Program-made: the position numbers and the translations under genes
In this document: piece by piece, positions 1 through 64,000 of the stretch
How positions within the stretch are numbered: the stretch's first letter is position 1
Layout: each line of letters starts with the position of its first letter
The notes under the pieces: model-generated
What the model saw: only the letters and a program-made list of their open reading frames with translations
What the model was told of the DNA's origin: nothing
The model's database searches: none
Source of the DNA: an uncultured Chthonomonas sp.
GTDB lineage: Bacteria; Armatimonadota; Chthonomonadetes; Chthonomonadales; CAJBBX01
Length of the DNA stretch: 64,000 bases
NCBI GenBank assembly: GCA_903951425.1
Contig: CAJBBX010000174.1
Span: forward strand, 24,642-88,641
Direction: 5' to 3'

Positions 1-343
1 CGCGGCGGGCGATGTCGTTGGCGATCACCTCGCGCGGGACGGCAACGATCATGCCACGCAACCTGCTTGCCTTGAACATGGCGCGGATCATCTCGATGAT
101 GGTCCCGGCGCCGAGCAGAGCCTCGTCTGCATCGCTGTACGCCGCGAGCACCAGGACGGTGTCGGGTGAGGCCGACTCGTCGAGTGTGGCCTGCTGGTCC
201 TTGATCGTACGGTCCAGGACGGTGAGCTGCTGCTGTAGCGCGGCGGCATCGTCAGCGGCACGTGCTTGGAGCGCAGGGCAGAGCAGGAGGGAACAGAAGC
301 AGAGGGCCGCGGCGAGCGAGGAGGTGAGACGATGGTGGATCAT
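1..343 (-). CDS. Exported protein of unknown function, 3' end beyond window
   Basis: This reading frame is absent from the ORF track because it runs off the window edge. Translating the minus strand from the ATG at 343 gives an uninterrupted 114 codons. It opens with a clear Sec signal peptide: MIHHR, a hydrophobic core, then an ALQARA-type cleavage site near residue 29. A short polar, Gln-rich stretch follows (AALQQQLTVLDRTIKDQQ, likely helical or coiled), then a more globular part with VLVLAAYSDADEALL and MIVAVPREVIANDIA. An AAAGG Shine-Dalgarno-like sequence precedes the ATG. The plus-strand ORF 12..593 over the same DNA is its shadow. I do not recognise the family; secretion is the only role I can support. 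Confidence 0.65.
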   Translation of the reverse strand, partial: MIHHRLTSSLAAALCFCSLLLCPALQARAADDAAALQQQLTVLDRTIKDQQATLDESASPDTVLVLAAYSDADEALLGAGTIIEMIRAMFKASRLRGMIVAVPREVIANDIARR

Positions 344-963
344 CGGATTACCTTTCCCGGGCGCGAATCCGCGACGAGAGTTCGGTCCTCGTCGGTCACG
401 GCGCTATTCGACGCGGAGGCGCTATTCCCTTCTACATGAGCCTGGCTTGAGCTGCTCTGGCACTGAGGCATCATTCGGTCCGGCCGGTGGCCGCCGGCCG
501 CGGATCGGGGACGCTGCCGAACCCGATCGACCGATCGTAGCCGGCTGGATCACCATCGAGGCGGGTCGACCGTGCCGTGTGGGCAAACACTAGCGGCGGG
601 GGTTGGGAACCTCGACCGGCAGGCCCCCGCACTTTGCAGCCGAGTTCAGGTCGATATCACTGGAGACGATGGCAGTCGGGCGTAGTCCCGCGCGCGCTAC
701 GGGCCAGTGAATTTCGGCTGTAGGTACGAGTTGGGCGGCGTCATGGCCCCGCAGGCCATGGCGCTCAGGTAACCGCATCGCCTCTTCAGCAACCGGCTGC
801 CCAGGCTCCGCGTTCTGGTATGCTGGGCGTCAGCCACGGCACGGACACATCGGCAGCCCACATTGCGGACCGCCCGATGGCGCCGGACGACGAGATTGCG
901 GCCTCCGACCGCCACCAGTCGCGCTGCTCTGACGGCGGTCAGCGGGGCAGAAGGATGACACCG
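344..963. other. Intergenic region with an unidentified coding-like remnant
   Basis: No intact gene is visible between the partial exported protein and the GH5-like gene. On the minus strand, about 590-715 reads as a protein-like C-terminus (IVSSDIDLNSAAKCGGLPVEVPNPRR, stop). A neighbouring frame at about 699-770 reads MTPPNSYLQPKFTGP. The two could be frames of one decayed gene, but I cannot name the family. The GH5-like ORF is open from 820, but its first 48 codons look non-coding. Confidence 0.35.
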
Positions 964-2295
964 ATGATCGCGGAACTCGCCTTGGCCCTGCTTGGGGCTT
1001 CGCCGGTAGTTACGGTGACGGCGGACGAGCCGACCGTCGTGCGAGAGACACCCAGTGGGTGGGAGCGCATGGTTACCTTGTCTGTAACCAATCCGGGCTC
1101 TCAGCCGCTCCGTGGCTTGCGGCTGGACGCCATGTCGCGCTCACGCGAGCTTCTGGATGTGCCGCCCGGAGGCGCCTGCGACACGCTATGGGTCCGCTTG
1201 CCTGCCCCGGCGCAGCTTCGCGCCCGGCTCGTTCAGGGCAACCGTGTTCTCTGGGACGGTAGCCTCGACCTACCACCGGCTCGGTCGGCGGTCCGCATCC
1301 CGCGCTCGCCCTGCGTCCGCCTGTCAGATCTGAGACCACTGATGCTCCGCGGCACCAACTACTACCCGCGCGCTCAGCCCTGGCCGGGCATCTGGCGCGC
1401 CATGGATCGGGACGCCTTCGAGGCCGAGTTCCGCGAGATGGACGCGCTCCACATCAACTGGGTCCGCACGTTCTACAACCTCGACACCGATGCGGGCCTG
1501 CATCGCCCCGACGGCAGCTTCACCGGCAAGCTTCTGGCGCGGGTGGACACGCTTCTCGGGGTAGCGGCACGGCATCGCGTCAAGGTCATGCTCACGATCG
1601 GACTCTGGGGCAAGCCGGACGACCTCGCGATGCAGCAGCGCTTCTTCCGAACGGGTGTCGAACCGTTTGCGTACGACGGCCGGATCCTCATGTGGGACCT
1701 GATCAACGAGCCCGGCGGCTCCGACGGCCCCAAAGCGACCCCGGAACTCGCGAGCTGGATTCAGACCATGTGGGCGTACCTGGCGGCATTGGATAACCGG
1801 CATCTCGCAACAGTGGGCCTCTGCTGGCAGTTCGACCAACTCTGGGCCCTCGGCGTGAAGCCGCCGGTGGGCCAGTACCACAACTACTCCGGAGCCGTGG
1901 GTGTGCAGCCCAAGGGGCAGGTCCCCGTCCGAAATGTGGCTGACGATCTGCGCGCGATCGCCAAACAGATCGACAGCCGACCCGTGATCATCGGCGAGTT
2001 CGGCTACGCGAGCGTGCCCGATGCTGCCAGGAAGGACGCGACCGAAGCGCGGCAGGATGCTATCACCAGGGGGGTGCTCGAAGGGGTCGAGGCCGCGGTC
2101 GATGGTGGCGTCAAGGTCGCAGGCGTCGCTAACTGGTGTGCCTTCGCCTTCCTGCCAGACTGGATGGGCAAGGGAGAGCAGTCGTTCGGTTCGATCCGCC
2201 TTGACGGCAGCCTTAAGCCGGCTGGCATCTCGCTCCGTGACACCTATGCGCGCTGGCGCAAGAAGTGCCGCGCCCCGTGGGAAGGCGGGCGCTGA
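964..2295 (+). CDS. Exported GH5-like glycoside hydrolase (cellulase superfamily)
   Basis: Predicted retaining glycosidase with a clan GH-A TIM barrel. The ORF is open from 820, but ATG 964 is preferred: AGAAGG lies about nine bases upstream and the start gives a short hydrophobic leader (MIAELALALLGASPVV). That yields 443 residues. Roughly residues 20-125 form a beta-rich N-terminal domain, and the barrel begins near LRGTNYYPR. The GH-A acid/base is visible as WDLINEP (Glu about 249) and the nucleophile as IIGEFGY (Glu about 345). Both glutamates are intact, so activity is plausible. Substrate cannot be read from sequence. It stands alone, followed by broken genes on the other strand. GH5 versus another GH-A family is not settled. 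Confidence 0.8.
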   Translation: MIAELALALLGASPVVTVTADEPTVVRETPSGWERMVTLSVTNPGSQPLRGLRLDAMSRSRELLDVPPGGACDTLWVRLPAPAQLRARLVQGNRVLWDGSLDLPPARSAVRIPRSPCVRLSDLRPLMLRGTNYYPRAQPWPGIWRAMDRDAFEAEFREMDALHINWVRTFYNLDTDAGLHRPDGSFTGKLLARVDTLLGVAARHRVKVMLTIGLWGKPDDLAMQQRFFRTGVEPFAYDGRILMWDLINEPGGSDGPKATPELASWIQTMWAYLAALDNRHLATVGLCWQFDQLWALGVKPPVGQYHNYSGAVGVQPKGQVPVRNVADDLRAIAKQIDSRPVIIGEFGYASVPDAARKDATEARQDAITRGVLEGVEAAVDGGVKVAGVANWCAFAFLPDWMGKGEQSFGSIRLDGSLKPAGISLRDTYARWRKKCRAPWEGGR

Positions 2296-2329
2296 TGAAG
2301 TGCGCGGTTCGTACGCTCAGCGCGGCGTT

Positions 2330-2525
2330 CTCTCACCAACACCACGGTAGCCGGTAATCCGCAACAGGCTCCCGCGGAAGAGGGTGGGCTTGACCTACTT
2401 CGTGTAGCAGTGGATGGCGAGGAACCAGTCCTGGCCCTCGACCTCGTACGGACTTGACCGAGGCCATTGCCGTCGCCCTTCGGCATCTGAGGGTTACCGC
2501 CTGCCAGGAGTACCGGCTCTTCCAT
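2330..2525 (-). pseudogene. Decayed DUF1801 gene (internal deletion and nonsense codon)
   Basis: The minus strand begins with an ATG and an intact DUF1801-like start (EEPVLLAGGNPQMPKGDG). It then jumps frame directly to the later family block PYEVEGQDWFLAIHCYTK. The stretch of roughly 40-45 residues that normally lies between these blocks is missing. After CYTK the codon is TAG where the family usually has Tyr. Recognisable family sequence continues past it (VKPTLFRGSLLR). One deletion with a frame change plus one nonsense codon make this a dead gene. It lies immediately downstream of a second DUF1801 gene of a different subfamily that is also broken. Family assignment is from memory of the motifs. 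Confidence 0.7.
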
Positions 2526-2537
2526 GTCTCGCGACGG

Positions 2538-2989
2538 CTACGCTGCGGCGCCGCTGCTCGGCTTGGCGCCTGAGGACGTGTTCAGCGCTACGGCAGCGCG
2601 AATGAGCACCCGGAGCGCTTCTTCGTCGATCTGGTCGCGCTCGTGTACATCGATGGCACGCCTTGCATTACCTTCGAGGCTGGAGTTGAGGAGGCCGGCG
2701 GGGTCCGGTAGTGAGGCGCCCTTGGCGAAAGTCATCTTCACTGCGCTCTGGCTATCTCGCCGGTGCAGATGGTCCCGGCGTGAGACCAGACCGGAACGCC
2801 GCCAGGACTCGACGGCTTCCTCCACTTCACCTCCTCGACTGCGTCGGGGTCGGCCTGCTTGATGAGGGCCCTGACGCGGACGAGCGTCTCGCCCCGCCAG
2901 TCGCCCAACTCGCGTATCCTTGCGCCAATCAGCTGAGACGGGGTCTCTTCACCCATGCTCTCTGGCGCGTTGCTCGTCTCGTTCGCCAT
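2538..2989 (-). pseudogene. Frameshifted DUF1801 (YdhG-like) gene
   Basis: Two track ORFs on the minus strand are two halves of one DUF1801 protein. The first (from ATG 2989, AGGAAGG upstream) carries LIGARIRELGDWRGETLVRVR, EVKWRKPSSPGGVPVWSH and TICTGE, then dies at a TGA. The second frame picks up at SAVKMTFAKGASL and continues NSSLEGNARRAID and IDEEALRVLIRAAVALN to the stop at 2538. Restoring the reading needs a -1 shift at about 2755-2765, meaning one base has been lost. Apart from that the roughly 150-residue protein is full length and well conserved. It is therefore either a recent pseudogene or a single-base sequencing error. DUF1801 proteins are small cytosolic proteins without a firm general function. 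Confidence 0.8.
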
Positions 2990-3321
2990 GGTTGCTGTCG
3001 CCTTCCTTGCTTGGGTTGGCGCGAGCGCCCCGCCGGACTATCGATAGACAGCACTTGGCCCAGGCGCATCCCGCTTCCAATAAGATGGCCGGTCCCGAAC
3101 CGTCTAAGTCCGGCGGCCGCACTGCGGTTGCCGATACACCGTGCAGTACGGACGTGGCATGGTTGGTGGTAGTGGGCGCCGCCTGGTGGAGTGATTGATC
3201 GCTGACGTTCTCGGCTGCTGCCGATGCAGGCTTCGCAGAGCGCCTCGGAGTTCGGCGCACGGCACCAGCCGAGCCTACGGGGCGTACAGCCGATCAGGAC
3301 GTTTTACGTCCAGGTAGCGAA
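2990..3321. other. Intergenic region, nothing recognised
   Basis: This holds the presumed promoter of the DUF1801 gene on the minus strand and the 3' flank of the isochorismatase-type gene. The track ORFs here (2920..3198 and 2949..3260) lack credible starts and coding character. I see no RNA gene or strong terminator. Confidence 0.5.
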
Positions 3322-4023
3322 CTATGGCGGGGCTTCCAGTTCTGGGTGCAGGGTTGGTCGGGCGTGCGCTCGTGACGCCAGTTGCACGAATCGATCCGTC
3401 GTCAAGACGTAGTCGTAGCCTGTCGCCAGGATGTTCGGCAGCCGCCTGGACTGAGCTGCGTCGTCTGTGGCGTCCTCGACACACAGAGTCCGGTATCCGA
3501 GCCGCTTCGCGCTGGACGCAGTCTTGCCCAGGCACGCGCCCGTATGGCCGCCAACGAAGACGATGCTCCGGACGTCCAGGTTCTGAAGGATGAACTCGAT
3601 GTTGGACGATTCAAAGGCATCCTGAGCCGACTTGGCCAATACGTACTCGCCGTCCCTGACCCCTAGCTCATCCGCAGGACGGGAATCCGAGGACCCGATG
3701 TAGTGGGGCCAGCGGCCGTAATCGCTGCCGAACTGCTTCAGAAAGAGAGAGCGGACCGGAGGTGCCAGATCCATGCCGTCGCGACATCGGTACCCCCAGT
3801 GCACGAAGACCATCGGCAGGCGGATCGCGCGGCACGCATCCGCGACTCTGCGCGCATTGGGCAGGCAAATGCTGCGGTGGTAGTCCAGAGCGGCATTGGC
3901 GTCGTCAAGGGTGATACCTTGCCGGCTCCACTCCTCGGGCACGGTACCCAGAGGAGCAGCCGAGTTGGGCTGGAAATCCACGCACACGTACGCGCAGCGC
4001 TCGAGGAAGCCGGTGTCCACCAT
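3322..4023 (-). CDS. Isochorismatase-family cysteine hydrolase
   Basis: Member of the isochorismatase/nicotinamidase cysteine hydrolase superfamily, 233 residues, cytosolic. The catalytic triad is visible. Asp is in YVCVDFQPN near the start, Lys in EYVLAKSAQDAF, and the nucleophile Cys in GGHTGACLGKTA. FVHWGYR follows the usual second strand. The ORF is open to 4146, but the extra 41 residues look non-coding. ATG 4023 gives the length expected of the family and has AAGGGAG 11 bases upstream. The family contains amidases acting on small amides and isochorismatases; nothing here fixes the substrate. The gene is divergent from the SGNH hydrolase gene at 4265, with a palindrome between them. Confidence 0.85.
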   Translation of the reverse strand: MVDTGFLERCAYVCVDFQPNSAAPLGTVPEEWSRQGITLDDANAALDYHRSICLPNARRVADACRAIRLPMVFVHWGYRCRDGMDLAPPVRSLFLKQFGSDYGRWPHYIGSSDSRPADELGVRDGEYVLAKSAQDAFESSNIEFILQNLDVRSIVFVGGHTGACLGKTASSAKRLGYRTLCVEDATDDAAQSRRLPNILATGYDYVLTTDRFVQLASRAHARPTLHPELEAPP

Positions 4024-4158
4024 CTGGCCAATCACTCCCTTCGGATCGGGCACGGCGAGCACTGCCGGTCCGATAGACCGGCAAGCGCAAACGATGTCTA
4101 CGGTTCCGGCCGGCGCCCATAATGCGCGTGTTTGCGGTGGCTCCAACGCGGCGCAGGA

Positions 4159-4174
4159 GTATGGTACGCCATAC
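4159..4174. promoter_or_regulatory. Perfect inverted repeat, possible operator
   Basis: GTATGG-TACG-CCATAC is a 6-bp perfect inverted repeat with a 4-base centre. It lies in the 241-bp gap between two divergent genes, about 135 bp from the isochorismatase start and 90 bp from the SGNH start. Position and symmetry suit an operator serving both, but no regulator gene is adjacent, so the function is inferred. Confidence 0.35.
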
Positions 4175-4264
4175 TACGTCGTCGATCGATGCAGTCTGCC
4201 TGAGGCGGCCTTGCGGAACTAGAGATCGAGCCGAAGGAACCATGTCGCGGAGGAGGCATCACCA

Positions 4265-5098
4265 ATGCTCAAGCCTGACTACAGGCTGGACCCTGTTCGG
4301 CGAATGGTCGTTATGGGCGAATCGAACGCCTATGGCATGTGTGCAGGCGATCCGCTGAACGAATGGGTCCAGGCGTTGGCGTTCCTCATCCGGCGCTTCC
4401 AGGACGGTCCACTTCGTGTCTTCAACAACTCGATCCCGGCGAATGTAGTGAGCCCGCGGGCGCCCGGCTACGGCGCGTTCCTCGGTTGCGGCACCGCGCC
4501 CTCCGCTCTGGAACGCTTCGACCAAGACATGATCAGCTACAAGCCGGACCTGGCGGTTTACGCATACGGCTTGAACGACTCGCGCTGCGGCCACGCGCTG
4601 GACAGCTTCATCGCCGATTACGGGACGATCATTGCCCGGACCAGGGAGTGCCTACCGGACGCGCTGCTGGTTCTGGTCGGTCCTTACTGGAACACTCAGT
4701 ACGAGGTCGCCGAATGGACGAGGCATGAGTACGACTCAGTACGTGAAGGCTTCGGCCCGTTCGCGGTAGGGGGCAGCGACCTCGTTCTCAGCTACAACAA
4801 GTCGATCGCCAATCTGGCTGCGCGACATAGGGCGCTGTTCGTGGATGTCTATTCGGTCACCGAGAGGGCTGCGTGGCTCCTCAACGGCGACCAGTGCCAC
4901 TTCAACGACGTCGGGCAGTGGCTCATTGGGCAGACCGTCTTCGGAGCCATCGCCGCGAACTGCTCGTTCATCGGGCGCAAGAGCGCAGATGCGGCCGCTG
5001 AAGCCGGCCTCACGATCCATACCACCGGTGGCACGAACGCCCTTCCCGATGTGATAGAAGCGTGGCGGCCGTCGAACTGTGGCCCGGCTGGCGCCTAA
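4265..5098 (+). CDS. SGNH/GDSL-type hydrolase
   Basis: Predicted esterase or acylhydrolase of the SGNH superfamily, 277 residues. The family blocks appear in order. MVVMGESNAYG carries the nucleophile Ser, the oxyanion Gly falls within APGYG, and VYAYGLNDSR supplies the Asn block. GDQCHFNDVG near residue 220 carries the catalytic Asp-x-x-His. No signal peptide is seen, so it is probably cytosolic, which is less usual for this superfamily. The start has GGAGGAGG about nine bases upstream. It is divergent from the isochorismatase-type gene and followed after 65 bp by a small membrane protein gene. The substrate is unknown. A carbohydrate esterase role would fit the glycosidase-rich surroundings, but that is inference. 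Confidence 0.8.
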   Translation: MLKPDYRLDPVRRMVVMGESNAYGMCAGDPLNEWVQALAFLIRRFQDGPLRVFNNSIPANVVSPRAPGYGAFLGCGTAPSALERFDQDMISYKPDLAVYAYGLNDSRCGHALDSFIADYGTIIARTRECLPDALLVLVGPYWNTQYEVAEWTRHEYDSVREGFGPFAVGGSDLVLSYNKSIANLAARHRALFVDVYSVTERAAWLLNGDQCHFNDVGQWLIGQTVFGAIAANCSFIGRKSADAAAEAGLTIHTTGGTNALPDVIEAWRPSNCGPAGA

Positions 5099-5163
5099 CT
5101 CATGTGCGGACTCGGGCGAGGTGGCGGCAGGAGCGAGCGAATGGCCTCGAATAGGGGCTGGCA

Positions 5164-5691
5164 ATGAGCCCGATCCTGTGGCACGAACCCAGGGCGTACC
5201 TGCGGGCGGTCTACTACGACAACGAGCGTGTTCGTCCGCTCGACTCCGCCAGGCTCGCGGCCGCTGTGTTCGCATTCATGCTGGGTATGCGATTCGTCGT
5301 CGGCCTGCGGCAGGTTCCGGACGCCCGCCTGTTGGGCTGGCCGGCCATGGTCTGGCTGGCTGCCGGCGTGGCCCTATTCGTCGCGTACGGACTTCTGGCG
5401 ATCATCTCCATGGTGGCGCCCTCCATCGTGATCTTCTCGGATAAGGGCGTCAACAACAATCGGTTCCTCGGCGTCGGGTGGCGCATCAGGTTCTGGGCAT
5501 GGGATCGCATCGGCATGATCGGCGTCGGCACCGAGGCTCTCGCTGACCAGCTGTTCCGCGTCGTCGTGCTACTCGACCACGACGGCGGCTTCCTTGCGAG
5601 GTTGGCCCTGGCGGACAACGTGACGCCCGGCGACCTGGACCGCTTCGCTGCCGAGCACGGAGTCGAGGTGGCAGGCAAGGAGCGCCCGTAG
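5164..5691 (+). CDS. Small membrane protein with a cytosolic C-terminal domain
   Basis: A 175-residue protein I cannot assign to a named family. It has two hydrophobic helices, roughly residues 29-48 (LAAAVFAFMLGMRFVVGL) and 58-82 (PAMVWLAAGVALFVAYGLLAII). A hydrophilic C-terminal half of about 90 residues follows with alternating beta-type sequence (IVIFSDKGVNNN, FRVVVLLDHDG). That layout resembles small PH-like/YcxB-like membrane proteins, but I see no diagnostic motif. The start ATG has AGGGG about seven bases upstream. It lies just downstream of the SGNH hydrolase gene on the same strand and could be co-transcribed. Confidence 0.65.
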   Translation: MSPILWHEPRAYLRAVYYDNERVRPLDSARLAAAVFAFMLGMRFVVGLRQVPDARLLGWPAMVWLAAGVALFVAYGLLAIISMVAPSIVIFSDKGVNNNRFLGVGWRIRFWAWDRIGMIGVGTEALADQLFRVVVLLDHDGGFLARLALADNVTPGDLDRFAAEHGVEVAGKERP

Positions 5692-5715
5692 GGGCAGCCA
5701 CGCGGATCGGCAGCC

Positions 5716-6110
5716 CTACCGCAGCAGCTCTGCTCCTATGGCCCGGAACTCGCTGTCGGTGGGCAGTCGACCGTTCTCCTTGAAGAAGGCGGCCACGCGC
5801 CGTTTGCCTTCGCGATTGGACTGCGCGTGCAGGTCGTAGACCGGCTGCGTCTCACCCTTGTCGTTGATCATCCGGAAGCCTAGTGCTTGCCGTCGGGCTT
5901 CTCGTTGCAGTACACCCCCGCTAGAGGGCGAAGCGGCAGCCCCACTCCAAGGCGGCGCTGTAGTAGTCGATCCGGCACGTCAGGTACACCACCATGCCGA
6001 GGATGACGACGAGGCCCACGGAGCCGATCGTCGCGTGCGCAACCGAACGCGAGGTCCGCAGGATCGGCCGTATCGGTCTGTCGCCCGTCCAGGACGCGAC
6101 GGCTCCCGCA
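5716..6110 (-). pseudogene. Decayed membrane-protein gene
   Basis: No ORF in the track covers this stretch on the minus strand, yet three frames read like parts of one protein. The first, from about 6110, contains a transmembrane helix (IGSVGLVVILGMVVYLTC) followed by RIDYYSAALEWGCRFAL and a TAG. A second frame gives GVYCNEKPDGKH and a stop. A third gives ALGFRMINDKGETQPVYDL and ends FFKENGRLPTDSEFRAIGAELLR with a stop at 5716. Protein-like sequence spread over successive frames indicates at least two frameshifts. No start codon with a ribosome site is visible. The family is not recognised. Confidence 0.5.
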
Positions 6111-6120
6111 CTGCGCCGGT

Positions 6121-7956
6121 TCAGCTCCTTGTCACGGTGACCACGCCGAGCTTGTAGCGCCGGCGCCCGTCATCGCCGGCCAGCGGAAGCGCGATCCGCG
6201 GCGTGCCGTCGCGGTCGCCCACAGAAACGCGGACCTCACAGATGCCTGCCGGGAGGTCTGACGGGAGCGCGAACTGCCGCGCCCGCGTCACGGCCCTCGC
6301 CTGCCCCGGCGGGCCCACTGGCAGATCGCGCACATCCGTCGCGTCATCCACCAGTGTGGCCAGCAACTGCCCCTTGTCGCCGAACAGCCAGTAGGTCGGG
6401 CAGCCTCCCGGCAGGCACGGCGCGACGCCGGTGTTGCGCCAGGATGCGGAGACCGCCAGACCGTCGGCGGACGCCACACTCTCGGGCCACGAAGCCTCCG
6501 CAAGCGATAGTCGGTAGCCGATCCGCTGGTTCATGCGCCGGATCAGGTCGCCGTTCTCCGCGAGGAACTCGTGCGGGTCCGCGTGGATGGACACGTAGCT
6601 CGCGTGGTAGTCCTCCACTGCCTTCAGGTACTCGCTGCCGTCGCCCCACGCCTTGACCTGCTTGGCGTAACCGTAGTGCCCCGACTCGATGATCACCGGC
6701 GCGCTCGGCCAGAACTCCTTGGCCAGCCAGTCGCTGAAGTAGGCCCTCGGGGCAGCCTCCACCAGGATGCTGTCGTCGCGAAGCGTGCACCCCACCGACC
6801 GTGCATACTGGAGCGACGCGGTGTCGCAGTTCATGTTCCAACCAGCGAACGCGATTTTCGCGTCCCGGTCGAAGTGCATGAACGGTGTCACCGCAGGGGG
6901 CGGCGTCACGCGCACATCCCAAGTGGCATCGATCTGCCAGCGCCTCCCGGCGCGGGAGAGGCCGCCCACTCGGACCGCATACTCGCCGCCGGGTCGTTCC
7001 TGCGCCCGAACGGGCACGAAGGTCGGCGTGCCGTCTGTCGCGACCGTCAGTCTGCCCGCTGCCACGCGCCGGTCCGGCTTGCCGACCGCGGGCGCAAGCC
7101 GAGCGTCCGGACGTGTCGTGTCGCCCGGTGACCAGAGGCCGACGAACACATTATATTGCTTACCGGCTGCATCATCCGGCAGCGTGAACGCCATGGGCGC
7201 GCGCGTCGTGCCGGGCCTGTGGAGGTCGCCGTCCGCGAACCAGGTGGTGAAGTCGTCCTGGGCGGCCAGAACGGTGCGAGGAAAGCACCTGCGGTGGATA
7301 TCGATGTGCCGCTTGACAGTCGCCAGGCCGTATTGCCTCGCGATCGGATGGCCCTCCCCCCAGATCCCGAGCGTTCCCACGTCCACGAACGCCACGTTCG
7401 GGTTCCCGTCGTAGCGCGCCCCGGCGGCCTTCAGGAAGCGCTCGAGCTTCGCCAGGAAGACCGGGTCGTCGTAGTCCGGCTCCCAGCACGCCTTCTCCTG
7501 TACATGACCCTTGGCGCCGGCCTGGCGCACCCACTCCGGCGTGGCGTAGCGCCCGTTCGGCGTGTTCGGGTCTCCCTCGTAGCAAGTGAGGCGGATCGCG
7601 ATCTTCTTCCCTGCGGCGATGTATCGTTGGGCCGGCGTGTCCACCACCGACCAGCGGAAGCGGCCCTCCTCGGGCTCGAGATAGGACCACGCCAGCCTTA
7701 GATACGCCACCGTAAGCCCTGGGAACTCGCTGCCAGTGTAGGTTGGCCCCAGCGGCGCCCCGTAGCCCGCGATGGTGTTGTCGTAGTGGTGGAACACCCA
7801 GCCCATGCCGGGATTGTCGAGAGCGACACACGTATCAACCGGTCGCACGGTGACGGACGGCGCCGTCCGACGGACCGTGTCCGAGTGCGCCAATCCTGCC
7901 CACCCGCACAGCACCCCCGCGCACAGCGCCAGGCCGACCCTGAACCGTTGTCGCAT
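6121..7956 (-). CDS. Exported DUF4832 protein (glycosidase-like)
   Basis: A 611-residue exported protein. ATG 7956 is chosen over the 8052 extension because GAGAGGCG precedes it and it creates a signal peptide (MRQRFRVGLALCAGVLCGWAGLAHS). The N-terminal half has the TIM-barrel-like features of DUF4832/DUF4874 proteins: ALDNPGMGWVFHHYDN, YLRLAWSYLEPEEGRFRW and FVDVGTLGIWGEGH. The C-terminal third is beta-rich. These proteins are thought to be carbohydrate-active from their fold and neighbours, but I know of no defined activity for this branch. The acidic residues in EPEEGRF and WGEGH are candidates only. It is divergent from the giant repeat protein gene at 8296. Confidence 0.75.
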   Translation of the reverse strand: MRQRFRVGLALCAGVLCGWAGLAHSDTVRRTAPSVTVRPVDTCVALDNPGMGWVFHHYDNTIAGYGAPLGPTYTGSEFPGLTVAYLRLAWSYLEPEEGRFRWSVVDTPAQRYIAAGKKIAIRLTCYEGDPNTPNGRYATPEWVRQAGAKGHVQEKACWEPDYDDPVFLAKLERFLKAAGARYDGNPNVAFVDVGTLGIWGEGHPIARQYGLATVKRHIDIHRRCFPRTVLAAQDDFTTWFADGDLHRPGTTRAPMAFTLPDDAAGKQYNVFVGLWSPGDTTRPDARLAPAVGKPDRRVAAGRLTVATDGTPTFVPVRAQERPGGEYAVRVGGLSRAGRRWQIDATWDVRVTPPPAVTPFMHFDRDAKIAFAGWNMNCDTASLQYARSVGCTLRDDSILVEAAPRAYFSDWLAKEFWPSAPVIIESGHYGYAKQVKAWGDGSEYLKAVEDYHASYVSIHADPHEFLAENGDLIRRMNQRIGYRLSLAEASWPESVASADGLAVSASWRNTGVAPCLPGGCPTYWLFGDKGQLLATLVDDATDVRDLPVGPPGQARAVTRARQFALPSDLPAGICEVRVSVGDRDGTPRIALPLAGDDGRRRYKLGVVTVTRS

Positions 7957-8295
7957 CGTATCGCCTCTCAATCCAATGCCCCGCGCGGCCCAGTGGGGCA
8001 GGGCGCCCCAGGGCGATCCACGGTTGCATGGCCAAAGTCTAGCATGACCCAACAGGCGCCGGCGGCTATGCCGGCGAGATCATCCACCTCCCGGACCCGG
8101 TGGTTGTTCCACGTCCCATGAACCATCACCCCGCCTGAGCGAAGCAAGTACGCCTCTTGGCGAATATGGAATAGAATCGGCGTACGGCCTCCCGTGACGC
8201 CAGTCGGTCTCCTCCTGTACTGCACTGGATGTTGGGCGGTGGGAGTGCGCCACGCGAGCGGCGTCCGCATCGGGGGCCAAGTCCGGAGGTTCATC
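7957..8295. other. Divergent intergenic region
   Basis: This 339-bp region carries the start signals of the DUF4832 gene (minus) and the repeat-protein gene (plus). A TAGAAT hexamer at 8172-8177 could be a -10 box for the plus-strand gene, but I see no convincing -35 partner. No RNA gene was recognised. Confidence 0.4.
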
Positions 8296-11200
8296 ATGTG
8301 CGCCTGTGTTCGGCTTCGTCCGTGGTTGGGTGTTCTGGCCCTGGCGGCCGGTCCATCGATCGGCCTTGCGGAAGGAGAGCCTGCTTCGCCGCGGATCCCT
8401 CCGGTAGCATTCGAGCGACACACAGGCCTTCACGGTGGCGGGGCCGAGTTCGTGGTGCGCACCGGTAGGAGAACGATCCTCGTCTCGGGCGGCGCAGCGA
8501 CGCTGTTCCTACCGGGCGATGGCGCCGGCAACCGAGCGCATGCCGTCCATGTCACGGTGGCCGGCGCCAGCCCGCGCGCCACGGCGGTGGGACTGGATAG
8601 GCAGCCTGGCGTGGTGAACTACCTCACGGGCGGAGACCGGAGCGGATGGCGCGTTCATGTTCCGATCTTCAGCCAGGTGAAGATTGCGAATGTTTACCGC
8701 GGCATCGACATGGTCTATGCCGGTGCACGTAGGCCCAACGCACAGGCTTCGGCTCTGGAGTTCGACTTTGTGGTGCGTCCCGGCGGCGATGCCTCGCGCA
8801 TCGGGCTGCGGTTCAAGGGAGCGCGAGCTCGTGTGGCTCCCGGCGGCGACCTGGTCCTTACGGCCGGCGCCGAATCGGTTCGGTTCCGCCGGCCTGTAGC
8901 CTTCCAGGTGCGGCGCGGGCGCAGGCAGGAGGTGGCGTGCGCCTTCACCGCCGCGGCAGGGCACGCAGGCTTTCGTCTCGGTCGGTACGACATCCGCCGA
9001 ACGCTGGTTATCGACCCGGTGGTCGAGTTTTCCACCCTCCTACCCGGCGGCGCAGCTGATATCGCGGGCGGCGTCTGCGTGGACGCCCAGGGCAACTCCT
9101 ACATCGCGGGTGCCACCGCCTCCACCGACTTCCTGACCAGCGCCGGGGCGTTCCAGCGCACAGCGCCGTCCGGTGGCAATGCGTTCATCACGAAGCTTTC
9201 GCCCGCTGGAAGCCTGATCTACTCGACCTACCTGGGGGGGTCCGGCGATGACTCCGCCGCCGCAATCCGCGTGGACTCCGCGGGATGCGCCTATGTCACC
9301 GGGGGCACCGCCTCGACGGACTTCCCTGTGACCCCGGGCGCGCCAGGACCCGTGGCGCACGGCCCGGGGCCGGACGCCTTTGTGACCAAGCTGAGCGCCG
9401 ACGGCGCCTCCGTCGTCTATTCGACCTACCTGGGCGGTGTGGGCGATGACAAGGGCACAGGCATCGCTCTGGGCGCCGACGGCAGCGCCTACGTCGGGGG
9501 ATCCACCGCATCCCCGGACTTCCCGACTGTCGCAGGGTCGTTCCAAACCGCGCATGCCGACGCCGGATGCGTTCGATCGGCCGATGGCGGCGCATCGTGG
9601 ACGCCCGCCGCGAACGGGATCGACACCTCCACCCTCTCCGTGCTTGCGATGGACCCCACGGCAGCGGGAACGCTCTATGCGGCCACTCAGGTCGGCGTGT
9701 TCAGAAGCGCCGATGCGGGCGCGACCTGGGCGGCGCTTGGATCCCAGCCGCCCGGGACCGTGACGGCATTGGCAGTCCACCCGCAGACCCCTACCACGCT
9801 CTATGCGGGAACCCAGTCCAACGGGCTCTACCGCAGCACGAACAGCGGCGTGACGTGGACGTCCGTCACCTACACTACAGTCCTGATGCCTGCGGCGAGC
9901 ATCACCGCCATCGCGATCTCGCGGCAGTCGCCGGCTTCGGTCTACATCATACATAACGGTGACTTCACCCGCAGCACGGACAACGGCATGACCTGGCAAC
10001 TGAAGAGTTACGTCAGCCCTACCACTGCCTTGGGGCTCCACCCGAGCCTGCCCGCGACCGTGTACGCCATCTCATCCGGGATTCTCTTTGCCACAACCGA
10101 TGGAGCCACCTCGTGGTCGCAATATGGCATGACCCAGGGCAAGGTCCAGGCGTTCAGCATCGCACCCTCTGATCCCAGCGTCTGGTATCTCGTAGCAGTT
10201 TCGTCAGTCCTCTCACCTGCCGCCATGGCTGTGAGCACCGATTCCGGCGTCCATTGGCAGACACGCGCCACCGGACTTCCGGCGGCGTCCACCGTACGCG
10301 CCATCGCCGTCGATCCGGTGAACCCGGCCGTCGCCACCGTGGGGCTTGACGTCGGCATGTATCGGACGGTCGACTTCGGCATGAACTGGACTGTCGCCGG
10401 CGGCGGGGTTGCACCCAGTGTGAAGGCGCTGGTGGCCGTGCCTGCCGATCCGCCCACGCTGGTGGCCGGGGTCGTGGCCGGGGCCGATGCCTTCGCCGCC
10501 AAGATCGCCCCCGGCGGTACGGCTCTTGCCTTCAGCACGCTCCTGGGCGGGCCTGGCGACGACGCCGGCGCGGGTGTGGCTGTAGATAGCGCGGGTTCCA
10601 TGGTCGTCGTCGGAACCACACTGTCAGCGCTCTTCCCGACCACGGTGGGCGCGCTCCAGCCGGTCCGCATCGGGAACGGAACGGGCGACGCCTTCGTGAC
10701 CAAGCTGAGCCCGGACGGCGCCGGCCTTGCCTACTCCACCTACCTCAACGGGTCGGCCGGCAGCGACGGGGTTGCCGTCGCGGTGGGCCATGACGGCACG
10801 GCGTACGTCTGCGGCAGCACCGACTCCGTGGACTTCCCTGCTACCCCGGGAGCCGCTCAACCGGTGAAGGCAGGCGGCCGCGACGCATTCATCGCTAAGT
10901 TAACCGCCGACGGCGCATCCCTCGCCTATGCCACGCTGTTGGGCGGCTGGTACGACGATCGGTGCCAGGCTATCGCCGTCGATCATGCCGGCGATGCCTT
11001 CGTGGCGGGCTCGACCTGTTCGGGCGACTTCCCTGCGACGCTGGGAGCTTACCGCGAAGCCCTGGGCAACAGCCCCCTGTACAAGTCAGCGGATGCCGGT
11101 GTGTCGTGGGCGCCTGCCAACCGTGGCCTGGGCGTGGACTGGGTGAAGGCGATTGCCATGGACCCCCAGCATCCTGCCACGCTCTATGCCGTGGGAGGTT

Positions 11201-13713
11201 TACAGGTTCAGGGCGTCTACAAGACCTTCGATGGCGGCTCAACCTGGTTCCCGGCCTCCGCCGGGATCCCGCCCACGGCGACATTGCGCAGCATCGCGGT
11301 GGATCCCATCACACCATCGACCCTGTACGTTGCGGCGTGGACCGGTTGCTACAAGTCCACCGACGCTGGAGCATCGTGGACGCTCCTGAAGGAGGGCTTG
11401 GCGAGAAACCCCTACCTTAACTCCATTGCCATCGATGCACAAGACAGGCAGACGGTCTACGCCGCGGACTCCGCAGGAGTGTACAAATCGACCGATGGCG
11501 GTCTGCACTGGGCGTCCTCAAAGTCCGGCATGCCCACCTACCCAAACCTGGCGTTCGTCGCGACCCACCCGGCCATGGCGGACCGGGTCTTTGCCGGCGG
11601 CTATGATGCGCTCTACGTCTCAGTGAACGGCGCCCAGACGTGGACGGCGGATACCGGCGCCAAGTGGTGCTACGGTTTGGCCTTCGATCCCAGCAATCCG
11701 GCCATCGTCTACGGCGCCCCGGGCACCGATGGCGGCATGAACAAGGTCTACAAGAGCACGAACTACGGCTCCGGCTGGTCCAGCGCCAGCTTTGGACTGC
11801 CGATCACGCAGTATGCCCAGGCCGTGGTGCTAGACCCGGTGACACCGTCGAACGTCTACATCGGCACCTCCGGCGGCGCGCGCCTGTACAGGAGTGTGAA
11901 CAGCGGAGCCGCCTGGGCTGCTCCCTCCGCCGGGCCCGCGCTCGACAAGGTGGTCGCACTGGCCATTGACCCATCCCACCCCGCAACTCTCTACGCAGGC
12001 GGGTCGGTCGCCAAGGTTTGGGATGCGTTCGCGGCGCGCATCACGCCCGGCGGCACGCGGGTCACCTATGCCACGTTCATCGGCGGCATCGGGGATGACC
12101 GTGGCGCAGGCATCGCTGTTGACGCCGAGGGCGTTGCTGTCGTGACGGGTCAGGCAGCCTCAACAGACTTCCCGACCACGCCGGGCGCCATCAGCCGGAC
12201 GCGCCACGGGGCCAGCGATGTATTCGTGACGCGGCTGCCGCTCGGTCCGTCGTCCACGGCCGACCTTGCTGCCTTCGATGCGTCAGGCTCACTGGGCCAG
12301 ACCATCTCCATCACGGCCAGGCTGACCGGCACAGAGGGCGTCGCTCTCCCGGGGCGATCGGTCACAGTTCGGGTGGCGGGCTATGACGCCGGCTCGGCAG
12401 TCACCGGCGCCGACGGCGCCTGCGCAGTTGCGTTCACCGTCCCGGACGAACTGGGCTTCGGCGACCACGCCGTGACCGCCGAGTTCGCCGGCGATAGCTG
12501 CTACTTCCCTGCCACGGCTTCGGCCACGCTGCGTGTAGCCGGGATTGTCACGGGTTTGTCAACTGAAGCAGTCATCGGCCGGCCCGGCGCCTCGGTCCAG
12601 CTGTCGGCCCGCCTCGTCCGCCCCTCCACCGGCGAGGGCCTGCAGGGACAGACGCTGGGATTGCTGGTCGAGGGAACCTCGATCGGCGCTGCCGCTACCG
12701 ACGCCACAGGCACGGCGGTCGCCCAGTATTCGATCCCGGTCTATCCGACGGTCTCACCCATGGCCATCGAGGCGGCATTCGCGGGCAGCGCCCCCTACAA
12801 CCCAAGCGCCGCCACGGCCGCCCTCACCATCGACCGCTACGCTACGGCGATGTCCGCGCCCGATCGCTCAGGCATCATCACCAATACGGTGGCGCTGAAG
12901 GCATTCCTGTGGCGCCTGCCCGGCAGCGTGTTCGTGGCCGGAAGGCCGGTTGGCTTCAAAATCGCGGGCACGGCCGTCGGTCAGGCTGTCACGGATGCGC
13001 AGGGCATGGCCATGCTGCTCTGGCCCATCTCGGCGGGGACTGCCACCCGGACGATCACTGCCACGTTCGCGGGCGATGCCGGCTATGCGGCCTCATCGGC
13101 TGCCGCCACGCTGACGTCTCGAACCGTCTCCACGAAGGTGTACGTGGTTGACCGAACCGCCAAGGTGAAGTCCTATGTGGTCCTCAAAGCCTATCTGTTT
13201 CTAACCAACAACGCCCTGGTCGTGGGTAAGCCGGTGACGGTGAAGGTGGACGGGACGCCGGTAGGTACGGCGAATACGAACCCATCCGGCTGCACGCAGT
13301 TCGGCTACACCGTGCCCGATGGCGCTGGTGCAGGTTCGCGGGTGATTCGCGGTGAGTTCGCGGGCGATCCGGGTTACATGGCCTCGGCGAGCAATGGCAC
13401 GCTCACGGTCACCAAGGGCAACCTGTACATCTGGCCGTACGTCCGATCAGGCAGGGCCGGCACGGCCCATCCCCTCCGCGCCTACGTGCGCAGCTTGCCG
13501 GACTATCTGGTCCAGACGGACAAGAGCCTGGCGTTCAGCGTGAACGGCACGGTTATCGGAACGGCAGCGACTGGGGCTGATGGCTGGGTCTCCGTGGTCT
13601 GGGCCATCCCGGCTGGTGAGGCGGTCGGTGCACACGACGCGCTGGCCGAGTTTGCTGGGGATGCATCGTACCTGCCGGTATCAGCGACCACCACCTTCAA
13701 TGTGGTTCCTTAG
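8296..13713 (+). CDS. Giant exported SBBP / BNR-propeller / Ig-repeat protein
   Basis: An exported 1,805-residue repeat protein. ATG 8296 follows GGAGG by six bases and starts a signal peptide (MCACVRLRPWLGVLALAAG). Order of parts: a DUF7948-like domain to about residue 240 (NYLTGGDRSGWRVHVP, LEFDFVVRPGGDASRI, TLVIDPVVEF), then SBBP beta-propeller blades of the YSTYLGGSGDD type. Two arrays of BNR/sortilin-like repeats interrupt the blades (YKSADAGVSW, RSADGGASW, LYAATQ). Five Ig-like modules of about 92 residues end the protein, each closing with a FAGD-x-x-Y-type motif. No cell-wall, PEP-CTERM or type IX sorting tail is seen. Such proteins are presumed to bind surface or extracellular ligands; no catalytic residues are evident. 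Internal repetition may cause assembly errors. Confidence 0.85.
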   Translation: MCACVRLRPWLGVLALAAGPSIGLAEGEPASPRIPPVAFERHTGLHGGGAEFVVRTGRRTILVSGGAATLFLPGDGAGNRAHAVHVTVAGASPRATAVGLDRQPGVVNYLTGGDRSGWRVHVPIFSQVKIANVYRGIDMVYAGARRPNAQASALEFDFVVRPGGDASRIGLRFKGARARVAPGGDLVLTAGAESVRFRRPVAFQVRRGRRQEVACAFTAAAGHAGFRLGRYDIRRTLVIDPVVEFSTLLPGGAADIAGGVCVDAQGNSYIAGATASTDFLTSAGAFQRTAPSGGNAFITKLSPAGSLIYSTYLGGSGDDSAAAIRVDSAGCAYVTGGTASTDFPVTPGAPGPVAHGPGPDAFVTKLSADGASVVYSTYLGGVGDDKGTGIALGADGSAYVGGSTASPDFPTVAGSFQTAHADAGCVRSADGGASWTPAANGIDTSTLSVLAMDPTAAGTLYAATQVGVFRSADAGATWAALGSQPPGTVTALAVHPQTPTTLYAGTQSNGLYRSTNSGVTWTSVTYTTVLMPAASITAIAISRQSPASVYIIHNGDFTRSTDNGMTWQLKSYVSPTTALGLHPSLPATVYAISSGILFATTDGATSWSQYGMTQGKVQAFSIAPSDPSVWYLVAVSSVLSPAAMAVSTDSGVHWQTRATGLPAASTVRAIAVDPVNPAVATVGLDVGMYRTVDFGMNWTVAGGGVAPSVKALVAVPADPPTLVAGVVAGADAFAAKIAPGGTALAFSTLLGGPGDDAGAGVAVDSAGSMVVVGTTLSALFPTTVGALQPVRIGNGTGDAFVTKLSPDGAGLAYSTYLNGSAGSDGVAVAVGHDGTAYVCGSTDSVDFPATPGAAQPVKAGGRDAFIAKLTADGASLAYATLLGGWYDDRCQAIAVDHAGDAFVAGSTCSGDFPATLGAYREALGNSPLYKSADAGVSWAPANRGLGVDWVKAIAMDPQHPATLYAVGGLQVQGVYKTFDGGSTWFPASAGIPPTATLRSIAVDPITPSTLYVAAWTGCYKSTDAGASWTLLKEGLARNPYLNSIAIDAQDRQTVYAADSAGVYKSTDGGLHWASSKSGMPTYPNLAFVATHPAMADRVFAGGYDALYVSVNGAQTWTADTGAKWCYGLAFDPSNPAIVYGAPGTDGGMNKVYKSTNYGSGWSSASFGLPITQYAQAVVLDPVTPSNVYIGTSGGARLYRSVNSGAAWAAPSAGPALDKVVALAIDPSHPATLYAGGSVAKVWDAFAARITPGGTRVTYATFIGGIGDDRGAGIAVDAEGVAVVTGQAASTDFPTTPGAISRTRHGASDVFVTRLPLGPSSTADLAAFDASGSLGQTISITARLTGTEGVALPGRSVTVRVAGYDAGSAVTGADGACAVAFTVPDELGFGDHAVTAEFAGDSCYFPATASATLRVAGIVTGLSTEAVIGRPGASVQLSARLVRPSTGEGLQGQTLGLLVEGTSIGAAATDATGTAVAQYSIPVYPTVSPMAIEAAFAGSAPYNPSAATAALTIDRYATAMSAPDRSGIITNTVALKAFLWRLPGSVFVAGRPVGFKIAGTAVGQAVTDAQGMAMLLWPISAGTATRTITATFAGDAGYAASSAAATLTSRTVSTKVYVVDRTAKVKSYVVLKAYLFLTNNALVVGKPVTVKVDGTPVGTANTNPSGCTQFGYTVPDGAGAGSRVIRGEFAGDPGYMASASNGTLTVTKGNLYIWPYVRSGRAGTAHPLRAYVRSLPDYLVQTDKSLAFSVNGTVIGTAATGADGWVSVVWAIPAGEAVGAHDALAEFAGDASYLPVSATTTFNVVP
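9568..10480 (+). repeat. First nested BNR/sortilin-like repeat array
   Basis: About 300 residues of repeats around S-x-D-x-G-x-x-W (SADGGASW, STNSGVTWTS, STDNGMTW) with LYA and IAVDP-type strands. The array splits an SBBP blade: GSFQTAHADAG lies before it and DAFAAKIAPGG after it, segments that are contiguous in the uninterrupted blades. Confidence 0.7.
11071..12020 (+). repeat. Second nested BNR/sortilin-like repeat array
   Basis: A second array of the same repeat class (YKSADAGVSW, YKTFDGGSTW, YKSTDAGASW, YKSTDGGLHW). It lies between GAYREALGN and DAFAARITPGG, so it interrupts its SBBP blade at the same point as the first array. Confidence 0.7.
12241..13710 (+). repeat. Five tandem Ig-like modules
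   Basis: Five modules of about 92 residues, each with a central G-x-x-V-x-x-x-V-x-G or similar strand, a D-x-x-G turn and a terminal F-A-G-D/S-x-x-Y strand (AEFAGDSCY, AAFAGSAPY, ATFAGDAGY, GEFAGDPGY, AEFAGDASY). They resemble bacterial Ig-like repeats that act as spacers or adhesion modules. Confidence 0.75.
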
Positions 13714-13762
13714 GTGGTCCATCAGGACCGGGACGAGCAGGCGACCACCGTGAGGATCCGGC

Positions 13763-15052
13763 ATGCAACGAGACTTCAAGGCTGACCCTCGAGGCTGCGG
13801 TCTGGCCCGTATTGGCACGCGCTTCCTGGCGGCGCTGGTTCTGCTGGTCGCCATGGCGCCGGTACAGGCCTTGCCGAGGTCCGCCCCGCCGCAGGACCCG
13901 ACCTACCTGACGATCCTCGGGCAACCCGAGGAGTTCGCGAAGGAGTTCCCGGTCGCGCCTCCCGCGAGCAGCAGGCAGATCGGCTTCGGCATCGTCCTCT
14001 ACACGCTGAACACGGCGGCGGCGGAGCTGCGGCGGCAGACGGAGGAGGCGCTGGACAAGGCTGAGCGGACCGGCTATCCCGTCCTGATCCACATGGATGA
14101 CTGGAACTTCCCGGCGGCGTCGCAGGACCCGGCCATGGCGGAATGGTCCGCGTTCCCGCGGCCGGGAGAGAAGCGTGGCCCGGTGATTCGCCGGCGCTGG
14201 ATCAACTGGGGCTCATGGATCGTCGCCGGAGCGCCGCCGAACACCGAGAGCCCCGCCTTCCGCGCCGACATGCGCTTGCGCGTCCGATCGGTCGCCGACC
14301 CGGTCGCCGGACGCCTCAAGCGGTGGCGGGCCGAGGGCAAGGCGCACCTCCTGGCCGGTCTGGTCGTGGGATGGGAGTCGGGCTATTACACCATGGACGA
14401 CTTCCGCCCGGGCGAGCGTCCGCGGGCAGGGGCCGAAGTCCTGGGCGACGACGAGATCGGCCGCGCGGGATACGCCGCCCTGACGGCCCGGCGCCAGAGC
14501 GCGGCCACCGTCCGGAAGCTGGCGGCGAGGACCAGGCGCTCGGAGCCGGAGGTGATCCACGACCTGATGGTCGGCGTCGTGCATGACTACACGGCGTTCC
14601 TGTGCGGGGTCTGCCGGGCGGCAGGCGTGCCGCGTGAGCGCATTTACACGCACTACACGGGCATCGGCGCCCTTGCCCCGGACGCCGTGCCGGGTCCGCT
14701 CCGGGCCGATGGCCGCAACATGCCGCTGCGAGCCGCCGTCAACGGGGCGTCGCGGCCGGGCATCACCGCCACGCTGCCCTGGACCGACGTTCCGCGCGCC
14801 GCCGCCGCGTTTCGGGCGGAGCGCCGCCGCGAGTGGGGCGCCGTGGAGATCGAGTTCACAGATGTCACGCGCGGCGAGGAGCCCGCGCTCAAGTTCCTGG
14901 AGTCGCTGAGCGGGAGCGGCGCTCGGGTGATGTGCATCTACGGCTGGTGGGAAGCTCCGGAGCACACCTTCGGCGTGCGCGGCAGCGGAGCCGTGCCGGC
15001 GATGAAGAGGTGGCTCTCCGGCGGGCCAGACCCGAACCGGCCAAACCGGTAA
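13763..15052 (+). CDS. Exported protein, TIM-barrel-like, unknown function
   Basis: A 429-residue protein starting 49 bp after the giant repeat protein, with GAGG seven bases before the ATG. The N-terminus is a long signal peptide (about residues 20-36, RFLAALVLLVAMAPVQA). The mature part begins RSAPPQDPTYLTILGQPEEF and continues with alternating helix/strand sequence typical of a barrel: GYPVLIHMDDWNFP, LLAGLVVGWESGYYTMDDF, WGAVEIEFTDV and MCIYGWWEAPEHTFGV. Several acidic residues sit at strand ends, and VGWESGYY and VEIEFTDV could carry catalytic carboxylates, but I cannot assign a GH family. A broken paralogue lies 1.3 kb downstream at 16370, so this is the surviving copy of a local duplication. 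Confidence 0.7.
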   Translation: MQRDFKADPRGCGLARIGTRFLAALVLLVAMAPVQALPRSAPPQDPTYLTILGQPEEFAKEFPVAPPASSRQIGFGIVLYTLNTAAAELRRQTEEALDKAERTGYPVLIHMDDWNFPAASQDPAMAEWSAFPRPGEKRGPVIRRRWINWGSWIVAGAPPNTESPAFRADMRLRVRSVADPVAGRLKRWRAEGKAHLLAGLVVGWESGYYTMDDFRPGERPRAGAEVLGDDEIGRAGYAALTARRQSAATVRKLAARTRRSEPEVIHDLMVGVVHDYTAFLCGVCRAAGVPRERIYTHYTGIGALAPDAVPGPLRADGRNMPLRAAVNGASRPGITATLPWTDVPRAAAAFRAERRREWGAVEIEFTDVTRGEEPALKFLESLSGSGARVMCIYGWWEAPEHTFGVRGSGAVPAMKRWLSGGPDPNRPNR

Positions 15053-15481
15053 CGAGTTCCAGCAGCCGATAAGTCCTTTGTCGCCCACGGGCGATGTCTG
15101 CTCAAGCGGCTTCGCATCGTTCGGTACGTCAGCGGCATAGGCACAGTCGACGGCTGTGAACATCAAGCAGACAGCCAGCAAGGCCGCCGTATAGGTGACA
15201 CAGTGTAGTTCCCATCTCGTCAGTACCCGGCCATCCGTGGCTCTTCGAGGTGACCAGCCCGATCAGGCCGGACGAGTCCAGCGGCAGCTGCACATCTGCG
15301 TGGATCATGCATGCTGTAAGTGCTGCGTTCCGTCTGGAACGGTCCTCCGCCAAGGAAGCCGGGAGGGCACTCCACCGTGCGTGCGGTTGCATCGACCGGC
15401 TGGCTGTCGTCGGCCACGCGGTTACCCCGCGGTCACCGACTTCGGTCTCCGGTTGGTCGTCACCGCCGCTGCACGGTTGCG
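15053..15481. other. Gene-poor stretch with a possible truncated exported-protein start
   Basis: No intact gene is visible. On the minus strand about 15181-15060 reads like an exported-protein N-terminus: hydrophobic LLAVCLMFTAVDCAYA, then ADVPNDAKPLEQTSPVGDKGLIGCWN. It then runs into the antisense of the 13763 gene. It may be the head of a gene whose body was lost. The remaining 300 bp shows nothing coherent on either strand. Confidence 0.3.
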
Positions 15482-16189
15482 CTACAGCGTCTCGCCGGTG
15501 TAATCCTGCGCGCGGAACAGCTTCCCATACGTCCCGTCGTCGATCAACGCAGGGACGAGGGCGCCGGGCATCACAGTTTCGACCGCGTTGGGTGCGCTCG
15601 GCCCGCCGAGGTCGGTGCGGAGCCAGCCAGGGTCCAGCAGGTTCATCAGCACGCCATCGGCGGCAAGCCGGCCGGCGGTGTCGAGCACGAACTTGTCAAC
15701 GGCGGCCTTCGAGGCTGCGTAGGCGTTCATCTCGGGCTGGTCCTTGACGCCGGACGTCACGTTGACGATTCGCCCCCACTTGCGCTCGACCATGCCCGGG
15801 CCGAAGGCGAGGCAGATGCGGATCAGAGAGATCGTGTTAACCTCGAAGCTGGCCCTAAAGTCCTCTGCCGGGATCGTCATCCAGTCGTGGCGGTACGGTG
15901 TCATGACGGCTGCGTTGTTGTAGAGGATGTCGATGCCGGGTGTTTCGGTAAGAGCCTTCGAGATCAGAGCGTCGACCTGCGTCTGGTCAGAGAGCTCCGC
16001 GCCGATCTGAAGCACGTTCACGCCCTTCGCCGACAGCTCTGCCGCAAGCGCCGACGTGTGATCGACGTGTCGGCCGTGCAGAACGACGCTGCAGCCGCAG
16101 TCGGCCAACCCCAGGCTGGTCTGCCGCCCTACTCCCCGGCTTGCGCCGGTGACGAGCGCCCACTTCCCCTTAATGGTTGTCCTGTCCAT
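15482..16189 (-). CDS. Short-chain dehydrogenase/reductase
   Basis: A 235-residue SDR-family NAD(P)-dependent oxidoreductase. ATG 16189 has GGAGG seven bases upstream and gives the standard SDR start (IKGKWALVTGASRGVGRQ). The longer ORF from 16381 adds 64 residues unlike coding sequence. Family blocks: TGASRGVG cofactor loop, LYNNAAV (NNAG-type), the catalytic Ser within VNVTSGVKD and the YAASKAA Tyr-x-x-x-Lys pair. VLMNLLDPGWLRTDLGG is the usual post-active-site segment. The active site is complete. An SDR of this type could act on a sugar, alcohol or keto acid; nothing narrows it. It sits alone between damaged genes. Confidence 0.9.
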   Translation of the reverse strand: MDRTTIKGKWALVTGASRGVGRQTSLGLADCGCSVVLHGRHVDHTSALAAELSAKGVNVLQIGAELSDQTQVDALISKALTETPGIDILYNNAAVMTPYRHDWMTIPAEDFRASFEVNTISLIRICLAFGPGMVERKWGRIVNVTSGVKDQPEMNAYAASKAAVDKFVLDTAGRLAADGVLMNLLDPGWLRTDLGGPSAPNAVETVMPGALVPALIDDGTYGKLFRAQDYTGETL

Positions 16190-16369
16190 GACGTGACCTC
16201 CAGGTGTTGCCGGCTTCCGATCTCGGCTGCAGCCATGGTACCCCGGCTGGGATGACGGTCGTGTCGCTGCCTCGGACGCGGTAGCATAACTCGTGCGGGC
16301 ACACCGACCGCGTTTCCCGCCGGGTTCCGTCATCGCAGGAGCGGCCGAGCGGTCACAGGAGATGCGGGC

Positions 16370-16655
16370 ATGCGACGACAATTGGCGTCTGTCCCTCGAA
16401 CCTACGGTCTGGCCAGTTCGGGCGCGCGCCCCGTGGTGGCGCTCCTTCTGCTGGTCTGTACGGCAGTTGCACTGTCCCTGCCGCGGTCCGGTGCACCGCA
16501 GGACTCGACCTGCCTGACGATCCCCGGACAGCCCGAAGAGTTCTCCAACGCGTTCCGGCCGCGCCCCCGGCCAGCAGCAGGCAGATCGGGTTCGGCATCA
16601 TGCTTTCTACGCTGAACACGCCGGTCGCTGATCCGGTCGCGAGGCGTCCGAATGC
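16370..16655 (+). pseudogene. Broken paralogue of the 13763 exported-protein gene
   Basis: From ATG 16370 the frame mirrors the start of the 13763 gene: signal peptide, then SLPRSGAPQDSTCLTIPGQPEEF against RSAPPQDPTYLTILGQPEEF. At about 16556 one base is missing relative to the intact copy and the homology moves to another frame (PAAPPASSRQIGFGIMLSTLNT). Directly after TLNT it jumps to VADPVARRPN, which matches VADPVAGRLK about 90 residues further on in the intact protein. A frameshift plus an internal deletion leave a non-functional remnant. The resemblance is also clear at the DNA level, pointing to a local duplication. Confidence 0.75.
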
Positions 16656-16776
16656 AGGGCAACGGCAATGCAGCCACTCGACATCGACCGATGGCGAGAA
16701 CGTGCTTCGAGGCCCTCACGCGGGCCGCATCTCGGCCGGCGCCCTTCGGGTCCTACACGTCGCCGGCCCTGTGGAC

Positions 16777-17220
16777 CATCCGCACATTTCGGCCCAAATG
16801 CTGCAGTGCCACCTGGACCCAAGCCACGATTGGGCGTCCTTTCCGTCGGATCACGTTGACCGGTGCGTCAGTCGGATGGCGTCGCACTTCCGGGTTGGCG
16901 CTCGGACGCGGATCTGCGACTTCGGATGCGGTCCTGGCCTGTGGACAACCCGGTGGGCCCGGCTCGGTGCCGCCGTGACCGGGATTGACCTGTCGGAGCG
17001 CTCCATCGACTACGCGGTCAGCCGCGCCGAAGAACAGCGTCTACCGATAAGGTACATTGTCGCAGACTACTTGGAGATCCAGCTGGCGGGTCCCTTCGAT
17101 GTAGTGACGATGTTCCATGGCGACTTCTCTGTGCTCAGCCCCGATCAGCGTGCTCGGATGCTCAGGACGTTCCGGCAGGTGCTGGCTCCCGGTGGCCGCG
17201 TCATCCTGGATGTGGACTCG
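16777..17220 (+). pseudogene. SAM-dependent methyltransferase, ends lost
   Basis: The middle of track ORF 16600..17346 is a class I methyltransferase domain of about 148 residues. It carries the SAM-binding motif ICDFGCGPGLWTTRWA, the acidic second-strand motif VTGIDLSERSIDYA, FDVVTMFHGDFSVLSP and the post-motif LAPGGRVILDVDS. N-terminal family sequence begins about HPHISAQMLQCHLDP, but it is fused in frame to the upstream paralogue remnant rather than to its own start. After VILDVDS the frame runs into the antisense of the beta-helix gene, so the C-terminal portion of a typical enzyme is gone. The chimeric ORF is open, but function is doubtful. Confidence 0.65.
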
Positions 17221-17813
17221 ATGGCTCGAATGGCGCCGCCGCCCATCAGGACGTTACGGTCCTCGCAGTTCAGGAAGTCGCACCGCTCGATGGCAACCGG
17301 AACGCCTAGGCTGACGTCGATAGCGCCACCGCTGGCGAGACCGTAACCGTTGGACCATACCTCGTTAACCCCGTTGCGAATCGTGAGGTCGCGTACTGTC
17401 ACGGAGGACAAGAAGAAGCGAAGGACGCTCTGCCGGCACCACCGCCACGTGTTCTGCACCTGTCCCGTCTCGTCGTAATCCGCCGCAAATCCATCGCCGC
17501 CGACCTGTGAGCCGTCGATGACGGTGGAGCCCCGCCCGGCGCCTTCGATCGTCAGATCCCTCTTGCTCCGCACGTGCGCGGTGGCAGTCGGGGTGTAGAC
17601 GCCGCCGGCGAGATGGATGGTGTCGCCCGTGGCGGCAAGGTCGACCGCCCTCTGGAGGGTGGCAAACGGGGCGCCGAGGCTGCCGTTGCCCGCAGTGTCT
17701 GACCCGTTCGTGGCTACGTAGAGGTCGGCCGCGAGGACCGGGCAGGCGAACAGCAGGAGGAGGGCCATGCCTGCCGCCGCCGGGAGTGCGTGATGAAGGT
17801 CTCTTCTGGTCAT
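17145..17813 (-). pseudogene. Truncated exported parallel beta-helix protein
   Basis: ATG 17813 (GGAG ten bases upstream) starts a signal peptide (ALPAAAGMALLLLFACPVLA) and a right-handed beta-helix start of the pectate-lyase-like superfamily. Supporting motifs are ADLYVATNGSDTAGNGS, FATLQRAVDLAATGDTIHLAGG, the coil repeats LTIEGAGRGSTVIDGS and VTVRDLTIRNG, and ERCDFLNCED. Such proteins normally run 350-600 residues. Here recognisable coils stop at GGGAIRAIES (about 17222), and the remaining 25 or so codons are antisense to the methyltransferase remnant. The 222-residue ORF is therefore a 3'-truncated gene. Secreted beta-helix proteins are often polysaccharide lyases or surface proteins; no active-site residues can be assigned. 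Confidence 0.65.
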
Positions 17814-18065
17814 AGCGCAGTCACTCCGAGTAGTGGGATGGCCGGCGCCGACGGTGGTCGCGCCGATGGATGCGCACGTGCAAGTGCGTCTAACGACACT
17901 GTAGAACGCGACTCCGACCAAACTCCGATCAAATCCAGCCAGAGCCCTGCCCACGGCTCAGGGTGTGCGCCGCAAGGTAGAATCGCTTCCGGCGCACGAT
18001 CTTAACCGCCCACTGCGGGCGTGATGGCCAACGGCCTTCCGCCCGCGCGCGTTCTCCGGATGACC

Positions 18066-21000
18066 ATGGACCCACGCTGTCACATAGTTCTATTCGGACC
18101 AGTGCGTCTGCGGAGCGCGGATAGGGCGGTCGCCCACTTCCGCTACCGGAAGGCAGCGCACTTGCTCGCCTGCCTGGCCCTCCTTCCCGGCCGAAGCTAC
18201 ACGCGGGAGGCCTTGGTCGACCGCTTCTGGCCCGAGATGGAGATCGATGCCGGCCGCGATAACCTGAGCAAAGCGCTCTCGTCGCTGCGGCGGGAGCTGG
18301 AGCAGGAGCCCATTGCGCCTGGTGCGGTGCTGGTTGCCGACCGGGTGAGCGTGAGCCTGAGCCCGGGTATGGTCTCCACCGACGTGCAGGAGTGCGACGA
18401 GCTGCTTCGGCAGGCGCACCTGACGTCCGACCCGGCAGCGCGCTCTGAGCTGTTGGGCCGAGCCGTGGGCCTCTGCCAGGGCGATCTGGTGTCCGACTGC
18501 TATGACGAGTGGATCGAGCCGGACCGGCGTCGATGGGCGGAACGGCGCATGGATGCCCACGTTGCGTGGGCGCATGCGCTGGTGGAGGCGGGCGACCTGC
18601 CAGGGGCGCTCGATGTCGCCGCCGATGCAGCGGCGATCGACCCGTTGCGAGAGGACGCATGCGTGCTTCGCATGCAGATCTACTCCGCCCTTCGAAGGCC
18701 CGGAGATGTCATCGCGTGCCTTCGCGAGTACGAGCACAGGCTCGCCGAAGAGGCAGGCTCCGAGCTGCCGTTCGCCCTGCTGGAGCGGGCCCAGGCGCTG
18801 GCGGCCAGCGGCGACGCGGGGATGCCCGCAAATCCCGCCGCCGCCGGCGAGATCGAGCAGCCGCCTGCCCCGTTGGCGCCCTCCTCCATGCGGTATCCCC
18901 ACAGCGCCGCGCCGCGCCTGCCGGCCCCTCCCGTCGCCGTGGACCGCTACTTCGGCCGTCGCCGGGAGCTCGAGTCGCTCACTAGATGGCTGTCGGTCGA
19001 TGCCGACGACGCTGACCGTGCGCGGCTGGTGACCCTGACGGGTTCAGGCGGGACGGGGAAGACCCGCCTGGCGCTGGAGGCAGCCAGGCTCCTATCGACA
19101 CCATATCAGGGGCGCGTGGCGTTCGTGCCACTGGAGAACGTAGACGATCCGGCGCGTTTCGGTGTGGCCGTCGCTCGCGGGCTGGGGGTCGGTTGCGGAC
19201 CGTCCGATGACCCGCTGGAGGCGATTGCCGTCATGCTTGGCGCGACGCCGGCCCTGCTCGTCTTGGACAATCTGGAGCAGCTTCTGGGCGAGTCGCCTCA
19301 GGGAGACGTGCGCGGCGGGGTCAGCCGCCTGCTTGAACTGATGCCGGGCACACGCGTGCTCGCCACGTCGCGTCAGTCGCTCGCACTGAGGGGAGAGCGC
19401 GAGATGCGCCTGTTGCCGCTGGCGACGCCTGCCGGCGCGGGCGCCGACTGCGAGAGCGTCGCTCTCTTCGTGGATCGTGCGCGTGGCGTAGTGCCGACCT
19501 TCGAGGTGAATGCGCAAAACCGCGAGGATGTGGCCGCGCTGTGCGACTATCTGGAGGGATCGCCGCTCGCCATAGAGATGGCGGCGGCTTGGGTCCGCAT
19601 TCTTCCGCCGCCGACGTTGCTGGAGCGCCTGCAGCGTAGCGCCGACGGTCTGTTCGACCGCCGCAAGGACATCCCCCGGCGTCACCGGACCCTCCGCGCC
19701 ACGCTGGACTGGAGCCACCACCTGCTGGCGCCCGACCTTCGCGAGGCATTCGCCGCCCTCTCCGTCTTCCGCGGCGGCTGGTCCCTTCAAGCCGCGGAGG
19801 CCGTGATCGGGGACGCGGCCCTTGTCGCGCTGGCCGAGCTGGAAGAGCGATCGCTCGTGGTGGCGAACAGGGATACGGGACGGTTCCGGTACCTGGAGAC
19901 CGTGCGCCAGTATGCGTCTGAGCGGCTGCGGGATGCCGGCGCCAACCGGGCTCGCGAGCGGCATGCGCGCTACTTCGTACGGAAGTTCGAGTGCGTGTCC
20001 GTGGCGTCGCCGGCGTTGCAGCGGCCCGGATGGAACTCCCTCAGGCACGACTACCCAAACTTGATTGTGGCGCTGGAGTGGCTGGCCGAGAGCGGGCAGA
20101 CCGAGGATCTCGCCCGCGCGTTCGCGTCCCTGGAGGGGCTGTGGCGGAGCGAGGGGCATCACCTGAGGGACGGGGACCACTGGGCGGACCGGGTCACCAC
20201 GCTGCACCTCAGGCGCGATTCTGCGCGGGCGGCCGCGCTTCTGACTGCCGGCTCCGTCGCCACCGCACTGGGTCGATGGGAGCTGGGCCGCCGCAGGTAC
20301 CGGGAGGCCGTGTCCATCGCTAACCGGCATGGCGACCGCGGCGCCGTCGTATCCGGCGCATTTCGGATGGCTGGAGCCTGCGCCGCTGGAGGCGACCCCG
20401 TTCGCGCTCGGCGCCTCGCCGAGTACGGCCGGACGCTGCTTGGGGACCTCGAGGGCGACGCCCCCAGAGCAGATGCGCTCTTGATGCTGGGCAACGTCCT
20501 GGGTGCGACGGGAGACACGTCGGCGAGAGAAGGGGCGCTGCGCGAGTGCGCCGCCGTGGCACGCAGGGCCGGCCTCAGGTCTCCGCTGGCGCACGCGCTC
20601 TACGGCCTGTCCGCGCTTGCCCGGGAGCGGAACGACCTGGACGCCGCGGCGGTCCTGCTGAAGGAGTGCCTGGCGGCCGACGAGATGGACGGGGTGCAGG
20701 GAGGCGCAGCTATCTGGGCACTGGGCCAGATCGCCGAGCAGCGCGGCGAGGCGGCGTTGGCCGGACGCTGGTACCGCCGCTTCCTTCGAGAGAGCCTGCA
20801 GGCTCTCAACCCGTGCGGCGTGTTGGAGGGGCTCTACTGCATGGCTCTCGACGCCCTGCGGAGGAAGGAGATGGACCGGGCAGCGCGGCTGATGGGCGCT
20901 CTCCTCAGGCTGGAGGACGAGACCGACTTACAGCAGAGACCGGCTCACCGCAAGTCGGTCGACGGTGCGCTGGCGCAGCTACGCGAGCGCCTCGGGGCGG

Positions 21001-21095
21001 ACACCTGCGATGCGCTGCTGGAGGCCGGTTGGCAGATGCCGGTCGAGGCCACCATCGATCTGGCGCTGGAGCATCTGCAGCCGAACCAAGGCTGA
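18066..21095 (+). CDS. Large BTAD / NB-ARC-type ATPase / TPR transcriptional regulator
   Basis: An AfsR-like regulator of about 1,009 residues. Residues 1-100 form a SARP-type winged helix (CHIVLFGPVRLRS, LLPGRSYTREALVDRFWP, DNLSKALSSLRREL). Residues 100-245 are the bacterial transcriptional activation domain, helical, with AIDPLREDACVLRMQIY. An STAND/NB-ARC ATPase follows, with Walker A GSGGTGKTR near residue 325, Walker B-like ALLVLDNLEQLL and the sensor motif RVLATSRQSL. TPR-like helices fill the C-terminal 400 residues. Proteins of this build integrate a signal through NTP hydrolysis and activate nearby genes. It is divergent from the truncated beta-helix gene and convergent with the URO-D gene (9 bp apart). 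Starts at 18021, 18024, 18060 or 18066 are all possible; 18066 places the wHTH at the N-terminus. Confidence 0.85.
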   Translation: MDPRCHIVLFGPVRLRSADRAVAHFRYRKAAHLLACLALLPGRSYTREALVDRFWPEMEIDAGRDNLSKALSSLRRELEQEPIAPGAVLVADRVSVSLSPGMVSTDVQECDELLRQAHLTSDPAARSELLGRAVGLCQGDLVSDCYDEWIEPDRRRWAERRMDAHVAWAHALVEAGDLPGALDVAADAAAIDPLREDACVLRMQIYSALRRPGDVIACLREYEHRLAEEAGSELPFALLERAQALAASGDAGMPANPAAAGEIEQPPAPLAPSSMRYPHSAAPRLPAPPVAVDRYFGRRRELESLTRWLSVDADDADRARLVTLTGSGGTGKTRLALEAARLLSTPYQGRVAFVPLENVDDPARFGVAVARGLGVGCGPSDDPLEAIAVMLGATPALLVLDNLEQLLGESPQGDVRGGVSRLLELMPGTRVLATSRQSLALRGEREMRLLPLATPAGAGADCESVALFVDRARGVVPTFEVNAQNREDVAALCDYLEGSPLAIEMAAAWVRILPPPTLLERLQRSADGLFDRRKDIPRRHRTLRATLDWSHHLLAPDLREAFAALSVFRGGWSLQAAEAVIGDAALVALAELEERSLVVANRDTGRFRYLETVRQYASERLRDAGANRARERHARYFVRKFECVSVASPALQRPGWNSLRHDYPNLIVALEWLAESGQTEDLARAFASLEGLWRSEGHHLRDGDHWADRVTTLHLRRDSARAAALLTAGSVATALGRWELGRRRYREAVSIANRHGDRGAVVSGAFRMAGACAAGGDPVRARRLAEYGRTLLGDLEGDAPRADALLMLGNVLGATGDTSAREGALRECAAVARRAGLRSPLAHALYGLSALARERNDLDAAAVLLKECLAADEMDGVQGGAAIWALGQIAEQRGEAALAGRWYRRFLRESLQALNPCGVLEGLYCMALDALRRKEMDRAARLMGALLRLEDETDLQQRPAHRKSVDGALAQLRERLGADTCDALLEAGWQMPVEATIDLALEHLQPNQG

Positions 21096-21104
21096 CGGTG
21101 GCGG

Positions 21105-22208
21105 TTAGGTGTTCCGCACGAACCAGTCGAGCAGGGCGTCCGCTTCGGCTTGTGATGCGGCCCAAGTGTGGTACTGGGCCCTGTCGGGCCGAAGCTCACG
21201 GTGGATGAGTTTCACCTCCTCCTGCGGTCCCCAGACCTGCACGGCCTTGCCGCCGGCTTGCACCCGCTTGAAGAGGTCAATGTACGCCGAATGCCCGCCG
21301 CGTCCGTCGCCGGGGACGTACGAGAGCGTGTGGAGCCCCTTGCTCGCGATGAGGTCGGCGGTATGCACCAGTGCGCCGGGCCCGTCCCAGTGGTAGACCA
21401 CGTTCCCGACGATGGCGGCCTCCTCCTCCAACGCCGGCAGCACCCACCGCCGGAACATGGGCGGGCTCATCATGCAGCAGAAGTCGCACTGCAGCGTGGT
21501 GTACGGTGCATAGCCCACTTCCGACAACCGTCCGGCACGCCAGACGGCGTCCCAGAGGGCAGGGAAGGCCGCACGAGCCTGCCGCATGGCGCGGTCGATG
21601 GCCTCGGGCTCGTCGATCAGGTCCATGCAGAGCCGCTGCGGTCCGCGGAGGCCCGAGACCAGGTCCATGTTGGTGTGCAGGTCCAGCATCCCCATGGTCG
21701 CCTTGCCTTGGGCCGCATCGGCGGCGGCGGCATAGAGCTCGAGGATCCGTGTGTAGAGCGGGTTGGCCGGGTCCAGGGCGATGGGCGGCGCGAAGCTCCA
21801 ATCGTCAATACAGGGGATTGACCAGTTGGTGTCGCCCGAGCCGTCGCTCCATCCAAGCTCCGCCCCGCAGAAGACGGCCGCCTCGTCGGGACCGAAGCTG
21901 AGCCAGACCGACGGCATCGCCTCGCCGCCGTAGTATGTGCCCTCTACGGCCCGCACCTGGCGGCGCGCGATCTCGGCGAGGTCGAGATGGACGCGGCCAT
22001 AGTAGTTCGTGCCCACCGGCCCGTCCGAAGGCTGCGCATCCTGCCGCGGCGCCGTCACGCAGACGATCGGCCGGTCGATGATCTCGCCTGCAAAGTAGGC
22101 ATCCCACCGCCTGGCCGCATCTGCCAGGTCGGACTTCAGCGCCATTGGCGTGATGGGCGTCTTGGTTACCGGCGGATAGGCTGCTGTAACGCGTAGGTCC
22201 TGCTCCAT
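21105..22208 (-). CDS. Uroporphyrinogen-decarboxylase-superfamily protein
   Basis: A 367-residue member of the URO-D/corrinoid-methyltransferase superfamily (TIM barrel, cytosolic). ATG 22208 has AAGGAG ten bases upstream; the track start at 22553 adds 115 implausible residues. Visible features are ARRWDAYFAGEIIDRP near the start, GMLDLHTNMDLVSGLRGPQ, TTLQCDFCCMMSPPMFRRWVLP and WDGPGALVHTADLI. The last two lie where members of this family place substrate- or metal-binding residues. It is not the housekeeping HemE: the HemE N-terminal Arg-rich motif is absent. Relatives outside heme synthesis act in methyl transfer or demethylation, or are uncharacterised. It is divergent from the TPP-enzyme gene, so a shared regulatory region is possible. 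Confidence 0.75.
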   Translation of the reverse strand: MEQDLRVTAAYPPVTKTPITPMALKSDLADAARRWDAYFAGEIIDRPIVCVTAPRQDAQPSDGPVGTNYYGRVHLDLAEIARRQVRAVEGTYYGGEAMPSVWLSFGPDEAAVFCGAELGWSDGSGDTNWSIPCIDDWSFAPPIALDPANPLYTRILELYAAAADAAQGKATMGMLDLHTNMDLVSGLRGPQRLCMDLIDEPEAIDRAMRQARAAFPALWDAVWRAGRLSEVGYAPYTTLQCDFCCMMSPPMFRRWVLPALEEEAAIVGNVVYHWDGPGALVHTADLIASKGLHTLSYVPGDGRGGHSAYIDLFKRVQAGGKAVQVWGPQEEVKLIHRELRPDRAQYHTWAASQAEADALLDWFVRNT

Positions 22209-22558
22209 GGCGAGGTTGCTCCTTGGGTGCATCAGGTCATATCTCGCGCCGCGATCGGCGTCGGGCAGTCGTAGAGCTACTGCGTCCGCCTGGCCCGGGC
22301 TGAAGCGATGCCGGCTGATTCGGCGCGGCCGTGCGTGAGTCCTGCTCCGGCTCCCAGTCCGACGCCAGCCTTGCCGCTCAGGGAGCGCCGGTCGGACGGC
22401 GCTCGTAAGCGTGAATGGTACGTTCGGACCGCGCGGCAGTGTGAAGGGGTTCCGTGCGCGCGATCCGGCTGCCCGTGCCGCGACGTGGCGGGTTGCGAAG
22501 CATGATGGATTGTGTGGCGGTTTCGCAGTATCTACTTTGTTATCTAGAGGCACACTGT
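22209..22558. other. Divergent intergenic region, URO-D / TPP enzyme
   Basis: A 350-bp gap holding the start signals of both divergent genes. The last 60 bp before the TPP gene is noticeably AT-richer (TATCTACTTTGTTATCTAG), as expected for a promoter, but I cannot define -10 and -35 boxes with confidence. No RNA gene was recognised. Confidence 0.4.
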
Positions 22559-23779
22559 ATGGGTCGGATTCTCGCCGGCAGGCCAGGCACTCGCGGTGCT
22601 TGCCCTGATCACGCTATCCTCCAGTCGTACATCGATGCAGGCATCCAGCACGTGGCGTCGGTGCCCTGCTCCATCACGGACACGTGGCAATGCCTTGCGG
22701 CGCTAGCGTCGCGCCGTGGGGATCTGCGCCTGACCATGTCGACCCACGAGGGCAACCTGGTCGGCATCGCCGTGGGCTCCTACTTCGCCACCGGCAAGCC
22801 TGCCCTCGTCCATATGCAGAACTCGGGCCTGATGAACGCAGCCGATGGGTTCATCTCATGCGCCAACGCGCCGATCTACCGCATCCCGATGGCCGTGATG
22901 ATCACGTACCGCGGCGCCGGGCCGGACGATACCAGTGAGCCCCATCAGGAGATCGGGTGTCGCACTGAGCCCCTCATCGACGCGGTTTTCGGCGACGGCG
23001 CGGGCGTCTTCGGTACGCGATGCGGGGCGGGCATCCAGCGCGACCTGGAGCAGTCGATAGTGACGGCGCTGTCGGGCCGCATCGGGGTGCTGAAGCTCGC
23101 ACCGGACGCGATCGAGAGGACGACCGACCTCCCGGCCCCGGCCCCGCACACGCTTCCCGGCGCCGCCGATCCTGATGCTCTACGGGTGCGCCACGGAGCC
23201 CCATCCATGCCGTCCGCCATCGCAGGTAGACGCCTGTGGACGCGCGATGACGCGATCGTGGCCATCGCGGAGAACCACCCCGACGCCGCGCTGCTCTTCT
23301 GCAACGGCTTCACGTCGAGGGCGGCGAGGAGCCTGGTCGACAGGCCCGGCAACCTGTACAACGTGGGGTACATGGGCGGCACGTCGGCGATCGGCTGGGC
23401 GCTGGCGAGGGAACGCCCGGGCCTTGAGGTCGTGGTGGTGGACGGCGACCAGAACGCCCTGATGAGCACGATGAAGGACCACCTGCTGGTCGACTACCCG
23501 CCGAACCTGTCCTGGTACATCCTGAACAACCGGATCGGCGCTTCGGTTGGCGCGGCGGCCAGCCTGCCCCTGGGCGACCTCTACTCGACGCTCGCCCGCG
23601 TTGTGGAGACTGTGCCCGACCGCCCCGGTGAGTTCGCCCATCCCCGTGTCAGCGCCCAGGGCGCCGTGTTTGATAGCGTTCCACCCGACGACATCCAAGG
23701 GAAGCTGGCGAGTCTCTCCTTCAGGTTCAGAACCTGGGTCAGCCGCCACGCGCAAGGAGGCCCACATGCCGACCGATGA
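22559..23779 (+). CDS. Thiamine-diphosphate enzyme, phosphonopyruvate/sulfopyruvate decarboxylase-like
   Basis: A 406-residue cytosolic ThDP-dependent enzyme with both halves of the family in one chain. The N-terminal PYR-type half (about residues 20-165) has VASVPCSITDTWQ, the cofactor-activating Glu in MSTHEGNLVGIAVG (Glu64), LVHMQNSGLMNAADGFIS and PMAVMITYRG. The C-terminal PP-type half (about 240-400) has NVGYMGGTSAIGWALA and VVVDGDQNALMS followed by LNNRIGASVG. That matches the GDG-to-N metal/diphosphate motif, except that the third Gly is Gln. Relatives decarboxylate 3-phosphonopyruvate or 3-sulfopyruvate. Start 22559 has AGAGG nine bases upstream. It overlaps the next gene by 14 bp, implying coupling. 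The substrate is not determinable here; no PEP mutase or phosphosulfolactate genes are nearby. Confidence 0.75.
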   Translation: MGRILAGRPGTRGACPDHAILQSYIDAGIQHVASVPCSITDTWQCLAALASRRGDLRLTMSTHEGNLVGIAVGSYFATGKPALVHMQNSGLMNAADGFISCANAPIYRIPMAVMITYRGAGPDDTSEPHQEIGCRTEPLIDAVFGDGAGVFGTRCGAGIQRDLEQSIVTALSGRIGVLKLAPDAIERTTDLPAPAPHTLPGAADPDALRVRHGAPSMPSAIAGRRLWTRDDAIVAIAENHPDAALLFCNGFTSRAARSLVDRPGNLYNVGYMGGTSAIGWALARERPGLEVVVVDGDQNALMSTMKDHLLVDYPPNLSWYILNNRIGASVGAAASLPLGDLYSTLARVVETVPDRPGEFAHPRVSAQGAVFDSVPPDDIQGKLASLSFRFRTWVSRHAQGGPHADR

Positions 23780-24380
23780 GCCGCGCCCAATCCACCCCAC
23801 CGAGCCGCAGCCGCGCATCCTGCCGCGCGATATGGCGGAGATGCGCGACGAGTGGCTTCAGATCCTGGCCCGCATACCCGGCGACGGGCTTAAGGGCAAG
23901 GGGTTCCCGCGCAACGTGCTGGGCTCCATCATGCACAACCCGGCGACCTTCGGCCCGTTCCTCGACTACTGGGTGACCTGCAAGTCCAAGATGGGCCTGA
24001 CCGTCCGCGAGCAGGAACTCGTGATCCTGCGCATGGCTCGTCTCTATGGCAGCGACTATGTCTGGAAGCACCACGTGCCTGTGGCCACGGAGTTCGGCGT
24101 TTCGTGCGAGGAAGTGGCGGCGGTGTCCGAAGGCGCGCACGAGCGCTTCGCATCCAGCCGCGAGAAGGCCCTGCTTCTGCTCACCGACGAACTGGTCGAA
24201 CAGAGGTCGGTCAGTCCGCAGACATGGGCGCACCACGCCTCGCCGCTACCGGCGGGTGACGTGGTTGACCTGATCGCGCTGGTCTCGCAGTACACCTTCT
24301 TCGCGCTCATGAACAATGTGCTGCAGGTGCCCGTGGAGGACGCATTGGCTGACGTGCCCGGCCTCGCCGAGCTCGTGTAG
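23766..24380 (+). CDS. Carboxymuconolactone-decarboxylase-family protein
   Basis: A 204-residue CMD/AhpD-superfamily protein. ATG 23766 follows AAGGAGG by six bases and lies inside the last codons of the TPP-enzyme gene. Supporting segments are RNVLGSIMHNPATFGPFLDYW, LTVREQELVILRMARLYGSDY and VWKHHVPVATEFGVSCEEVAAV, a typical helix pair around a His-His motif, followed by REKALLLLTDELVEQRSVSP. The Cys-x-x-Cys of AhpD-type peroxidases is absent, so a thiol peroxidase role is unlikely. Members without it include gamma-carboxymuconolactone decarboxylases and many uncharacterised proteins. Coupling to the ThDP enzyme suggests they handle the same or successive substrates. Confidence 0.8.
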   Translation: MPTDEPRPIHPTEPQPRILPRDMAEMRDEWLQILARIPGDGLKGKGFPRNVLGSIMHNPATFGPFLDYWVTCKSKMGLTVREQELVILRMARLYGSDYVWKHHVPVATEFGVSCEEVAAVSEGAHERFASSREKALLLLTDELVEQRSVSPQTWAHHASPLPAGDVVDLIALVSQYTFFALMNNVLQVPVEDALADVPGLAELV

Positions 24381-24704
24381 GGACTGAACGCTGTTTGGCG
24401 TCGGCAAAATGCTAACCGTACATGACACCTCGCCCCAACATGGCCAGTACGGTTACCACTTAGCACCGTTCGGCGTGAATAGTACGCCATATGCACCGCA
24501 CACCGCAACTGGCTCGTCTGCCCGTACGAAGGTGAGCCATGGACCCGGCGGTGGGGCGATGTTAGCGTCACCGTGGCATCGACGCAGGGCCTGGCCGACG
24601 GACTGGGCGCCTGAGCCATCTCGGCGTCAGTGACCACCCCGCCCCACCCCTCGACTGCTACAATGCTCGCAGTAGCGGAACCAAGGGTCGGCGAGGAGGC
24701 AGGG
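24381..24704. other. Intergenic region with a long-looped inverted repeat
   Basis: No gene is seen in 324 bp. AACCGTAC at 24414-24421 and GTACGGTT at 24447-24454 form a perfect 8-bp inverted repeat with a 25-base centre, 33 bp after the CMD stop. It could be a weak transcript-end structure or a protein site; neither is demonstrable. Confidence 0.4.
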
Positions 24705-25982
24705 ATGATCGAACTGGCGGCGCGCTTGGCGGTGGTGGGTCTGGCGGTGGCGGCGTTGCTCTGCGCTTCGATGGCTGAGGCGCGGCCCGCCGCGTGGGTT
24801 ATCCGCGATGGGCGCTTCTTCGTGAACGGGCGGCGCGTCTTCCTCAAGATCGGCAAGCCGCTCCGCAACTTCGCCGTGGCCGCCGAGTGCGACAAGCTGA
24901 TCGCCGACCTGCCTGTGCTGAAGGCGAAGCAGTACAGCGCCATTGAGATCAACTGCTACTGGCACCAGTTCGACCCGAACGGCGATGGGACGCCCGATGC
25001 TTCGACGGCGCCGCTCAGGCGACTGGTGGACGCGATCTACGCGGCGGGCATGTACCCCTGCCTCTCGGTGGAGACCTACGGCGTGGGCGGCGGCGCGCTG
25101 CCGGCCGGGTTCTGGCAGAAGCACCCGGACGCCGTGGCCGTGAACGCGCAGGGCCACAAGGTGAACGATACCGAGTACGGCTTCGGCTCCATCGTCCCCA
25201 CCATCCACTCGCCGCAGTACCGCCGCGTCGTCCATGCGTACATCCAGGCCATCGTGCGGGCCGTGGACCACAAGAAGGTTCTCTGGTTCGAGACCACCGT
25301 CGAGCCGCAGTACATCGGCAACCAGTCCATCGACTACAGCGACCACGCCCGCACGACCTACGCGGCGTGGCTGAAGCGCAATCGCCTCCCCGGCCCCGCC
25401 TTCCCGGATCTCCTACCGGCGCCCGAGTCATTCGTGAAGGACGCCACCTGGAACCGGTTCCGGGCAGAGGCGCTGGCCGCGTGGGTAAGCGACGACGCAG
25501 CCGCGTTCCGCTCCGTGGCCGGTCCCGACGCCTACGTTGCGGCCGATTACCTGGAGACGGCGGGGCCAGAAATGCCGAACCGCAACGGCGACTCGCGGAC
25601 CTTCCTCGAGCGGCTCCGTGGCATCAACGTGATCCAGGTGAACTGGCACTGGCACCTCGGCACGCGGCGCACCAACGAGGTGGCCTATCGGAAGGTCCGG
25701 GAGGCCATGGCCGAGGGCGGCCAGCCTTGGGCGATCGCGGAGCATATGACGCTCAACGGCTCCGACTTCCGGCCCGACGAGGTCCCCGCCCTGCTCCGGA
25801 GCACGCTGCGCAACGGCACGGGGCTGGGCTGGGAGTTCCTCAACGTGGCCCCCAGCTCCGCCGATCCTTTCAGCGTCTATAGCGACGACTGGTCGCCCAA
25901 GCCGCTCATCGCCGAGGTGGAGAACCACTGGGCGGAGTGGATGCGCGAGGTAGACGCCCTCCCCGCGCCTGGCAAGCGGTAG
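24705..25982 (+). CDS. Exported TIM-barrel glycosidase-like protein
   Basis: A 425-residue exported protein. ATG 24705 has GGAGG five bases upstream and opens a signal peptide (ARLAVVGLAVAALLCASMAEA). The mature start RPAAWVIRDGRFFVNGRRVFLKIG resembles the entry strand of GH-A/GH42-type barrels. Barrel-like blocks include YSAIEINCYWHQFDPNGDG, YPCLSVETYGVGGGALP, KVLWFETTVEPQYIG, VIQVNWHWHLGT and PWAIAEHMTLNG. The Glu in WFETTVEP and the Glu in AIAEHM sit where acid/base and nucleophile would be expected, but the family is not one I can name with certainty. It is followed 26 bp later by another exported glycosidase-like gene, so the pair probably forms an operon. Confidence 0.75.
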   Translation: MIELAARLAVVGLAVAALLCASMAEARPAAWVIRDGRFFVNGRRVFLKIGKPLRNFAVAAECDKLIADLPVLKAKQYSAIEINCYWHQFDPNGDGTPDASTAPLRRLVDAIYAAGMYPCLSVETYGVGGGALPAGFWQKHPDAVAVNAQGHKVNDTEYGFGSIVPTIHSPQYRRVVHAYIQAIVRAVDHKKVLWFETTVEPQYIGNQSIDYSDHARTTYAAWLKRNRLPGPAFPDLLPAPESFVKDATWNRFRAEALAAWVSDDAAAFRSVAGPDAYVAADYLETAGPEMPNRNGDSRTFLERLRGINVIQVNWHWHLGTRRTNEVAYRKVREAMAEGGQPWAIAEHMTLNGSDFRPDEVPALLRSTLRNGTGLGWEFLNVAPSSADPFSVYSDDWSPKPLIAEVENHWAEWMREVDALPAPGKR

Positions 25983-26008
25983 GGACCGGGCGATCAAGGA
26001 GGTGCGGC

Positions 26009-28702
26009 ATGCGCGGTTGGGCCTTCATGGCGCTGTTTCCGGCTGTGGCGCTCCTCGGCTCGGGCCGTGCGGCGGCGCAGGTGAACCTGGTGGCCAACGG
26101 CGACTTCCGGCAGGCGCTCGCCGGCAAGCCTGCCGCTTGGGAGATGTCTGGCGACGCGCGCAGCGTGAGCCAGGCTCTCACGGTAGGCGCCGTGGGCGGC
26201 CGTGCGTCTGCGCGCCTGACGTGTAGCCGGTTCTCTCCGGAAGGCCCCGCGAGCCATGCCATGGTCGCGCAGGTGGGCCACGTCCGGCTGACCGAGGGCA
26301 CGGCCTACGAGTTCTCGTGCCGCGCCCGGCAGCAGGGCATCCGCGGGCGCAGCATCTCGGTCGCCATCAGCGACATGTCGGACTGGTCCAACTGCGGCCT
26401 CTCCAAGAGCGTCCAGGTGGGCTCGGAGTGGCGGACCTACCGCATCGTCTTCAGGGCCACGCGCGCCGTAGATCGTTCGAGCAGGCTCCAGATCTGGTTC
26501 ACCGAGACCGGTGCGCTGGACCTGGCCGACGTCGCCATCGTTGAGGCCGCCTCGGCCTCCATCGCCTTCACCGACACGACGCCGCCCGCCCGAGGCCGCA
26601 ACCTCCTGCCAAACGGATCGTTCGAGCTGGGCGGGACGCGCTGGAGCTCCTACGGCGTCTCGGCGGGATGGGGCAACCTGGCGCACCTGCACGGGAGCGT
26701 CGTCACCGGTCCTGAGCCCGGCCACCAGCACTACCTGCGCATCCCCATGGGCCCGGGCATTACGCCCAGGCTGGCGTTCGACTACTTCCGCCCAACGTCG
26801 GCGCCGCAGACGCGCCTCCTGGCCTGCAGCATCGGCTGGATCCCGGTGAGGGCCGGGCAGACCTACACCCTCTCCTGCGACATGCGCGCCACCGTTTCGG
26901 GCACGCAGGCCAGGCTGGGGTACATCGGGCTCGACCCGACCGGCTCGCAGTGGGACACGCGGCAGGACGGACGGCAGGTCCGGCTCACCACCGCCTGGGC
27001 GCGCTACACCTTTACCTTCCCTGCCCAGAAGAGCCACTTGTTCGTGCTGGCTGGGCCCGACCTGGCTCAGGACGTCCGCGTCGATGTCGACCTCGACAAC
27101 CTGCAGCTCGAGGCCGGCCCGGATGCCACGCGCCCCGAGGCCTTCTCAGCCGTGCAGGCGGCTCTCGAACCGGCCCGGCCCATGGGTGTCTTCAGTGTCG
27201 GCGAGCCCGTGGCCCTGACGGCGCGGCTGGCCGGCAGTGGAGTGGCGCCCGGCGGCGTGCGGCTCTCGCTCAAGGCGGTGGACGCCTTCGGCCAGACCAT
27301 CGCGCTGCCTTCCGTCGTGCTTAAGCCCGGCGTCCCTGTGCGCGTTTCGCTGCCCAAACTCGGCACCGGCTGGTATCGGATCATTGCCACGGCGCCTCCA
27401 GGCGTCGTCCTGCTGACCCCTTCGGTGCGGATCGCCGTCGTGCCGCGGCTCGGCAATCAGGAGACCCTCTTCGGCCTCAACCACGCCTTCCCGGACGCGA
27501 ATCTCATCGACCAGGCGAGCCTCTGCGGCGTCTCCTGGTACCGCGACTGGTCGCTGAAGTGGGACCACATCGAGCCGTCGCCGGGCTTCTACCGGTGGGA
27601 GATAGCCGATGAGCAGATCGGCCGCGTCCTCCAGCGTGGGCCCAGGCTCATGGCGCTCCTGCCGCCCTTCCCGTCGGCCGAATGGTCCTCCGAGGCGCCT
27701 GAGGCCCTCCGCAAGCCCGGCTATCCCGGTGAGCGGGCGCGGCAGGCCTACGCGCCGCGTGATCCCGCGTTGCTGGCCGCCTTCGCAGGCCGGGCTGTGG
27801 CGCGATACAAGGACCGGATCCGCATCTGGGAGTTCCTGAACGAGCCGATCTACACCGATTACTCGCTACCGCGCGGGGCCTACAAGCCGGCCGACTACGT
27901 GGACCTGCTCAAGCCCGTGGCGGCCGCGGCGCGCAAGGCCGATCCCACCTGCCGCCTCATGGGCGGCGCCGGCGCAGGGCCGGGAGGCGTCACGAGCCAG
28001 ATGATACAGGCGGGGCTACTGGAGCAGATCGACATCCTGAACCTGCACGTCTACCCCGGCGCACGGGCGCCGGAGGGCTTCATCGACGAGATGGACCAGC
28101 TACTGGCAGAGATGGACCGGCACGGAGGCCGCAAGCCCATCTGGATCACCGAGTTCTCCTACTACGGCGCCGACGACCTGCCGCGGAAGCCCTTCGTGCC
28201 CACCGGCGGCGACTGGGCCGAGGAGCGCCTACTAACCGACGAGCGCGAGTGCGCCGAGTACACCGTGCGCTTCGCGGCGGTGATGCTTGCCCGCGGCGTG
28301 GAGAAGGTCTTCATCCACTCGGGGTCAAGCGGGGCGGCCAACATGCCCGGCTTCGAGTGCTGCCTCTTCGGGCAGGGCGGCGCTCCACGCAAGGCGGCCG
28401 CCGCCGTGGCGGCCATGGCGGCGGCCCTGGGCCCGAAACCGAAACCGCAGAGGATGCCTGCGCTACCCGAAGGCGTCTACGCCGCGGCGTTTGAGACAGG
28501 CTCCGCGTCGGTGGTGATGGCGTGGGCCACCCAAGGCGCTCGCTCGGTCAAGGTCCCGCCCGGCGTCCGCTGCATCAACATGGTCGGCGCTGTCGTGACC
28601 CAACCCATGGTGAGGCTCACCGGCTCGCCCATCTACCTGATCGGGAAGCCGGGCAGCCACGCGCATCTGGCGCAAGCCGTCGCCAAGGCGGCGGCCCGGT
28701 AG
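26009..28702 (+). CDS. Exported multidomain glycoside hydrolase with two CBM-like domains
   Basis: An 897-residue exported protein. ATG 26009 follows AAGGAGG and starts a signal peptide (MALFPAVALLGSGRAAAQ). Two CBM4/9-like jelly rolls come next, at about residues 26-195 (LVANGDFRQALAGKPAAWEM) and 205-400 (NLLPNGSFELGGTRW). A short Ig-like domain and a GH-A barrel from about residue 490 follow. The barrel shows WYRDWSLKWDHIEP, the acid/base Glu612 in WEFLNEPIY, NLHVYPG and the nucleophile Glu715 in IWITEFSYYG. Both catalytic glutamates are intact. The layout resembles GH39, GH10 or GH5-type enzymes; I cannot choose among them. It probably acts outside the inner membrane on a polysaccharide with the preceding exported enzyme. 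Confidence 0.85.
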   Translation: MRGWAFMALFPAVALLGSGRAAAQVNLVANGDFRQALAGKPAAWEMSGDARSVSQALTVGAVGGRASARLTCSRFSPEGPASHAMVAQVGHVRLTEGTAYEFSCRARQQGIRGRSISVAISDMSDWSNCGLSKSVQVGSEWRTYRIVFRATRAVDRSSRLQIWFTETGALDLADVAIVEAASASIAFTDTTPPARGRNLLPNGSFELGGTRWSSYGVSAGWGNLAHLHGSVVTGPEPGHQHYLRIPMGPGITPRLAFDYFRPTSAPQTRLLACSIGWIPVRAGQTYTLSCDMRATVSGTQARLGYIGLDPTGSQWDTRQDGRQVRLTTAWARYTFTFPAQKSHLFVLAGPDLAQDVRVDVDLDNLQLEAGPDATRPEAFSAVQAALEPARPMGVFSVGEPVALTARLAGSGVAPGGVRLSLKAVDAFGQTIALPSVVLKPGVPVRVSLPKLGTGWYRIIATAPPGVVLLTPSVRIAVVPRLGNQETLFGLNHAFPDANLIDQASLCGVSWYRDWSLKWDHIEPSPGFYRWEIADEQIGRVLQRGPRLMALLPPFPSAEWSSEAPEALRKPGYPGERARQAYAPRDPALLAAFAGRAVARYKDRIRIWEFLNEPIYTDYSLPRGAYKPADYVDLLKPVAAAARKADPTCRLMGGAGAGPGGVTSQMIQAGLLEQIDILNLHVYPGARAPEGFIDEMDQLLAEMDRHGGRKPIWITEFSYYGADDLPRKPFVPTGGDWAEERLLTDERECAEYTVRFAAVMLARGVEKVFIHSGSSGAANMPGFECCLFGQGGAPRKAAAAVAAMAAALGPKPKPQRMPALPEGVYAAAFETGSASVVMAWATQGARSVKVPPGVRCINMVGAVVTQPMVRLTGSPIYLIGKPGSHAHLAQAVAKAAAR

Positions 28703-28730
28703 TGCGCGGGCCGGCAGGCTAGCCTCGCCC

Positions 28731-30473
28731 TCAGTGGTCCCAGTGGAGGCGTACGCGGCGCCTGCCGTCGTGCATGTCGCACCGCACGCTATCGGCTTGC
28801 CTTCTCACCAGATATCCCGCGATGGCAGCGAAGTCGGGCTCGGCTTCCAGGCTGTGCAACGCCTGAGGTGGCGCGTCGGGTAAGGTGACCTCGGGCCCGT
28901 CGTACTCGTAGTCGATGTCCAGGTTCAGTTCGTCGAACCGGGCAGAGACAGTGGCCTGTCCTGCGCCCGCCAACATAGACTGCTCCATCAGCTCGGAGAC
29001 CGCGCCTGCCGCCCGATGCACCACCTCGGCCCGGGCGCCCCAGGCCTTGCCCTGCTCCTCCAAGAATGCCCACAGGGCCGTCGCCGCCTCCGGTCCCAAG
29101 GGCATGTCAAGCCGCGCCGACCGAGAGACGCCCAGGCGGAGCAGCAGGTTCAGGAGGATGGCGCTGACGGTCGCGGCCGTGAGGATCGACGTAAAGACCG
29201 GCTGGAGCCACCCCGGCAGGTCGCGGAACGCGCCGGGCAGGAACCCCGCGCCAAGCCCCACAGCGAAGGAGAGGCCCACCACGAACGTGCGACGGACGTC
29301 CATCATGCGCGACATGATGATCTGCAACCCCGCCACGATCATGAAGCTGACGCAGAAGAGGAGTTGTGCGCCCATGACCGGGGCAGGCATGATGGCGAAC
29401 GCCGCCGCCAGTTTGGGGCAGCAGGAGAGCAGCACGCAGATGCCGCCGACGTAGAGGGCCACGCGCTTGCTGGTGACCCCGGTGGCCACCGACAGGCCCA
29501 CGTTGGCCGAGTAGCTGGCCGGGCCGTAGCCGCCCATCACGCCGCCCAGGAAGGTGGACACGCCGTCAGCGAGGATGCCGCCCCGCACGGTGACCATGTC
29601 CGTCCGCTTCCAGCCGGCGTCATTGATCCGTTGGCACGTGGTGATGTCGCCGATATTCTTCAGCATCGAGCAGGTGATGGCGATAGCGAACGGCAGGACC
29701 AGGTCGAGGCTGAAGCTCCACGAGAGGCCCGGCATCACCGGCAGGGCGGCGAAGGGCGCCCGCGCCACCTCGCGCAGTTGGTCGGCGCCCAGGAGGCCCG
29801 CCGCACCGGCGCACGCGAAGCCGACGCCGATCCCGATCAGGATGCTGTACCGGCGTAGCGAGCCCCGGCTCCAGACGTTGGTCCCCACCATGGCGCAGAG
29901 GGCCGCCAATCCCACCAGCAGATGCCCGACCTGAAGGGGAGAGCCGCCGGACCCCGCTCCGCCGGCCGGCACGCCGAGCAGGTTGGCCAGCGCCGACGGC
30001 ACCACGGCGATCCCGACCATGGCGACCACCACACCGGTCACCTCCACCGGAAAGACCGACCGGAGCCGGTACATAACGGGCGCCATGATGCCCTCGAAGG
30101 CGCCCGCCAGAGCGGTCATGCCGAAGACCAGCGGCAGTCCGCCCCTGGCGCCGGCCAGCAGGCAGGCGGGCAGGAACGAGGGATCGGGGCCCTCGGGGCA
30201 GAGGAATCCCGAGCCGAGCGGTCCGCGCCGGATCGACTGCAGCAACGTGCCGATGCCGGCCGCGAGCATAGAGACCCGCACCAGGCTCTCGGTCTGGCCG
30301 TGGCTCAGTCCGATGGCCCGGCCGAGCAGCACAGGGAACGTCATCCCCACCGCGATGATGATGACGTGCTGCACCGCCACCGTGAGGCAGAGCCACGGCG
30401 GCGGCGATTCGTCCACGTCGTAGGTCAGGTTGGCGGGCTTTATCCTGCGCACCACGCCCTGCGTACCCGGCAC
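28731..30473 (-). CDS. NCS2 nucleobase permease with C-terminal ATPase-like domain
   Basis: About 580 residues. The first 450 are an NCS2 (xanthine/uracil permease) transporter: PPPWLCLTVAVQHVIIIAVGMTFP, many hydrophobic helices, CSMLKNIGDITTCQRIND and the family signature GGVMGGYGPASYSANVGLSVATGVTSK. Members import purines, pyrimidines or ascorbate-like compounds by proton or sodium symport. The last 130 residues are hydrophilic and resemble a GHKL/HATPase-type domain (FLEEQGKAWGARAEVVHRAAGAVSELME, FDELNLDIDYEYDG), an addition absent from ordinary NCS2 proteins. GTG 30473 has AGGAGG seven bases upstream; an in-frame ATG at 30515 overlaps the upstream gene. Either start implies coupling to the Gfo/Idh gene. 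Confidence 0.8.
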   Translation of the reverse strand: MPGTQGVVRRIKPANLTYDVDESPPPWLCLTVAVQHVIIIAVGMTFPVLLGRAIGLSHGQTESLVRVSMLAAGIGTLLQSIRRGPLGSGFLCPEGPDPSFLPACLLAGARGGLPLVFGMTALAGAFEGIMAPVMYRLRSVFPVEVTGVVVAMVGIAVVPSALANLLGVPAGGAGSGGSPLQVGHLLVGLAALCAMVGTNVWSRGSLRRYSILIGIGVGFACAGAAGLLGADQLREVARAPFAALPVMPGLSWSFSLDLVLPFAIAITCSMLKNIGDITTCQRINDAGWKRTDMVTVRGGILADGVSTFLGGVMGGYGPASYSANVGLSVATGVTSKRVALYVGGICVLLSCCPKLAAAFAIMPAPVMGAQLLFCVSFMIVAGLQIIMSRMMDVRRTFVVGLSFAVGLGAGFLPGAFRDLPGWLQPVFTSILTAATVSAILLNLLLRLGVSRSARLDMPLGPEAATALWAFLEEQGKAWGARAEVVHRAAGAVSELMEQSMLAGAGQATVSARFDELNLDIDYEYDGPEVTLPDAPPQALHSLEAEPDFAAIAGYLVRRQADSVRCDMHDGRRRVRLHWDH

Positions 30474-30499
30474 GGAGGCGCCTCCTGCGCTCGGCCCGC

Positions 30500-31345
30500 T
30501 CAGACCGTGATCCATTCGCCCCCTGCGGCCAGCGAAGTGTTGGCCGCTTCGAGGACCTTCACCAGCATCACGGCCTCGCCGATCTCCATGGGCGCCTCTC
30601 CCGTGCGGCAGAACGCCACGCACCGGGCGATGAGGTTGGCGTAGAAGCCGTCGAAGTTCGTCACGGTCCGGGCCACGTAGGCGTCGCCTACCCGCACGCC
30701 GAAGTTCCAGCCGAAGAGGTCCCACTCGTTGGCCGCCGTGGTCACCGCCACCTGCGCCCGCCGGCCGCCGCCGAAGTCCAGCGTAACGCAGCGGGCCGTG
30801 GCAGTGCCGGTATCGATGACGCGCTGCACGCCGGCGCCCATAAATCGCAGCACGGGCGAGAGCGTATGGCAGGCGTAGAGGTCCCATGAGGCCAACCCGC
30901 GCGAGTAGCACTCGGCGATGGCCTGTCCCTCGATCTGCGGCCAAACCTCCTCGAGCTCCATCGAGAACCGCAGCGACGATGACGAGAAGATGGGCGTTCC
31001 GTGCTTGGCGGCGCAGGCGACGATGGCCTCGGCGTCAACCGCGTTGGGCGCCAGGAACTTATCGATGACGGTAGGCTTGCCTGCGGGCAACACCTGCTCG
31101 GACAACTCGCGGTGGGCGTACACGTCGTCGGGGGCCAGAACGAAGAGGGCGTCGGCGGCATCTACGGCCTCGGCAAGCGTCACGCAGCGCGTCACGCCGT
31201 TCTTCGCGCACCAGTCATCGCCGGTGGGATGGGTCTCGTAGGCGCCTACAAGCTCCGCCTCGCCGGCGTGGTTGGCTCGAAGCAGGCTCAGGAACTTGTC
31301 GGCGTGGAAGTTGTTCAGGTGGTGGTCGATGAACGCGATGCGCAC
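30500..31345 (-). CDS. Gfo/Idh/MocA-family oxidoreductase (short form)
   Basis: A 281-residue NAD(P)-dependent oxidoreductase of the Gfo/Idh/MocA family, shorter than the usual 330-390. It starts at GTG 31345 with AAGGAG eight bases upstream. The N-terminal Rossmann part (MRIAFIDHHLNNFHADKF) lacks the classical G-x-G-x-x-G loop. DKFLAPN replaces the common E-K-P block but keeps the Lys. The C-terminal alpha/beta domain is present (WDLYACHTLSPVLRFMG) with a His where the family's catalytic region lies. The missing cofactor loop makes catalysis less certain. It precedes the NCS2 permease gene with overlapping or near-overlapping signals, so imported compounds may be its substrates; that is inference. 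Confidence 0.75.
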   Translation of the reverse strand: MRIAFIDHHLNNFHADKFLSLLRANHAGEAELVGAYETHPTGDDWCAKNGVTRCVTLAEAVDAADALFVLAPDDVYAHRELSEQVLPAGKPTVIDKFLAPNAVDAEAIVACAAKHGTPIFSSSSLRFSMELEEVWPQIEGQAIAECYSRGLASWDLYACHTLSPVLRFMGAGVQRVIDTGTATARCVTLDFGGGRRAQVAVTTAANEWDLFGWNFGVRVGDAYVARTVTNFDGFYANLIARCVAFCRTGEAPMEIGEAVMLVKVLEAANTSLAAGGEWITV

Positions 31346-31469
31346 GGTGGGCTCTCCTTGGGTGGTTGCGGCGCCGCGGCGCCGGCATCACATTCGGCGC
31401 GGAGGCCCCGGCCTCCTGCCGCCGGACGCAAGGAGAGTGACGAGGAGTAGATCGTAGCTCGACGGCCGG

Positions 31470-31595
31470 CTACCGCAAGACGCGCTCCACAAGGCGCCAG
31501 ACGCCCCAAGCGGCGAGGAGCCCAAGAGCGATCACACCCGTATGGGCGAGTGTCAATGCCAGCAGTGTGGTCAGCCTGTCCTTGCCATCATTCAT
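31470..31595 (-). CDS. 41-residue single-pass membrane protein
   Basis: Too short for the ORF track. From ATG 31595 the minus strand reads MNDGKDRLTTLLALTLAHTG, then VIALGLLAAWGVWRLVERVLR and a TAG. It has a charged N-terminus, one hydrophobic helix (about residues 9-30) and a basic C-terminal tail, so the C-terminus is predicted cytoplasmic. GGGGGC lies nine or so bases upstream as a weak ribosome site. A TATAAT hexamer occurs at 31648-31653 on the same strand without a clear -35. The gene stands alone in a 390-bp gap. Its codon use resembles its neighbours, but at this length a chance ORF cannot be excluded. Confidence 0.45.
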   Translation of the reverse strand: MNDGKDRLTTLLALTLAHTGVIALGLLAAWGVWRLVERVLR

Positions 31596-31732
31596 GGCGC
31601 ATGCCCCCGAGTGGTCATGAAGCAAAGGCCCCCGTCCGTTGGATGCCATTATACGGGTCTATCGTGAAAGCATCGTGAGAGAGTCTGGGCTGGGAGCAAG
31701 GGGCCGTCGCACCGGGGCTGTCGTCTCGAGGA

Positions 31733-32389
31733 TCAACGGGGAGCCTGATGCCTGAACGCCCTCCGCCCGGCCAGCATGCCGAGCGCCGGGGCAGCGAGGG
31801 CTCCGATGATGAAGACGACGTAGGCGCCGCCCTTAGCGCCTGTGGCTCCGGCCCAGGCGTAGCCCACGGAGACCGCCAGGTTGGCGACCGTGGTCACGAG
31901 CGCGAAGGGGAGCGGCGGCACGCCGGACATCCCGGCCCAGAAGACGGTGGCCTCGGCCAGCACGGGTACGCCTCGGAAGAGGCCCAGCGCCCAGATGCCC
32001 TGGCTTGCGCCGGCTTCCGCCGCCCTTGCGAGCTCGGCTTCGCCCATCCAGGCCCGGCCCACGCCCGCCCGGGCGCGCGCACCCAGCCAGTAGCCCAGCC
32101 ACGTGCTCACGGTCATGCCGAGCCAGGAGGCCACGGCGCCGCGCGTCAGGCCCAACAGGGCGCCGGCTGCCGTACTTACGAGGCTGGACGGGATGGGAGC
32201 CAGGATGTCGACCCCCAGCAGGCCCACCACCAGCCCGGCCGTCGCACCCGGCGCTGTACCCGGTGAGAGGGCGTGGGCGGCCCAGGCTTCGATGCGGTCG
32301 CCCCAGAGGGCGAACGGGACCAGGATGACGGCCAGAGCCACGGCCCATAGGACTGCCCATCGGGCGCGGGTCCGCCGAGGCTCAGACAC
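31733..32389 (-). CDS. VTT/DedA-superfamily (TVP38-like) membrane protein
   Basis: A 218-residue polytopic inner-membrane protein of the SNARE-associated/VTT (TVP38/DedA-like) superfamily. It has about five to six hydrophobic segments and the family-type re-entrant blocks PIPSSLVSTAAGALLGLTRGA and ALGLFRGVPVLAEATVFWAGMSG. VTT proteins are linked to lipid flipping and membrane homeostasis. It starts at GTG 32389, directly after the TAG of the TolC-like gene, with GGAGGGG nine bases upstream, so it is the last gene of the efflux operon. That placement suggests a membrane-stress or lipid role alongside drug or lipid export. Confidence 0.75.
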   Translation of the reverse strand: MSEPRRTRARWAVLWAVALAVILVPFALWGDRIEAWAAHALSPGTAPGATAGLVVGLLGVDILAPIPSSLVSTAAGALLGLTRGAVASWLGMTVSTWLGYWLGARARAGVGRAWMGEAELARAAEAGASQGIWALGLFRGVPVLAEATVFWAGMSGVPPLPFALVTTVANLAVSVGYAWAGATGAKGGAYVVFIIGALAAPALGMLAGRRAFRHQAPR

Positions 32390-33754
32390 CTACTTCAGCC
32401 CCTCCATGAGAGGCAGCTGCTGCGGAACGCCCACGGCCCGGTTCAGCTGCGCCTTGGCCACCTCCACTGCGGTCACCGCGTTGACGCGGCTCGTCTCTGC
32501 GCCCACCAACGCGGCCTGGGCGTCCGCCACATCGACGAACGTGCCGACGCCGGCGCGGTAGCGGCCCTGGGCCAGTCGCACGGCCTCGGTTGCGCTGGTC
32601 ACGGCGCTCTCGGCGGCGCCCACGCGTCTCTCGGCCATGGTGAGCGCCACCCAGGCCTGCGCCACTTCCGACGTGACGGCGATGCGCGCGGCCTCGACCT
32701 GCGCCTTGGCCACGTCGACCGAGGACCGCGCCTCGCTCACACGGCCCGCCGTGAGACCGGAGTCGAAGGGCGACCACTGCAACGCCAGTCCGGCCGCCAG
32801 GGTGTCGCTGCCGGGCGGGAAGTCGGAGCCGCGCGTACCCAGGATGACCGATGCCGCAATGGACGGCGCCTGCCCGGTGCGAGCCGCGGAGAGGCCGTGG
32901 CTGGCCGCCTCGGCATTGGCCTCCGCCTGGCGCACCTCGGGACGCGCGGAGAGCGCCCGCTGGATAAGCCTGGCGACGTCGAGCTTGGGCGGCTCGGGCT
33001 CGGCGCCGTCGCCGGGACGAATGTCGACGCGGCCGTCCAGCCCCATCACCGCCGCCAGCCGCACCCGCGCCTGCACGGCTTCGGCCTGTGCGCTATTCAG
33101 CTGCAGCATGGCGTCGGCCTCGGCGGCCTCAGCGCGCACCACGTCGTACGGGATGCCCAGGCCCGACTTCAGCCGCGCCCGGGCAAGCTCGGCGTGGCTG
33201 CGGCGCGCGGTCAGGTTGGCCTCGCCCACGCCGACGAGCCGTTCCGCCTGCACCAGGGCGTGGAAGGCCTGCCGAACCTGCAGCGCCAGGTCTGCCACGG
33301 TCCTGTCCATGGCCAGCTTGGCGGCATCGCGCAGGGACTCGGCCTGGCGGACGGCTTCGTCGGTGCGGCGCGAGTCGGCGACGAGTTGCTTGAGGGTGAT
33401 CGAACCGGTGTAGCCCGCGCCGGAACTGCTGGAGGCGGCCCCGGCGAGCTGGTTGACATGCGTGTAGCCGCCGGTGGCGCTGACCTGCGGTAGCTGGCCC
33501 GAGCGCGCCTGACGCCAGCGCGCCGTGGCGCCCTGCCATTGGGCGTCGGCTGCCGCGGCTGTGGGGCTGTTGACCAGCGCGAGCAGGACCGCCTCGCCCA
33601 CGGAGATCGGCCGGTCGGGCAGGCCCTTGGGCCGGCTCGCCGGGGCGCCCAGCTTGGGCGGAGCCGCGGAGGGCTCCTGCGCCAGGGATGCCCCGGCCGG
33701 CATCGCAACCAGCGCGACGCCCAGCGCGGCTCGCAGTGCGTGGGTGCGTGTCAT
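32390..33754 (-). CDS. TolC-family outer-membrane efflux protein
   Basis: A 454-residue outer-membrane factor. ATG 33754 has AAGGAG eight bases upstream and overlaps the RND stop (ATGA). A signal peptide (ALRAALGVALVAMPAGASLAQ) is followed by two TolC-type repeats of long coiled helices: ISVGEAVLLALVNSPTAAAADAQW, then RTVADLALQVRQAFHALVQAERLVGVGEANL, and later RPEVRQAEANAEAASHGLSAARTGQAPSIAA. The C-terminal half repeats the pattern with VTSEVAQAWVALTMAERRVGAAESAV and GRYRAGVGTFVDVADAQAALV. It trimerises in the outer membrane and completes a tripartite pump with the two upstream products. Its presence is the best evidence that the cell has an outer membrane. Confidence 0.9.
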   Translation of the reverse strand: MTRTHALRAALGVALVAMPAGASLAQEPSAAPPKLGAPASRPKGLPDRPISVGEAVLLALVNSPTAAAADAQWQGATARWRQARSGQLPQVSATGGYTHVNQLAGAASSSSGAGYTGSITLKQLVADSRRTDEAVRQAESLRDAAKLAMDRTVADLALQVRQAFHALVQAERLVGVGEANLTARRSHAELARARLKSGLGIPYDVVRAEAAEADAMLQLNSAQAEAVQARVRLAAVMGLDGRVDIRPGDGAEPEPPKLDVARLIQRALSARPEVRQAEANAEAASHGLSAARTGQAPSIAASVILGTRGSDFPPGSDTLAAGLALQWSPFDSGLTAGRVSEARSSVDVAKAQVEAARIAVTSEVAQAWVALTMAERRVGAAESAVTSATEAVRLAQGRYRAGVGTFVDVADAQAALVGAETSRVNAVTAVEVAKAQLNRAVGVPQQLPLMEGLK

Positions 33755-36700
33755 GCGGCGCTCCTTCGTCGGGTGATGAACCTGCCCAGGTCGTCGAACA
33801 GCGTGTAGACGATGGGCACCACGTAGAGCGTCAGCATCGTGGAGGTGAGCAGCCCGCCGATGACCGCGGTGGCCATGGGCGCCTGCGTCTCCGAGCCCTC
33901 GCCCAGGCCGATGGCGATGGGCAGCATTCCCAAGATCGCCGCGCACGAGGTCATCAGGATCGGCCGGAGCCGCGTCGGCCCGGCGGTCAATACGGCCTCG
34001 TCGCGCTCCATCCCGCGCCTCCGCAGCGCGTTGGTGTAGTCGACCAGCAGGATGCCGTTCTTCACCACGATGCCCACCAGCATCAGCAGGCCCACGAAGG
34101 CCGTCAGCCCGAAGGCCCTCCCGGTGAGGAAGAGAGCGAGGGCCACGCCGATGGCAGACAGCGGCACCGACGTCAGCACCACGAGCGGGTAGATGAAGGA
34201 CTCAAACTGCGACGCCAGCAGCATGTAGATGAGCGCGATGGCCAGGAAGACGGCGAGGCCCATGCCTGCGAACTCCTCGCCGCGCCGCTTCTGGCTGGTA
34301 CCCCAGTCCCAGTAGTAGCCCGGCGGCAAGTCCAGCCCTGCCAGCGCCTTCTCCACATCGGCTTGCACCTCGCTCTGCGGTCGCCCCTGGGGCTGGCCCT
34401 GCACGGAGATGTAGCGGCGGCGGTCCTGCCGGGTTACCTGGCTCGGTCCCACGTCCTCGACCGGAGTGGCCACCTGGCTCAAAAGCACGTCTCGCGAGAC
34501 GCCGCTTTCGCCGATGATACTCCGAATGGGGATCGATCCCATGGTGTCGATGGTCTTCCGCTCGGACTCGGGAAGCTGCACGATGATGGGGTACTGGAAG
34601 CCGCCCTGCTGGTAGTAGCTGGCGATGGTGCCGTTGGTGGCCGTGCTGATGGCGCCTGCCACGTCGGAGAAGGAGACGCCCATCTGCAGCGCCTTGCGGC
34701 GGTCCACGCGCCACTGAATCTCCGGCATGGCATCCTGCCAGCTCACGTCCACGTTCTCGAGGCCGGGCACCGACCGCACCCGCTGCATCACCTCCTTGGA
34801 GAGGCGCGCCAGCGTCGGCAGGTCATCGCCGAAGATGTCGATGGAGACGTTCTGCCCGCCGCCGGTCATGATCTGGGTCACCACGTCTACCTGGTTCGGC
34901 ATGGCGCGGACGGCAGGTAGCGCGCCAAGCGCCTTCCGCATGTCGGCCATGATCTCCAGCGTGCTCTTCTTGCGTTCGCGCTTGCAGCGGACCGTGAGCG
35001 AGCCCTGGTAGGGCGTCAGCGAGGTCGTGGTGCCGCGTGTGCTCAGCGTGGTGCCCGAGGCGCTGAAGACGGTCTCCACGTCGGGGTGCTTCCGGGCGAT
35101 GGCGTCGGCCTGCTGCACCATGCGGTCGGTCACCGAGAGCGCCGTGCCGACGGGCAGCTTGAGCGTCACCGTGAAGTCGCCGCTGTCCGAAGGCGGCATC
35201 ATCTCCGATCCGATCATCGGGGCCAGCAGCAGGCTCGCAGCTGAGGCCGCTGCAGCCGCCGTCAGCACGAGCCAGCGCCGGTGCAGCGTCCAGGTCAGTC
35301 CGCGGCGGTAGGCGCTGTCCAGGGCGTCGAGCCACCCGCCGAAGAGGCTAAAGAGCCGAGCCGTGATGCCGTCGCCCTTGTGCGCCTCGCGGTGTGCGTC
35401 GCCCTGGATAAGCCGCGACGCCAGCATGGGCACCACGGTGACGGCGTCCAGCAGCGATACGCCGATGGAGAAGATGACCACCAGCGCGAACTGCGTGAAC
35501 ATCTGCCCGGCCTGACCCTTGATGAGCAGCAGCGGCAGGAAGACGACCATGACCGTCATGGTGCTGGCCACCACCGCTGACATGATCTCGTCGGCGCCGC
35601 TGACGGCCGCCTCGCGGGCGTCCTTCTTGTCGCGCTCGATGTGCCGGAAGATGTTCTCCAGCACCACCACGGCGTCATCCACGATGAGGCCTGTGGCCAG
35701 CGCCAATCCTCCCAGCGACATGGTGTTCAGCGAGAAACCGCACATGTAGAGCAGGGCGAAGGTGGAGACGATGGAGGTGGGGATCGACAGCGCCACCACC
35801 AGCGTGCTGCGGATGTTGCGCAGGAAGAAGAGCAGGATCAGAACCGCCAGCAGGCCTCCGATGGCAGCGCTCGTCTGCACGTCGGTGATGGAGTTAGAGA
35901 TGAACTTGGCCTGGTCGTAGGCCACGTCGAACTTGAGGTTCGGGTAGAGCTTCACCGCCTGGGCGATCTTCTCCCGCACCGACGCTGCGGTGGTGACCGT
36001 GTTGGCTCCGCTCTGCTTACTGATCACCATGCCCACGGCGGGCTCGCCGTTGAGCCGTGTGTTGAGCCTGACCTCCTGGGCGGCGTCGGTCACCGTCGCG
36101 ACCTCGGAGAGGGCGATCAGGCGGCCGTTGGACGTCCCCACGGGGATGGCGCCGATCTCCTCCGGGCTCTGTAGCCAGCCGAGGCTTCGGATGGTGTACT
36201 CGGTGTTCCCCTGCTTGGCGATGCCCGCCGGCAGGTTCAGGTTCTCCTGCGCGATCCTTCGGCTCACGTCGGTCAGGGAGAGCCGGTGCGCGCGGAGCCG
36301 CTCGGGGTCCACATTGACGATGATCGACCGCGCCAGCCCTCCGGTGATGGAGGCAGAGGCCACTCCATCTGCCGACTCGATGATGGGCGAGACCTGGTTG
36401 TCCAGCAACTGGCGGAGCTTGACCGGATCCTTCTCGCCTCGCACGCCGAAGACCAGGATGGGGAACTGGGTTGGGTCGAACTTGTAGACCAGCGGCGTCT
36501 GCAGCGTGGGGTCTGTGGGGAACCTCTGGGCCGCTCGTTGCACCAGCTGCAGCGTATCGACGGCCGCCTGGCCGATGTCCGTGCCCCACTGGAACTGGAT
36601 GCGAACCATGCTGGAGCCTTCGGACGTGCTCGACTGCACCTGGTAGAGGCCCGGCGCTGCCGACACGGCCTGCTCCATGGGCCGCGTGATCTGCGTCTCA

Positions 36701-36876
36701 AGCTCTTCCGGGCCCACGTTGGGCCACCGGGTGACCACGGCGATGGTGGGCAGCGTCACCTTCGGCAAGAGGTCTACGGGCAGGCGCGTGGCGCAGATGG
36801 CCCCCAGGAGGACCAGCGACGCGATCCGCATGGTGACGGCTACGGGCCGCTGGACCGATGCACGGGCGATGCTCAT
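33751..36876 (-). CDS. RND-family efflux transporter, inner-membrane pump
   Basis: A 1,041-residue AcrB/HAE1-type RND transporter of normal length, with the family's twelve-helix, two-loop layout. Visible blocks: ARASVQRPVAVTMRIASLVLL for the first helix, VVTRWPNVGPEELETQITRPME at the start of the first porter loop, SVREKIAQAVKLYPN, and LATGLIVDDAVVVLENIFRHIE with the paired Asp residues of the proton relay in helix 4. PAGIAKQGNTEYTIRSLG follows the usual porter pattern. It uses proton flow to drive substrate from periplasm or membrane into the TolC-like channel. It overlaps the adaptor gene and the TolC gene by 4 bp (ATGA) on each side. The substrate range is unknown. Confidence 0.95.
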   Translation of the reverse strand: MSIARASVQRPVAVTMRIASLVLLGAICATRLPVDLLPKVTLPTIAVVTRWPNVGPEELETQITRPMEQAVSAAPGLYQVQSSTSEGSSMVRIQFQWGTDIGQAAVDTLQLVQRAAQRFPTDPTLQTPLVYKFDPTQFPILVFGVRGEKDPVKLRQLLDNQVSPIIESADGVASASITGGLARSIIVNVDPERLRAHRLSLTDVSRRIAQENLNLPAGIAKQGNTEYTIRSLGWLQSPEEIGAIPVGTSNGRLIALSEVATVTDAAQEVRLNTRLNGEPAVGMVISKQSGANTVTTAASVREKIAQAVKLYPNLKFDVAYDQAKFISNSITDVQTSAAIGGLLAVLILLFFLRNIRSTLVVALSIPTSIVSTFALLYMCGFSLNTMSLGGLALATGLIVDDAVVVLENIFRHIERDKKDAREAAVSGADEIMSAVVASTMTVMVVFLPLLLIKGQAGQMFTQFALVVIFSIGVSLLDAVTVVPMLASRLIQGDAHREAHKGDGITARLFSLFGGWLDALDSAYRRGLTWTLHRRWLVLTAAAAASAASLLLAPMIGSEMMPPSDSGDFTVTLKLPVGTALSVTDRMVQQADAIARKHPDVETVFSASGTTLSTRGTTTSLTPYQGSLTVRCKRERKKSTLEIMADMRKALGALPAVRAMPNQVDVVTQIMTGGGQNVSIDIFGDDLPTLARLSKEVMQRVRSVPGLENVDVSWQDAMPEIQWRVDRRKALQMGVSFSDVAGAISTATNGTIASYYQQGGFQYPIIVQLPESERKTIDTMGSIPIRSIIGESGVSRDVLLSQVATPVEDVGPSQVTRQDRRRYISVQGQPQGRPQSEVQADVEKALAGLDLPPGYYWDWGTSQKRRGEEFAGMGLAVFLAIALIYMLLASQFESFIYPLVVLTSVPLSAIGVALALFLTGRAFGLTAFVGLLMLVGIVVKNGILLVDYTNALRRRGMERDEAVLTAGPTRLRPILMTSCAAILGMLPIAIGLGEGSETQAPMATAVIGGLLTSTMLTLYVVPIVYTLFDDLGRFITRRRSAA

Positions 36877-38471
36877 CGAGCGCCGCCCTTGGCCGGCCGC
36901 TTGCCGCCCAGTCGTACCGTCTGTCCATCCTTAATGGGTCCGCCGGCCATGGTGACAACCTTGTCGCCAGCGGCCACGTCGCCTTTCACCTCGATGCCCG
37001 CCGCGTCGGCCGCGCCGGTCTGCACGGGGACCATCCGCACATGCATCTCCTGGCCGACCACGGCCAGCGCCGGGCCGGCCTTGGTGCGCTGGAGGGCCTC
37101 TCGCGGCGCCACGATCACCTGCGTAAGCCGCTGGGTGACCAGTTTAACCTTCGCGAACATCCCCGCCTGCAGCGCCCCGTCGGCGTTGTCCAGCGCCACT
37201 CGCACCGTGACCTGCCGGCTGGCGATGTCGCTGGCGGCGTTCACCTGCGTTACCTGGCCCTTGAAATCGCGCCCCGGCCAGGCGTCCACGGTCACCGCGC
37301 CGGGCTGGCCGGGCCGGATGCGCACGGCGGCCTCCTCGGGCACGGCGGCTGTGGCCCAGACGGTCTTCACCGCCTGTATCTCTAGGATCGGCGCGCCCAC
37401 CGTCGCCATGGAGCCGGGGTCCATCAGCTTGGCGGTGATCCTGCCGCTGACAGGCGCCACGAGCACGGAGTTGGCCAGCATGGCGCGCGCGTTGCGCAGG
37501 CCCGCTTCGTCGGCTGCAAGGGCGGCTCGGGCCGCCTCCACGCTCCGGCGGTAGGCCGTGGGAAGCGCCTTGTTGGCCCGTGCGGTATCGAGCATCGCTG
37601 TGGCCTGCTGCAACTTGGCGTCTGAGGCGGCGATGTCGGCCTGCCCCTTGCCGGCGACGATCTCGGCGTTCTGCTTGGCCGACTCCGCAATGGCGTGTGC
37701 CGAGCGCAGTTGGGCTCGGGCGACGTTGAGCTGGCCCGTGGCGACCTCCACCGCGCCGGACTGCACATCCTGCGTGGTCCGGGCATCGTCCACGTCCTGC
37801 GCCGCGATGAAGCCCTGCTTGAAGAGGTCTGCCACGCGGCTGTGGCGCGTCCTGGCGTTGGCCAGGTTCGCCTGGGCGCTGCGGACACCGGCTTCGGCCC
37901 CGCCGAGTGCGGCAGTGGCGTTGTCGATCTTGGCCTGGGCGTCGCTCAGGGAGGCCTGCGCGGCGGCGGTCTGGGCCTGCACGGTCTTCCGCACCTGCTC
38001 GTTGTCCGCCCGGGCGCTCGCCACAGCCGCCTCCTGCTGGCGAACCGAGCTGCCGGCGGAGACGTCGGCGGGGTTCTGCCCGAGTTCCGCTTGGGCGAGC
38101 TTGGCCCGGCTCTCGGCCACCTGGGCAAGCTGGCTGCGGACCTGAGCCTCCAGTTCGGGGGCGTCCAGCCGGACCAGCACCTGGCCGGCGGCTACGTGGT
38201 CGCCCTCCTCCACCGTCAGCATGGCGATGCGGCCGCTGACCTTGGCCGCCAGCTTCACATGCGTCGGCGCCTCGATGGTGCCCACGCCCTCGAAGCTCTT
38301 CACGATATCGCGCCGTTCCACCTTGCCTACGGCGACGCTGGGGGCGCTGGATGAGCGCGCCTTCCGCTGCTCTGCCTGGGCGGTCGCCTCGGCGCCCTTC
38401 GCTCGGACACGCCACGCCACGGCTCCTCCGACCAGAACAAGCAGGGCAGCGAGGATTGCGAAAGCTCTCAT
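36873..38471 (-). CDS. Membrane-fusion (periplasmic adaptor) protein of the RND pump
   Basis: A 532-residue periplasmic adaptor. An N-terminal membrane anchor (AFAILAALLVLVGGAVAW) is followed by the first half of the lipoyl domain (VKLAAKVSGRIAMLTVEEGDHV). An unusually long alpha-helical hairpin of about 200 residues comes next, rich in Ala, Gln and Glu. The second lipoyl half (LVAPVSGRITAKLMDPGSM), a beta-barrel (VTVDAWPGRDFKGQVTQVN) and the membrane-proximal domain complete it. Adaptors are usually 350-420 residues, so the extra length lies in the hairpin and suggests a longer reach to the outer-membrane channel. First gene of the four-gene operon; GGAG lies 12 bases before ATG 38471. It is divergent from the DUF6259 gene. 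Confidence 0.9.
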   Translation of the reverse strand: MRAFAILAALLVLVGGAVAWRVRAKGAEATAQAEQRKARSSSAPSVAVGKVERRDIVKSFEGVGTIEAPTHVKLAAKVSGRIAMLTVEEGDHVAAGQVLVRLDAPELEAQVRSQLAQVAESRAKLAQAELGQNPADVSAGSSVRQQEAAVASARADNEQVRKTVQAQTAAAQASLSDAQAKIDNATAALGGAEAGVRSAQANLANARTRHSRVADLFKQGFIAAQDVDDARTTQDVQSGAVEVATGQLNVARAQLRSAHAIAESAKQNAEIVAGKGQADIAASDAKLQQATAMLDTARANKALPTAYRRSVEAARAALAADEAGLRNARAMLANSVLVAPVSGRITAKLMDPGSMATVGAPILEIQAVKTVWATAAVPEEAAVRIRPGQPGAVTVDAWPGRDFKGQVTQVNAASDIASRQVTVRVALDNADGALQAGMFAKVKLVTQRLTQVIVAPREALQRTKAGPALAVVGQEMHVRMVPVQTGAADAAGIEVKGDVAAGDKVVTMAGGPIKDGQTVRLGGKRPAKGGAR

Positions 38472-38628
38472 GGGTGCGCGACTCCGTTCCTGAGCGTGTT
38501 TGCTCCAACAGGTTATAGACCGCTACGGGCCATTACCGGCAACCGAAGCGCAATACGGCTTGACCGGCGCCGCCGCGACCGCTAGAATGCAGTGGCTCGC
38601 GGTGATGCGGCCGAAAGGGGCGAAGGCC

Positions 38629-41600
38629 ATGGTTTCGGGGTTGTGGGGATTGGCGGCTGCAGCGTTGTTGGGCCTGGCGGTGGCGGCGACGGCGCAGCCG
38701 ACCGGCCATATCGTGCGGATCCAGAGCCGTCCGGAGCACGGCATCGTCATGCTGCCCGCGCCGCCGTCGGTGGAGCGGGCGCTGTCCGGGCGCGAGGTCT
38801 GGCTCACGGCGCCGAACTCCGGCAAGCGCATGGCTGCCCAGTACGTGTCGCCCATGTCGCCGGGACGCCCGGGGTCCATCGTCTGCCGGGTTGATGAGGG
38901 CGCGGCCGGCGACCTGCGGCTGGCGATGGGCGGCGCCGTCACGCCGGTTGGCGGCCTGCCGGACCTCGTCCAGACGGCGCAGGCGGTCATCGGCCTGGGC
39001 GGCGCCTACCCGGCCCCCGGGAGCATCGGATTGCCGGGCATGGGCGAGGCGCTGGAGAAGTTCACCTGGAATGATCGCGTCTACACGACGGCCCTGGGCG
39101 GCTGGAACCTGCGCTTCGATCCCAAGCCGCTGGCCCAGGTCGTCTCGACTGGCCCGGTCTGCACGGTGGTCCGCGTCTCGGCGCGCTACTGCCGCGAGGA
39201 TGGGACGCCTGCGCCCGGCGGCGCCCGAGCGGTGTACGACTGGTACTACTTCCGCGACCGTCCGCTCTGCTGGGTGAATGCCGAGGTGCGGCAGGACGGC
39301 AACCAGCGGTGGGACGAGCTCCACTTCCTGGAGTTTAACTTTGCGGACAGGCGGTTCACCGATTGGTCCGGCGGCAACCCGCGCCAGTCGGGGGCCATCA
39401 CCGGCTCCGCGAAGGGGTTCACGATGACTGGCTGGGGCGCTGTGCGGGCGGGCAAGTCCGGCGTGGCCCTCATCGGCCCCGACGTGCGCGTCTATGACGG
39501 CGCCGGCGGCTACGGTAGCTACCTTCATGCGAACTGGCAAAGCCTCACAGGCCCGGTCGAGCGCTTCTCCTGCTGGCTCTGGCTCGGCGGGGCCGACGAT
39601 CCCTTCGCCGAGGCCGAGGAATGGGCAGGGCGTCTGGGCCGGAGCGCCTCCGCTTACCTGACGCTCGCATCGACGCGCGCCGCAGTGGGCAAGGCCCAGG
39701 CCTCGGCCGACCGCCTGCGCGGCGCGGCGCGAGCCTCAGCCCAATGGCGTGCCGCCGCCGCCGCCCGTCTCGAGCAGTCCGGCAGATGGCAAGAGGCCAC
39801 CCGCGTCGCCGCGGGGACGCAACTGCCGGCCGGCTGGACCGCGGCCGACGCGGGCGCCATGCGGCTCGCCGTGGCGCGGACGGCCGGTGGTTTGGAACTG
39901 GCCTCGCTTGATGACATGGAGCGCTCCCGCGCCCTTCTGGCGCCCGAGGCGCCGCCTCTCTTCTCCATCGCCCTCCGCAAGCCCGGCTCCGACGCCGATG
40001 TGGTGGTAACTTCGGAAGCCGGCTGGCGGAAGGCCTCGTGCGTGGCGAAGAAGGGCGTGCTCACCCTCGCCTGGTCGGGCCACACCGATCCGGCGCTCAA
40101 GGGCGTCAGCGCCATGGCGACCGCCGCCCCCGTGCCAGGGCAGGCAGGTTTCGACTGGCGCCTGACCGTGGCGACCACGGGCACCCCCTGGGCCGTGCGT
40201 CAGGTGGCCTTCCCGCAGGTCCGCGTGGCCCGTCCGGGAACTGATCCACGTGCGCTATTTCCCACCGGGCCGGGAGTGGAGCTCAAGGATGCCTGGGAGC
40301 ACGCCCAGGTGCGCCGCTCCATGTACCCCAACGGCTGGTGCTCCATGCAGCTGCTGGCGGCCTACGGCTCCGGCCCCGGCGGCTCGGGCCTCTACTTCGC
40401 CATGCACGATCCCGGCGCCTCCACCAAGGAGATCGTCTTGGACGCACTGCCCCAGAAGGGCGTGCTGTTGACCTACGATCACCCGGCGCCGAACCCCACG
40501 ACGGCGGGGAACGGCTACCGCCTGCCCGGAGTGGCCGCCTGGCGGCTGCTTCGCGGCGACTGGTTCGACGCCTCGCGGATCTATCGCCGATGGGTCAGCG
40601 GACACGCACCCTGGTGGCCCAAGCTGGGCCGCGATGGACGCGACGACACGCCGCTCTGGCTCCGTGAGCTGCCCGGCTGGGCGCTAGCCAGCGGCTCTGC
40701 GTCTGACGTCGTGCCCGGCGTCACCCGTATGCGCGAGGAACTCGGTGTCGATATCGGTTTCCACTGGTACAGCTGGCACGTGATCCCGTTCGACAACGAT
40801 TACCCGCACTACTTCCCCACGCGGCCCGGCATGGCCGAGGGCGTTGCCCAGCTCACCAAGGTGGGCGTCCATACTATGCCCTACATCAACGGCCGTCTCT
40901 GGGACACCCGCGACCGGGGCGCCGAGGACTTCGAGTTCACCAAGCGGGCCCTGCCCTCGGTGACCAAGGACGAGACGGGCAAGCCGATCACGGAGACCTA
41001 CGGGAGCAAAGAGGCTGACGGCTCGCCCGTGGTCCTGGGCGTCATGTGCCCCACCGCGCCGCTCTGGCGGGAGACGGTGCGCGACATCGTCCTGCGACTG
41101 GTTCGCGAGGTGGGCGTCCACGGCGTCTACATCGACCAGATTGCCGCCGCGTCGCCCGCGCTCTGCATGGACCCGACCCACGGCCACGCCCTGGGCGGTG
41201 GCGACTGGTGGTGTGCCAAGGGCTACTGGCCGCTCCTGACCAAGCTGCAGGCCGAGCTGCCCGCGGACAAGATGATTACCACCGAGTGCAACGCCGAGCC
41301 CTACGTGAAGTGGATGGACGGCTACCTAACCTGGCACTGGCAGTTCCCGGACATGGTCCCGGTCTTCCCGGCGGTCTACGCAGGAGCCGTGCAGCTCTTC
41401 AGCCGCGCCTATAACGCCGGCGCGGGCACCCGCCTCGATGCCCTCTGCGCCAAGATGGCCCAGCAGCTGGTCTACGGCGAGCAGATTGGCTGGCTCGATC
41501 CCGCGGTGGCGCAGGAGGCGGTGGCCGGTCCCTTCCTGCGCGAGACGATCAGGCTGCGGAGCCGGTTCGCGCGCCACTTCTACGCCGGACGCATGGCCCG

Positions 41601-41934
41601 CCCGGTAATGCTGGTGGGTGATGTGCCCGCCATCCGCTCCGACTGGGCCTGGTACGGCGAGACCTGGATCACCACACCTGCCGTGCAGACCGGCTCGTGG
41701 CTACTACCGGGCGAGCGCAAGTTGCTCATCCTCTTCGCCAACAGCAGTGCAAAGCCCGTGGCGGCACAGGCGGCGCTGGACCTGAAGGGCTGTGGCATCC
41801 CTGCGTCCGGCGCAAAGCTCAGCCGGGTGGTCGGAGCCGATGGCGACCCGACGCCGGCGGCGTTGCCGGCGTCGGGTCGGTTGCCACTCGAGCTACCCGG
41901 TCGCTCGGTTGAGGCCTGGGTGGTCAGCTGGTAG
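38629..41934 (+). CDS. Exported DUF6259-type glycosidase-like protein
   Basis: An exported protein of 1,101 residues. ATG 38629, with GGGG eight bases upstream, gives a signal peptide (GLWGLAAAALLGLAVAATAQ). The N-terminal 550 residues are beta-rich. From about residue 670 there is a TIM-barrel of the DUF6259 type: VTRMREELGVDIGFHWYSWHVIPFD, HTMPYINGRLWDT, GVHGVYIDQIAAASPALCMDP, MITTECNAEPYVKW. A beta-sandwich tail closes it. The Asp in GVYIDQ and the Glu in TTECNAEP sit at strand ends where clan GH-D-like alpha-glycosidases keep catalytic carboxylates, so hydrolysis is plausible. I know of no defined activity for the family. It is followed 81 bp later by the ThuA and PfkB genes. Confidence 0.7.
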   Translation: MVSGLWGLAAAALLGLAVAATAQPTGHIVRIQSRPEHGIVMLPAPPSVERALSGREVWLTAPNSGKRMAAQYVSPMSPGRPGSIVCRVDEGAAGDLRLAMGGAVTPVGGLPDLVQTAQAVIGLGGAYPAPGSIGLPGMGEALEKFTWNDRVYTTALGGWNLRFDPKPLAQVVSTGPVCTVVRVSARYCREDGTPAPGGARAVYDWYYFRDRPLCWVNAEVRQDGNQRWDELHFLEFNFADRRFTDWSGGNPRQSGAITGSAKGFTMTGWGAVRAGKSGVALIGPDVRVYDGAGGYGSYLHANWQSLTGPVERFSCWLWLGGADDPFAEAEEWAGRLGRSASAYLTLASTRAAVGKAQASADRLRGAARASAQWRAAAAARLEQSGRWQEATRVAAGTQLPAGWTAADAGAMRLAVARTAGGLELASLDDMERSRALLAPEAPPLFSIALRKPGSDADVVVTSEAGWRKASCVAKKGVLTLAWSGHTDPALKGVSAMATAAPVPGQAGFDWRLTVATTGTPWAVRQVAFPQVRVARPGTDPRALFPTGPGVELKDAWEHAQVRRSMYPNGWCSMQLLAAYGSGPGGSGLYFAMHDPGASTKEIVLDALPQKGVLLTYDHPAPNPTTAGNGYRLPGVAAWRLLRGDWFDASRIYRRWVSGHAPWWPKLGRDGRDDTPLWLRELPGWALASGSASDVVPGVTRMREELGVDIGFHWYSWHVIPFDNDYPHYFPTRPGMAEGVAQLTKVGVHTMPYINGRLWDTRDRGAEDFEFTKRALPSVTKDETGKPITETYGSKEADGSPVVLGVMCPTAPLWRETVRDIVLRLVREVGVHGVYIDQIAAASPALCMDPTHGHALGGGDWWCAKGYWPLLTKLQAELPADKMITTECNAEPYVKWMDGYLTWHWQFPDMVPVFPAVYAGAVQLFSRAYNAGAGTRLDALCAKMAQQLVYGEQIGWLDPAVAQEAVAGPFLRETIRLRSRFARHFYAGRMARPVMLVGDVPAIRSDWAWYGETWITTPAVQTGSWLLPGERKLLILFANSSAKPVAAQAALDLKGCGIPASGAKLSRVVGADGDPTPAALPASGRLPLELPGRSVEAWVVSW

Positions 41935-42015
41935 CAGGTATTCGCGACCAGACTGCCGAAATGCTCTCGTGCTCAGGGGCCGTTTCCATCGGCCCGTCGA
42001 AAGGAGTCAGACTTC

Positions 42016-42774
42016 GTGGATAGCACCAACAAGCCCATTCGCGTCCTTATCTGGGATGAGAACCCGCCGCACGCCCCCAAGGCCCTCTACCCCAAGAGCC
42101 TGAACGGCGCCCTGGCCGACGGCATCGGCGCCCTGGCCGGAGCCGATATGCAGATCACCTGCGCCAACTTGGACGACCCCGAGCAGGGCTGCAGTCAGGC
42201 CGCGCTGGACAACGCCGACGTCCTGCTCTGGTGGGGCCACGCACGGCACGGCGAGGTCACAGAGGATACCGCCCGCCGCGTCATGGAGCGAGTACACAAG
42301 GGCGGCATGGGCTTCATCGCCCTCCACAGCGCCCACTACGCCAAGACCTTCCAGTGGGTCATGGCCTGCCCCGGCCACCTCAAGGGCGGTTGGCGCGAGA
42401 TGAACCCCATGGAGCCCGAGCAGATCCGCGTCTGCGCCCCGTGGCATCCCATCGCCGAGGGCGTCGAGGACTTCACGCTGGATGGCGAGGAGATGTACGG
42501 CTCTCCGTTTGACGTGCCCCCGGCCTTGACCCTGGTCCTGCAGTCGCACTTCCCGTACGACGGCAAGACCTTCCCCAGCGGCATCGCCTGGACCGTGGGC
42601 GACGGCAAGGACCCCGAGTTCACCTCCGGGCCCGGCCAGGGCGTGGGCGAGGGCTTCGGCGCCGGGCGCGTCTTCTACTTCCGCCCCGGACACGAGACCT
42701 GCCCGACCTACCACAACCCCATCATCCACAAGATCCTGGCCAACGCCGTGCGCTGGTGCGCCAAGCGATCCTAG
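42016..42774 (+). CDS. ThuA-domain protein (trehalose-utilisation family)
   Basis: A 252-residue cytosolic ThuA-domain protein with a class-I-glutamine-amidotransferase-like fold. It starts at GTG 42016 with AAAGGAG about nine bases upstream. Visible blocks: VLIWDENPPHAPKALYP near the start, NADVLLWWGHARHGEVT, GMGFIALHSAHYAKTF, the EEMYGSPFDVPP turn and GAGRVFYFRPGHETCPTYHNP close to the end. The His-rich blocks are conserved in the family and may bind a metal or sugar. The nucleophile Cys of true amidotransferases is replaced by His in ALHSAH, as usual for ThuA. ThuA proteins are associated with disaccharide catabolism, with unclear reactions. It is 16 bp from the PfkB kinase gene. Confidence 0.85.
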   Translation: MDSTNKPIRVLIWDENPPHAPKALYPKSLNGALADGIGALAGADMQITCANLDDPEQGCSQAALDNADVLLWWGHARHGEVTEDTARRVMERVHKGGMGFIALHSAHYAKTFQWVMACPGHLKGGWREMNPMEPEQIRVCAPWHPIAEGVEDFTLDGEEMYGSPFDVPPALTLVLQSHFPYDGKTFPSGIAWTVGDGKDPEFTSGPGQGVGEGFGAGRVFYFRPGHETCPTYHNPIIHKILANAVRWCAKRS

Positions 42775-42790
42775 CGAGGGACGCCGAACG

Positions 42791-43822
42791 ATGAACCTGG
42801 ACCGCCTGAACGAGTTGCTCGCCCGCCTGCCCGGCATCTCTATCGCGGTGGTGGGCGACTTTTTCCTCGACAAGTACATGGTCACCGACCCTGCGCTCTC
42901 CGAGGTCTCCATCGAGACCGGCCTGGAGGCTCGCCAGGTGGTCCAGGTGCGGTGCAGCCCCGGCGCGGCCGGCACCGTGACGAACAACGTCTCGGCCCTG
43001 GGCGTGGGGCGCATCGAGGCCGTGGGCGTCATCGGCAGCGACGGCGAGGCCTACGAGCTGGCTCGTGGCCTCCGACGCACCCGTGTGGGCTGCCGGAGGC
43101 TCCGCCGTTCTCCCAGCCGATTCACGCCCACCTACACCAAACCCATGCGCCTCACTCCCGGCGGCGAGGTGGAGATAGAGCGGCTGGACATCAAGAACCG
43201 CCGAAGGCTTGCCGCCGCAGACGAGGTGCGCATCCTGGCCGCGCTGAAGTCCCTCGCCGGCCCGTCCTCGCCCGAGCGCGTGGACGGCATTATCGTGGCC
43301 GACCAGGTCGAAGAGCGCAACTGTGGCGTGGTGACCGACGCCGTGCGCGGCTTGCTGGCAGAGATCGGCCGGGCGCACCCCGAAATGCCGATCCTGGCCG
43401 ACTCCCGGGTGCGGATCGGCGAGTTCGAGGGCGTCACGGTGAAGCCCAACCATCTCGAGGCCGCCCGGGCGTGTGGGGACGAACCGGGCGAGATCGCAGA
43501 CGTCGAGGCCGCCATGGGGCACGGGCGCACACTGGCCGCGCGGGCCGGTCGCCCCGTCTTCGTCACGCTCGGAAAGCTGGGCGTCGCCGCCTGCACGGCC
43601 GACGGCGCCAAACGCGCACCGGCTCCCCCCGTGCGCGGGCCGATCGACATTTGCGGGGCGGGGGACAGCGTGGCCGCGGGCATCGTGGCGGCCCTCTGTG
43701 CCGGTGCAGATCCGCTGGAGGCCGCCCAGTTCGGCAACCTATGCGCCTCGGTCACCATCCACAAGCTGGGCACTACCGGCACGGCGTCGCCCGACGAGCT
43801 TCGGCGTGCGTTGACGGGCTGA
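42791..43822 (+). CDS. PfkB-family carbohydrate kinase (HldE-N-like)
   Basis: A 343-residue ribokinase/PfkB-family kinase, closest in motif pattern to the kinase half of HldE (RfaE domain I). The N-terminal substrate strand ISIAVVGDFFLDKYMV and EVSIETGLEARQVVQVRCSPGAAGTV contain the sugar-binding Gly-Ala-Ala-Gly. VTVKPNHLEAA provides the central PNxxE-type motif. The signature DICGAGDSVAAGIVAAL holds the catalytic Asp and anion hole. No cytidylyltransferase domain follows, and no heptose genes are nearby, so ADP-heptose synthesis is not supported. A kinase for a sugar released by the exported enzymes fits better. GAGGGA precedes the ATG. It is probably co-transcribed with the ThuA gene. Confidence 0.8.
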   Translation: MNLDRLNELLARLPGISIAVVGDFFLDKYMVTDPALSEVSIETGLEARQVVQVRCSPGAAGTVTNNVSALGVGRIEAVGVIGSDGEAYELARGLRRTRVGCRRLRRSPSRFTPTYTKPMRLTPGGEVEIERLDIKNRRRLAAADEVRILAALKSLAGPSSPERVDGIIVADQVEERNCGVVTDAVRGLLAEIGRAHPEMPILADSRVRIGEFEGVTVKPNHLEAARACGDEPGEIADVEAAMGHGRTLAARAGRPVFVTLGKLGVAACTADGAKRAPAPPVRGPIDICGAGDSVAAGIVAALCAGADPLEAAQFGNLCASVTIHKLGTTGTASPDELRRALTG

Positions 43823-43873
43823 TGGCTCCGTCCATCTGCCGCACGCGTCTATGGTTGTAGGAGGGCTTAAGCG

Positions 43874-44833
43874 ATGACACTGGCAAGGATCGGCGCACTG
43901 GCGGCCGCATTGGCGGTCTCCGGCGTAGCGCAGGAGCGCAAGGAGCCCGGCCGGGCCCCGTTGGCGCTACTGCCCACCGGCTCCCGCATCGCGGTGGTGG
44001 CGCTCAACTCCTCGGGCGGCGCCCCGGTGGACCGCGTGGTGGGCGATATGCTCACCGGCGCCCTCCGAAGGGCCGGCGTCCGGGTCTACGAGCGGCAGGA
44101 CCTCGACGTCGTCCTGCGCGAGCAGCGCTTGGGCCGCGAGGGCGTGCTCGACGCCAAGAGCGCCCCCGAACTCGGCCGAGTCCTCGGCGTTACCCATATG
44201 CTGGCCGTGAAGGCGACGGAGTTCGGTATCAAGGACAGCCGCATCGGCGGGCTGCTGGGCTCGGGCGTCATCGGCGGCGTGCAGCTCCGCTCCAGCACTG
44301 CCAAGGTGACGCTGGACGTGCGGCTGATCGACTCCGTCACCGGCGAGGTTCTGGTCACCGACGTGGCCAAGGGCTCCGAGACCACACCCGGCGCCACGCT
44401 GGGCGCTGGGACCATCCGCAACGGGGATATTGCACTGGGCGGCATCGACTTCGGCAGTAAGGAGTGGTCCGAGAGCTCCCTAGGCCGCGCGGCCCGCCGG
44501 GCGGTGGACGGCCTCGTCAAGCGGCTGGCGGGAGCATCGCCCGCGGCCGAGGGGCGCGTTCTGGCCGTACTTCCCGACGGCGGATGCGTAGTAAGCATCG
44601 GAGCCTTCGACAACGCCTCCGTCGGCATGGAGCTGACCGTCATCCGCACCGAGGACGTCCGAGACAGCCAGGGCGTCGTGGTCTGGAGCGACGAGCGCCA
44701 GGCGGGCCGCGTTCGGATCACCGAGGTTCGGGGCGACCGCGCCAAGGCCGAGACGATCGGCGATCCGCTGAAGCTGACCGAGGGCGACATCGTCCGCGCT
44801 CTCAGCACACCAGGGGGAAAAGAGAAACGCTAA
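43874..44833 (+). CDS. CsgG-family exported protein
   Basis: A 319-residue exported protein. After a short signal peptide (LARIGALAAALAVSGVAQ) comes a CsgG/LpoB-type domain: RIAVVALNSSGGAPVDRVVGDMLTGALRRAGVRVYERQDLDVVLREQ, then ELGRVLGVTHMLAVKATEF and VTLDVRLIDSVTGEVL. No lipobox Cys follows the signal, unlike curli CsgG, and no curli genes are near. The C-terminal 100 residues are an extra beta-rich domain (VLAVLPDGGCVVSIGAFDNASVG, MELTVIRTEDVRDSQG). Such periplasmic or outer-membrane CsgG-like proteins are common in diderms with poorly defined roles in envelope assembly. The stop TAA shares its last base with the endonuclease IV start. Confidence 0.8.
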   Translation: MTLARIGALAAALAVSGVAQERKEPGRAPLALLPTGSRIAVVALNSSGGAPVDRVVGDMLTGALRRAGVRVYERQDLDVVLREQRLGREGVLDAKSAPELGRVLGVTHMLAVKATEFGIKDSRIGGLLGSGVIGGVQLRSSTAKVTLDVRLIDSVTGEVLVTDVAKGSETTPGATLGAGTIRNGDIALGGIDFGSKEWSESSLGRAARRAVDGLVKRLAGASPAAEGRVLAVLPDGGCVVSIGAFDNASVGMELTVIRTEDVRDSQGVVVWSDERQAGRVRITEVRGDRAKAETIGDPLKLTEGDIVRALSTPGGKEKR

Positions 44834-45708
44834 TGGCTGATACCCAACCGCAGGGCCCTTCCACACGCCCGATGGGCGCCCATATGCCAACCGTCGGCGG
44901 CCTCCACAACGCGCTCACGTCCGGCCGTGACATCGGTTGCACCGCAGTCCAGCTATTCACCGGCAACCCGCGCCAGTGGCAGCCGCCGGCCCTCACCGAC
45001 GACGCCGTGGCCCAGTTTCGCCAGACCCTGGCAGACACAGCCATGCCCTTCGTGGTGGCGCACGACAGCTACCTGATCAACCTGGCCGCACCGGATCCCA
45101 AGGTGATGGGCGCCTCGCGCCGGGCCATGAGGGATGAGCTGGTGCGGGCCGACGCCCTGGGCATCGGCTGGGTGGTCACCCACATGGGCGCGCACCTGAA
45201 CACCGGCGAAGAGGCGGGGCTTGAGGCACTGATCGGCAGCGTTCGCCGCCTGCTGGAGGAGACCGACGGGCTCGCGTCGGGTATCGCCATGGAGACTACC
45301 GCCGGGCAGGGCACGGGCCTGGGCTACCTGTTCGAGCATCTGGCCACCGTCATCGAAGGCTCCGGCGGCAGTCCGCGTCTGGGCGTATGCCTCGACACCT
45401 GCCACATCTTCGCCGCCGGCTACGACATTCGCGACGCCGACTGCTTCAAGGAGACGCTGGACCGCTTCGACGCGACCATCGGATTGGACCGGCTGAAGGC
45501 GATCCACGTGAACGACGCCAAGAAGCCACTGGGTAGCCGCGTGGACCGGCACGAGCACCTGGGCAAGGGGGAGGTGGGCGAGGAGGCCTTCCGACTACTC
45601 GTTAACGAGCCGAGGCTGGCGGCGATCCCGCTGGTTCTGGAGACGCCCGAGTCCGAGACCATGCACAAGGTGAACCTGGAGTACCTCCGAGGCTTGCAGG
45701 CGACCTGA
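44833..45708 (+). CDS. nfo: Endonuclease IV (AP endonuclease)
   Basis: A 291-residue class II AP endonuclease. It cuts the backbone 5' of abasic sites in base-excision repair using three zinc ions. Family blocks are GAHMPTVGGLHNA, AVQLFTGNPRQW, VAHDSYLINLA, WVVTHMGAH, AMETTAGQGTGLGY and the two PROSITE-type signatures GVCLDTCHIFAAGYD and HVNDAKKPLGSRVDRHEHLGKG. Metal-binding His, Glu and Asp residues are all in place. The ORF track begins far upstream at 44464; the ATG at 44833 has GGGGGAAAAGAG nearby, overlaps the previous stop by one base and gives the normal family length. Transcription is probably shared with the CsgG-like gene. Confidence 0.92.
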   Translation: MADTQPQGPSTRPMGAHMPTVGGLHNALTSGRDIGCTAVQLFTGNPRQWQPPALTDDAVAQFRQTLADTAMPFVVAHDSYLINLAAPDPKVMGASRRAMRDELVRADALGIGWVVTHMGAHLNTGEEAGLEALIGSVRRLLEETDGLASGIAMETTAGQGTGLGYLFEHLATVIEGSGGSPRLGVCLDTCHIFAAGYDIRDADCFKETLDRFDATIGLDRLKAIHVNDAKKPLGSRVDRHEHLGKGEVGEEAFRLLVNEPRLAAIPLVLETPESETMHKVNLEYLRGLQAT

Positions 45709-45722
45709 CCGGAGGCGCGGAG

Positions 45723-46196
45723 ATGCGGCTACTGGGTGTAGCGGCGGGCCTCGCGGTCGTCGCGGCGGCGCTCTGGCTGGCGATGGGGCGTCGTGAGGCC
45801 CCGAAGCGGTCGCCTGCCCCCGTGCCTGCCGTCAGGGCGCCCGCCGTCACGGAGCCGCAGCCCGTGCCGGTGCCCCTGACCCCATACGAGGAGCGCCGCT
45901 CCGACCTCATCGAGAAGCGCTCGGCTCTGGTACGCCGCCTGCAGGAGACTGCTGCGGGGCCCGTCTCCTGCTCCTGGCCCGAGGAGCTAGACACCCTGGA
46001 CCTGACGCCGCACGGCGATCCCGAAGCGGTCGTCCCGGCCCTGGTGAGCGGCGTCATCGCTCCCGAAGCCTACGCCTACGGCATCCGGCGGGTCCGCTGG
46101 TTCGTTCGTGCGGACCCGCCGCCTGTCAAGACCTTCCGGCTGGTGGCCGAGAGTACCCGAGATGCGGATGGCTCGTGGCGCACCTTCTGGAAGTGA
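45723..46196 (+). CDS. Small membrane-anchored protein of unknown function
   Basis: A 157-residue protein with an N-terminal membrane anchor or uncleaved signal (LLGVAAGLAVVAAALWLAMG). A Pro/Ala-rich linker of about 35 residues follows, then a soluble domain with LTPYEERRSDLIEKRSALVRRLQET and VRWFVRADPPPVKTFRLVAEST. The linker would place the domain on the outside of the inner membrane. No family is recognised. The ATG follows GGAG closely (GGAGGCGCGGAG), 14 bp after the endonuclease IV stop, so it is likely the last gene of that operon. The stop at 46196 is convergent with the Gfo/Idh gene, 4 bp away. Confidence 0.65.
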   Translation: MRLLGVAAGLAVVAAALWLAMGRREAPKRSPAPVPAVRAPAVTEPQPVPVPLTPYEERRSDLIEKRSALVRRLQETAAGPVSCSWPEELDTLDLTPHGDPEAVVPALVSGVIAPEAYAYGIRRVRWFVRADPPPVKTFRLVAESTRDADGSWRTFWK

Positions 46197-46200
46197 CCGG

Positions 46201-47304
46201 TCAGTCGTCCACGGCGTCGTCCGGCAGGCCCAAAGGCAGCATGGCCGGGCGGCTGCAGGTGCTGGCAGCTTCGTAGTGCGCGCCGTTGGCCGAGGCGTCG
46301 ATGAAGCCCTCCATGACGTCCAGCACATGGTAGGCCAGCTCGCCGCAGGCGCGGTGCGGCCGGCCCGAGCGGATTGCCGCGGCCATATCCGCCACCGCCA
46401 CACCGCGGCGGTTGTTGGTGAACCCGTGCGTCAGCGGCGCCTCGCGCCACTCGGCGTCGGACTTGGTGCGGATCATCACCGGGCCACCGAAGCCGTTCGG
46501 GTCCGGGACGAGCAGCGAGCCCTCCGTACCGTAGACCTCGATGCGCGGTAGCGTGGAGTGCCAGACGTCGAAGGTGGTGAGGATCGTGCCGACGGCCCCG
46601 GAGGCGAAGTCCATGATGCCCGCGATGTGCGTGGGCGTCTCAACGGTCACCACCTTGCCCGCCTTGGGCTGGCTGGTGATGAGCCGCTCGGGAAAGGTGA
46701 TGCGGGTCGAGCCGGTGATGCGTCGAATGGGTCCCAGCATGTTCACCAGCGCGGTCAGGTAGTAGGGCCCCATGTCCATCATGGGCCCGCCGCCGACCTC
46801 GTAGTAGAACTCGGGGCTCGGGTGCCAGGTCTCGTGGCCGTGGCAGAGCATGAAGGCGGTTGCGCCTACGGGCTCGCCGATGGCCCCGTCGTCGATCAGC
46901 TTGCGGCAGGTCTGGTGGCCGCCGCCCATGAACGTGTCCGGCGCGCAACCCACGCGGAGGCCCTTCTCAGCGGCCGCGGCCATGAGGCGTGCGCCATCGG
47001 CGCGGCAAGTGGCCAAGGGCTTCTCGGCATGGACATGCTTGCCAGCGGCCACGGCCTGCAGGCTCACCTCGGCGTGGGCCTTGGGCACGGTGAGGTTCAC
47101 GACGATATCGATGCTCGGGTCCGCAAGAAGCTCCTCGACGGTGCACGACCTGGCCACGCCATACTCGGCGGCCTTGGCGGCGGCCCGCTCGGGCAGCACA
47201 TCGGCGCAAGCGGCTATCTCCAGGTTGCGGTAGCTCTGCCCGCCCTGCAGGTAGGCGCCGCTGATGTTGCCGCACCCGATGATTCCCACACGTGTTCGCT
47301 CCAC
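46201..47304 (-). CDS. Gfo/Idh/MocA-family oxidoreductase
   Basis: A 367-residue NAD(P)-dependent dehydrogenase or epimerase of the Gfo/Idh/MocA family, normal length. It starts at GTG 47304 with AAGGAG six bases upstream. The N-terminal Rossmann loop is intact (VGIIGCGNISGAYLQGG), followed by DIVVNLTVPKAHAEVSLQAVAAGKHVHAEKPLA with the catalytic Lys of the E-K-P block. The C-terminal domain has GGGPMMDMGPYYLTALVNMLG, where the Asp and Tyr replace the common D-x-x-x-H pair. This matches the branch that acts on sugars with various hydroxyl oxidations. Its neighbours do not reveal the substrate. It is divergent from the lipoprotein gene. Confidence 0.9.
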   Translation of the reverse strand: MERTRVGIIGCGNISGAYLQGGQSYRNLEIAACADVLPERAAAKAAEYGVARSCTVEELLADPSIDIVVNLTVPKAHAEVSLQAVAAGKHVHAEKPLATCRADGARLMAAAAEKGLRVGCAPDTFMGGGHQTCRKLIDDGAIGEPVGATAFMLCHGHETWHPSPEFYYEVGGGPMMDMGPYYLTALVNMLGPIRRITGSTRITFPERLITSQPKAGKVVTVETPTHIAGIMDFASGAVGTILTTFDVWHSTLPRIEVYGTEGSLLVPDPNGFGGPVMIRTKSDAEWREAPLTHGFTNNRRGVAVADMAAAIRSGRPHRACGELAYHVLDVMEGFIDASANGAHYEAASTCSRPAMLPLGLPDDAVDD

Positions 47305-47447
47305 TGCGCTCTCCTTGGGCCGCCGGATCTTGGGGCGGCGTGGGCTATTCTACCGAACGTGCGTTCCAGGCGTCACGCCGGGGCCCGGGATGCGTAGACG
47401 TTATTGTGCGGCGCCGGGGTTGCCGGCCGCCGGGGGAGGTCCATGCC

Positions 47448-48869
47448 ATGAAGATGAGCGTTTGGGTGCGAGGTTGGGCGGTGGCCGCCCTGGGCGGGTT
47501 GCTCGCAGCGTCGCTGACAGGCTGCGGCGGAGGAGGCAGGACGCCGGGGAGCGGCACCGAGGTCTCCGGTGTGGTGACGGATGTCGACGGGAAGTCAGTG
47601 GCCGGCGCGCGCGTTTCCGGCGGCGGGGTCACGACGACCTCGCTGAGCAACGGAGCGTTTGTGCTGACCGATACCCGGTCGGGCCTCCAGACCATCAGCG
47701 CCACGATCACCATCAACGGCCGGCCTTGGTCCGCCGAAAGCCGCATGGATGTGGTCGCCGCCGAGCAGAACCGGGGCGTCAACCTCGTGGTCTGCGATGA
47801 CGGCTACCAGGGCGGGATCGAGGGGCGCGTGATAGGTCCCGGCGGCGGTTCGCTGTCCGGCGCCAAGGTCTTCGTGGCCGGTCCCATCGCCTCCACGATG
47901 GCCGTCACCGACTCCGCGGGCGACTACCGCATAAGCCGCCTCACCTCCGGCGTCACCTACACCGTCACCTGCTCCCTGGCGGGCTACGTGAACCACTCGC
48001 AGACGGTGAAGATCGAGCGCAACGTGATCAAGTCGGTCTCCTTCGCCCTGGGCTCCGGCTTGCCGCAGGGAGCGCTGCCCGCGCCCCAGAACGTCGCCTC
48101 GCTGACCTGGACCGTGGCTGATTCGGTTTCCAGGGCGCCGTCGCAGGCCGCTGGTCTGTTGGAGTGGATCAAGCGCAACTACCGGGCTCGCGCCGGGTTC
48201 GCGCGCTCGGCCCAGGCGCAGCAGGTCGTGAGCCTCCAGCCGCCCACTCGCTCCACTCCTGCGGGTTCCGTGGTTGAGGTCGACCTCTTCTGGGACTACC
48301 AGAACTGGGATGACCTCTTCGGCGCCGTGATCCACCGGGGACAGGCGGCCAAGCCGCAGTTCGAGATCGCGCTGCTCCGCGACCCGCTGGCCTCCATGTT
48401 CGTGGACACCGACTACGCCCTCACGCCCGACACGACCTACTACTACAACGTGGCCCTGGTCGACACGCTGAAGTTCCCCGAGACCGGAGCCAAGGGCGTC
48501 GCCAGCGCGGATGTGACCGCCAATCCGTTCCGACCCACCTACATCGTGGCCCCGCGCGCCGGCGCCGCGGTCTCAGGCGACCCGACGTTCGAGTGGGCGC
48601 CTGTCTCCGGCGCGGCCGACTACCAGATCATGGTCTGGAACCGCTTCCCGGATCTGCAGAACACCGCCGACATTGACGGAGCCGTGCCGATCTGGCCCGC
48701 CAACCCCAACGCGCCGGGCGACAGCCTGGTGCCGGCAGGGCGGACGAGCCAGCGCTACACCGGCACCGTGCTGGTGCGCGGCAAGACCTACTACTGGCTC
48801 GTGGTGGCCTCGGATGCAGACGCGAAGACCTACTCCGTCACCGAGATTGGCAAGTTCGTAGCGCAGTAG
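47448..48869 (+). CDS. Lipoprotein with carboxypeptidase-regulatory-like domains
   Basis: A 473-residue lipoprotein. ATG 47448 has GGGAGG nine bases upstream. The signal ends in a lipobox, LAASLTGCGGGG, with Cys the likely lipidated residue. Two carboxypeptidase-regulatory-like beta-sandwich domains follow (VSGVVTDVDGKSVAGARVSGG and IEGRVIGPGGGSLSGAKVFV, ITRLTSG-type strand RISRLTSGVTYTVTC). The remaining 280 residues contain fibronectin-III-like strands (VVEVDLFWDYQNW, TYYYNVALVDTL, PTFEWAPVSGAADYQIMVW, KTYYWLVVASDADAKTYS). It is a surface or periplasm-facing binding protein; no catalytic motif is visible. It is followed by a hairpin that looks like a terminator. Confidence 0.8.
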   Translation: MKMSVWVRGWAVAALGGLLAASLTGCGGGGRTPGSGTEVSGVVTDVDGKSVAGARVSGGGVTTTSLSNGAFVLTDTRSGLQTISATITINGRPWSAESRMDVVAAEQNRGVNLVVCDDGYQGGIEGRVIGPGGGSLSGAKVFVAGPIASTMAVTDSAGDYRISRLTSGVTYTVTCSLAGYVNHSQTVKIERNVIKSVSFALGSGLPQGALPAPQNVASLTWTVADSVSRAPSQAAGLLEWIKRNYRARAGFARSAQAQQVVSLQPPTRSTPAGSVVEVDLFWDYQNWDDLFGAVIHRGQAAKPQFEIALLRDPLASMFVDTDYALTPDTTYYYNVALVDTLKFPETGAKGVASADVTANPFRPTYIVAPRAGAAVSGDPTFEWAPVSGAADYQIMVWNRFPDLQNTADIDGAVPIWPANPNAPGDSLVPAGRTSQRYTGTVLVRGKTYYWLVVASDADAKTYSVTEIGKFVAQ

Positions 48870-48885
48870 GCGCCGAACGTACTGA

Positions 48886-48917
48886 GGGCCGGCCCACCAG
48901 TTGGCGGACCGGCCCCC
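48886..48917 (+). terminator. GC-rich hairpin after lipoprotein gene
   Basis: GGGCCGGCCC pairs with GGACCGGCCC across a short loop (one internal mismatch), 16 bp after the stop. No U-run follows, so it is either a weak or a factor-assisted terminator. Confidence 0.5.
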
Positions 48918-49125
48918 TGAAGAACGGCGAAGGGTGGCCGTTCATGACCCGTAGGCTAAAACGGCTAGCCCCCCGCGTCCCTCCGTTGACTATGATCCAT
49001 GCCTAGTCACCACCCCCTTTCCTAGTCTGATCACATTATCGCGTGGCGACCACGGACTGTCAAGCGGTTCGGCGAGGTTTTTGCCCGGTTGTTTGGCGAT
49101 TTGCGCACCAAGCGGCTCATTGGCC

Positions 49126-49154
49126 TTGACACCTGCTCGCTCTTGCCCTACACT
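49126..49154 (+). promoter_or_regulatory. Consensus-like sigma-70 promoter of the sigma-factor gene
   Basis: TTGACA at 49126-49131, 17-bp spacer, TACACT at 49149-49154. The -35 is perfect and the -10 matches four of six. The predicted transcription start (about 49161) rules out the track start at 49154 and supports ATG 49217. Confidence 0.75.
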
Positions 49155-49216
49155 TGATGGCAGGGGCACGACGCACCCACACCGGATATCGGCTCGGCAC
49201 CAGCGGGGGCTGCTTG

Positions 49217-49894
49217 ATGGGACTTGGCTACGTAGATCGCTCCTCTCATTTTGCCGGCATGAGCGACGAAGACATAGTGACCATGGCCCAGCGCGGGTGC
49301 GCCAGCGCTGCCGAGTACATGGTTATCCGGTACCGCAATCTCGTGGAGAGCAAAGGGCGCACGTACTTCCTGCCCGGCGCCGACCACGACGATGTGGTCC
49401 AGGAAGGCATGATCGGCCTCTACAAGGCCATCCGTGACTTCCGGGGCGACCGGTTCGTCCGATTTCGGGCGTTTGCGGATGTCTGCGTCACCCGCCAGAT
49501 CATCACCGCCATCAAGGCCGCCGGTCGCCTGAAGCACAGCCCACTGAATAACTACATCTCGTTCAGCCAGTCCTCGCCCGAGGCTGACGCCGAGATTGAC
49601 CTGCTTGATCGCATCCCCGATGACCGCGCCAAGGACCCTTCGTGCTGCATTGACGAGCCGCGCGACGCTCGTGCGGTCTGCACGGCCATGGGCGGCGCCC
49701 TCTCGGATCTGGAGTCCGCCGTGCTGGGGTACTATCTGGAGGGTTGGTCGTACCGGGAGATCTCGCGCTCGCTGCAATGTGGCACCAAGTCGATTGACAA
49801 TGCCCTGCAGCGGATCAAGCGCAAGGTCGGTGCTGCACTGGACGGATGCGACGAACCGGGTGCGCCCCTCCATGCGTTCGCGGCGCCTCAGTAG
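49217..49894 (+). CDS. sigH: SigH-type RNA polymerase sigma factor
   Basis: A 225-residue sigma-70-family factor closest to Bacillus SigH (sigma-30). Region 2 reads MSDEDIVTMAQRGCASAAEYMVIRYRNLVESKGRTYFL. The core-binding and -10 recognition blocks are DDVVQEGMIGLYKAIRDF and FRAFADVCVTRQIITAIKAAGRLKHSPLNNY, almost word-for-word the SigH signature. Region 4 is a helix-turn-helix (LESAVLGYYLEGWSYREISRSLQCGTKSIDNALQRIKRK). It directs RNA polymerase to alternative promoters; in Firmicutes these govern entry to stationary phase and sporulation. No sporulation genes are in the window. Start 49217 has GGGGG seven bases upstream and lies downstream of a consensus promoter. Its last ten bases overlap tRNA-Thr. 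The symbol is assigned by similarity. Confidence 0.85.
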   Translation: MGLGYVDRSSHFAGMSDEDIVTMAQRGCASAAEYMVIRYRNLVESKGRTYFLPGADHDDVVQEGMIGLYKAIRDFRGDRFVRFRAFADVCVTRQIITAIKAAGRLKHSPLNNYISFSQSSPEADAEIDLLDRIPDDRAKDPSCCIDEPRDARAVCTAMGGALSDLESAVLGYYLEGWSYREISRSLQCGTKSIDNALQRIKRKVGAALDGCDEPGAPLHAFAAPQ

Positions 49895-49957
49895 CTCAGC
49901 TGGCAGAGCAACGCTCTTGTAAAGCGAAGGTCAGCGGTTCGAATCCGCTCTGAGGCC
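49885..49957 (+). tRNA. tRNA-Thr (anticodon TGT)
   Basis: A 73-base cloverleaf folds cleanly. The acceptor is GCCTCAG/CTGAGGC, then U8-A9, D-arm GCTC...GAGC, anticodon loop CTTGTAA (anticodon TGT, reading ACA), a 5-base variable loop, and T-arm AGCGG-TTCGAAT-CCGCT. The outermost anticodon-stem pair is A-A and the discriminator is C, both slightly unusual; CCA is not encoded. The first ten bases are also the last codons and stop of the sigma-factor gene. No separate promoter is obvious, so it may be processed from the sigma-factor mRNA. Confidence 0.9.
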
Positions 49958-49992
49958 CTCTAACTTCAGCCACATGCCCCACGATCCGGCCC

Positions 49993-51117
49993 CTAGGGCG
50001 CCAGGATCTCCGCAGCCACCCCGTCGTAGAGCATGAGGCCACGGCGCGTTAACGCTGCCCGACCTGCCACCGTCACCAGTTCGCGGGCGGCAAGCGACTG
50101 CAGAACCGGTAGCATGCGGGCTAGCCGCTCGGCGCCGTAGCGTTCGCGCACTGCAGTCAGGTCCACACCCTCGAGCAGCCGCAGCCCCAGCGCCAGCGTC
50201 TCCCTCATAGCTCGCTCGGGCGGCAGCCGCTCCAGCAGTGAGAGACTGCGGGCTCCTGACCGGATCGCCTCGGCGTAAGCCGTGGGGTGATTCTCGTTGG
50301 TCCATCGCTGCCCGGCGACGAAGGAGGAGGCCCCCGCGCCGAAGCCGGCATACTCGCGGTTCTCCCAGTAGACCCGATTGTGCCGCGACTGGCGGCCGGG
50401 CAGCGCGAGGTTCGAGACCTCGTAGTGGTCGTACCCAGCCGCGCCCAGCCACTCCAGCGCGGCCTCGTACATGTCGGCTTGCTCGTCCTCGCCGGGCAAC
50501 TCCAGCCGCCCGCCCGCGTGGAGCCGCTCGTACCGCGTGCCGGCCTCCAGCGTCAGCATGTACACGCTGATGTGCCCCGGCGCAAGCCCGACAGCCGTGG
50601 CGAGGTCGGAGCTCCAATCTGCCATGGTCTGGCCCGGCACACCGCACATGAGGTCCAGGCTCACCTCAAGGCCCAAGCGGAGCGCCCGGTCGATCACCTC
50701 GGCGGCCTCAGTAGCGGAGTGGTCCCGCCCGAGCATGGGAAGCAGGCGGTCGGTGAAGGACTGGACGCCCAGCGAGACCCGCGTGACGCCCAGGTCCTGC
50801 AGTTCGCCGAAGATCGCCGCATCGCGCGGGGTGGGGTTCGCCTCCACGGTGACCTCGGACTCCGGCACGATGCCCGGCGCCGCCCGAAGGGCATCGATTA
50901 CCGCCCGCAGGCCTGCCGCACCGGCCGTAGTGGGCGTGCCCCCGCCGAAGTAGAGCGTGGTGATGGGGCGTAGCTCGTGGCGGCGGGACGCGATCTCGGC
51001 CAGCAGCGCCTCGGTGTGCCCCTCGATGGCCCTGCGCGGCGCACGGTAGGCGTCGAAGTCGCAGTAGGGGCAGCGTATGCGGCAGAACGGTATGTGGACG
51101 TACACGGCCGACGGCAT
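49993..51117 (-). CDS. hemW: HemW-like radical SAM protein
   Basis: A 374-residue radical SAM protein of the HemN/HemW family. ATG 51117 (GGGAGGG about ten bases upstream) opens SAVYVHIPFCRIRCPYCDFD. The three cluster cysteines are in C-x-x-x-C-x-x-C, and the following residue is Asp-Phe rather than the extra Cys of HemN, which favours HemW. Further blocks are TLYFGGGTPT, VTVEANPTP, RVSLGVQSF, SLDLMCGVPGQT, ISVYMLTLEAGT and YDHYEVSNLALPG, ending with a HemW winged-helix tail. HemW binds heme and is thought to deliver it to heme enzymes rather than oxidise coproporphyrinogen. The track start 51261 is too far upstream. Confidence 0.9.
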   Translation of the reverse strand: MPSAVYVHIPFCRIRCPYCDFDAYRAPRRAIEGHTEALLAEIASRRHELRPITTLYFGGGTPTTAGAAGLRAVIDALRAAPGIVPESEVTVEANPTPRDAAIFGELQDLGVTRVSLGVQSFTDRLLPMLGRDHSATEAAEVIDRALRLGLEVSLDLMCGVPGQTMADWSSDLATAVGLAPGHISVYMLTLEAGTRYERLHAGGRLELPGEDEQADMYEAALEWLGAAGYDHYEVSNLALPGRQSRHNRVYWENREYAGFGAGASSFVAGQRWTNENHPTAYAEAIRSGARSLSLLERLPPERAMRETLALGLRLLEGVDLTAVRERYGAERLARMLPVLQSLAARELVTVAGRAALTRRGLMLYDGVAAEILAP

Positions 51118-51235
51118 GCCCCAGCGCCCTCCCAGCCCGAAGGTATACTGAGCGCATTCTACATGATCCCCATCGGTCGCGCATCGGTCGCGCTCGCCGG
51201 GGCATCCCCGGTTGCCCAGGGCTCGGAGGAGAGGC

Positions 51236-51967
51236 GTGGCGGTTGACGGCGTTCTCACCATCGTCCCGACCTACAACGAGCGCGACAGCATCCCGCTCCT
51301 CGTGCCCCGCCTGTTCGCCGAAGCCCCGGACGCCGACCTCCTGATTGTCGACGACGCCTCGCCTGACGGCACCGCCGACATGGCCCAGGAGCGCTTCGGC
51401 GACGATGCCCGGCTGCACATCCTGCGGCGCACGGGCCTCCGCGGGCTGGGGCGCAGCTACGTCGACGGCTACCTATGGGCCCTGGAGCGCGGTTACGGGC
51501 GCGTGGTGCAGATGGATGCCGACCTCAGCCACGACCCGCGCTACATCGCCGCCCTCGTCTCGGTATCGCACACTTTCGATGTGGTCCTGGGAAGCCGCTA
51601 CTGCCAGGGCGGCGGCGTGGAGAACTGGCCCCAACGGCGGCTGGCCCTGAGCGTCTTCGCCAATCGCTATGTCGCGGCGGTGACCCGGCTCGGCGTGGCC
51701 GATGCCACAAGCGGCTTTCGCTGCTATACCCGCCAGGCCCTGGCCGTCATGGACGTGCGGAGTATCGCCTCCAACGGCTACGCCTTTCAGGTGGAGATGA
51801 CATACCGGGCGCGCTTGGCCGGCCTCTCCATCGCCGAGTCGCCCATCGTATTCACGGACCGAACGCACGGGCACTCCAAGATGAGCAAACGGGTGATCTG
51901 GGAGAGCATCTGGATGCCCTGGAAGCTACGGTTCGGCGGCGGCATCACCCTGGGCCCGCCCAAGTAG
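51236..51967 (+). CDS. GT2 polyprenol-phosphate mannose synthase-like glycosyltransferase
   Basis: A 243-residue family 2 glycosyltransferase of the dolichol-phosphate-mannose synthase (DPM1/Ppm1) type. GTG 51236 has GGAGGA six bases upstream. The nucleotide-sugar fold shows LTIVPTYNERDSIPLLVPRL, LLIVDDASPDGTADMA and the metal-binding QMDADLSHDPRYI. VVLGSRYCQGGGVENWPQRRLALS and SGFRCYTRQAL follow, then a C-terminal HGHSKMSKRVIWESIW block. It lacks membrane helices, like soluble DPM1. It transfers a hexose, probably mannose, from a nucleotide sugar to a polyprenol-phosphate carrier at the inner membrane for glycan or glycoprotein assembly. It is divergent from hemW and precedes fumarase by 40 bp. 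Confidence 0.88.
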   Translation: MAVDGVLTIVPTYNERDSIPLLVPRLFAEAPDADLLIVDDASPDGTADMAQERFGDDARLHILRRTGLRGLGRSYVDGYLWALERGYGRVVQMDADLSHDPRYIAALVSVSHTFDVVLGSRYCQGGGVENWPQRRLALSVFANRYVAAVTRLGVADATSGFRCYTRQALAVMDVRSIASNGYAFQVEMTYRARLAGLSIAESPIVFTDRTHGHSKMSKRVIWESIWMPWKLRFGGGITLGPPK

Positions 51968-52007
51968 CACTGCGGGAACGGTCCCCATCAGGCATAGGAG
52001 TCACGGT

Positions 52008-53525
52008 ATGGCGTTGCTTCGCAGTTCATTGCTCAAGCTGGTATCGGAGACATCGACGAACCTGCCGTCCGATGTGCGGGCATCGCTGCTGGCGGGCGCC
52101 GCCCGGGAGCGGGCCGAGACCCGATCGGGCCAGGCGCTGCGCATCATCGCCAAGAACATCGACATGGCCCGCGCCGGCACGATCCCCATCTGCCAGGACA
52201 CGGGTATGCCCACGTTTCGTGTGCGGCTTCCGGCCGCGGTGAGCCAGAAGACCGTGCGCGACGCGATCGATTGGGCCATCGCCGAGGCCACACGGCTGGG
52301 CAGGCTCAGGCCCAACTCCGTCGACTCGATCAGCGGCCGCAACTCCGGGGAGAACCTGGGGCCCGGCACGCCGGTGATCCACTTCGAGGTTTGGGACCAG
52401 GCGGGTATTGAGGTGATGCTCATCCTCAAGGGCGGCGGCTGCGAGAACAAGAGCGCCCAGTACTCCCTGCCCTGCGAACTCCCCGGCGCGGGCCGAGCGG
52501 AGCGGAGCCTGGAGGGCGTCTATCGCTGCATCCTCCACTCGATCCATGCCGCCCAGGGGCAGGGATGCTCCATCGGGTACATCGGCGTCTGCGTGGGAGG
52601 CGACCGCGCCGGCGGCTACACGCACGCCAAGGAGCAGCTCTTCCGTTCGCTGGACGACACGAATCCGGAGCCGGAGTTGGCCGAACTGGAGGAGCGCGTC
52701 CTCCGTAACGCCGACGGCCTGGGCGTGGGCGCCATGGGCTTCGGCGGCGATGTGACGCTGCTGGGGTGCAAGATCGGCGCGCTTAATCGCGTGCCCGCCA
52801 GTTACTTCGTCTCCGTTGCCTACAACTGCTGGGCGTTCCGCCGTATGGGCGTCCGGCTCGACGCCGAGACCGGCGAGGTGCTCGGCTGGCTCTTCCGCGA
52901 CGACACCCCGGCGCCTATGGCAGACCCGGCCGCCGAAACCCTCACCGGCCGCGAGGTGCGCCTGCACCTGCCCCTCACCGAGGAGGCCGTGCGCGGACTG
53001 CATGTGGGTGATGTGGTCCTGCTCAACGGGCCGGCCCATACGGGCCGAGACGCCCTGCACAAGCATCTCTCGACCCACGACTCTCCGGTGGACCTCTCCG
53101 GTGGCGCCATCTATCACTGTGGCCCGGTGATGCTCCGCAACGGCGAGGGCTGGCGAGTGGTGGCGGCCGGACCGACCACCTCCAGCCGCGAGGAGCCCTA
53201 TCAAGCGGGCATCCTGCGCCGCTTCGGCGTCCGTGCCGTCATCGGCAAAGGGGGGATGGGTCAGGCCACGTCGGACGCCCTGCAGGAGGTGGGAGCCGTC
53301 TACCTCAACGCTATCGGCGGCGCTGCGGCCTACTATGCCGACCGCATCGTGGCTGTGACGGGGGTGGACTACCTCGATGAGTTCGGCGTGCCCGAGGCCA
53401 TGTGGCACCTGGAGCTGAAGGACTTCCCGGCAGTGGTTACCATGGACGCCCAAGGCGGCAGCCTCCACGCGGAGATTGAGCGGCTTAGCCTTGGCAACCT
53501 GCCGCGCCTTGCCGCCGCTCCGTAG
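52008..53525 (+). CDS. fum: Class I fumarate hydratase, alpha-beta fusion
   Basis: A 505-residue iron-sulfur fumarase that fuses the two parts encoded separately in many bacteria. It interconverts fumarate and malate in the TCA cycle. The N-terminal alpha part has the cluster cysteines in PICQDTGMPTFRV, GGGCENKSAQYSLP and IGVCVGGDRAGGYTHAK. The C-terminal beta part includes VGDVVLLNGPAHTGRDALHKHL, AIYHCGPVMLR, AAGPTTSSREEPYQ and GKGGMGQATSDALQEVGAVYLNAIGGAA. AGGAG lies eight bases before ATG 52008. The enzyme is oxygen-sensitive in known members. The last 50 bp overlap the start of the beta-propeller lipoprotein ORF. A tartrate-dehydratase-like activity cannot be excluded. Confidence 0.9.
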   Translation: MALLRSSLLKLVSETSTNLPSDVRASLLAGAARERAETRSGQALRIIAKNIDMARAGTIPICQDTGMPTFRVRLPAAVSQKTVRDAIDWAIAEATRLGRLRPNSVDSISGRNSGENLGPGTPVIHFEVWDQAGIEVMLILKGGGCENKSAQYSLPCELPGAGRAERSLEGVYRCILHSIHAAQGQGCSIGYIGVCVGGDRAGGYTHAKEQLFRSLDDTNPEPELAELEERVLRNADGLGVGAMGFGGDVTLLGCKIGALNRVPASYFVSVAYNCWAFRRMGVRLDAETGEVLGWLFRDDTPAPMADPAAETLTGREVRLHLPLTEEAVRGLHVGDVVLLNGPAHTGRDALHKHLSTHDSPVDLSGGAIYHCGPVMLRNGEGWRVVAAGPTTSSREEPYQAGILRRFGVRAVIGKGGMGQATSDALQEVGAVYLNAIGGAAAYYADRIVAVTGVDYLDEFGVPEAMWHLELKDFPAVVTMDAQGGSLHAEIERLSLGNLPRLAAAP

Positions 53526-54720
53526 CCGCCGCGCGAGTCTCGCCGCCATACTTGGCGTGGCGGCGTGGCTCCTTGCAGGCTGTTCGGCCGCGCACCGACC
53601 GGCGGGAGGCCTGGCAGCGCCTCGCGCCTCAGACGCCTGGGCCCTGTCGCCGCGATGGTCGCCCGACGGGAAGCGCATCGCCTATCTGACAGCCCATGGC
53701 GACGCCCTGGCGGTGAACCTGGCGTCGGCTGACGGTGCGCCGATCCGCGAGACCCTCCCGCCCGAGCGGCTGGCGAATCCGTTCGTCTGCAGGCCCGGTA
53801 CCGGGCTCTGCGGGCCCGACGCCCCGGCGTGGCTACCCGACTCTGCCTCCCTGATCGTGCCCCAGGCGGCCTGGTCGACTGAGACGGCGCCGCCGTCGAT
53901 TGTGACCGGCCTGGCGTTGCTGGATCCGCGTGGCGGACTGCGGCGCGTGGCCTGGGCCGACCCTGAGGCCCGTGACCGGCTCCTGCGCGCCCGGACGCCC
54001 ACGGTCTCGCCGGACGGCCGCCACGTTACCTTCGTCACGGAAGGGCTGCATGGGCTCTGTGCCGTCACCGTGGCGCCGCTGGCCCGAGTGACCGAGGAGC
54101 CGCCGATCGCACTGGCCGATCCCGGCCTCGATGCCGACTGGCCCGCCTGGTCGCCTCGCGGTGGGATGCTGGCCTACCGTCGACGAGTGCTGAAGGCCCC
54201 GGGCGCCATACCCTCGGAGACGTTGCGCGTCATCCAGCCCGGCGGAGCCGTATCGCGTACGGTAGCCGTCCTGCGCGATGGGATTGCCACCACCGCTTCA
54301 GCTGCGCCGAGCCGCAACACATGCCCCAGGGGGGCCCGCATTGCGCGTCCCGTGTGGTCGCCTGACGCCGCGTGGATCGTGTTCGAGGTGTGGCCCAACG
54401 AGACGCCGGCGCACCAGGCCGCCGTGTGGCTGGCCCCCGCCGATGGCTCTCGTCCGCCGCAGCGGCTGAGTCCGCTGGACGGCGCGACGTACCGCCTGCC
54501 TGTGCTGCGTCGCACAGGGTTGGTTCTGGCGTTGCGCTCCGTAGGAGAGCGGACGGTGGTGGTGCGCTTCGCGCCACCGGGCCGCCCGCCGGCGGCGCGT
54601 GCGTTGGTCGCCCTCCCCGGCTCCGACGCGGACTGGTCGCCGGACCGAACCAGACTGGCCGTCGTGCGGGAAGGCAAACGGCGCGGCGGACGCCCGCTGG
54701 CGGTGGTGGCCGTTCCGTAG
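53476..54720 (+). CDS. TolB-like beta-propeller lipoprotein
   Basis: A protein of about 414 residues with a signal and lipobox (LAAILGVAAWLLAGCSAAH), so a lipoprotein. The body consists of WD40-like/PD40 blades as in TolB: LSPRWSPDGKRIAYLT, PAWLPDSASLIV, PTVSPDGRHVTFVTEG, PAWSPRGGMLAYRR, PVWSPDAAWIVFEVW and SDADWSPDRTRLAVVREG, about six blades. It probably binds a protein partner in the periplasm. The track start is a TTG at 53476 inside fumarase; further in-frame TTG codons occur at 53491 and 53509, and no strong ribosome site decides between them. Translational coupling to fumarase is likely. The C-terminus is followed by a bidirectional terminator. Confidence 0.75.
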   Translation: MSGLALATCRALPPLRSRRASLAAILGVAAWLLAGCSAAHRPAGGLAAPRASDAWALSPRWSPDGKRIAYLTAHGDALAVNLASADGAPIRETLPPERLANPFVCRPGTGLCGPDAPAWLPDSASLIVPQAAWSTETAPPSIVTGLALLDPRGGLRRVAWADPEARDRLLRARTPTVSPDGRHVTFVTEGLHGLCAVTVAPLARVTEEPPIALADPGLDADWPAWSPRGGMLAYRRRVLKAPGAIPSETLRVIQPGGAVSRTVAVLRDGIATTASAAPSRNTCPRGARIARPVWSPDAAWIVFEVWPNETPAHQAAVWLAPADGSRPPQRLSPLDGATYRLPVLRRTGLVLALRSVGERTVVVRFAPPGRPPAARALVALPGSDADWSPDRTRLAVVREGKRRGGRPLAVVAVP

Positions 54721-54738
54721 GACGGCGCCCAACGCAAG

Positions 54739-54768
54739 CAAGCCCGGCTCCATGCGGAACCGGGCTTG
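54739..54768. terminator. Bidirectional terminator between convergent genes
   Basis: CAAGCCCGG and CCGGGCTTG form a perfect 9-bp stem around a 12-base loop, midway between the lipoprotein stop (54720) and the ftsH stop (54796). The short A/T ends on both sides (CAAG/CTTG) suit use on both strands. Confidence 0.7.
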
Positions 54769-54795
54769 GCTATGTGCGGCGCGGTGCGAAGACCG

Positions 54796-56754
54796 TCAGG
54801 CGGGCGCGGGACCGGGGTTGGTCTGCAGGTGGATCTCCGTGGCGGGCTGCTGCCTGACGGCCGTCGGGGGCACGTCCAGCGTCGTCGGCGGCTTGGGCAG
54901 ATGCGCCGACTTGCCGCCCATGACGTGTAGGAATGCTTCGCGCTCGATCGTCTCCTTCACCAGCAGGACATCCACGACCTCGTCCATGGTCTCCCGGTTC
55001 GCGTTCAGAATCTCCATGGCCCTATCATGGCCTTCTGCGACGATGGATAGCACCTCGTCGTCGATGGCTCGGGCTACGTCCTCGCTGTAGTCGCGGTCTT
55101 CCATGATGTCGCGGCCCAGGAAGGGATTGCCGTGCCGCCGGCCCAGGCGCCGCGGTCCCAGCTTGGCGCTCATGCCGTAGTCGCAGACCATGGCGCGGGC
55201 GATGTCGGTGGCGTGGTCCAGGTCGCTGGCAGCGCCGGTATCCATCTCGTTGTAGACGATCAGTTCTGCGGCGCGACCGCCCAGGCCCATGGTGATCTGG
55301 TCTAAAAGCTCCTGCTTGGAGCGGGTGTACCTGTCCTCGGTGGGCATGCTGATGGTGTAGCCCAGGGCCATGCCGCGGGGCAGGATGCTCACCTTGTTGA
55401 CCGGGTTAGCATGCTCGAGCAGCTCAGCGACGATGGCGTGGCCTGCCTCATGGTAGGCCGTGCGGCGGCGCAGCGACTCGGTCATCAGGCGGCTCCGGCG
55501 CTCCGGGCCCATGAGAACGCGGTCGATGGTCTCAGCGAACTCGCTGAGCGATATCCGCGTCTTCTCGCGCCGCGCTGCCAGCAGGGCAGCCTCGTTGACA
55601 AGATTGGCCAGGTCGGCGCCGGTGAAGCCCGGCGTCTGCTGGGCCAGCTTGGCGATGGCCGCATCGCGCTGCTCCTCTGTCTCCTCGAAGTCCAGCGGCT
55701 TGCCGCGGAGGTGGACGCTGAGGATCCCGGTGCGTCCGCGGATGTCCGGAGGATCGACCACCACGCGGCGGTCGAAGCGTCCGGGCCGCAGGATGGCGGG
55801 GTCCAACACGTCGGGGCGGTTGGTGGCGGCGATGAGGATGACGCCCGAGTTGGGGTCGAACCCGTCCATCTCCACCAGCAGCTGGTTCAGGGTCTGCTCG
55901 CGCTCGTCATGGCCGCCGCCCAGGCCCGCGCCGCGCTGGCGGCCCACGGCGTCGATCTCATCGATGAAGATGAGCGATGGGCGGTTGGCCTTGGCCGTCT
56001 CGAAGAGGTCGCGCACCCGGCTGGCGCCCACGCCGACAAACATCTCCACGAAGTCGGAGCCGGAGATGTGGAAGAAAGGCACACCGGCCTCGCCGGCGAT
56101 GGCTCGGGCCAGCATGGTCTTGCCGCATCCAGGTGGTCCCAGCAGGAGGACGCCCTTGGGGATCTTCGCGCCGAGCTGCTGGAACTTCTTGGCGTTCTTC
56201 AGGAAGTCGACGATCTCGCGCAGCTCTTCCTTGGCCTCGTCCACTCCGGCGACGTCGTCAAAAGTCACCTTCGGCACGGAGTCCGAAAGCCGCTTGGCGC
56301 GGGCGCGGCCGAACGACATTGCCTGGTTGCCGCCGCTCTGGGCCTGCCGCACGAAGATGAACCATAGGAAGCCGAAGAACGCCAGCGGCAGCATGACGCT
56401 GAAGATGATGCCCGTGGCGAAGTCGCTGAGCGGCGGGCGCGTGTACTCAAACGGCACATGGTAGGCCAGCAGCGCCTGTTCGAGGTCGCGCAGGGACTCC
56501 TGGGAGTTGGGCAGGTTGACGGTAAACGTATCGCTCTGGGCCGTCGCGGGCTTGACGATGTACTCGCCCTTGAACGAGTCCTTGGCGATCTCGCCTTTGC
56601 GCACGTTGTGCGTCTTGATCAGCTCCATGAGCCGCGGGTAGCTGATGGCGCGGTCGGTTTGCCCCATGAAGGGCAGGCTTCCCCTCTGGAGTACGAACAG
56701 CAGGACTGCCAGCATGGCGGCCGTGATCAGCAGCTTCGTGGTGCGGTTGCCCAA
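54796..56754 (-). CDS. ftsH: ATP-dependent zinc metalloprotease FtsH
   Basis: A 652-residue membrane AAA+ protease. Two N-terminal helices ([16 protein letters not shown] and [20 protein letters not shown]) flank a periplasmic domain. The AAA domain follows with Walker [12 protein letters not shown], Walker [15 protein letters not shown], pore [11 protein letters not shown] and the SRH block [13 protein letters not shown]. The zinc site is [14 protein letters not shown] with the third ligand region [17 protein letters not shown]. It forms a hexamer that degrades misfolded membrane proteins and regulators. It starts at TTG 56754 with GGAAGGA about seven bases upstream. The tail is Pro-rich and short. 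It may form an operon with tilS upstream (105 bp). Confidence 0.95.
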
Positions 56755-56859
56755 TGATCCATCCTTCCCGGAGCCTGCGCTCCGGCAGGCATACGAACCA
56801 TATACTGTACCCGCGCAGGGGGACCGCGAGTGCCCGGAAGCCTGGGGCAGTGGTGCTGT

Positions 56860-58254
56860 CTAAGCCAATGGCGCGATGCGGATGCGAAGCCAGGCGCCGC
56901 CAGCCGGATCCTGTAGCGCCCGATCATCGGTGGCGATGCCAGGCACGGCCAGCGGACCCTCAGCGTCGCAGACCACCGGCAGGCGGTCGCGTTGCTCTCT
57001 CGGCACCTTGCGGTCAACCATGATATCCTGCAGCTTACGAGTACCTACGCCGCGGAGGCGCAGGCGATCGCCCGGCCGGCGGTTTCTGATCACAATCGGC
57101 GGCCGTAGCGCGGCGATGGGAAGGAACAGGCCGTCGCCTGTCCGCTCGACGCAGAGCGCCAGGTCGGCCTCGATGCCCAGTCCGGGGCAGACCACGGAGC
57201 CGGGGATTGGGGCGTCGTAGGCCACAGGCGTCGCGCTGCAGGGCGACCGGCGCGGCGCCGCAGTGATCAGGCCATCGGCGGTCTCCGCGCGCCACTCGGT
57301 TCGCGGCCAGGTCGCCGCGCCGCGTCTGCCCATCGAAGCCTCCGACACGATCTCCCCTACGCGGCGCGTGTGCTTTAGCGTTACGTCGGTCAGCGGGTCG
57401 CCTGCCGCCTGCGCCGCGAGGCGGATGACGCGGAGCCGGACGCCTTCGGGCAGGGCGGCAAGGGCGCAGGCCTGCAGGGAGACGCCGCCGCGATCGTTGC
57501 GCCCCCGGCAGTCGTCCAGTGCCGCGCGAGCCCACGCGTCGAGGGCATCGTCATCCGCCCGCGCCAGTTCGGAGAGGCGCAGCAGGGCGCCGTCGATCCC
57601 TGGATTGTGCTCGGACCGGAGGAGCGGCAGTAGATGGTTGCGGATGCGGTTGCGCTCATAGGCGCTTCCCGCATTGCTGCCGTCAACGCGGTACTCCAGT
57701 CCCAAGGCATCGCAGTAGGCGGCCGTGTCAGCCCGGCTCACGGTGAGCATCGGGCGGACCAAGCCGCCGGCCCAAGGCGCCAGCCCACGAAGGCCCGCCA
57801 GTCCGGAACCGCGGAGCAGGTTGTGCAGGATCGTCTCCACGTGGTCATCCTGCGTATGGCCGACGGCGATGGCGTGGGCGCCCACGCGGTCGGCCACGTC
57901 GTGCAGGAAACGCATGCGGATGTCGCGCGCCACTTCCTGCGTGCCCCTGTGCAGTCGCCGCGCCGCCGCGCTGACGTCCCGCGCGGCGACCGTGCAGGGC
58001 ACGCCGAGGCGGGTAGCAAGACGCGCAACATGCAGTGCGTCCTCGCGGCTCTCGGCGCCGCGGAGGCAGTGATCCAGGTGCGCGACATGGACGTGCACAC
58101 CCCGAACCGCGGCCCACCGGCAGAGGGCCGCCGCCATGGCGCAGGAGTCTTGGCCGCCCGATACCGCCGCAATCAGGGCGTAACCGGCCGCCGTCGCTTC
58201 GTAAGGCTGGAAGGTGGCAGCAACGGCGCAGTCGATGCGTTCCTCGGCTCCCAT
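56860..58254 (-). CDS. tilS: tRNA(Ile)-lysidine synthase TilS
   Basis: A 464-residue enzyme that attaches lysine to C34 of tRNA-Ile(CAU) so it reads AUA. The PP-loop ATP-binding signature is in LIAAVSGGQDSCAMAAAL. The family-typical blocks VAHLDHCLRGAESREDALHV, ARDIRMRFLHDVADRVGAHAIAVGHTQDDHVETILHNLLRGSGLAGL and RPMLTVSRADTAAYCDALGLEYRVDGSNAGSAYERNRIRNHLLP are complete. The C-terminal domain ends with RPGDRLRLRGVGTRKLQDIMVDRKVPREQRDRLPVV. The track start at 58440 adds 62 implausible residues. ATG 58254 lacks a strong ribosome site but gives the family length. The gene is divergent from citrate synthase. Confidence 0.92.
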   Translation of the reverse strand: MGAEERIDCAVAATFQPYEATAAGYALIAAVSGGQDSCAMAAALCRWAAVRGVHVHVAHLDHCLRGAESREDALHVARLATRLGVPCTVAARDVSAAARRLHRGTQEVARDIRMRFLHDVADRVGAHAIAVGHTQDDHVETILHNLLRGSGLAGLRGLAPWAGGLVRPMLTVSRADTAAYCDALGLEYRVDGSNAGSAYERNRIRNHLLPLLRSEHNPGIDGALLRLSELARADDDALDAWARAALDDCRGRNDRGGVSLQACALAALPEGVRLRVIRLAAQAAGDPLTDVTLKHTRRVGEIVSEASMGRRGAATWPRTEWRAETADGLITAAPRRSPCSATPVAYDAPIPGSVVCPGLGIEADLALCVERTGDGLFLPIAALRPPIVIRNRRPGDRLRLRGVGTRKLQDIMVDRKVPREQRDRLPVVCDAEGPLAVPGIATDDRALQDPAGGAWLRIRIAPLA

Positions 58255-58348
58255 CCTGCGGGGCGAGGGGCGGGTATCATACTTTCCAGTAGACCGGCGC
58301 GGCGAACCCATAGATGCTGATCTCGAGCGTGCTTGGAGGCAAGGGATT

Positions 58349-59488
58349 ATGGCGAAAGAGACGGGCACATCCCCGGCAGCAGCCGGACTTGAGGATGTGG
58401 TGGCGGGACCATCGAGCATCTGTTTCATCGACGGCGCCAAGGGAAGACTACTCTATTACGGGTACGACGTGGCCGATCTCGCCGTGCAGTCGAGCTTTGA
58501 AGAGGTAGCGTACCTCCTGTGGTACGGCAGGCTACCCGGCCGCATCGAGTATGACGCGTTCCTCGATACCTTTACGGGGTCCATGGAGCTACCGGTGGAG
58601 ACCGTAATGATCCTCCGGATGTTCCCCAAGGTCGCGACGCCCATGGAGGTGCTGCGGACCGCGGTCTCCTCGCTGGGGCACTGGGACCCGGACAGCGGCA
58701 ACACTCGCCTGGATGCTTGCCTGCGCAAGGCCATCCGCCTGACGGACCGACTGCCACAGCTCGTGACGGCCCACCAGCGCCTCCGCAACGGCATGGAGCC
58801 GATGCATCCGATCCCCGGGCGCAGCATCTCGTACAACTTCCTGCACGGGCTCACCGGCAAGGAGCCGAACCCGGCGTTCGTGACGGCGTTCGACGTTGCG
58901 CTGATCCTCCATGCCGACCACGAACTGAACGCGTCCACCTTCGCCGCCCGCGTGGCGGCCGCCACGATGTCCGACATGTACTCGTGCGTGACCGGCGCCA
59001 TCGGCGCCCTCAAGGGACCGCTACACGGTGGAGCCAACGAGGCGGCCGTGAAGATCTTTAACGAGATCGGCGATCCGTCCCGCGCCGAGGAGTGGGTAAA
59101 GGACGCCCTGTCGCGCAAGGTGAAGATCCCAGGCTTCGGCCACCGTGTCTATCGGACTGAAGATCCGCGCGCGACGATCCTGCGCGGCTACGCACGCTCC
59201 GTCTCCGAGGCTGCCGGCGATACGCGCCTGTTCGAGATCGCAGAGATCGTCGAGCGAACCGTCCGCGAGAACACCAAGGTCTACCCGAACGTGGACCTCT
59301 ACTCCGGCGTCGTCTACTCGGCCATGGGCATCCCGACTGAGCTCTTCACGCCGATCTTCGCCGTGAGCCGCGTGGTCGGCTGGACCGCCCACATCCTGGA
59401 GCAGTGGAGCAACAACCGTCTGATCCGGCCGAAGTCCGACTATGTCGGGCCGATGGACCTGAAGTACGTACCCATTAATCGCCGTTGA
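58349..59488 (+). CDS. gltA: Citrate synthase
   Basis: A 379-residue citrate synthase that condenses acetyl-CoA and oxaloacetate, first step of the TCA cycle. ATG 58349 follows GGAGG and AAGGG. Family blocks in order: ICFIDGAKGRLLYYGYDVADLA, EEVAYLLWYGRLP, MHPIPGRSISYNFL, ALILHADHELNASTF, the first catalytic His in GPLHGGANEAAVKIF, the second in IPGFGHRVYRTEDPRA, and the Asp in PNVDLYSGVVYSAMGIP. The size fits the dimeric type II-like/Gram-positive group. A methylcitrate synthase activity cannot be excluded from sequence, but no prp genes are near. It ends 8 bp before glycogen phosphorylase, so the two are likely in one operon. Confidence 0.92.
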   Translation: MAKETGTSPAAAGLEDVVAGPSSICFIDGAKGRLLYYGYDVADLAVQSSFEEVAYLLWYGRLPGRIEYDAFLDTFTGSMELPVETVMILRMFPKVATPMEVLRTAVSSLGHWDPDSGNTRLDACLRKAIRLTDRLPQLVTAHQRLRNGMEPMHPIPGRSISYNFLHGLTGKEPNPAFVTAFDVALILHADHELNASTFAARVAAATMSDMYSCVTGAIGALKGPLHGGANEAAVKIFNEIGDPSRAEEWVKDALSRKVKIPGFGHRVYRTEDPRATILRGYARSVSEAAGDTRLFEIAEIVERTVRENTKVYPNVDLYSGVVYSAMGIPTELFTPIFAVSRVVGWTAHILEQWSNNRLIRPKSDYVGPMDLKYVPINRR

Positions 59489-59496
59489 GGTCGTCC

Positions 59497-61947
59497 ATGG
59501 ATTCAGCAGTCCCTTACAGCACCGCCGCCGAGATCTCGGCGGCGGTGCTGCGTCATACCCGCCACGCTACCGGCGCGTCGTGGCAGCATGCCTCCAACGC
59601 CGATATCTACGTCGCTCTGGCTCACGCCATCAGGGATGCCGCCCAGGACCTGGTCCTCAAGGCCGAGGAACGCGCTGCTGGCGTCGGGGCCAAGCGGATC
59701 TACTACCTCTCCATCGAGCATCTCGTGGGCCGCTCCCTGGCCTCCACGCTGCGCAACATGGGTCTGTTCGAGACCGTGCGGTCGTTTCTCGCCGAGCAGG
59801 GGCGCGACCTGACGACGGTGCTGGAGGAGGAGATCGACGCGGCCCTGGGCAATGGCGGACTGGGCAGGCTGGCGGCGTGCTACCAGGAGTCCATGGCGAC
59901 GCTGGGCCTGCCGGGCTACTCCTACGGGATCAACTATGAGTTTGGGATGTTCCGCCAGGAGATTCGCCACGGCGCCCAGGCGGAGAGGCCCGACGTCTGG
60001 CGCCGGTTCGGCTCGCCGTGGCTGCTTGAGCGGCCCTCGATCCTGCAGCGCATCCCGGTCTTCGGCAAGCTCGCCTACCGCACCCGCGCCGACGGCAAGC
60101 TGCTGCCCGAGTGGGTCGACTACCGGCACATTCTGGGAGTTCCCAGTGACCTGCCCGTAGTCGGCTACGGCGCTCGATCGGCCTCGTGGCTACGACTCTA
60201 CGCCGCTCGCTCGGAGCAGGAGTTCGACCTCGAGGCGTTCAATCAGGGCGACTACGTCCGCTCCCTTGGCGGCTCCCTCAACGATACCAATGTCTCGCGT
60301 GTGCTCTACCCTGACGACGCCAAGCCGCAGGGCCGCGAGCTACGCTTGCTGCAGGAGTATTTCTTCTGCGCATGCGCTGTGCGCGATATCCTTCGCATCC
60401 ACGACGCGACCGGCGAGCCCGTCGAGGCCCTGCCCGATCGCGTCGCCATCCAGTTGAACGACACCCACCCTGTGCTGGCCATCGTGGAGCTGATGCGTAT
60501 TCTGCTGGACGAACGCCAGTTGGACTGGTCGCCGGCGTGGGACATCGCCTGCCGCGTTTTCGCCTACACCAACCATACGTTGCTGCCCGAGGCGCTGGAG
60601 AAGTGGACGGCGGGCCTCCTCGACTTCATGGTGCCGCGGCACCTGAGCATCATCTACGAGATCAACCGCCGCTACGTGCAGTCCATCGCCCAGGAGCGCC
60701 CCGGCGACGCGGGTCTGTTGGAGCGCACGGCCATCGTCACCGGCTCAGGACCCGGCTCCGTCGTTCATATGGCGCGTCTGGCCGCCCACGCGGCCTTCAG
60801 GGTGAACGGCGTGGCGGACCTCCATACCCGCCTGCTGCAGCGGCTGGTGATGCCCGACGTAGCGGCCATGGAGCCCGCGAAGTTCACCAACGTGACCAAC
60901 GGCATCACCCAGCGGCGCTGGCTCCTGCACGCTAACCCCGGCCTGGCCGGACTGGTGACGGAGGCCATCGGAGACGGCTGGGTGACCGACTTGGAGCAGA
61001 TGCGGGGGCTGGAGCCACTGGCCGATGACGCCGGCTTCCGCGACCGCTTTCGCCAGGTGCGGCGCGAGAACAAGCAGCGCTTGTCTGCCACCATTGAGCG
61101 GCTCTGCTGCGTCAAGGTCGATCCGGAGTCGGTGTTCGACGCGCAGATTAAGCGGATGCATGAGTACAAGCGGCAGTTGCTGAACCTCCTCCGCGTGGCG
61201 GCGGACTACGCCGACATCCTCGATGGCGTCGAGCCGCCGGCCGTGCCGCGCGTTTGCATCTTCGCGGGGAAGGCGGCCGCCAGCTACTTCGCCGCCAAGG
61301 AGATAATTCGCCTCATCGTGGCCGTCTCGCGGGTCATCAACGCCGACCCGCGCGCGCAGGGCCGCCTGAAGCTCGTCTTCATCCCGGACTACCGGGTCAC
61401 GCTGGCCGAGGCGATCATGCCTGCGACAGACCTGTCCGTACAGGTGTCGGCCGCCGGCTCGGAGGCCAGCGGCACAGGGAACATGAAGTTCGCACTGAAC
61501 GGTGCGCTGACGATCGGCACGCTTGACGGCGCGAACATCGAGATCCGCGATGCCGTGGGCGAGGACAACTTCTACCTATTCGGCCTCACGGCCGAGCAGA
61601 TGACCGGCCTGACCGCTCCGGGCTTCTACGACCCCGCCGAGGCCGCCGCGCGCGACCCACGCATCCAGCGCGTGCTGGGCATGTTGGAGACCGGCTTCCT
61701 GACGCCGTGGGACCCCGACCTGGGCAGATGGGTGCGCGGCTACCTGCTCTCCCACGGCGAGCGGTACGGGCACCTTGCCGATATGGGCTCCTACCTGGAT
61801 GCCCAGGACCGCGCCGCCTCGGACTACCGCGACCTGCATGCCTGGGACCGGCGGTCCATCCTGAACATGGCCCGGGTGGGCTACTTCTCGAGCGATCGGG
61901 CGGTCAGCGAATACGCTGAGCGGATCTGGCGCGTAAAGCCGGTCTAG
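59497..61947 (+). CDS. glgP: Glycogen/maltodextrin phosphorylase
   Basis: An 816-residue glucan phosphorylase that releases glucose-1-phosphate from glycogen or maltodextrins using PLP. Family blocks: IYYLSIEHLVGRSLASTL near the start, ALGNGGLGRLAACYQESMATL, YGINYEFGMFRQEI, RVAIQLNDTHPVLAIVELMR, FTNVTNGITQRRWL, IKRMHEYKRQLLN and IFAGKAAASYFAAKEIIR. The PLP lysine block SGTGNMKFALNGALTIGTLDGANIEI carries Lys664. Length is standard. ATG 59497 has GAGG six bases upstream, so the track start (TTG 59485) is not needed. It follows gltA by 8 bp and is closed by a strong hairpin. It implies stored glycogen as a carbon source. Confidence 0.95.
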   Translation: MDSAVPYSTAAEISAAVLRHTRHATGASWQHASNADIYVALAHAIRDAAQDLVLKAEERAAGVGAKRIYYLSIEHLVGRSLASTLRNMGLFETVRSFLAEQGRDLTTVLEEEIDAALGNGGLGRLAACYQESMATLGLPGYSYGINYEFGMFRQEIRHGAQAERPDVWRRFGSPWLLERPSILQRIPVFGKLAYRTRADGKLLPEWVDYRHILGVPSDLPVVGYGARSASWLRLYAARSEQEFDLEAFNQGDYVRSLGGSLNDTNVSRVLYPDDAKPQGRELRLLQEYFFCACAVRDILRIHDATGEPVEALPDRVAIQLNDTHPVLAIVELMRILLDERQLDWSPAWDIACRVFAYTNHTLLPEALEKWTAGLLDFMVPRHLSIIYEINRRYVQSIAQERPGDAGLLERTAIVTGSGPGSVVHMARLAAHAAFRVNGVADLHTRLLQRLVMPDVAAMEPAKFTNVTNGITQRRWLLHANPGLAGLVTEAIGDGWVTDLEQMRGLEPLADDAGFRDRFRQVRRENKQRLSATIERLCCVKVDPESVFDAQIKRMHEYKRQLLNLLRVAADYADILDGVEPPAVPRVCIFAGKAAASYFAAKEIIRLIVAVSRVINADPRAQGRLKLVFIPDYRVTLAEAIMPATDLSVQVSAAGSEASGTGNMKFALNGALTIGTLDGANIEIRDAVGEDNFYLFGLTAEQMTGLTAPGFYDPAEAAARDPRIQRVLGMLETGFLTPWDPDLGRWVRGYLLSHGERYGHLADMGSYLDAQDRAASDYRDLHAWDRRSILNMARVGYFSSDRAVSEYAERIWRVKPV

Positions 61948-61959
61948 CAGGACGCAGAA

Positions 61960-61989
61960 ACGCCTTCAGCCGCGATCGGCTGAAGGCGT
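61960..61989 (+). terminator. Rho-independent-type terminator after glgP
   Basis: ACGCCTTCAGCC and GGCTGAAGGCGT form a perfect 12-bp stem around GCGATC, 12 bp after the stop, followed by ATTCC. It also faces the 3' end of tRNA-Ala on the other strand and may serve both. Confidence 0.75.
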
Positions 61990-62000
61990 ATTCCGTTGCA

Positions 62001-62074
<74 letters not shown>

Positions 62075-62093
62075 ACGGTGGCCAGCGGGGAAC

Positions 62094-62123
62094 ATCTTAC
62101 CCCGGCGTGCAGTCTGCCGTCAA
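62094..62123 (-). promoter_or_regulatory. Promoter of tRNA-Ala
   Basis: On the minus strand TTGACG (62123-62118), 18-bp spacer, TAAGAT (62099-62094). The predicted start is about 62087, some 13 bases before the tRNA 5' end, a typical leader length. Confidence 0.65.
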
Positions 62124-62160
62124 CTACGGGGCCGGGCGGCGTCTCGGGGCGTGACGTTGT

Positions 62161-62189
62161 TTGACACCCCTCCGGGGCCTAGGTATAAT
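62161..62189 (+). promoter_or_regulatory. Perfect sigma-70 consensus promoter of the histidine kinase gene
   Basis: TTGACA at 62161-62166, 17-bp spacer, TATAAT at 62184-62189: both hexamers and the spacing are ideal. Transcription would begin about 62196, so the kinase must start downstream of it (ATG 62239). Confidence 0.8.
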
Positions 62190-62238
62190 CGCCCTTGATC
62201 CCCCTGTGCCGCACTGCGCCGGAGATAGGCATCCATCC

Positions 62239-63984
62239 ATGATTAGTGACGATCGCGACGCGCTGGTCTCGCGCATCCATGAGCTCGAAGGCCTGCTTGC
62301 CGAGAGGAAGCGGGAGGTAGAGCGCCTGCAGCAGGGCATGAAGGCCGCCGAAGGGGCCGACGTGCAGGTCTCTATCACCGAGTTCGAGGACACGCTGAAG
62401 CGCCTTGTGCAGCGCGTGGCCATGATCCTGCAGGCCGAGAAGTGCGCGATCCTTATCCTGGACAAGGAGACCGGCGAACTGGTTGCCCGCGCTCCGGCCC
62501 ACGGCATCGCGCCGGGCGACCTGCGCCTGCTCCGGGTGAAGGTGAGCGAGGGCGTCTCCGGCGCGGTCTACCGCTCCGAGCACCCCATCATCATCGACGA
62601 CGCCATCCACGACCCGCGCACGGTGAAGGAGAACGTGGCCCTGCTGCACGTTCGCAACGGGCTCATCGTGCCACTGGTCGTCGAGAAGCGCGACGAGGAG
62701 AACCGGGTCACCAACCGGGTCACCATCGGCGTCCTGTGCGTCTTCAACAAGCGCTACGACGGCCTCTTCAACGAGGAGGATGTGCGGCTCCTGGAGCGCC
62801 TCTCGCGCAACGCAGCCTCCGTCATCTCCAACGCCCAGATGTACAAAGAGCTGGTCGAGGAGAAAGAGAAGCTCGTCCACACCATCGAGAGCCTCTACGC
62901 CGGGCTACTGCTGATCAGCGAGCGCGGCACGTTGATGCAGATGAATGCCCGCGCCCGGCAGATATTCGAAGTCGTCGGCGATCCCATCGGTCGCCCGTTC
63001 GTCGACATGATACAGCACGAGAAGGCCCTCGAAGTGCTGGGCCGGATGCTCTCCGTGAAGGACCAGTCCGAGGCCGCCGAGTCCGATGACGATGTCCGCG
63101 CCGCCGAAGAGGTGAGCGTCGCTGAACGCGATAGCGGCGAGGAGCGCATCTACCAGCTCCACGCGGCGCAGGTGCGCGGCGAGGACCATCGCCTCATCGG
63201 AACTGCGGTGATCATGAACGACATCACCGAAATCCGCAACCTGGACCGCATGAAGACCGAGTTCGTGGCCATCGCCGCCCACGAGCTACGCACGCCGATG
63301 ACGCCTATCAAAGGCTTCATCAGCATGCTGGCGCAGGACCCGGACGACTCGTTCACCCCCGAGGATCGGCACGAGTACTACACCATCATCGAGCAGAACG
63401 TGGACCGCCTGGGCCGCCTGATCAACGACCTGCTGAACGTCACCCGGATCGAGCGCGGCATCGCCATGCAGCTCTTCTGGGAGGAGGCCGACCTGGCGGC
63501 GCTGGTTGAGTCGGTCTTCGAGGTCCAGCGCGGCATGACCAACACGGACAAGCACCCGCTGGTGCTGGATGCCGAGCCCGCGCATCTGATCGCCACCGTG
63601 GGGCGCGACCAGATCGAGCAGATCTTCCAGAACCTCGTCAGCAACGCCATCAAGTACTCTCCCGAGGGCGGCGAGGTGGTGGCCATCATCCGCGACGAGC
63701 CCGACAAGGGCACCGTGCTCATGGGCGTGCGCGACCACGGCACCGGACTACCCGATTCCGCCAAGGCGAAGCTCTTCAAGCCCTACCGCCGCATCCACAA
63801 TCCCAAGACCGCCAGCGTCAAGGGCACCGGGATCGGCCTCTTCCTCGTCAAGAACCTCGTGGAAGCGCACCACGGCAACATCTGGGTCGAGACCGAGATG
63901 GGGAAGGGAAGCACCTTCTGGTTCCGAATCCCCAAGGCTCCGCCCGAGGCCGGCGAGGGCGAGGCGGCAGTAGCCGCGACGTAG
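62239..63984 (+). CDS. GAF-PAS sensor histidine kinase
   Basis: A 581-residue sensor histidine kinase without transmembrane helices, so cytosolic. Residues 1-40 form a coiled coil (HELEGLLAERKREVERLQQG). A GAF domain spans about 45-190 (ILQAEKCAILILDKETGELVARAP, IGVLCVFNKRYDGLFNEEDVRLLERLS). A PAS domain spans about 205-335 (TIESLYAGLLLISERGTLMQMNARARQIFEVVG). The dimerisation/phosphoacceptor helix FVAIAAHELRTPMTPIKGFI carries His348. The ATPase domain has N, G1 and G2 boxes: QIFQNLVSNAIKYSP, VRDHGTGLP and GTGIGLFLVKNLVEAHHG. All catalytic motifs are intact. No response regulator lies in the window; one may follow beyond 64000. Start 62239 is set by the upstream promoter; ribosome site weak (GGAG/ATAGG). 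Confidence 0.92.
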   Translation: MISDDRDALVSRIHELEGLLAERKREVERLQQGMKAAEGADVQVSITEFEDTLKRLVQRVAMILQAEKCAILILDKETGELVARAPAHGIAPGDLRLLRVKVSEGVSGAVYRSEHPIIIDDAIHDPRTVKENVALLHVRNGLIVPLVVEKRDEENRVTNRVTIGVLCVFNKRYDGLFNEEDVRLLERLSRNAASVISNAQMYKELVEEKEKLVHTIESLYAGLLLISERGTLMQMNARARQIFEVVGDPIGRPFVDMIQHEKALEVLGRMLSVKDQSEAAESDDDVRAAEEVSVAERDSGEERIYQLHAAQVRGEDHRLIGTAVIMNDITEIRNLDRMKTEFVAIAAHELRTPMTPIKGFISMLAQDPDDSFTPEDRHEYYTIIEQNVDRLGRLINDLLNVTRIERGIAMQLFWEEADLAALVESVFEVQRGMTNTDKHPLVLDAEPAHLIATVGRDQIEQIFQNLVSNAIKYSPEGGEVVAIIRDEPDKGTVLMGVRDHGTGLPDSAKAKLFKPYRRIHNPKTASVKGTGIGLFLVKNLVEAHHGNIWVETEMGKGSTFWFRIPKAPPEAGEGEAAVAAT

Positions 63985-64000
63985 GAATCAACACGGCCGC

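Follow-up and report, generated by a model that had tools for sequence, protein, structure and literature searches.

A SigH-family sigma factor gene in the DNA analysed here, a 64,000-nt window from a 6.1-Mb Armatimonadota genome, runs on the same strand into the gene for tRNA-Thr(UGU) and takes its stop codon from the tRNA. We give a probability of about 0.75 to the reading that the pair is an old two-gene operon with a tolerated overlap of neutral origin, whose two products would be exclusive for each RNA molecule, rather than a dedicated regulatory device. This reading starts from what can be observed of the overlap geometry, its conservation, the promoter pattern, the coding constraint on the sigma tail and the tmRNA gene of the genome, and proposes from these a co-transcription, an RNase P cut, tagging and an order of evolutionary events. 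The overlap is known from the sequences of only three genomes.

The sigma gene (sigH) occupies positions 49217 to 49894 of the forward strand and encodes 225 aa, with an alternative start in the same frame at the ATG at 49259. Its product scored 234.2 bits against the NCBIfam SigH profile NF006148 (cut-off 208) and exceeded the Pfam cut-offs for sigma-70 regions 2 and 4 (PF04542, PF08281); the cut-off of TIGR02859 was not reached. Judged by these profile matches, the ORF is a genuine SigH-family sigma factor gene. L002 (G000:C116:24114-24707) holds another SigH-like sigma gene, which shares 47% identity with that of the window; no tRNA adjoins it there, and it has orthologue-like matches in many relatives.

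Both ARAGORN and Rfam place the start of the tRNA-Thr(UGU) at 49885 on the forward strand (Rfam 49885-49957, 66.4 bits), and the acceptor strands, GCCTCAG and CTGAGGC, form 7 of 7 pairs. The sigma frame ends CAT GCG TTC GCG GCG CCT CAG TAG, so that U8-A9-G10 of the tRNA serve as the stop codon (49892-49894), just as the sequence-only reading had placed it. The shared segment is 10 nt long (49885 to 49894, forward strand), and the RNase P cut predicted from the tRNA 5' end falls at 49884/49885. The protein frame has its stop within a same-strand gene recognised as a tRNA by model score and pairing, the single tRNA-Thr(UGU) found in the assembly. This tRNA has C73 as its discriminator and no encoded CCA (window 49951-49960); the other two tRNA-Thr of the genome have U73 with CCA encoded. 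The sole tRNA with anticodon UAA found in the genome (L094:1000-1073; G000:C63, minus strand) is 74 nt long and lacks the extended variable arm that tRNA-Leu usually has.

The C-terminal tail of sigH, the 20 codons that follow KRKVG (49832 to 49891, forward strand), does appear to evolve as coding sequence. Comparison of three species gave synonymous to nonsynonymous codon differences of 7:1, 5:0 and 4:1 in the tail, a small sample of 20 codons from only three genomes, and of 38:3, 46:5 and 31:4 in the sigH core. Substitutions in the tail are thus mostly synonymous, and 7 of its 9 variable columns fall at third positions (P 0.008). A tail that evolves in this way suggests that the frame is in use up to the tRNA.

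Relatives, of which the named ones bear the labels Chthonomonas sp. or Armatimonadetes, point to an old adjacency and a young overlap. We found sigH followed by tRNA-Thr(UGU) in 21 Armatimonadota genomes, and also, 43 nt apart, in one MAG labelled Actinobacteria. The genes overlap in all of the genus members compared (3/3). Seven more members of the family retain the pair, with the tRNA starting 6-40 nt past the sigH stop, and in eleven further Armatimonadota the gap is 0-101 nt; among these 18 genomes from outside the genus, gaps of 0-3 nt occur in four and an overlap in none. Comparison of the junction among relatives, proposed in the sequence-only reading as a check on whether the overlap is kept, thus shows it kept within the genus and absent from the other family members and the wider phylum. 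That reading had also taken relatives with the tRNA clear of the sigma stop as evidence against itself, and such relatives are what is seen outside the genus, with gaps of 0-101 nt. From these gene orders and gaps we conclude that the overlap is a derived state at the level of the genus. A wider gene order can also be traced. At 11 loci sigH is followed on its own strand by Tyr-Thr(GGU)-tuf, and nine of these also have Thr(UGU) first, and the complete order sigH - Thr(UGU) - Tyr - Thr(GGU) - tuf is seen in distant relatives. In the window genome Tyr - Thr(GGU) - tuf is kept on another contig, and the window itself retains only sigH - Thr(UGU), which on this comparative evidence is a remnant of the old order. 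Two relatives (L025 and L138) keep sigH, tRNA-Tyr, tRNA-Thr(GGU) and tuf, but in the interval from sigH to tRNA-Tyr we detected no tRNA-Thr(UGU).

The distance from the conserved KRK motif of the sigma factor to the tRNA indicates how the overlap may have arisen. Computed for the family, this distance is 59 nt in the window and 43-74 nt in the seven other members, whereas the sigma tail after KRK is 22 aa here and 9-14 aa in the rest of the family. As the distance is within the family range and the tail is longer, the tRNA did not move and the spacer did not shrink; it was the frame that lengthened. The simplest history is that the sigH stop was lost and that translation read through the spacer to the UAG built into the tRNA, with this order of events being the one we infer. 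UAG occupies nt 8-10 in 24 of the 43 distinct tRNAs of this genome, and the probability that 12 spacer codons are open by chance is about 0.71 at the local G+C content, so a frame that loses its stop close ahead of a tRNA and is in the right register will often end there. A stop at nt 8-10 is therefore unremarkable once a frame has entered the tRNA; what is special is that a real gene enters it. Among 44 tRNAs of the genome, collected by Rfam search and fetching of regions, sigH is the only convincing gene that runs into a tRNA 5' end. Other frames of at least 60 aa enter the 5' ends of tRNA-Asn, tRNA-Arg(UCG) and tRNA-Thr(GGU) at nt 8, and those of tRNA-Val(UAC) and tRNA-Glu(UUC) deeper; judged by eye from their translations they look spurious, open frames of the kind expected of a G+C-rich genome.

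Co-transcription of sigH and tRNA-Thr(UGU) is the best inference from the promoter pattern. The sequence-only reading had described a consensus promoter upstream of the sigma gene, and it is present as a sigma-70-type element (TTGACA-17-TACACT, 49126 to 49154, forward strand) with 10 of 12 matches; both hexamers are conserved in three congeners and the bases immediately upstream diverge. We likewise agree that the tRNA has no obvious promoter of its own. The best -10-like hexamer found in a search before tRNA-Thr(UGU) matched at 2/6 positions, no better than shuffled sequence, in a scan that is blind to non-sigma-70 promoters inside sigH. A -10 hexamer with at least 5/6 matches precedes 24 of the 35 solo or first-in-cluster tRNAs of the genome, mostly 8-13 nt upstream, and about ten others in this class are likewise without a clear -10. 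Given the conserved promoter before sigH and no -10 before the tRNA, the sigH promoter likely drives the tRNA as well, and the tRNA is then likely released by RNase P from a transcript that it shares with sigH.

In our preferred reading, sigH and tRNA-Thr(UGU) would be transcribed as an old operon from the promoter before sigH. In the ancestor of the genus the sigH frame would have lost its stop in a short spacer, and it now extends to the UAG at nt 8-10 of the tRNA. One transcript would then serve both as a message translated to the edge of the tRNA and as a tRNA precursor. A ribosome at the end of sigH would keep the 5' acceptor strand of the tRNA open, and during termination at nt 8-10 it would mask the acceptor strand and the D arm. 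Conversely, a folded tRNA would be cut by RNase P at 49884/49885, leaving an mRNA that ends ...CAU GCG UUC GCG GC, two bases into an Ala codon and lacking a stop. Pairing of the leader with the trailer was considered as a block to RNase P; the predicted folds retain the acceptor stem, although the full cloverleaf is not recovered by minimum-energy folding. Were RNase P to cut the shared RNA, a nonstop sigma mRNA would result, and such an mRNA would be subject to tagging and removal by trans-translation. The genome has a tmRNA gene (tag ANTNQYALAA), and tagging and removal are therefore the predicted fate of the nonstop product. The competition, nonstop and tagging steps follow established RNase P and tmRNA biology. 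Sigma protein and mature tRNA would thus compete for each RNA molecule, and a single RNA is probably unable to supply an intact message as well as a mature tRNA.

Three alternatives were weighed. A recent rearrangement might have brought the tRNA beside sigH, the overlap being a product of the junction. The old partners Tyr, Thr and tuf are indeed gone from downstream of the tRNA, where a convergent HemW-like gene is found instead, but the presence of the pair in so many Armatimonadota and in the MAG labelled Actinobacteria, together with a KRK-to-tRNA distance that is unchanged in the family, leaves this idea largely refuted and hardly credible. Independent expression of the tRNA from a weak or unusual promoter inside sigH, such that RNase P seldom cuts the sigma mRNA, is unlikely. 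It draws some support from a TATAAT in the spacer before tRNA-Thr(UGU) in three relatives with longer gaps (L010, gap 40; L022, gap 98; L145, gap 71), but there is no -10-like hexamer within 25 nt of the tRNA in any of the three overlapping species, the best again being at the level of shuffled sequence.

The remaining alternative is that the overlap is regulatory and selected, with maturation of tRNA-Thr by RNase P limiting SigH through a nonstop mRNA and a tagged, degraded sigma factor. The overlap and a coding tail are kept in three species, a shared promoter is likely, the tmRNA tag ends in ALAA and a parallel proposal exists for selB/selC (PMC8124441). Against this, the rest of the family and phylum is without the overlap, the stop at nt 8-10 is a generic stop of bacterial tRNAs, and relatives with a gap of 0-7 nt keep the operon without a nonstop consequence. 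Codon usage also speaks against it. ACA is absent from sigH and accounts for 7 of the 163 Thr codons in six neighbouring ORFs, so that demand on tRNA-Thr(UGU) is probably low. We consider a selected overlap of this kind quite improbable, and we give as little credence to a maintained switch in which folding and RNase P processing of the tRNA truncate the sigma mRNA, SigH would come just from those RNAs that give up their tRNA, and sigma output is tied to tRNA maturation via trans-translation. The earlier suggestion that the overlap ties sigma output to tRNA demand finds no specific support in an overlap limited to one genus and a codon that is rare. The simpler reading is that the overlap is passive and is cleared by ribosome rescue.

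Our literature searches for other bacterial mRNA-tRNA overlaps found only the selB/selC case. In Alphaproteobacteria, Dyella/Luteibacter and Nitrospirae, tRNA-Sec is nested in or overlaps selB, and tRNA processing has been proposed to give a nonstop selB mRNA (Mukai 2021, PMC8124441). As in sigH/tRNA-Thr(UGU), the protein frame enters a tRNA of the same strand, RNase P would produce a nonstop mRNA, protein and tRNA are proposed as alternative products, and the overlap is lost in some close relatives. However, the selC tRNA is nested whole or the selB stop is at nt 46-48, whereas here only nt 1-10 overlap and the stop is at nt 8-10; and selB and selC act in one pathway, whereas no functional connection is apparent between a sigma factor and an ordinary elongator tRNA. 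The sigH/tRNA-Thr(UGU) pair is a new gene pair of the selB/selC kind, with a shorter overlap. Overlaps of tRNA and protein genes also occur in animal mitochondria (cited in PMC8124441), where a tRNA is similarly processed from a coding transcript and a nonstop mRNA is possible, but with different processing machinery and in compact genomes, unlike the 6.1-Mb bacterial genome here. The E. coli thrU-tyrU-glyT-thrT-tufB operon shares the order Thr(UGU) - Tyr - Thr(GGU) upstream of tuf; it has no sigH in front, whereas the window has sigH and Thr(UGU) only, with Tyr-Thr-tuf on another contig. The pair offers a clean natural case in which an intact mRNA and a mature elongator tRNA, here a single-copy one, would not both be obtainable from one bacterial RNA, and if RNase P cuts, it would be a natural, genome-encoded substrate of trans-translation. 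It also illustrates how a gene that has lost its stop can be rescued by a tRNA beside it, many tRNAs having a built-in UAG.

Upstream of sigH, on the minus strand, we noted a candidate structured small RNA (window 48880-49063) with its own promoter (TTGACA-17-GATAAT, 11/12) and no match to an Rfam family. Identity across the block is 97-98% in congeners and 79-85% in six other family genomes, where the match lies on a contig other than that of sigH. A hairpin closes the 3' end of the candidate RNA, and two-sided changes occur in 7 of its 43 predicted pairs. It also contains a short frame that opens with ATG, is about 11 codons long and is preceded by a GGAGG-like sequence.
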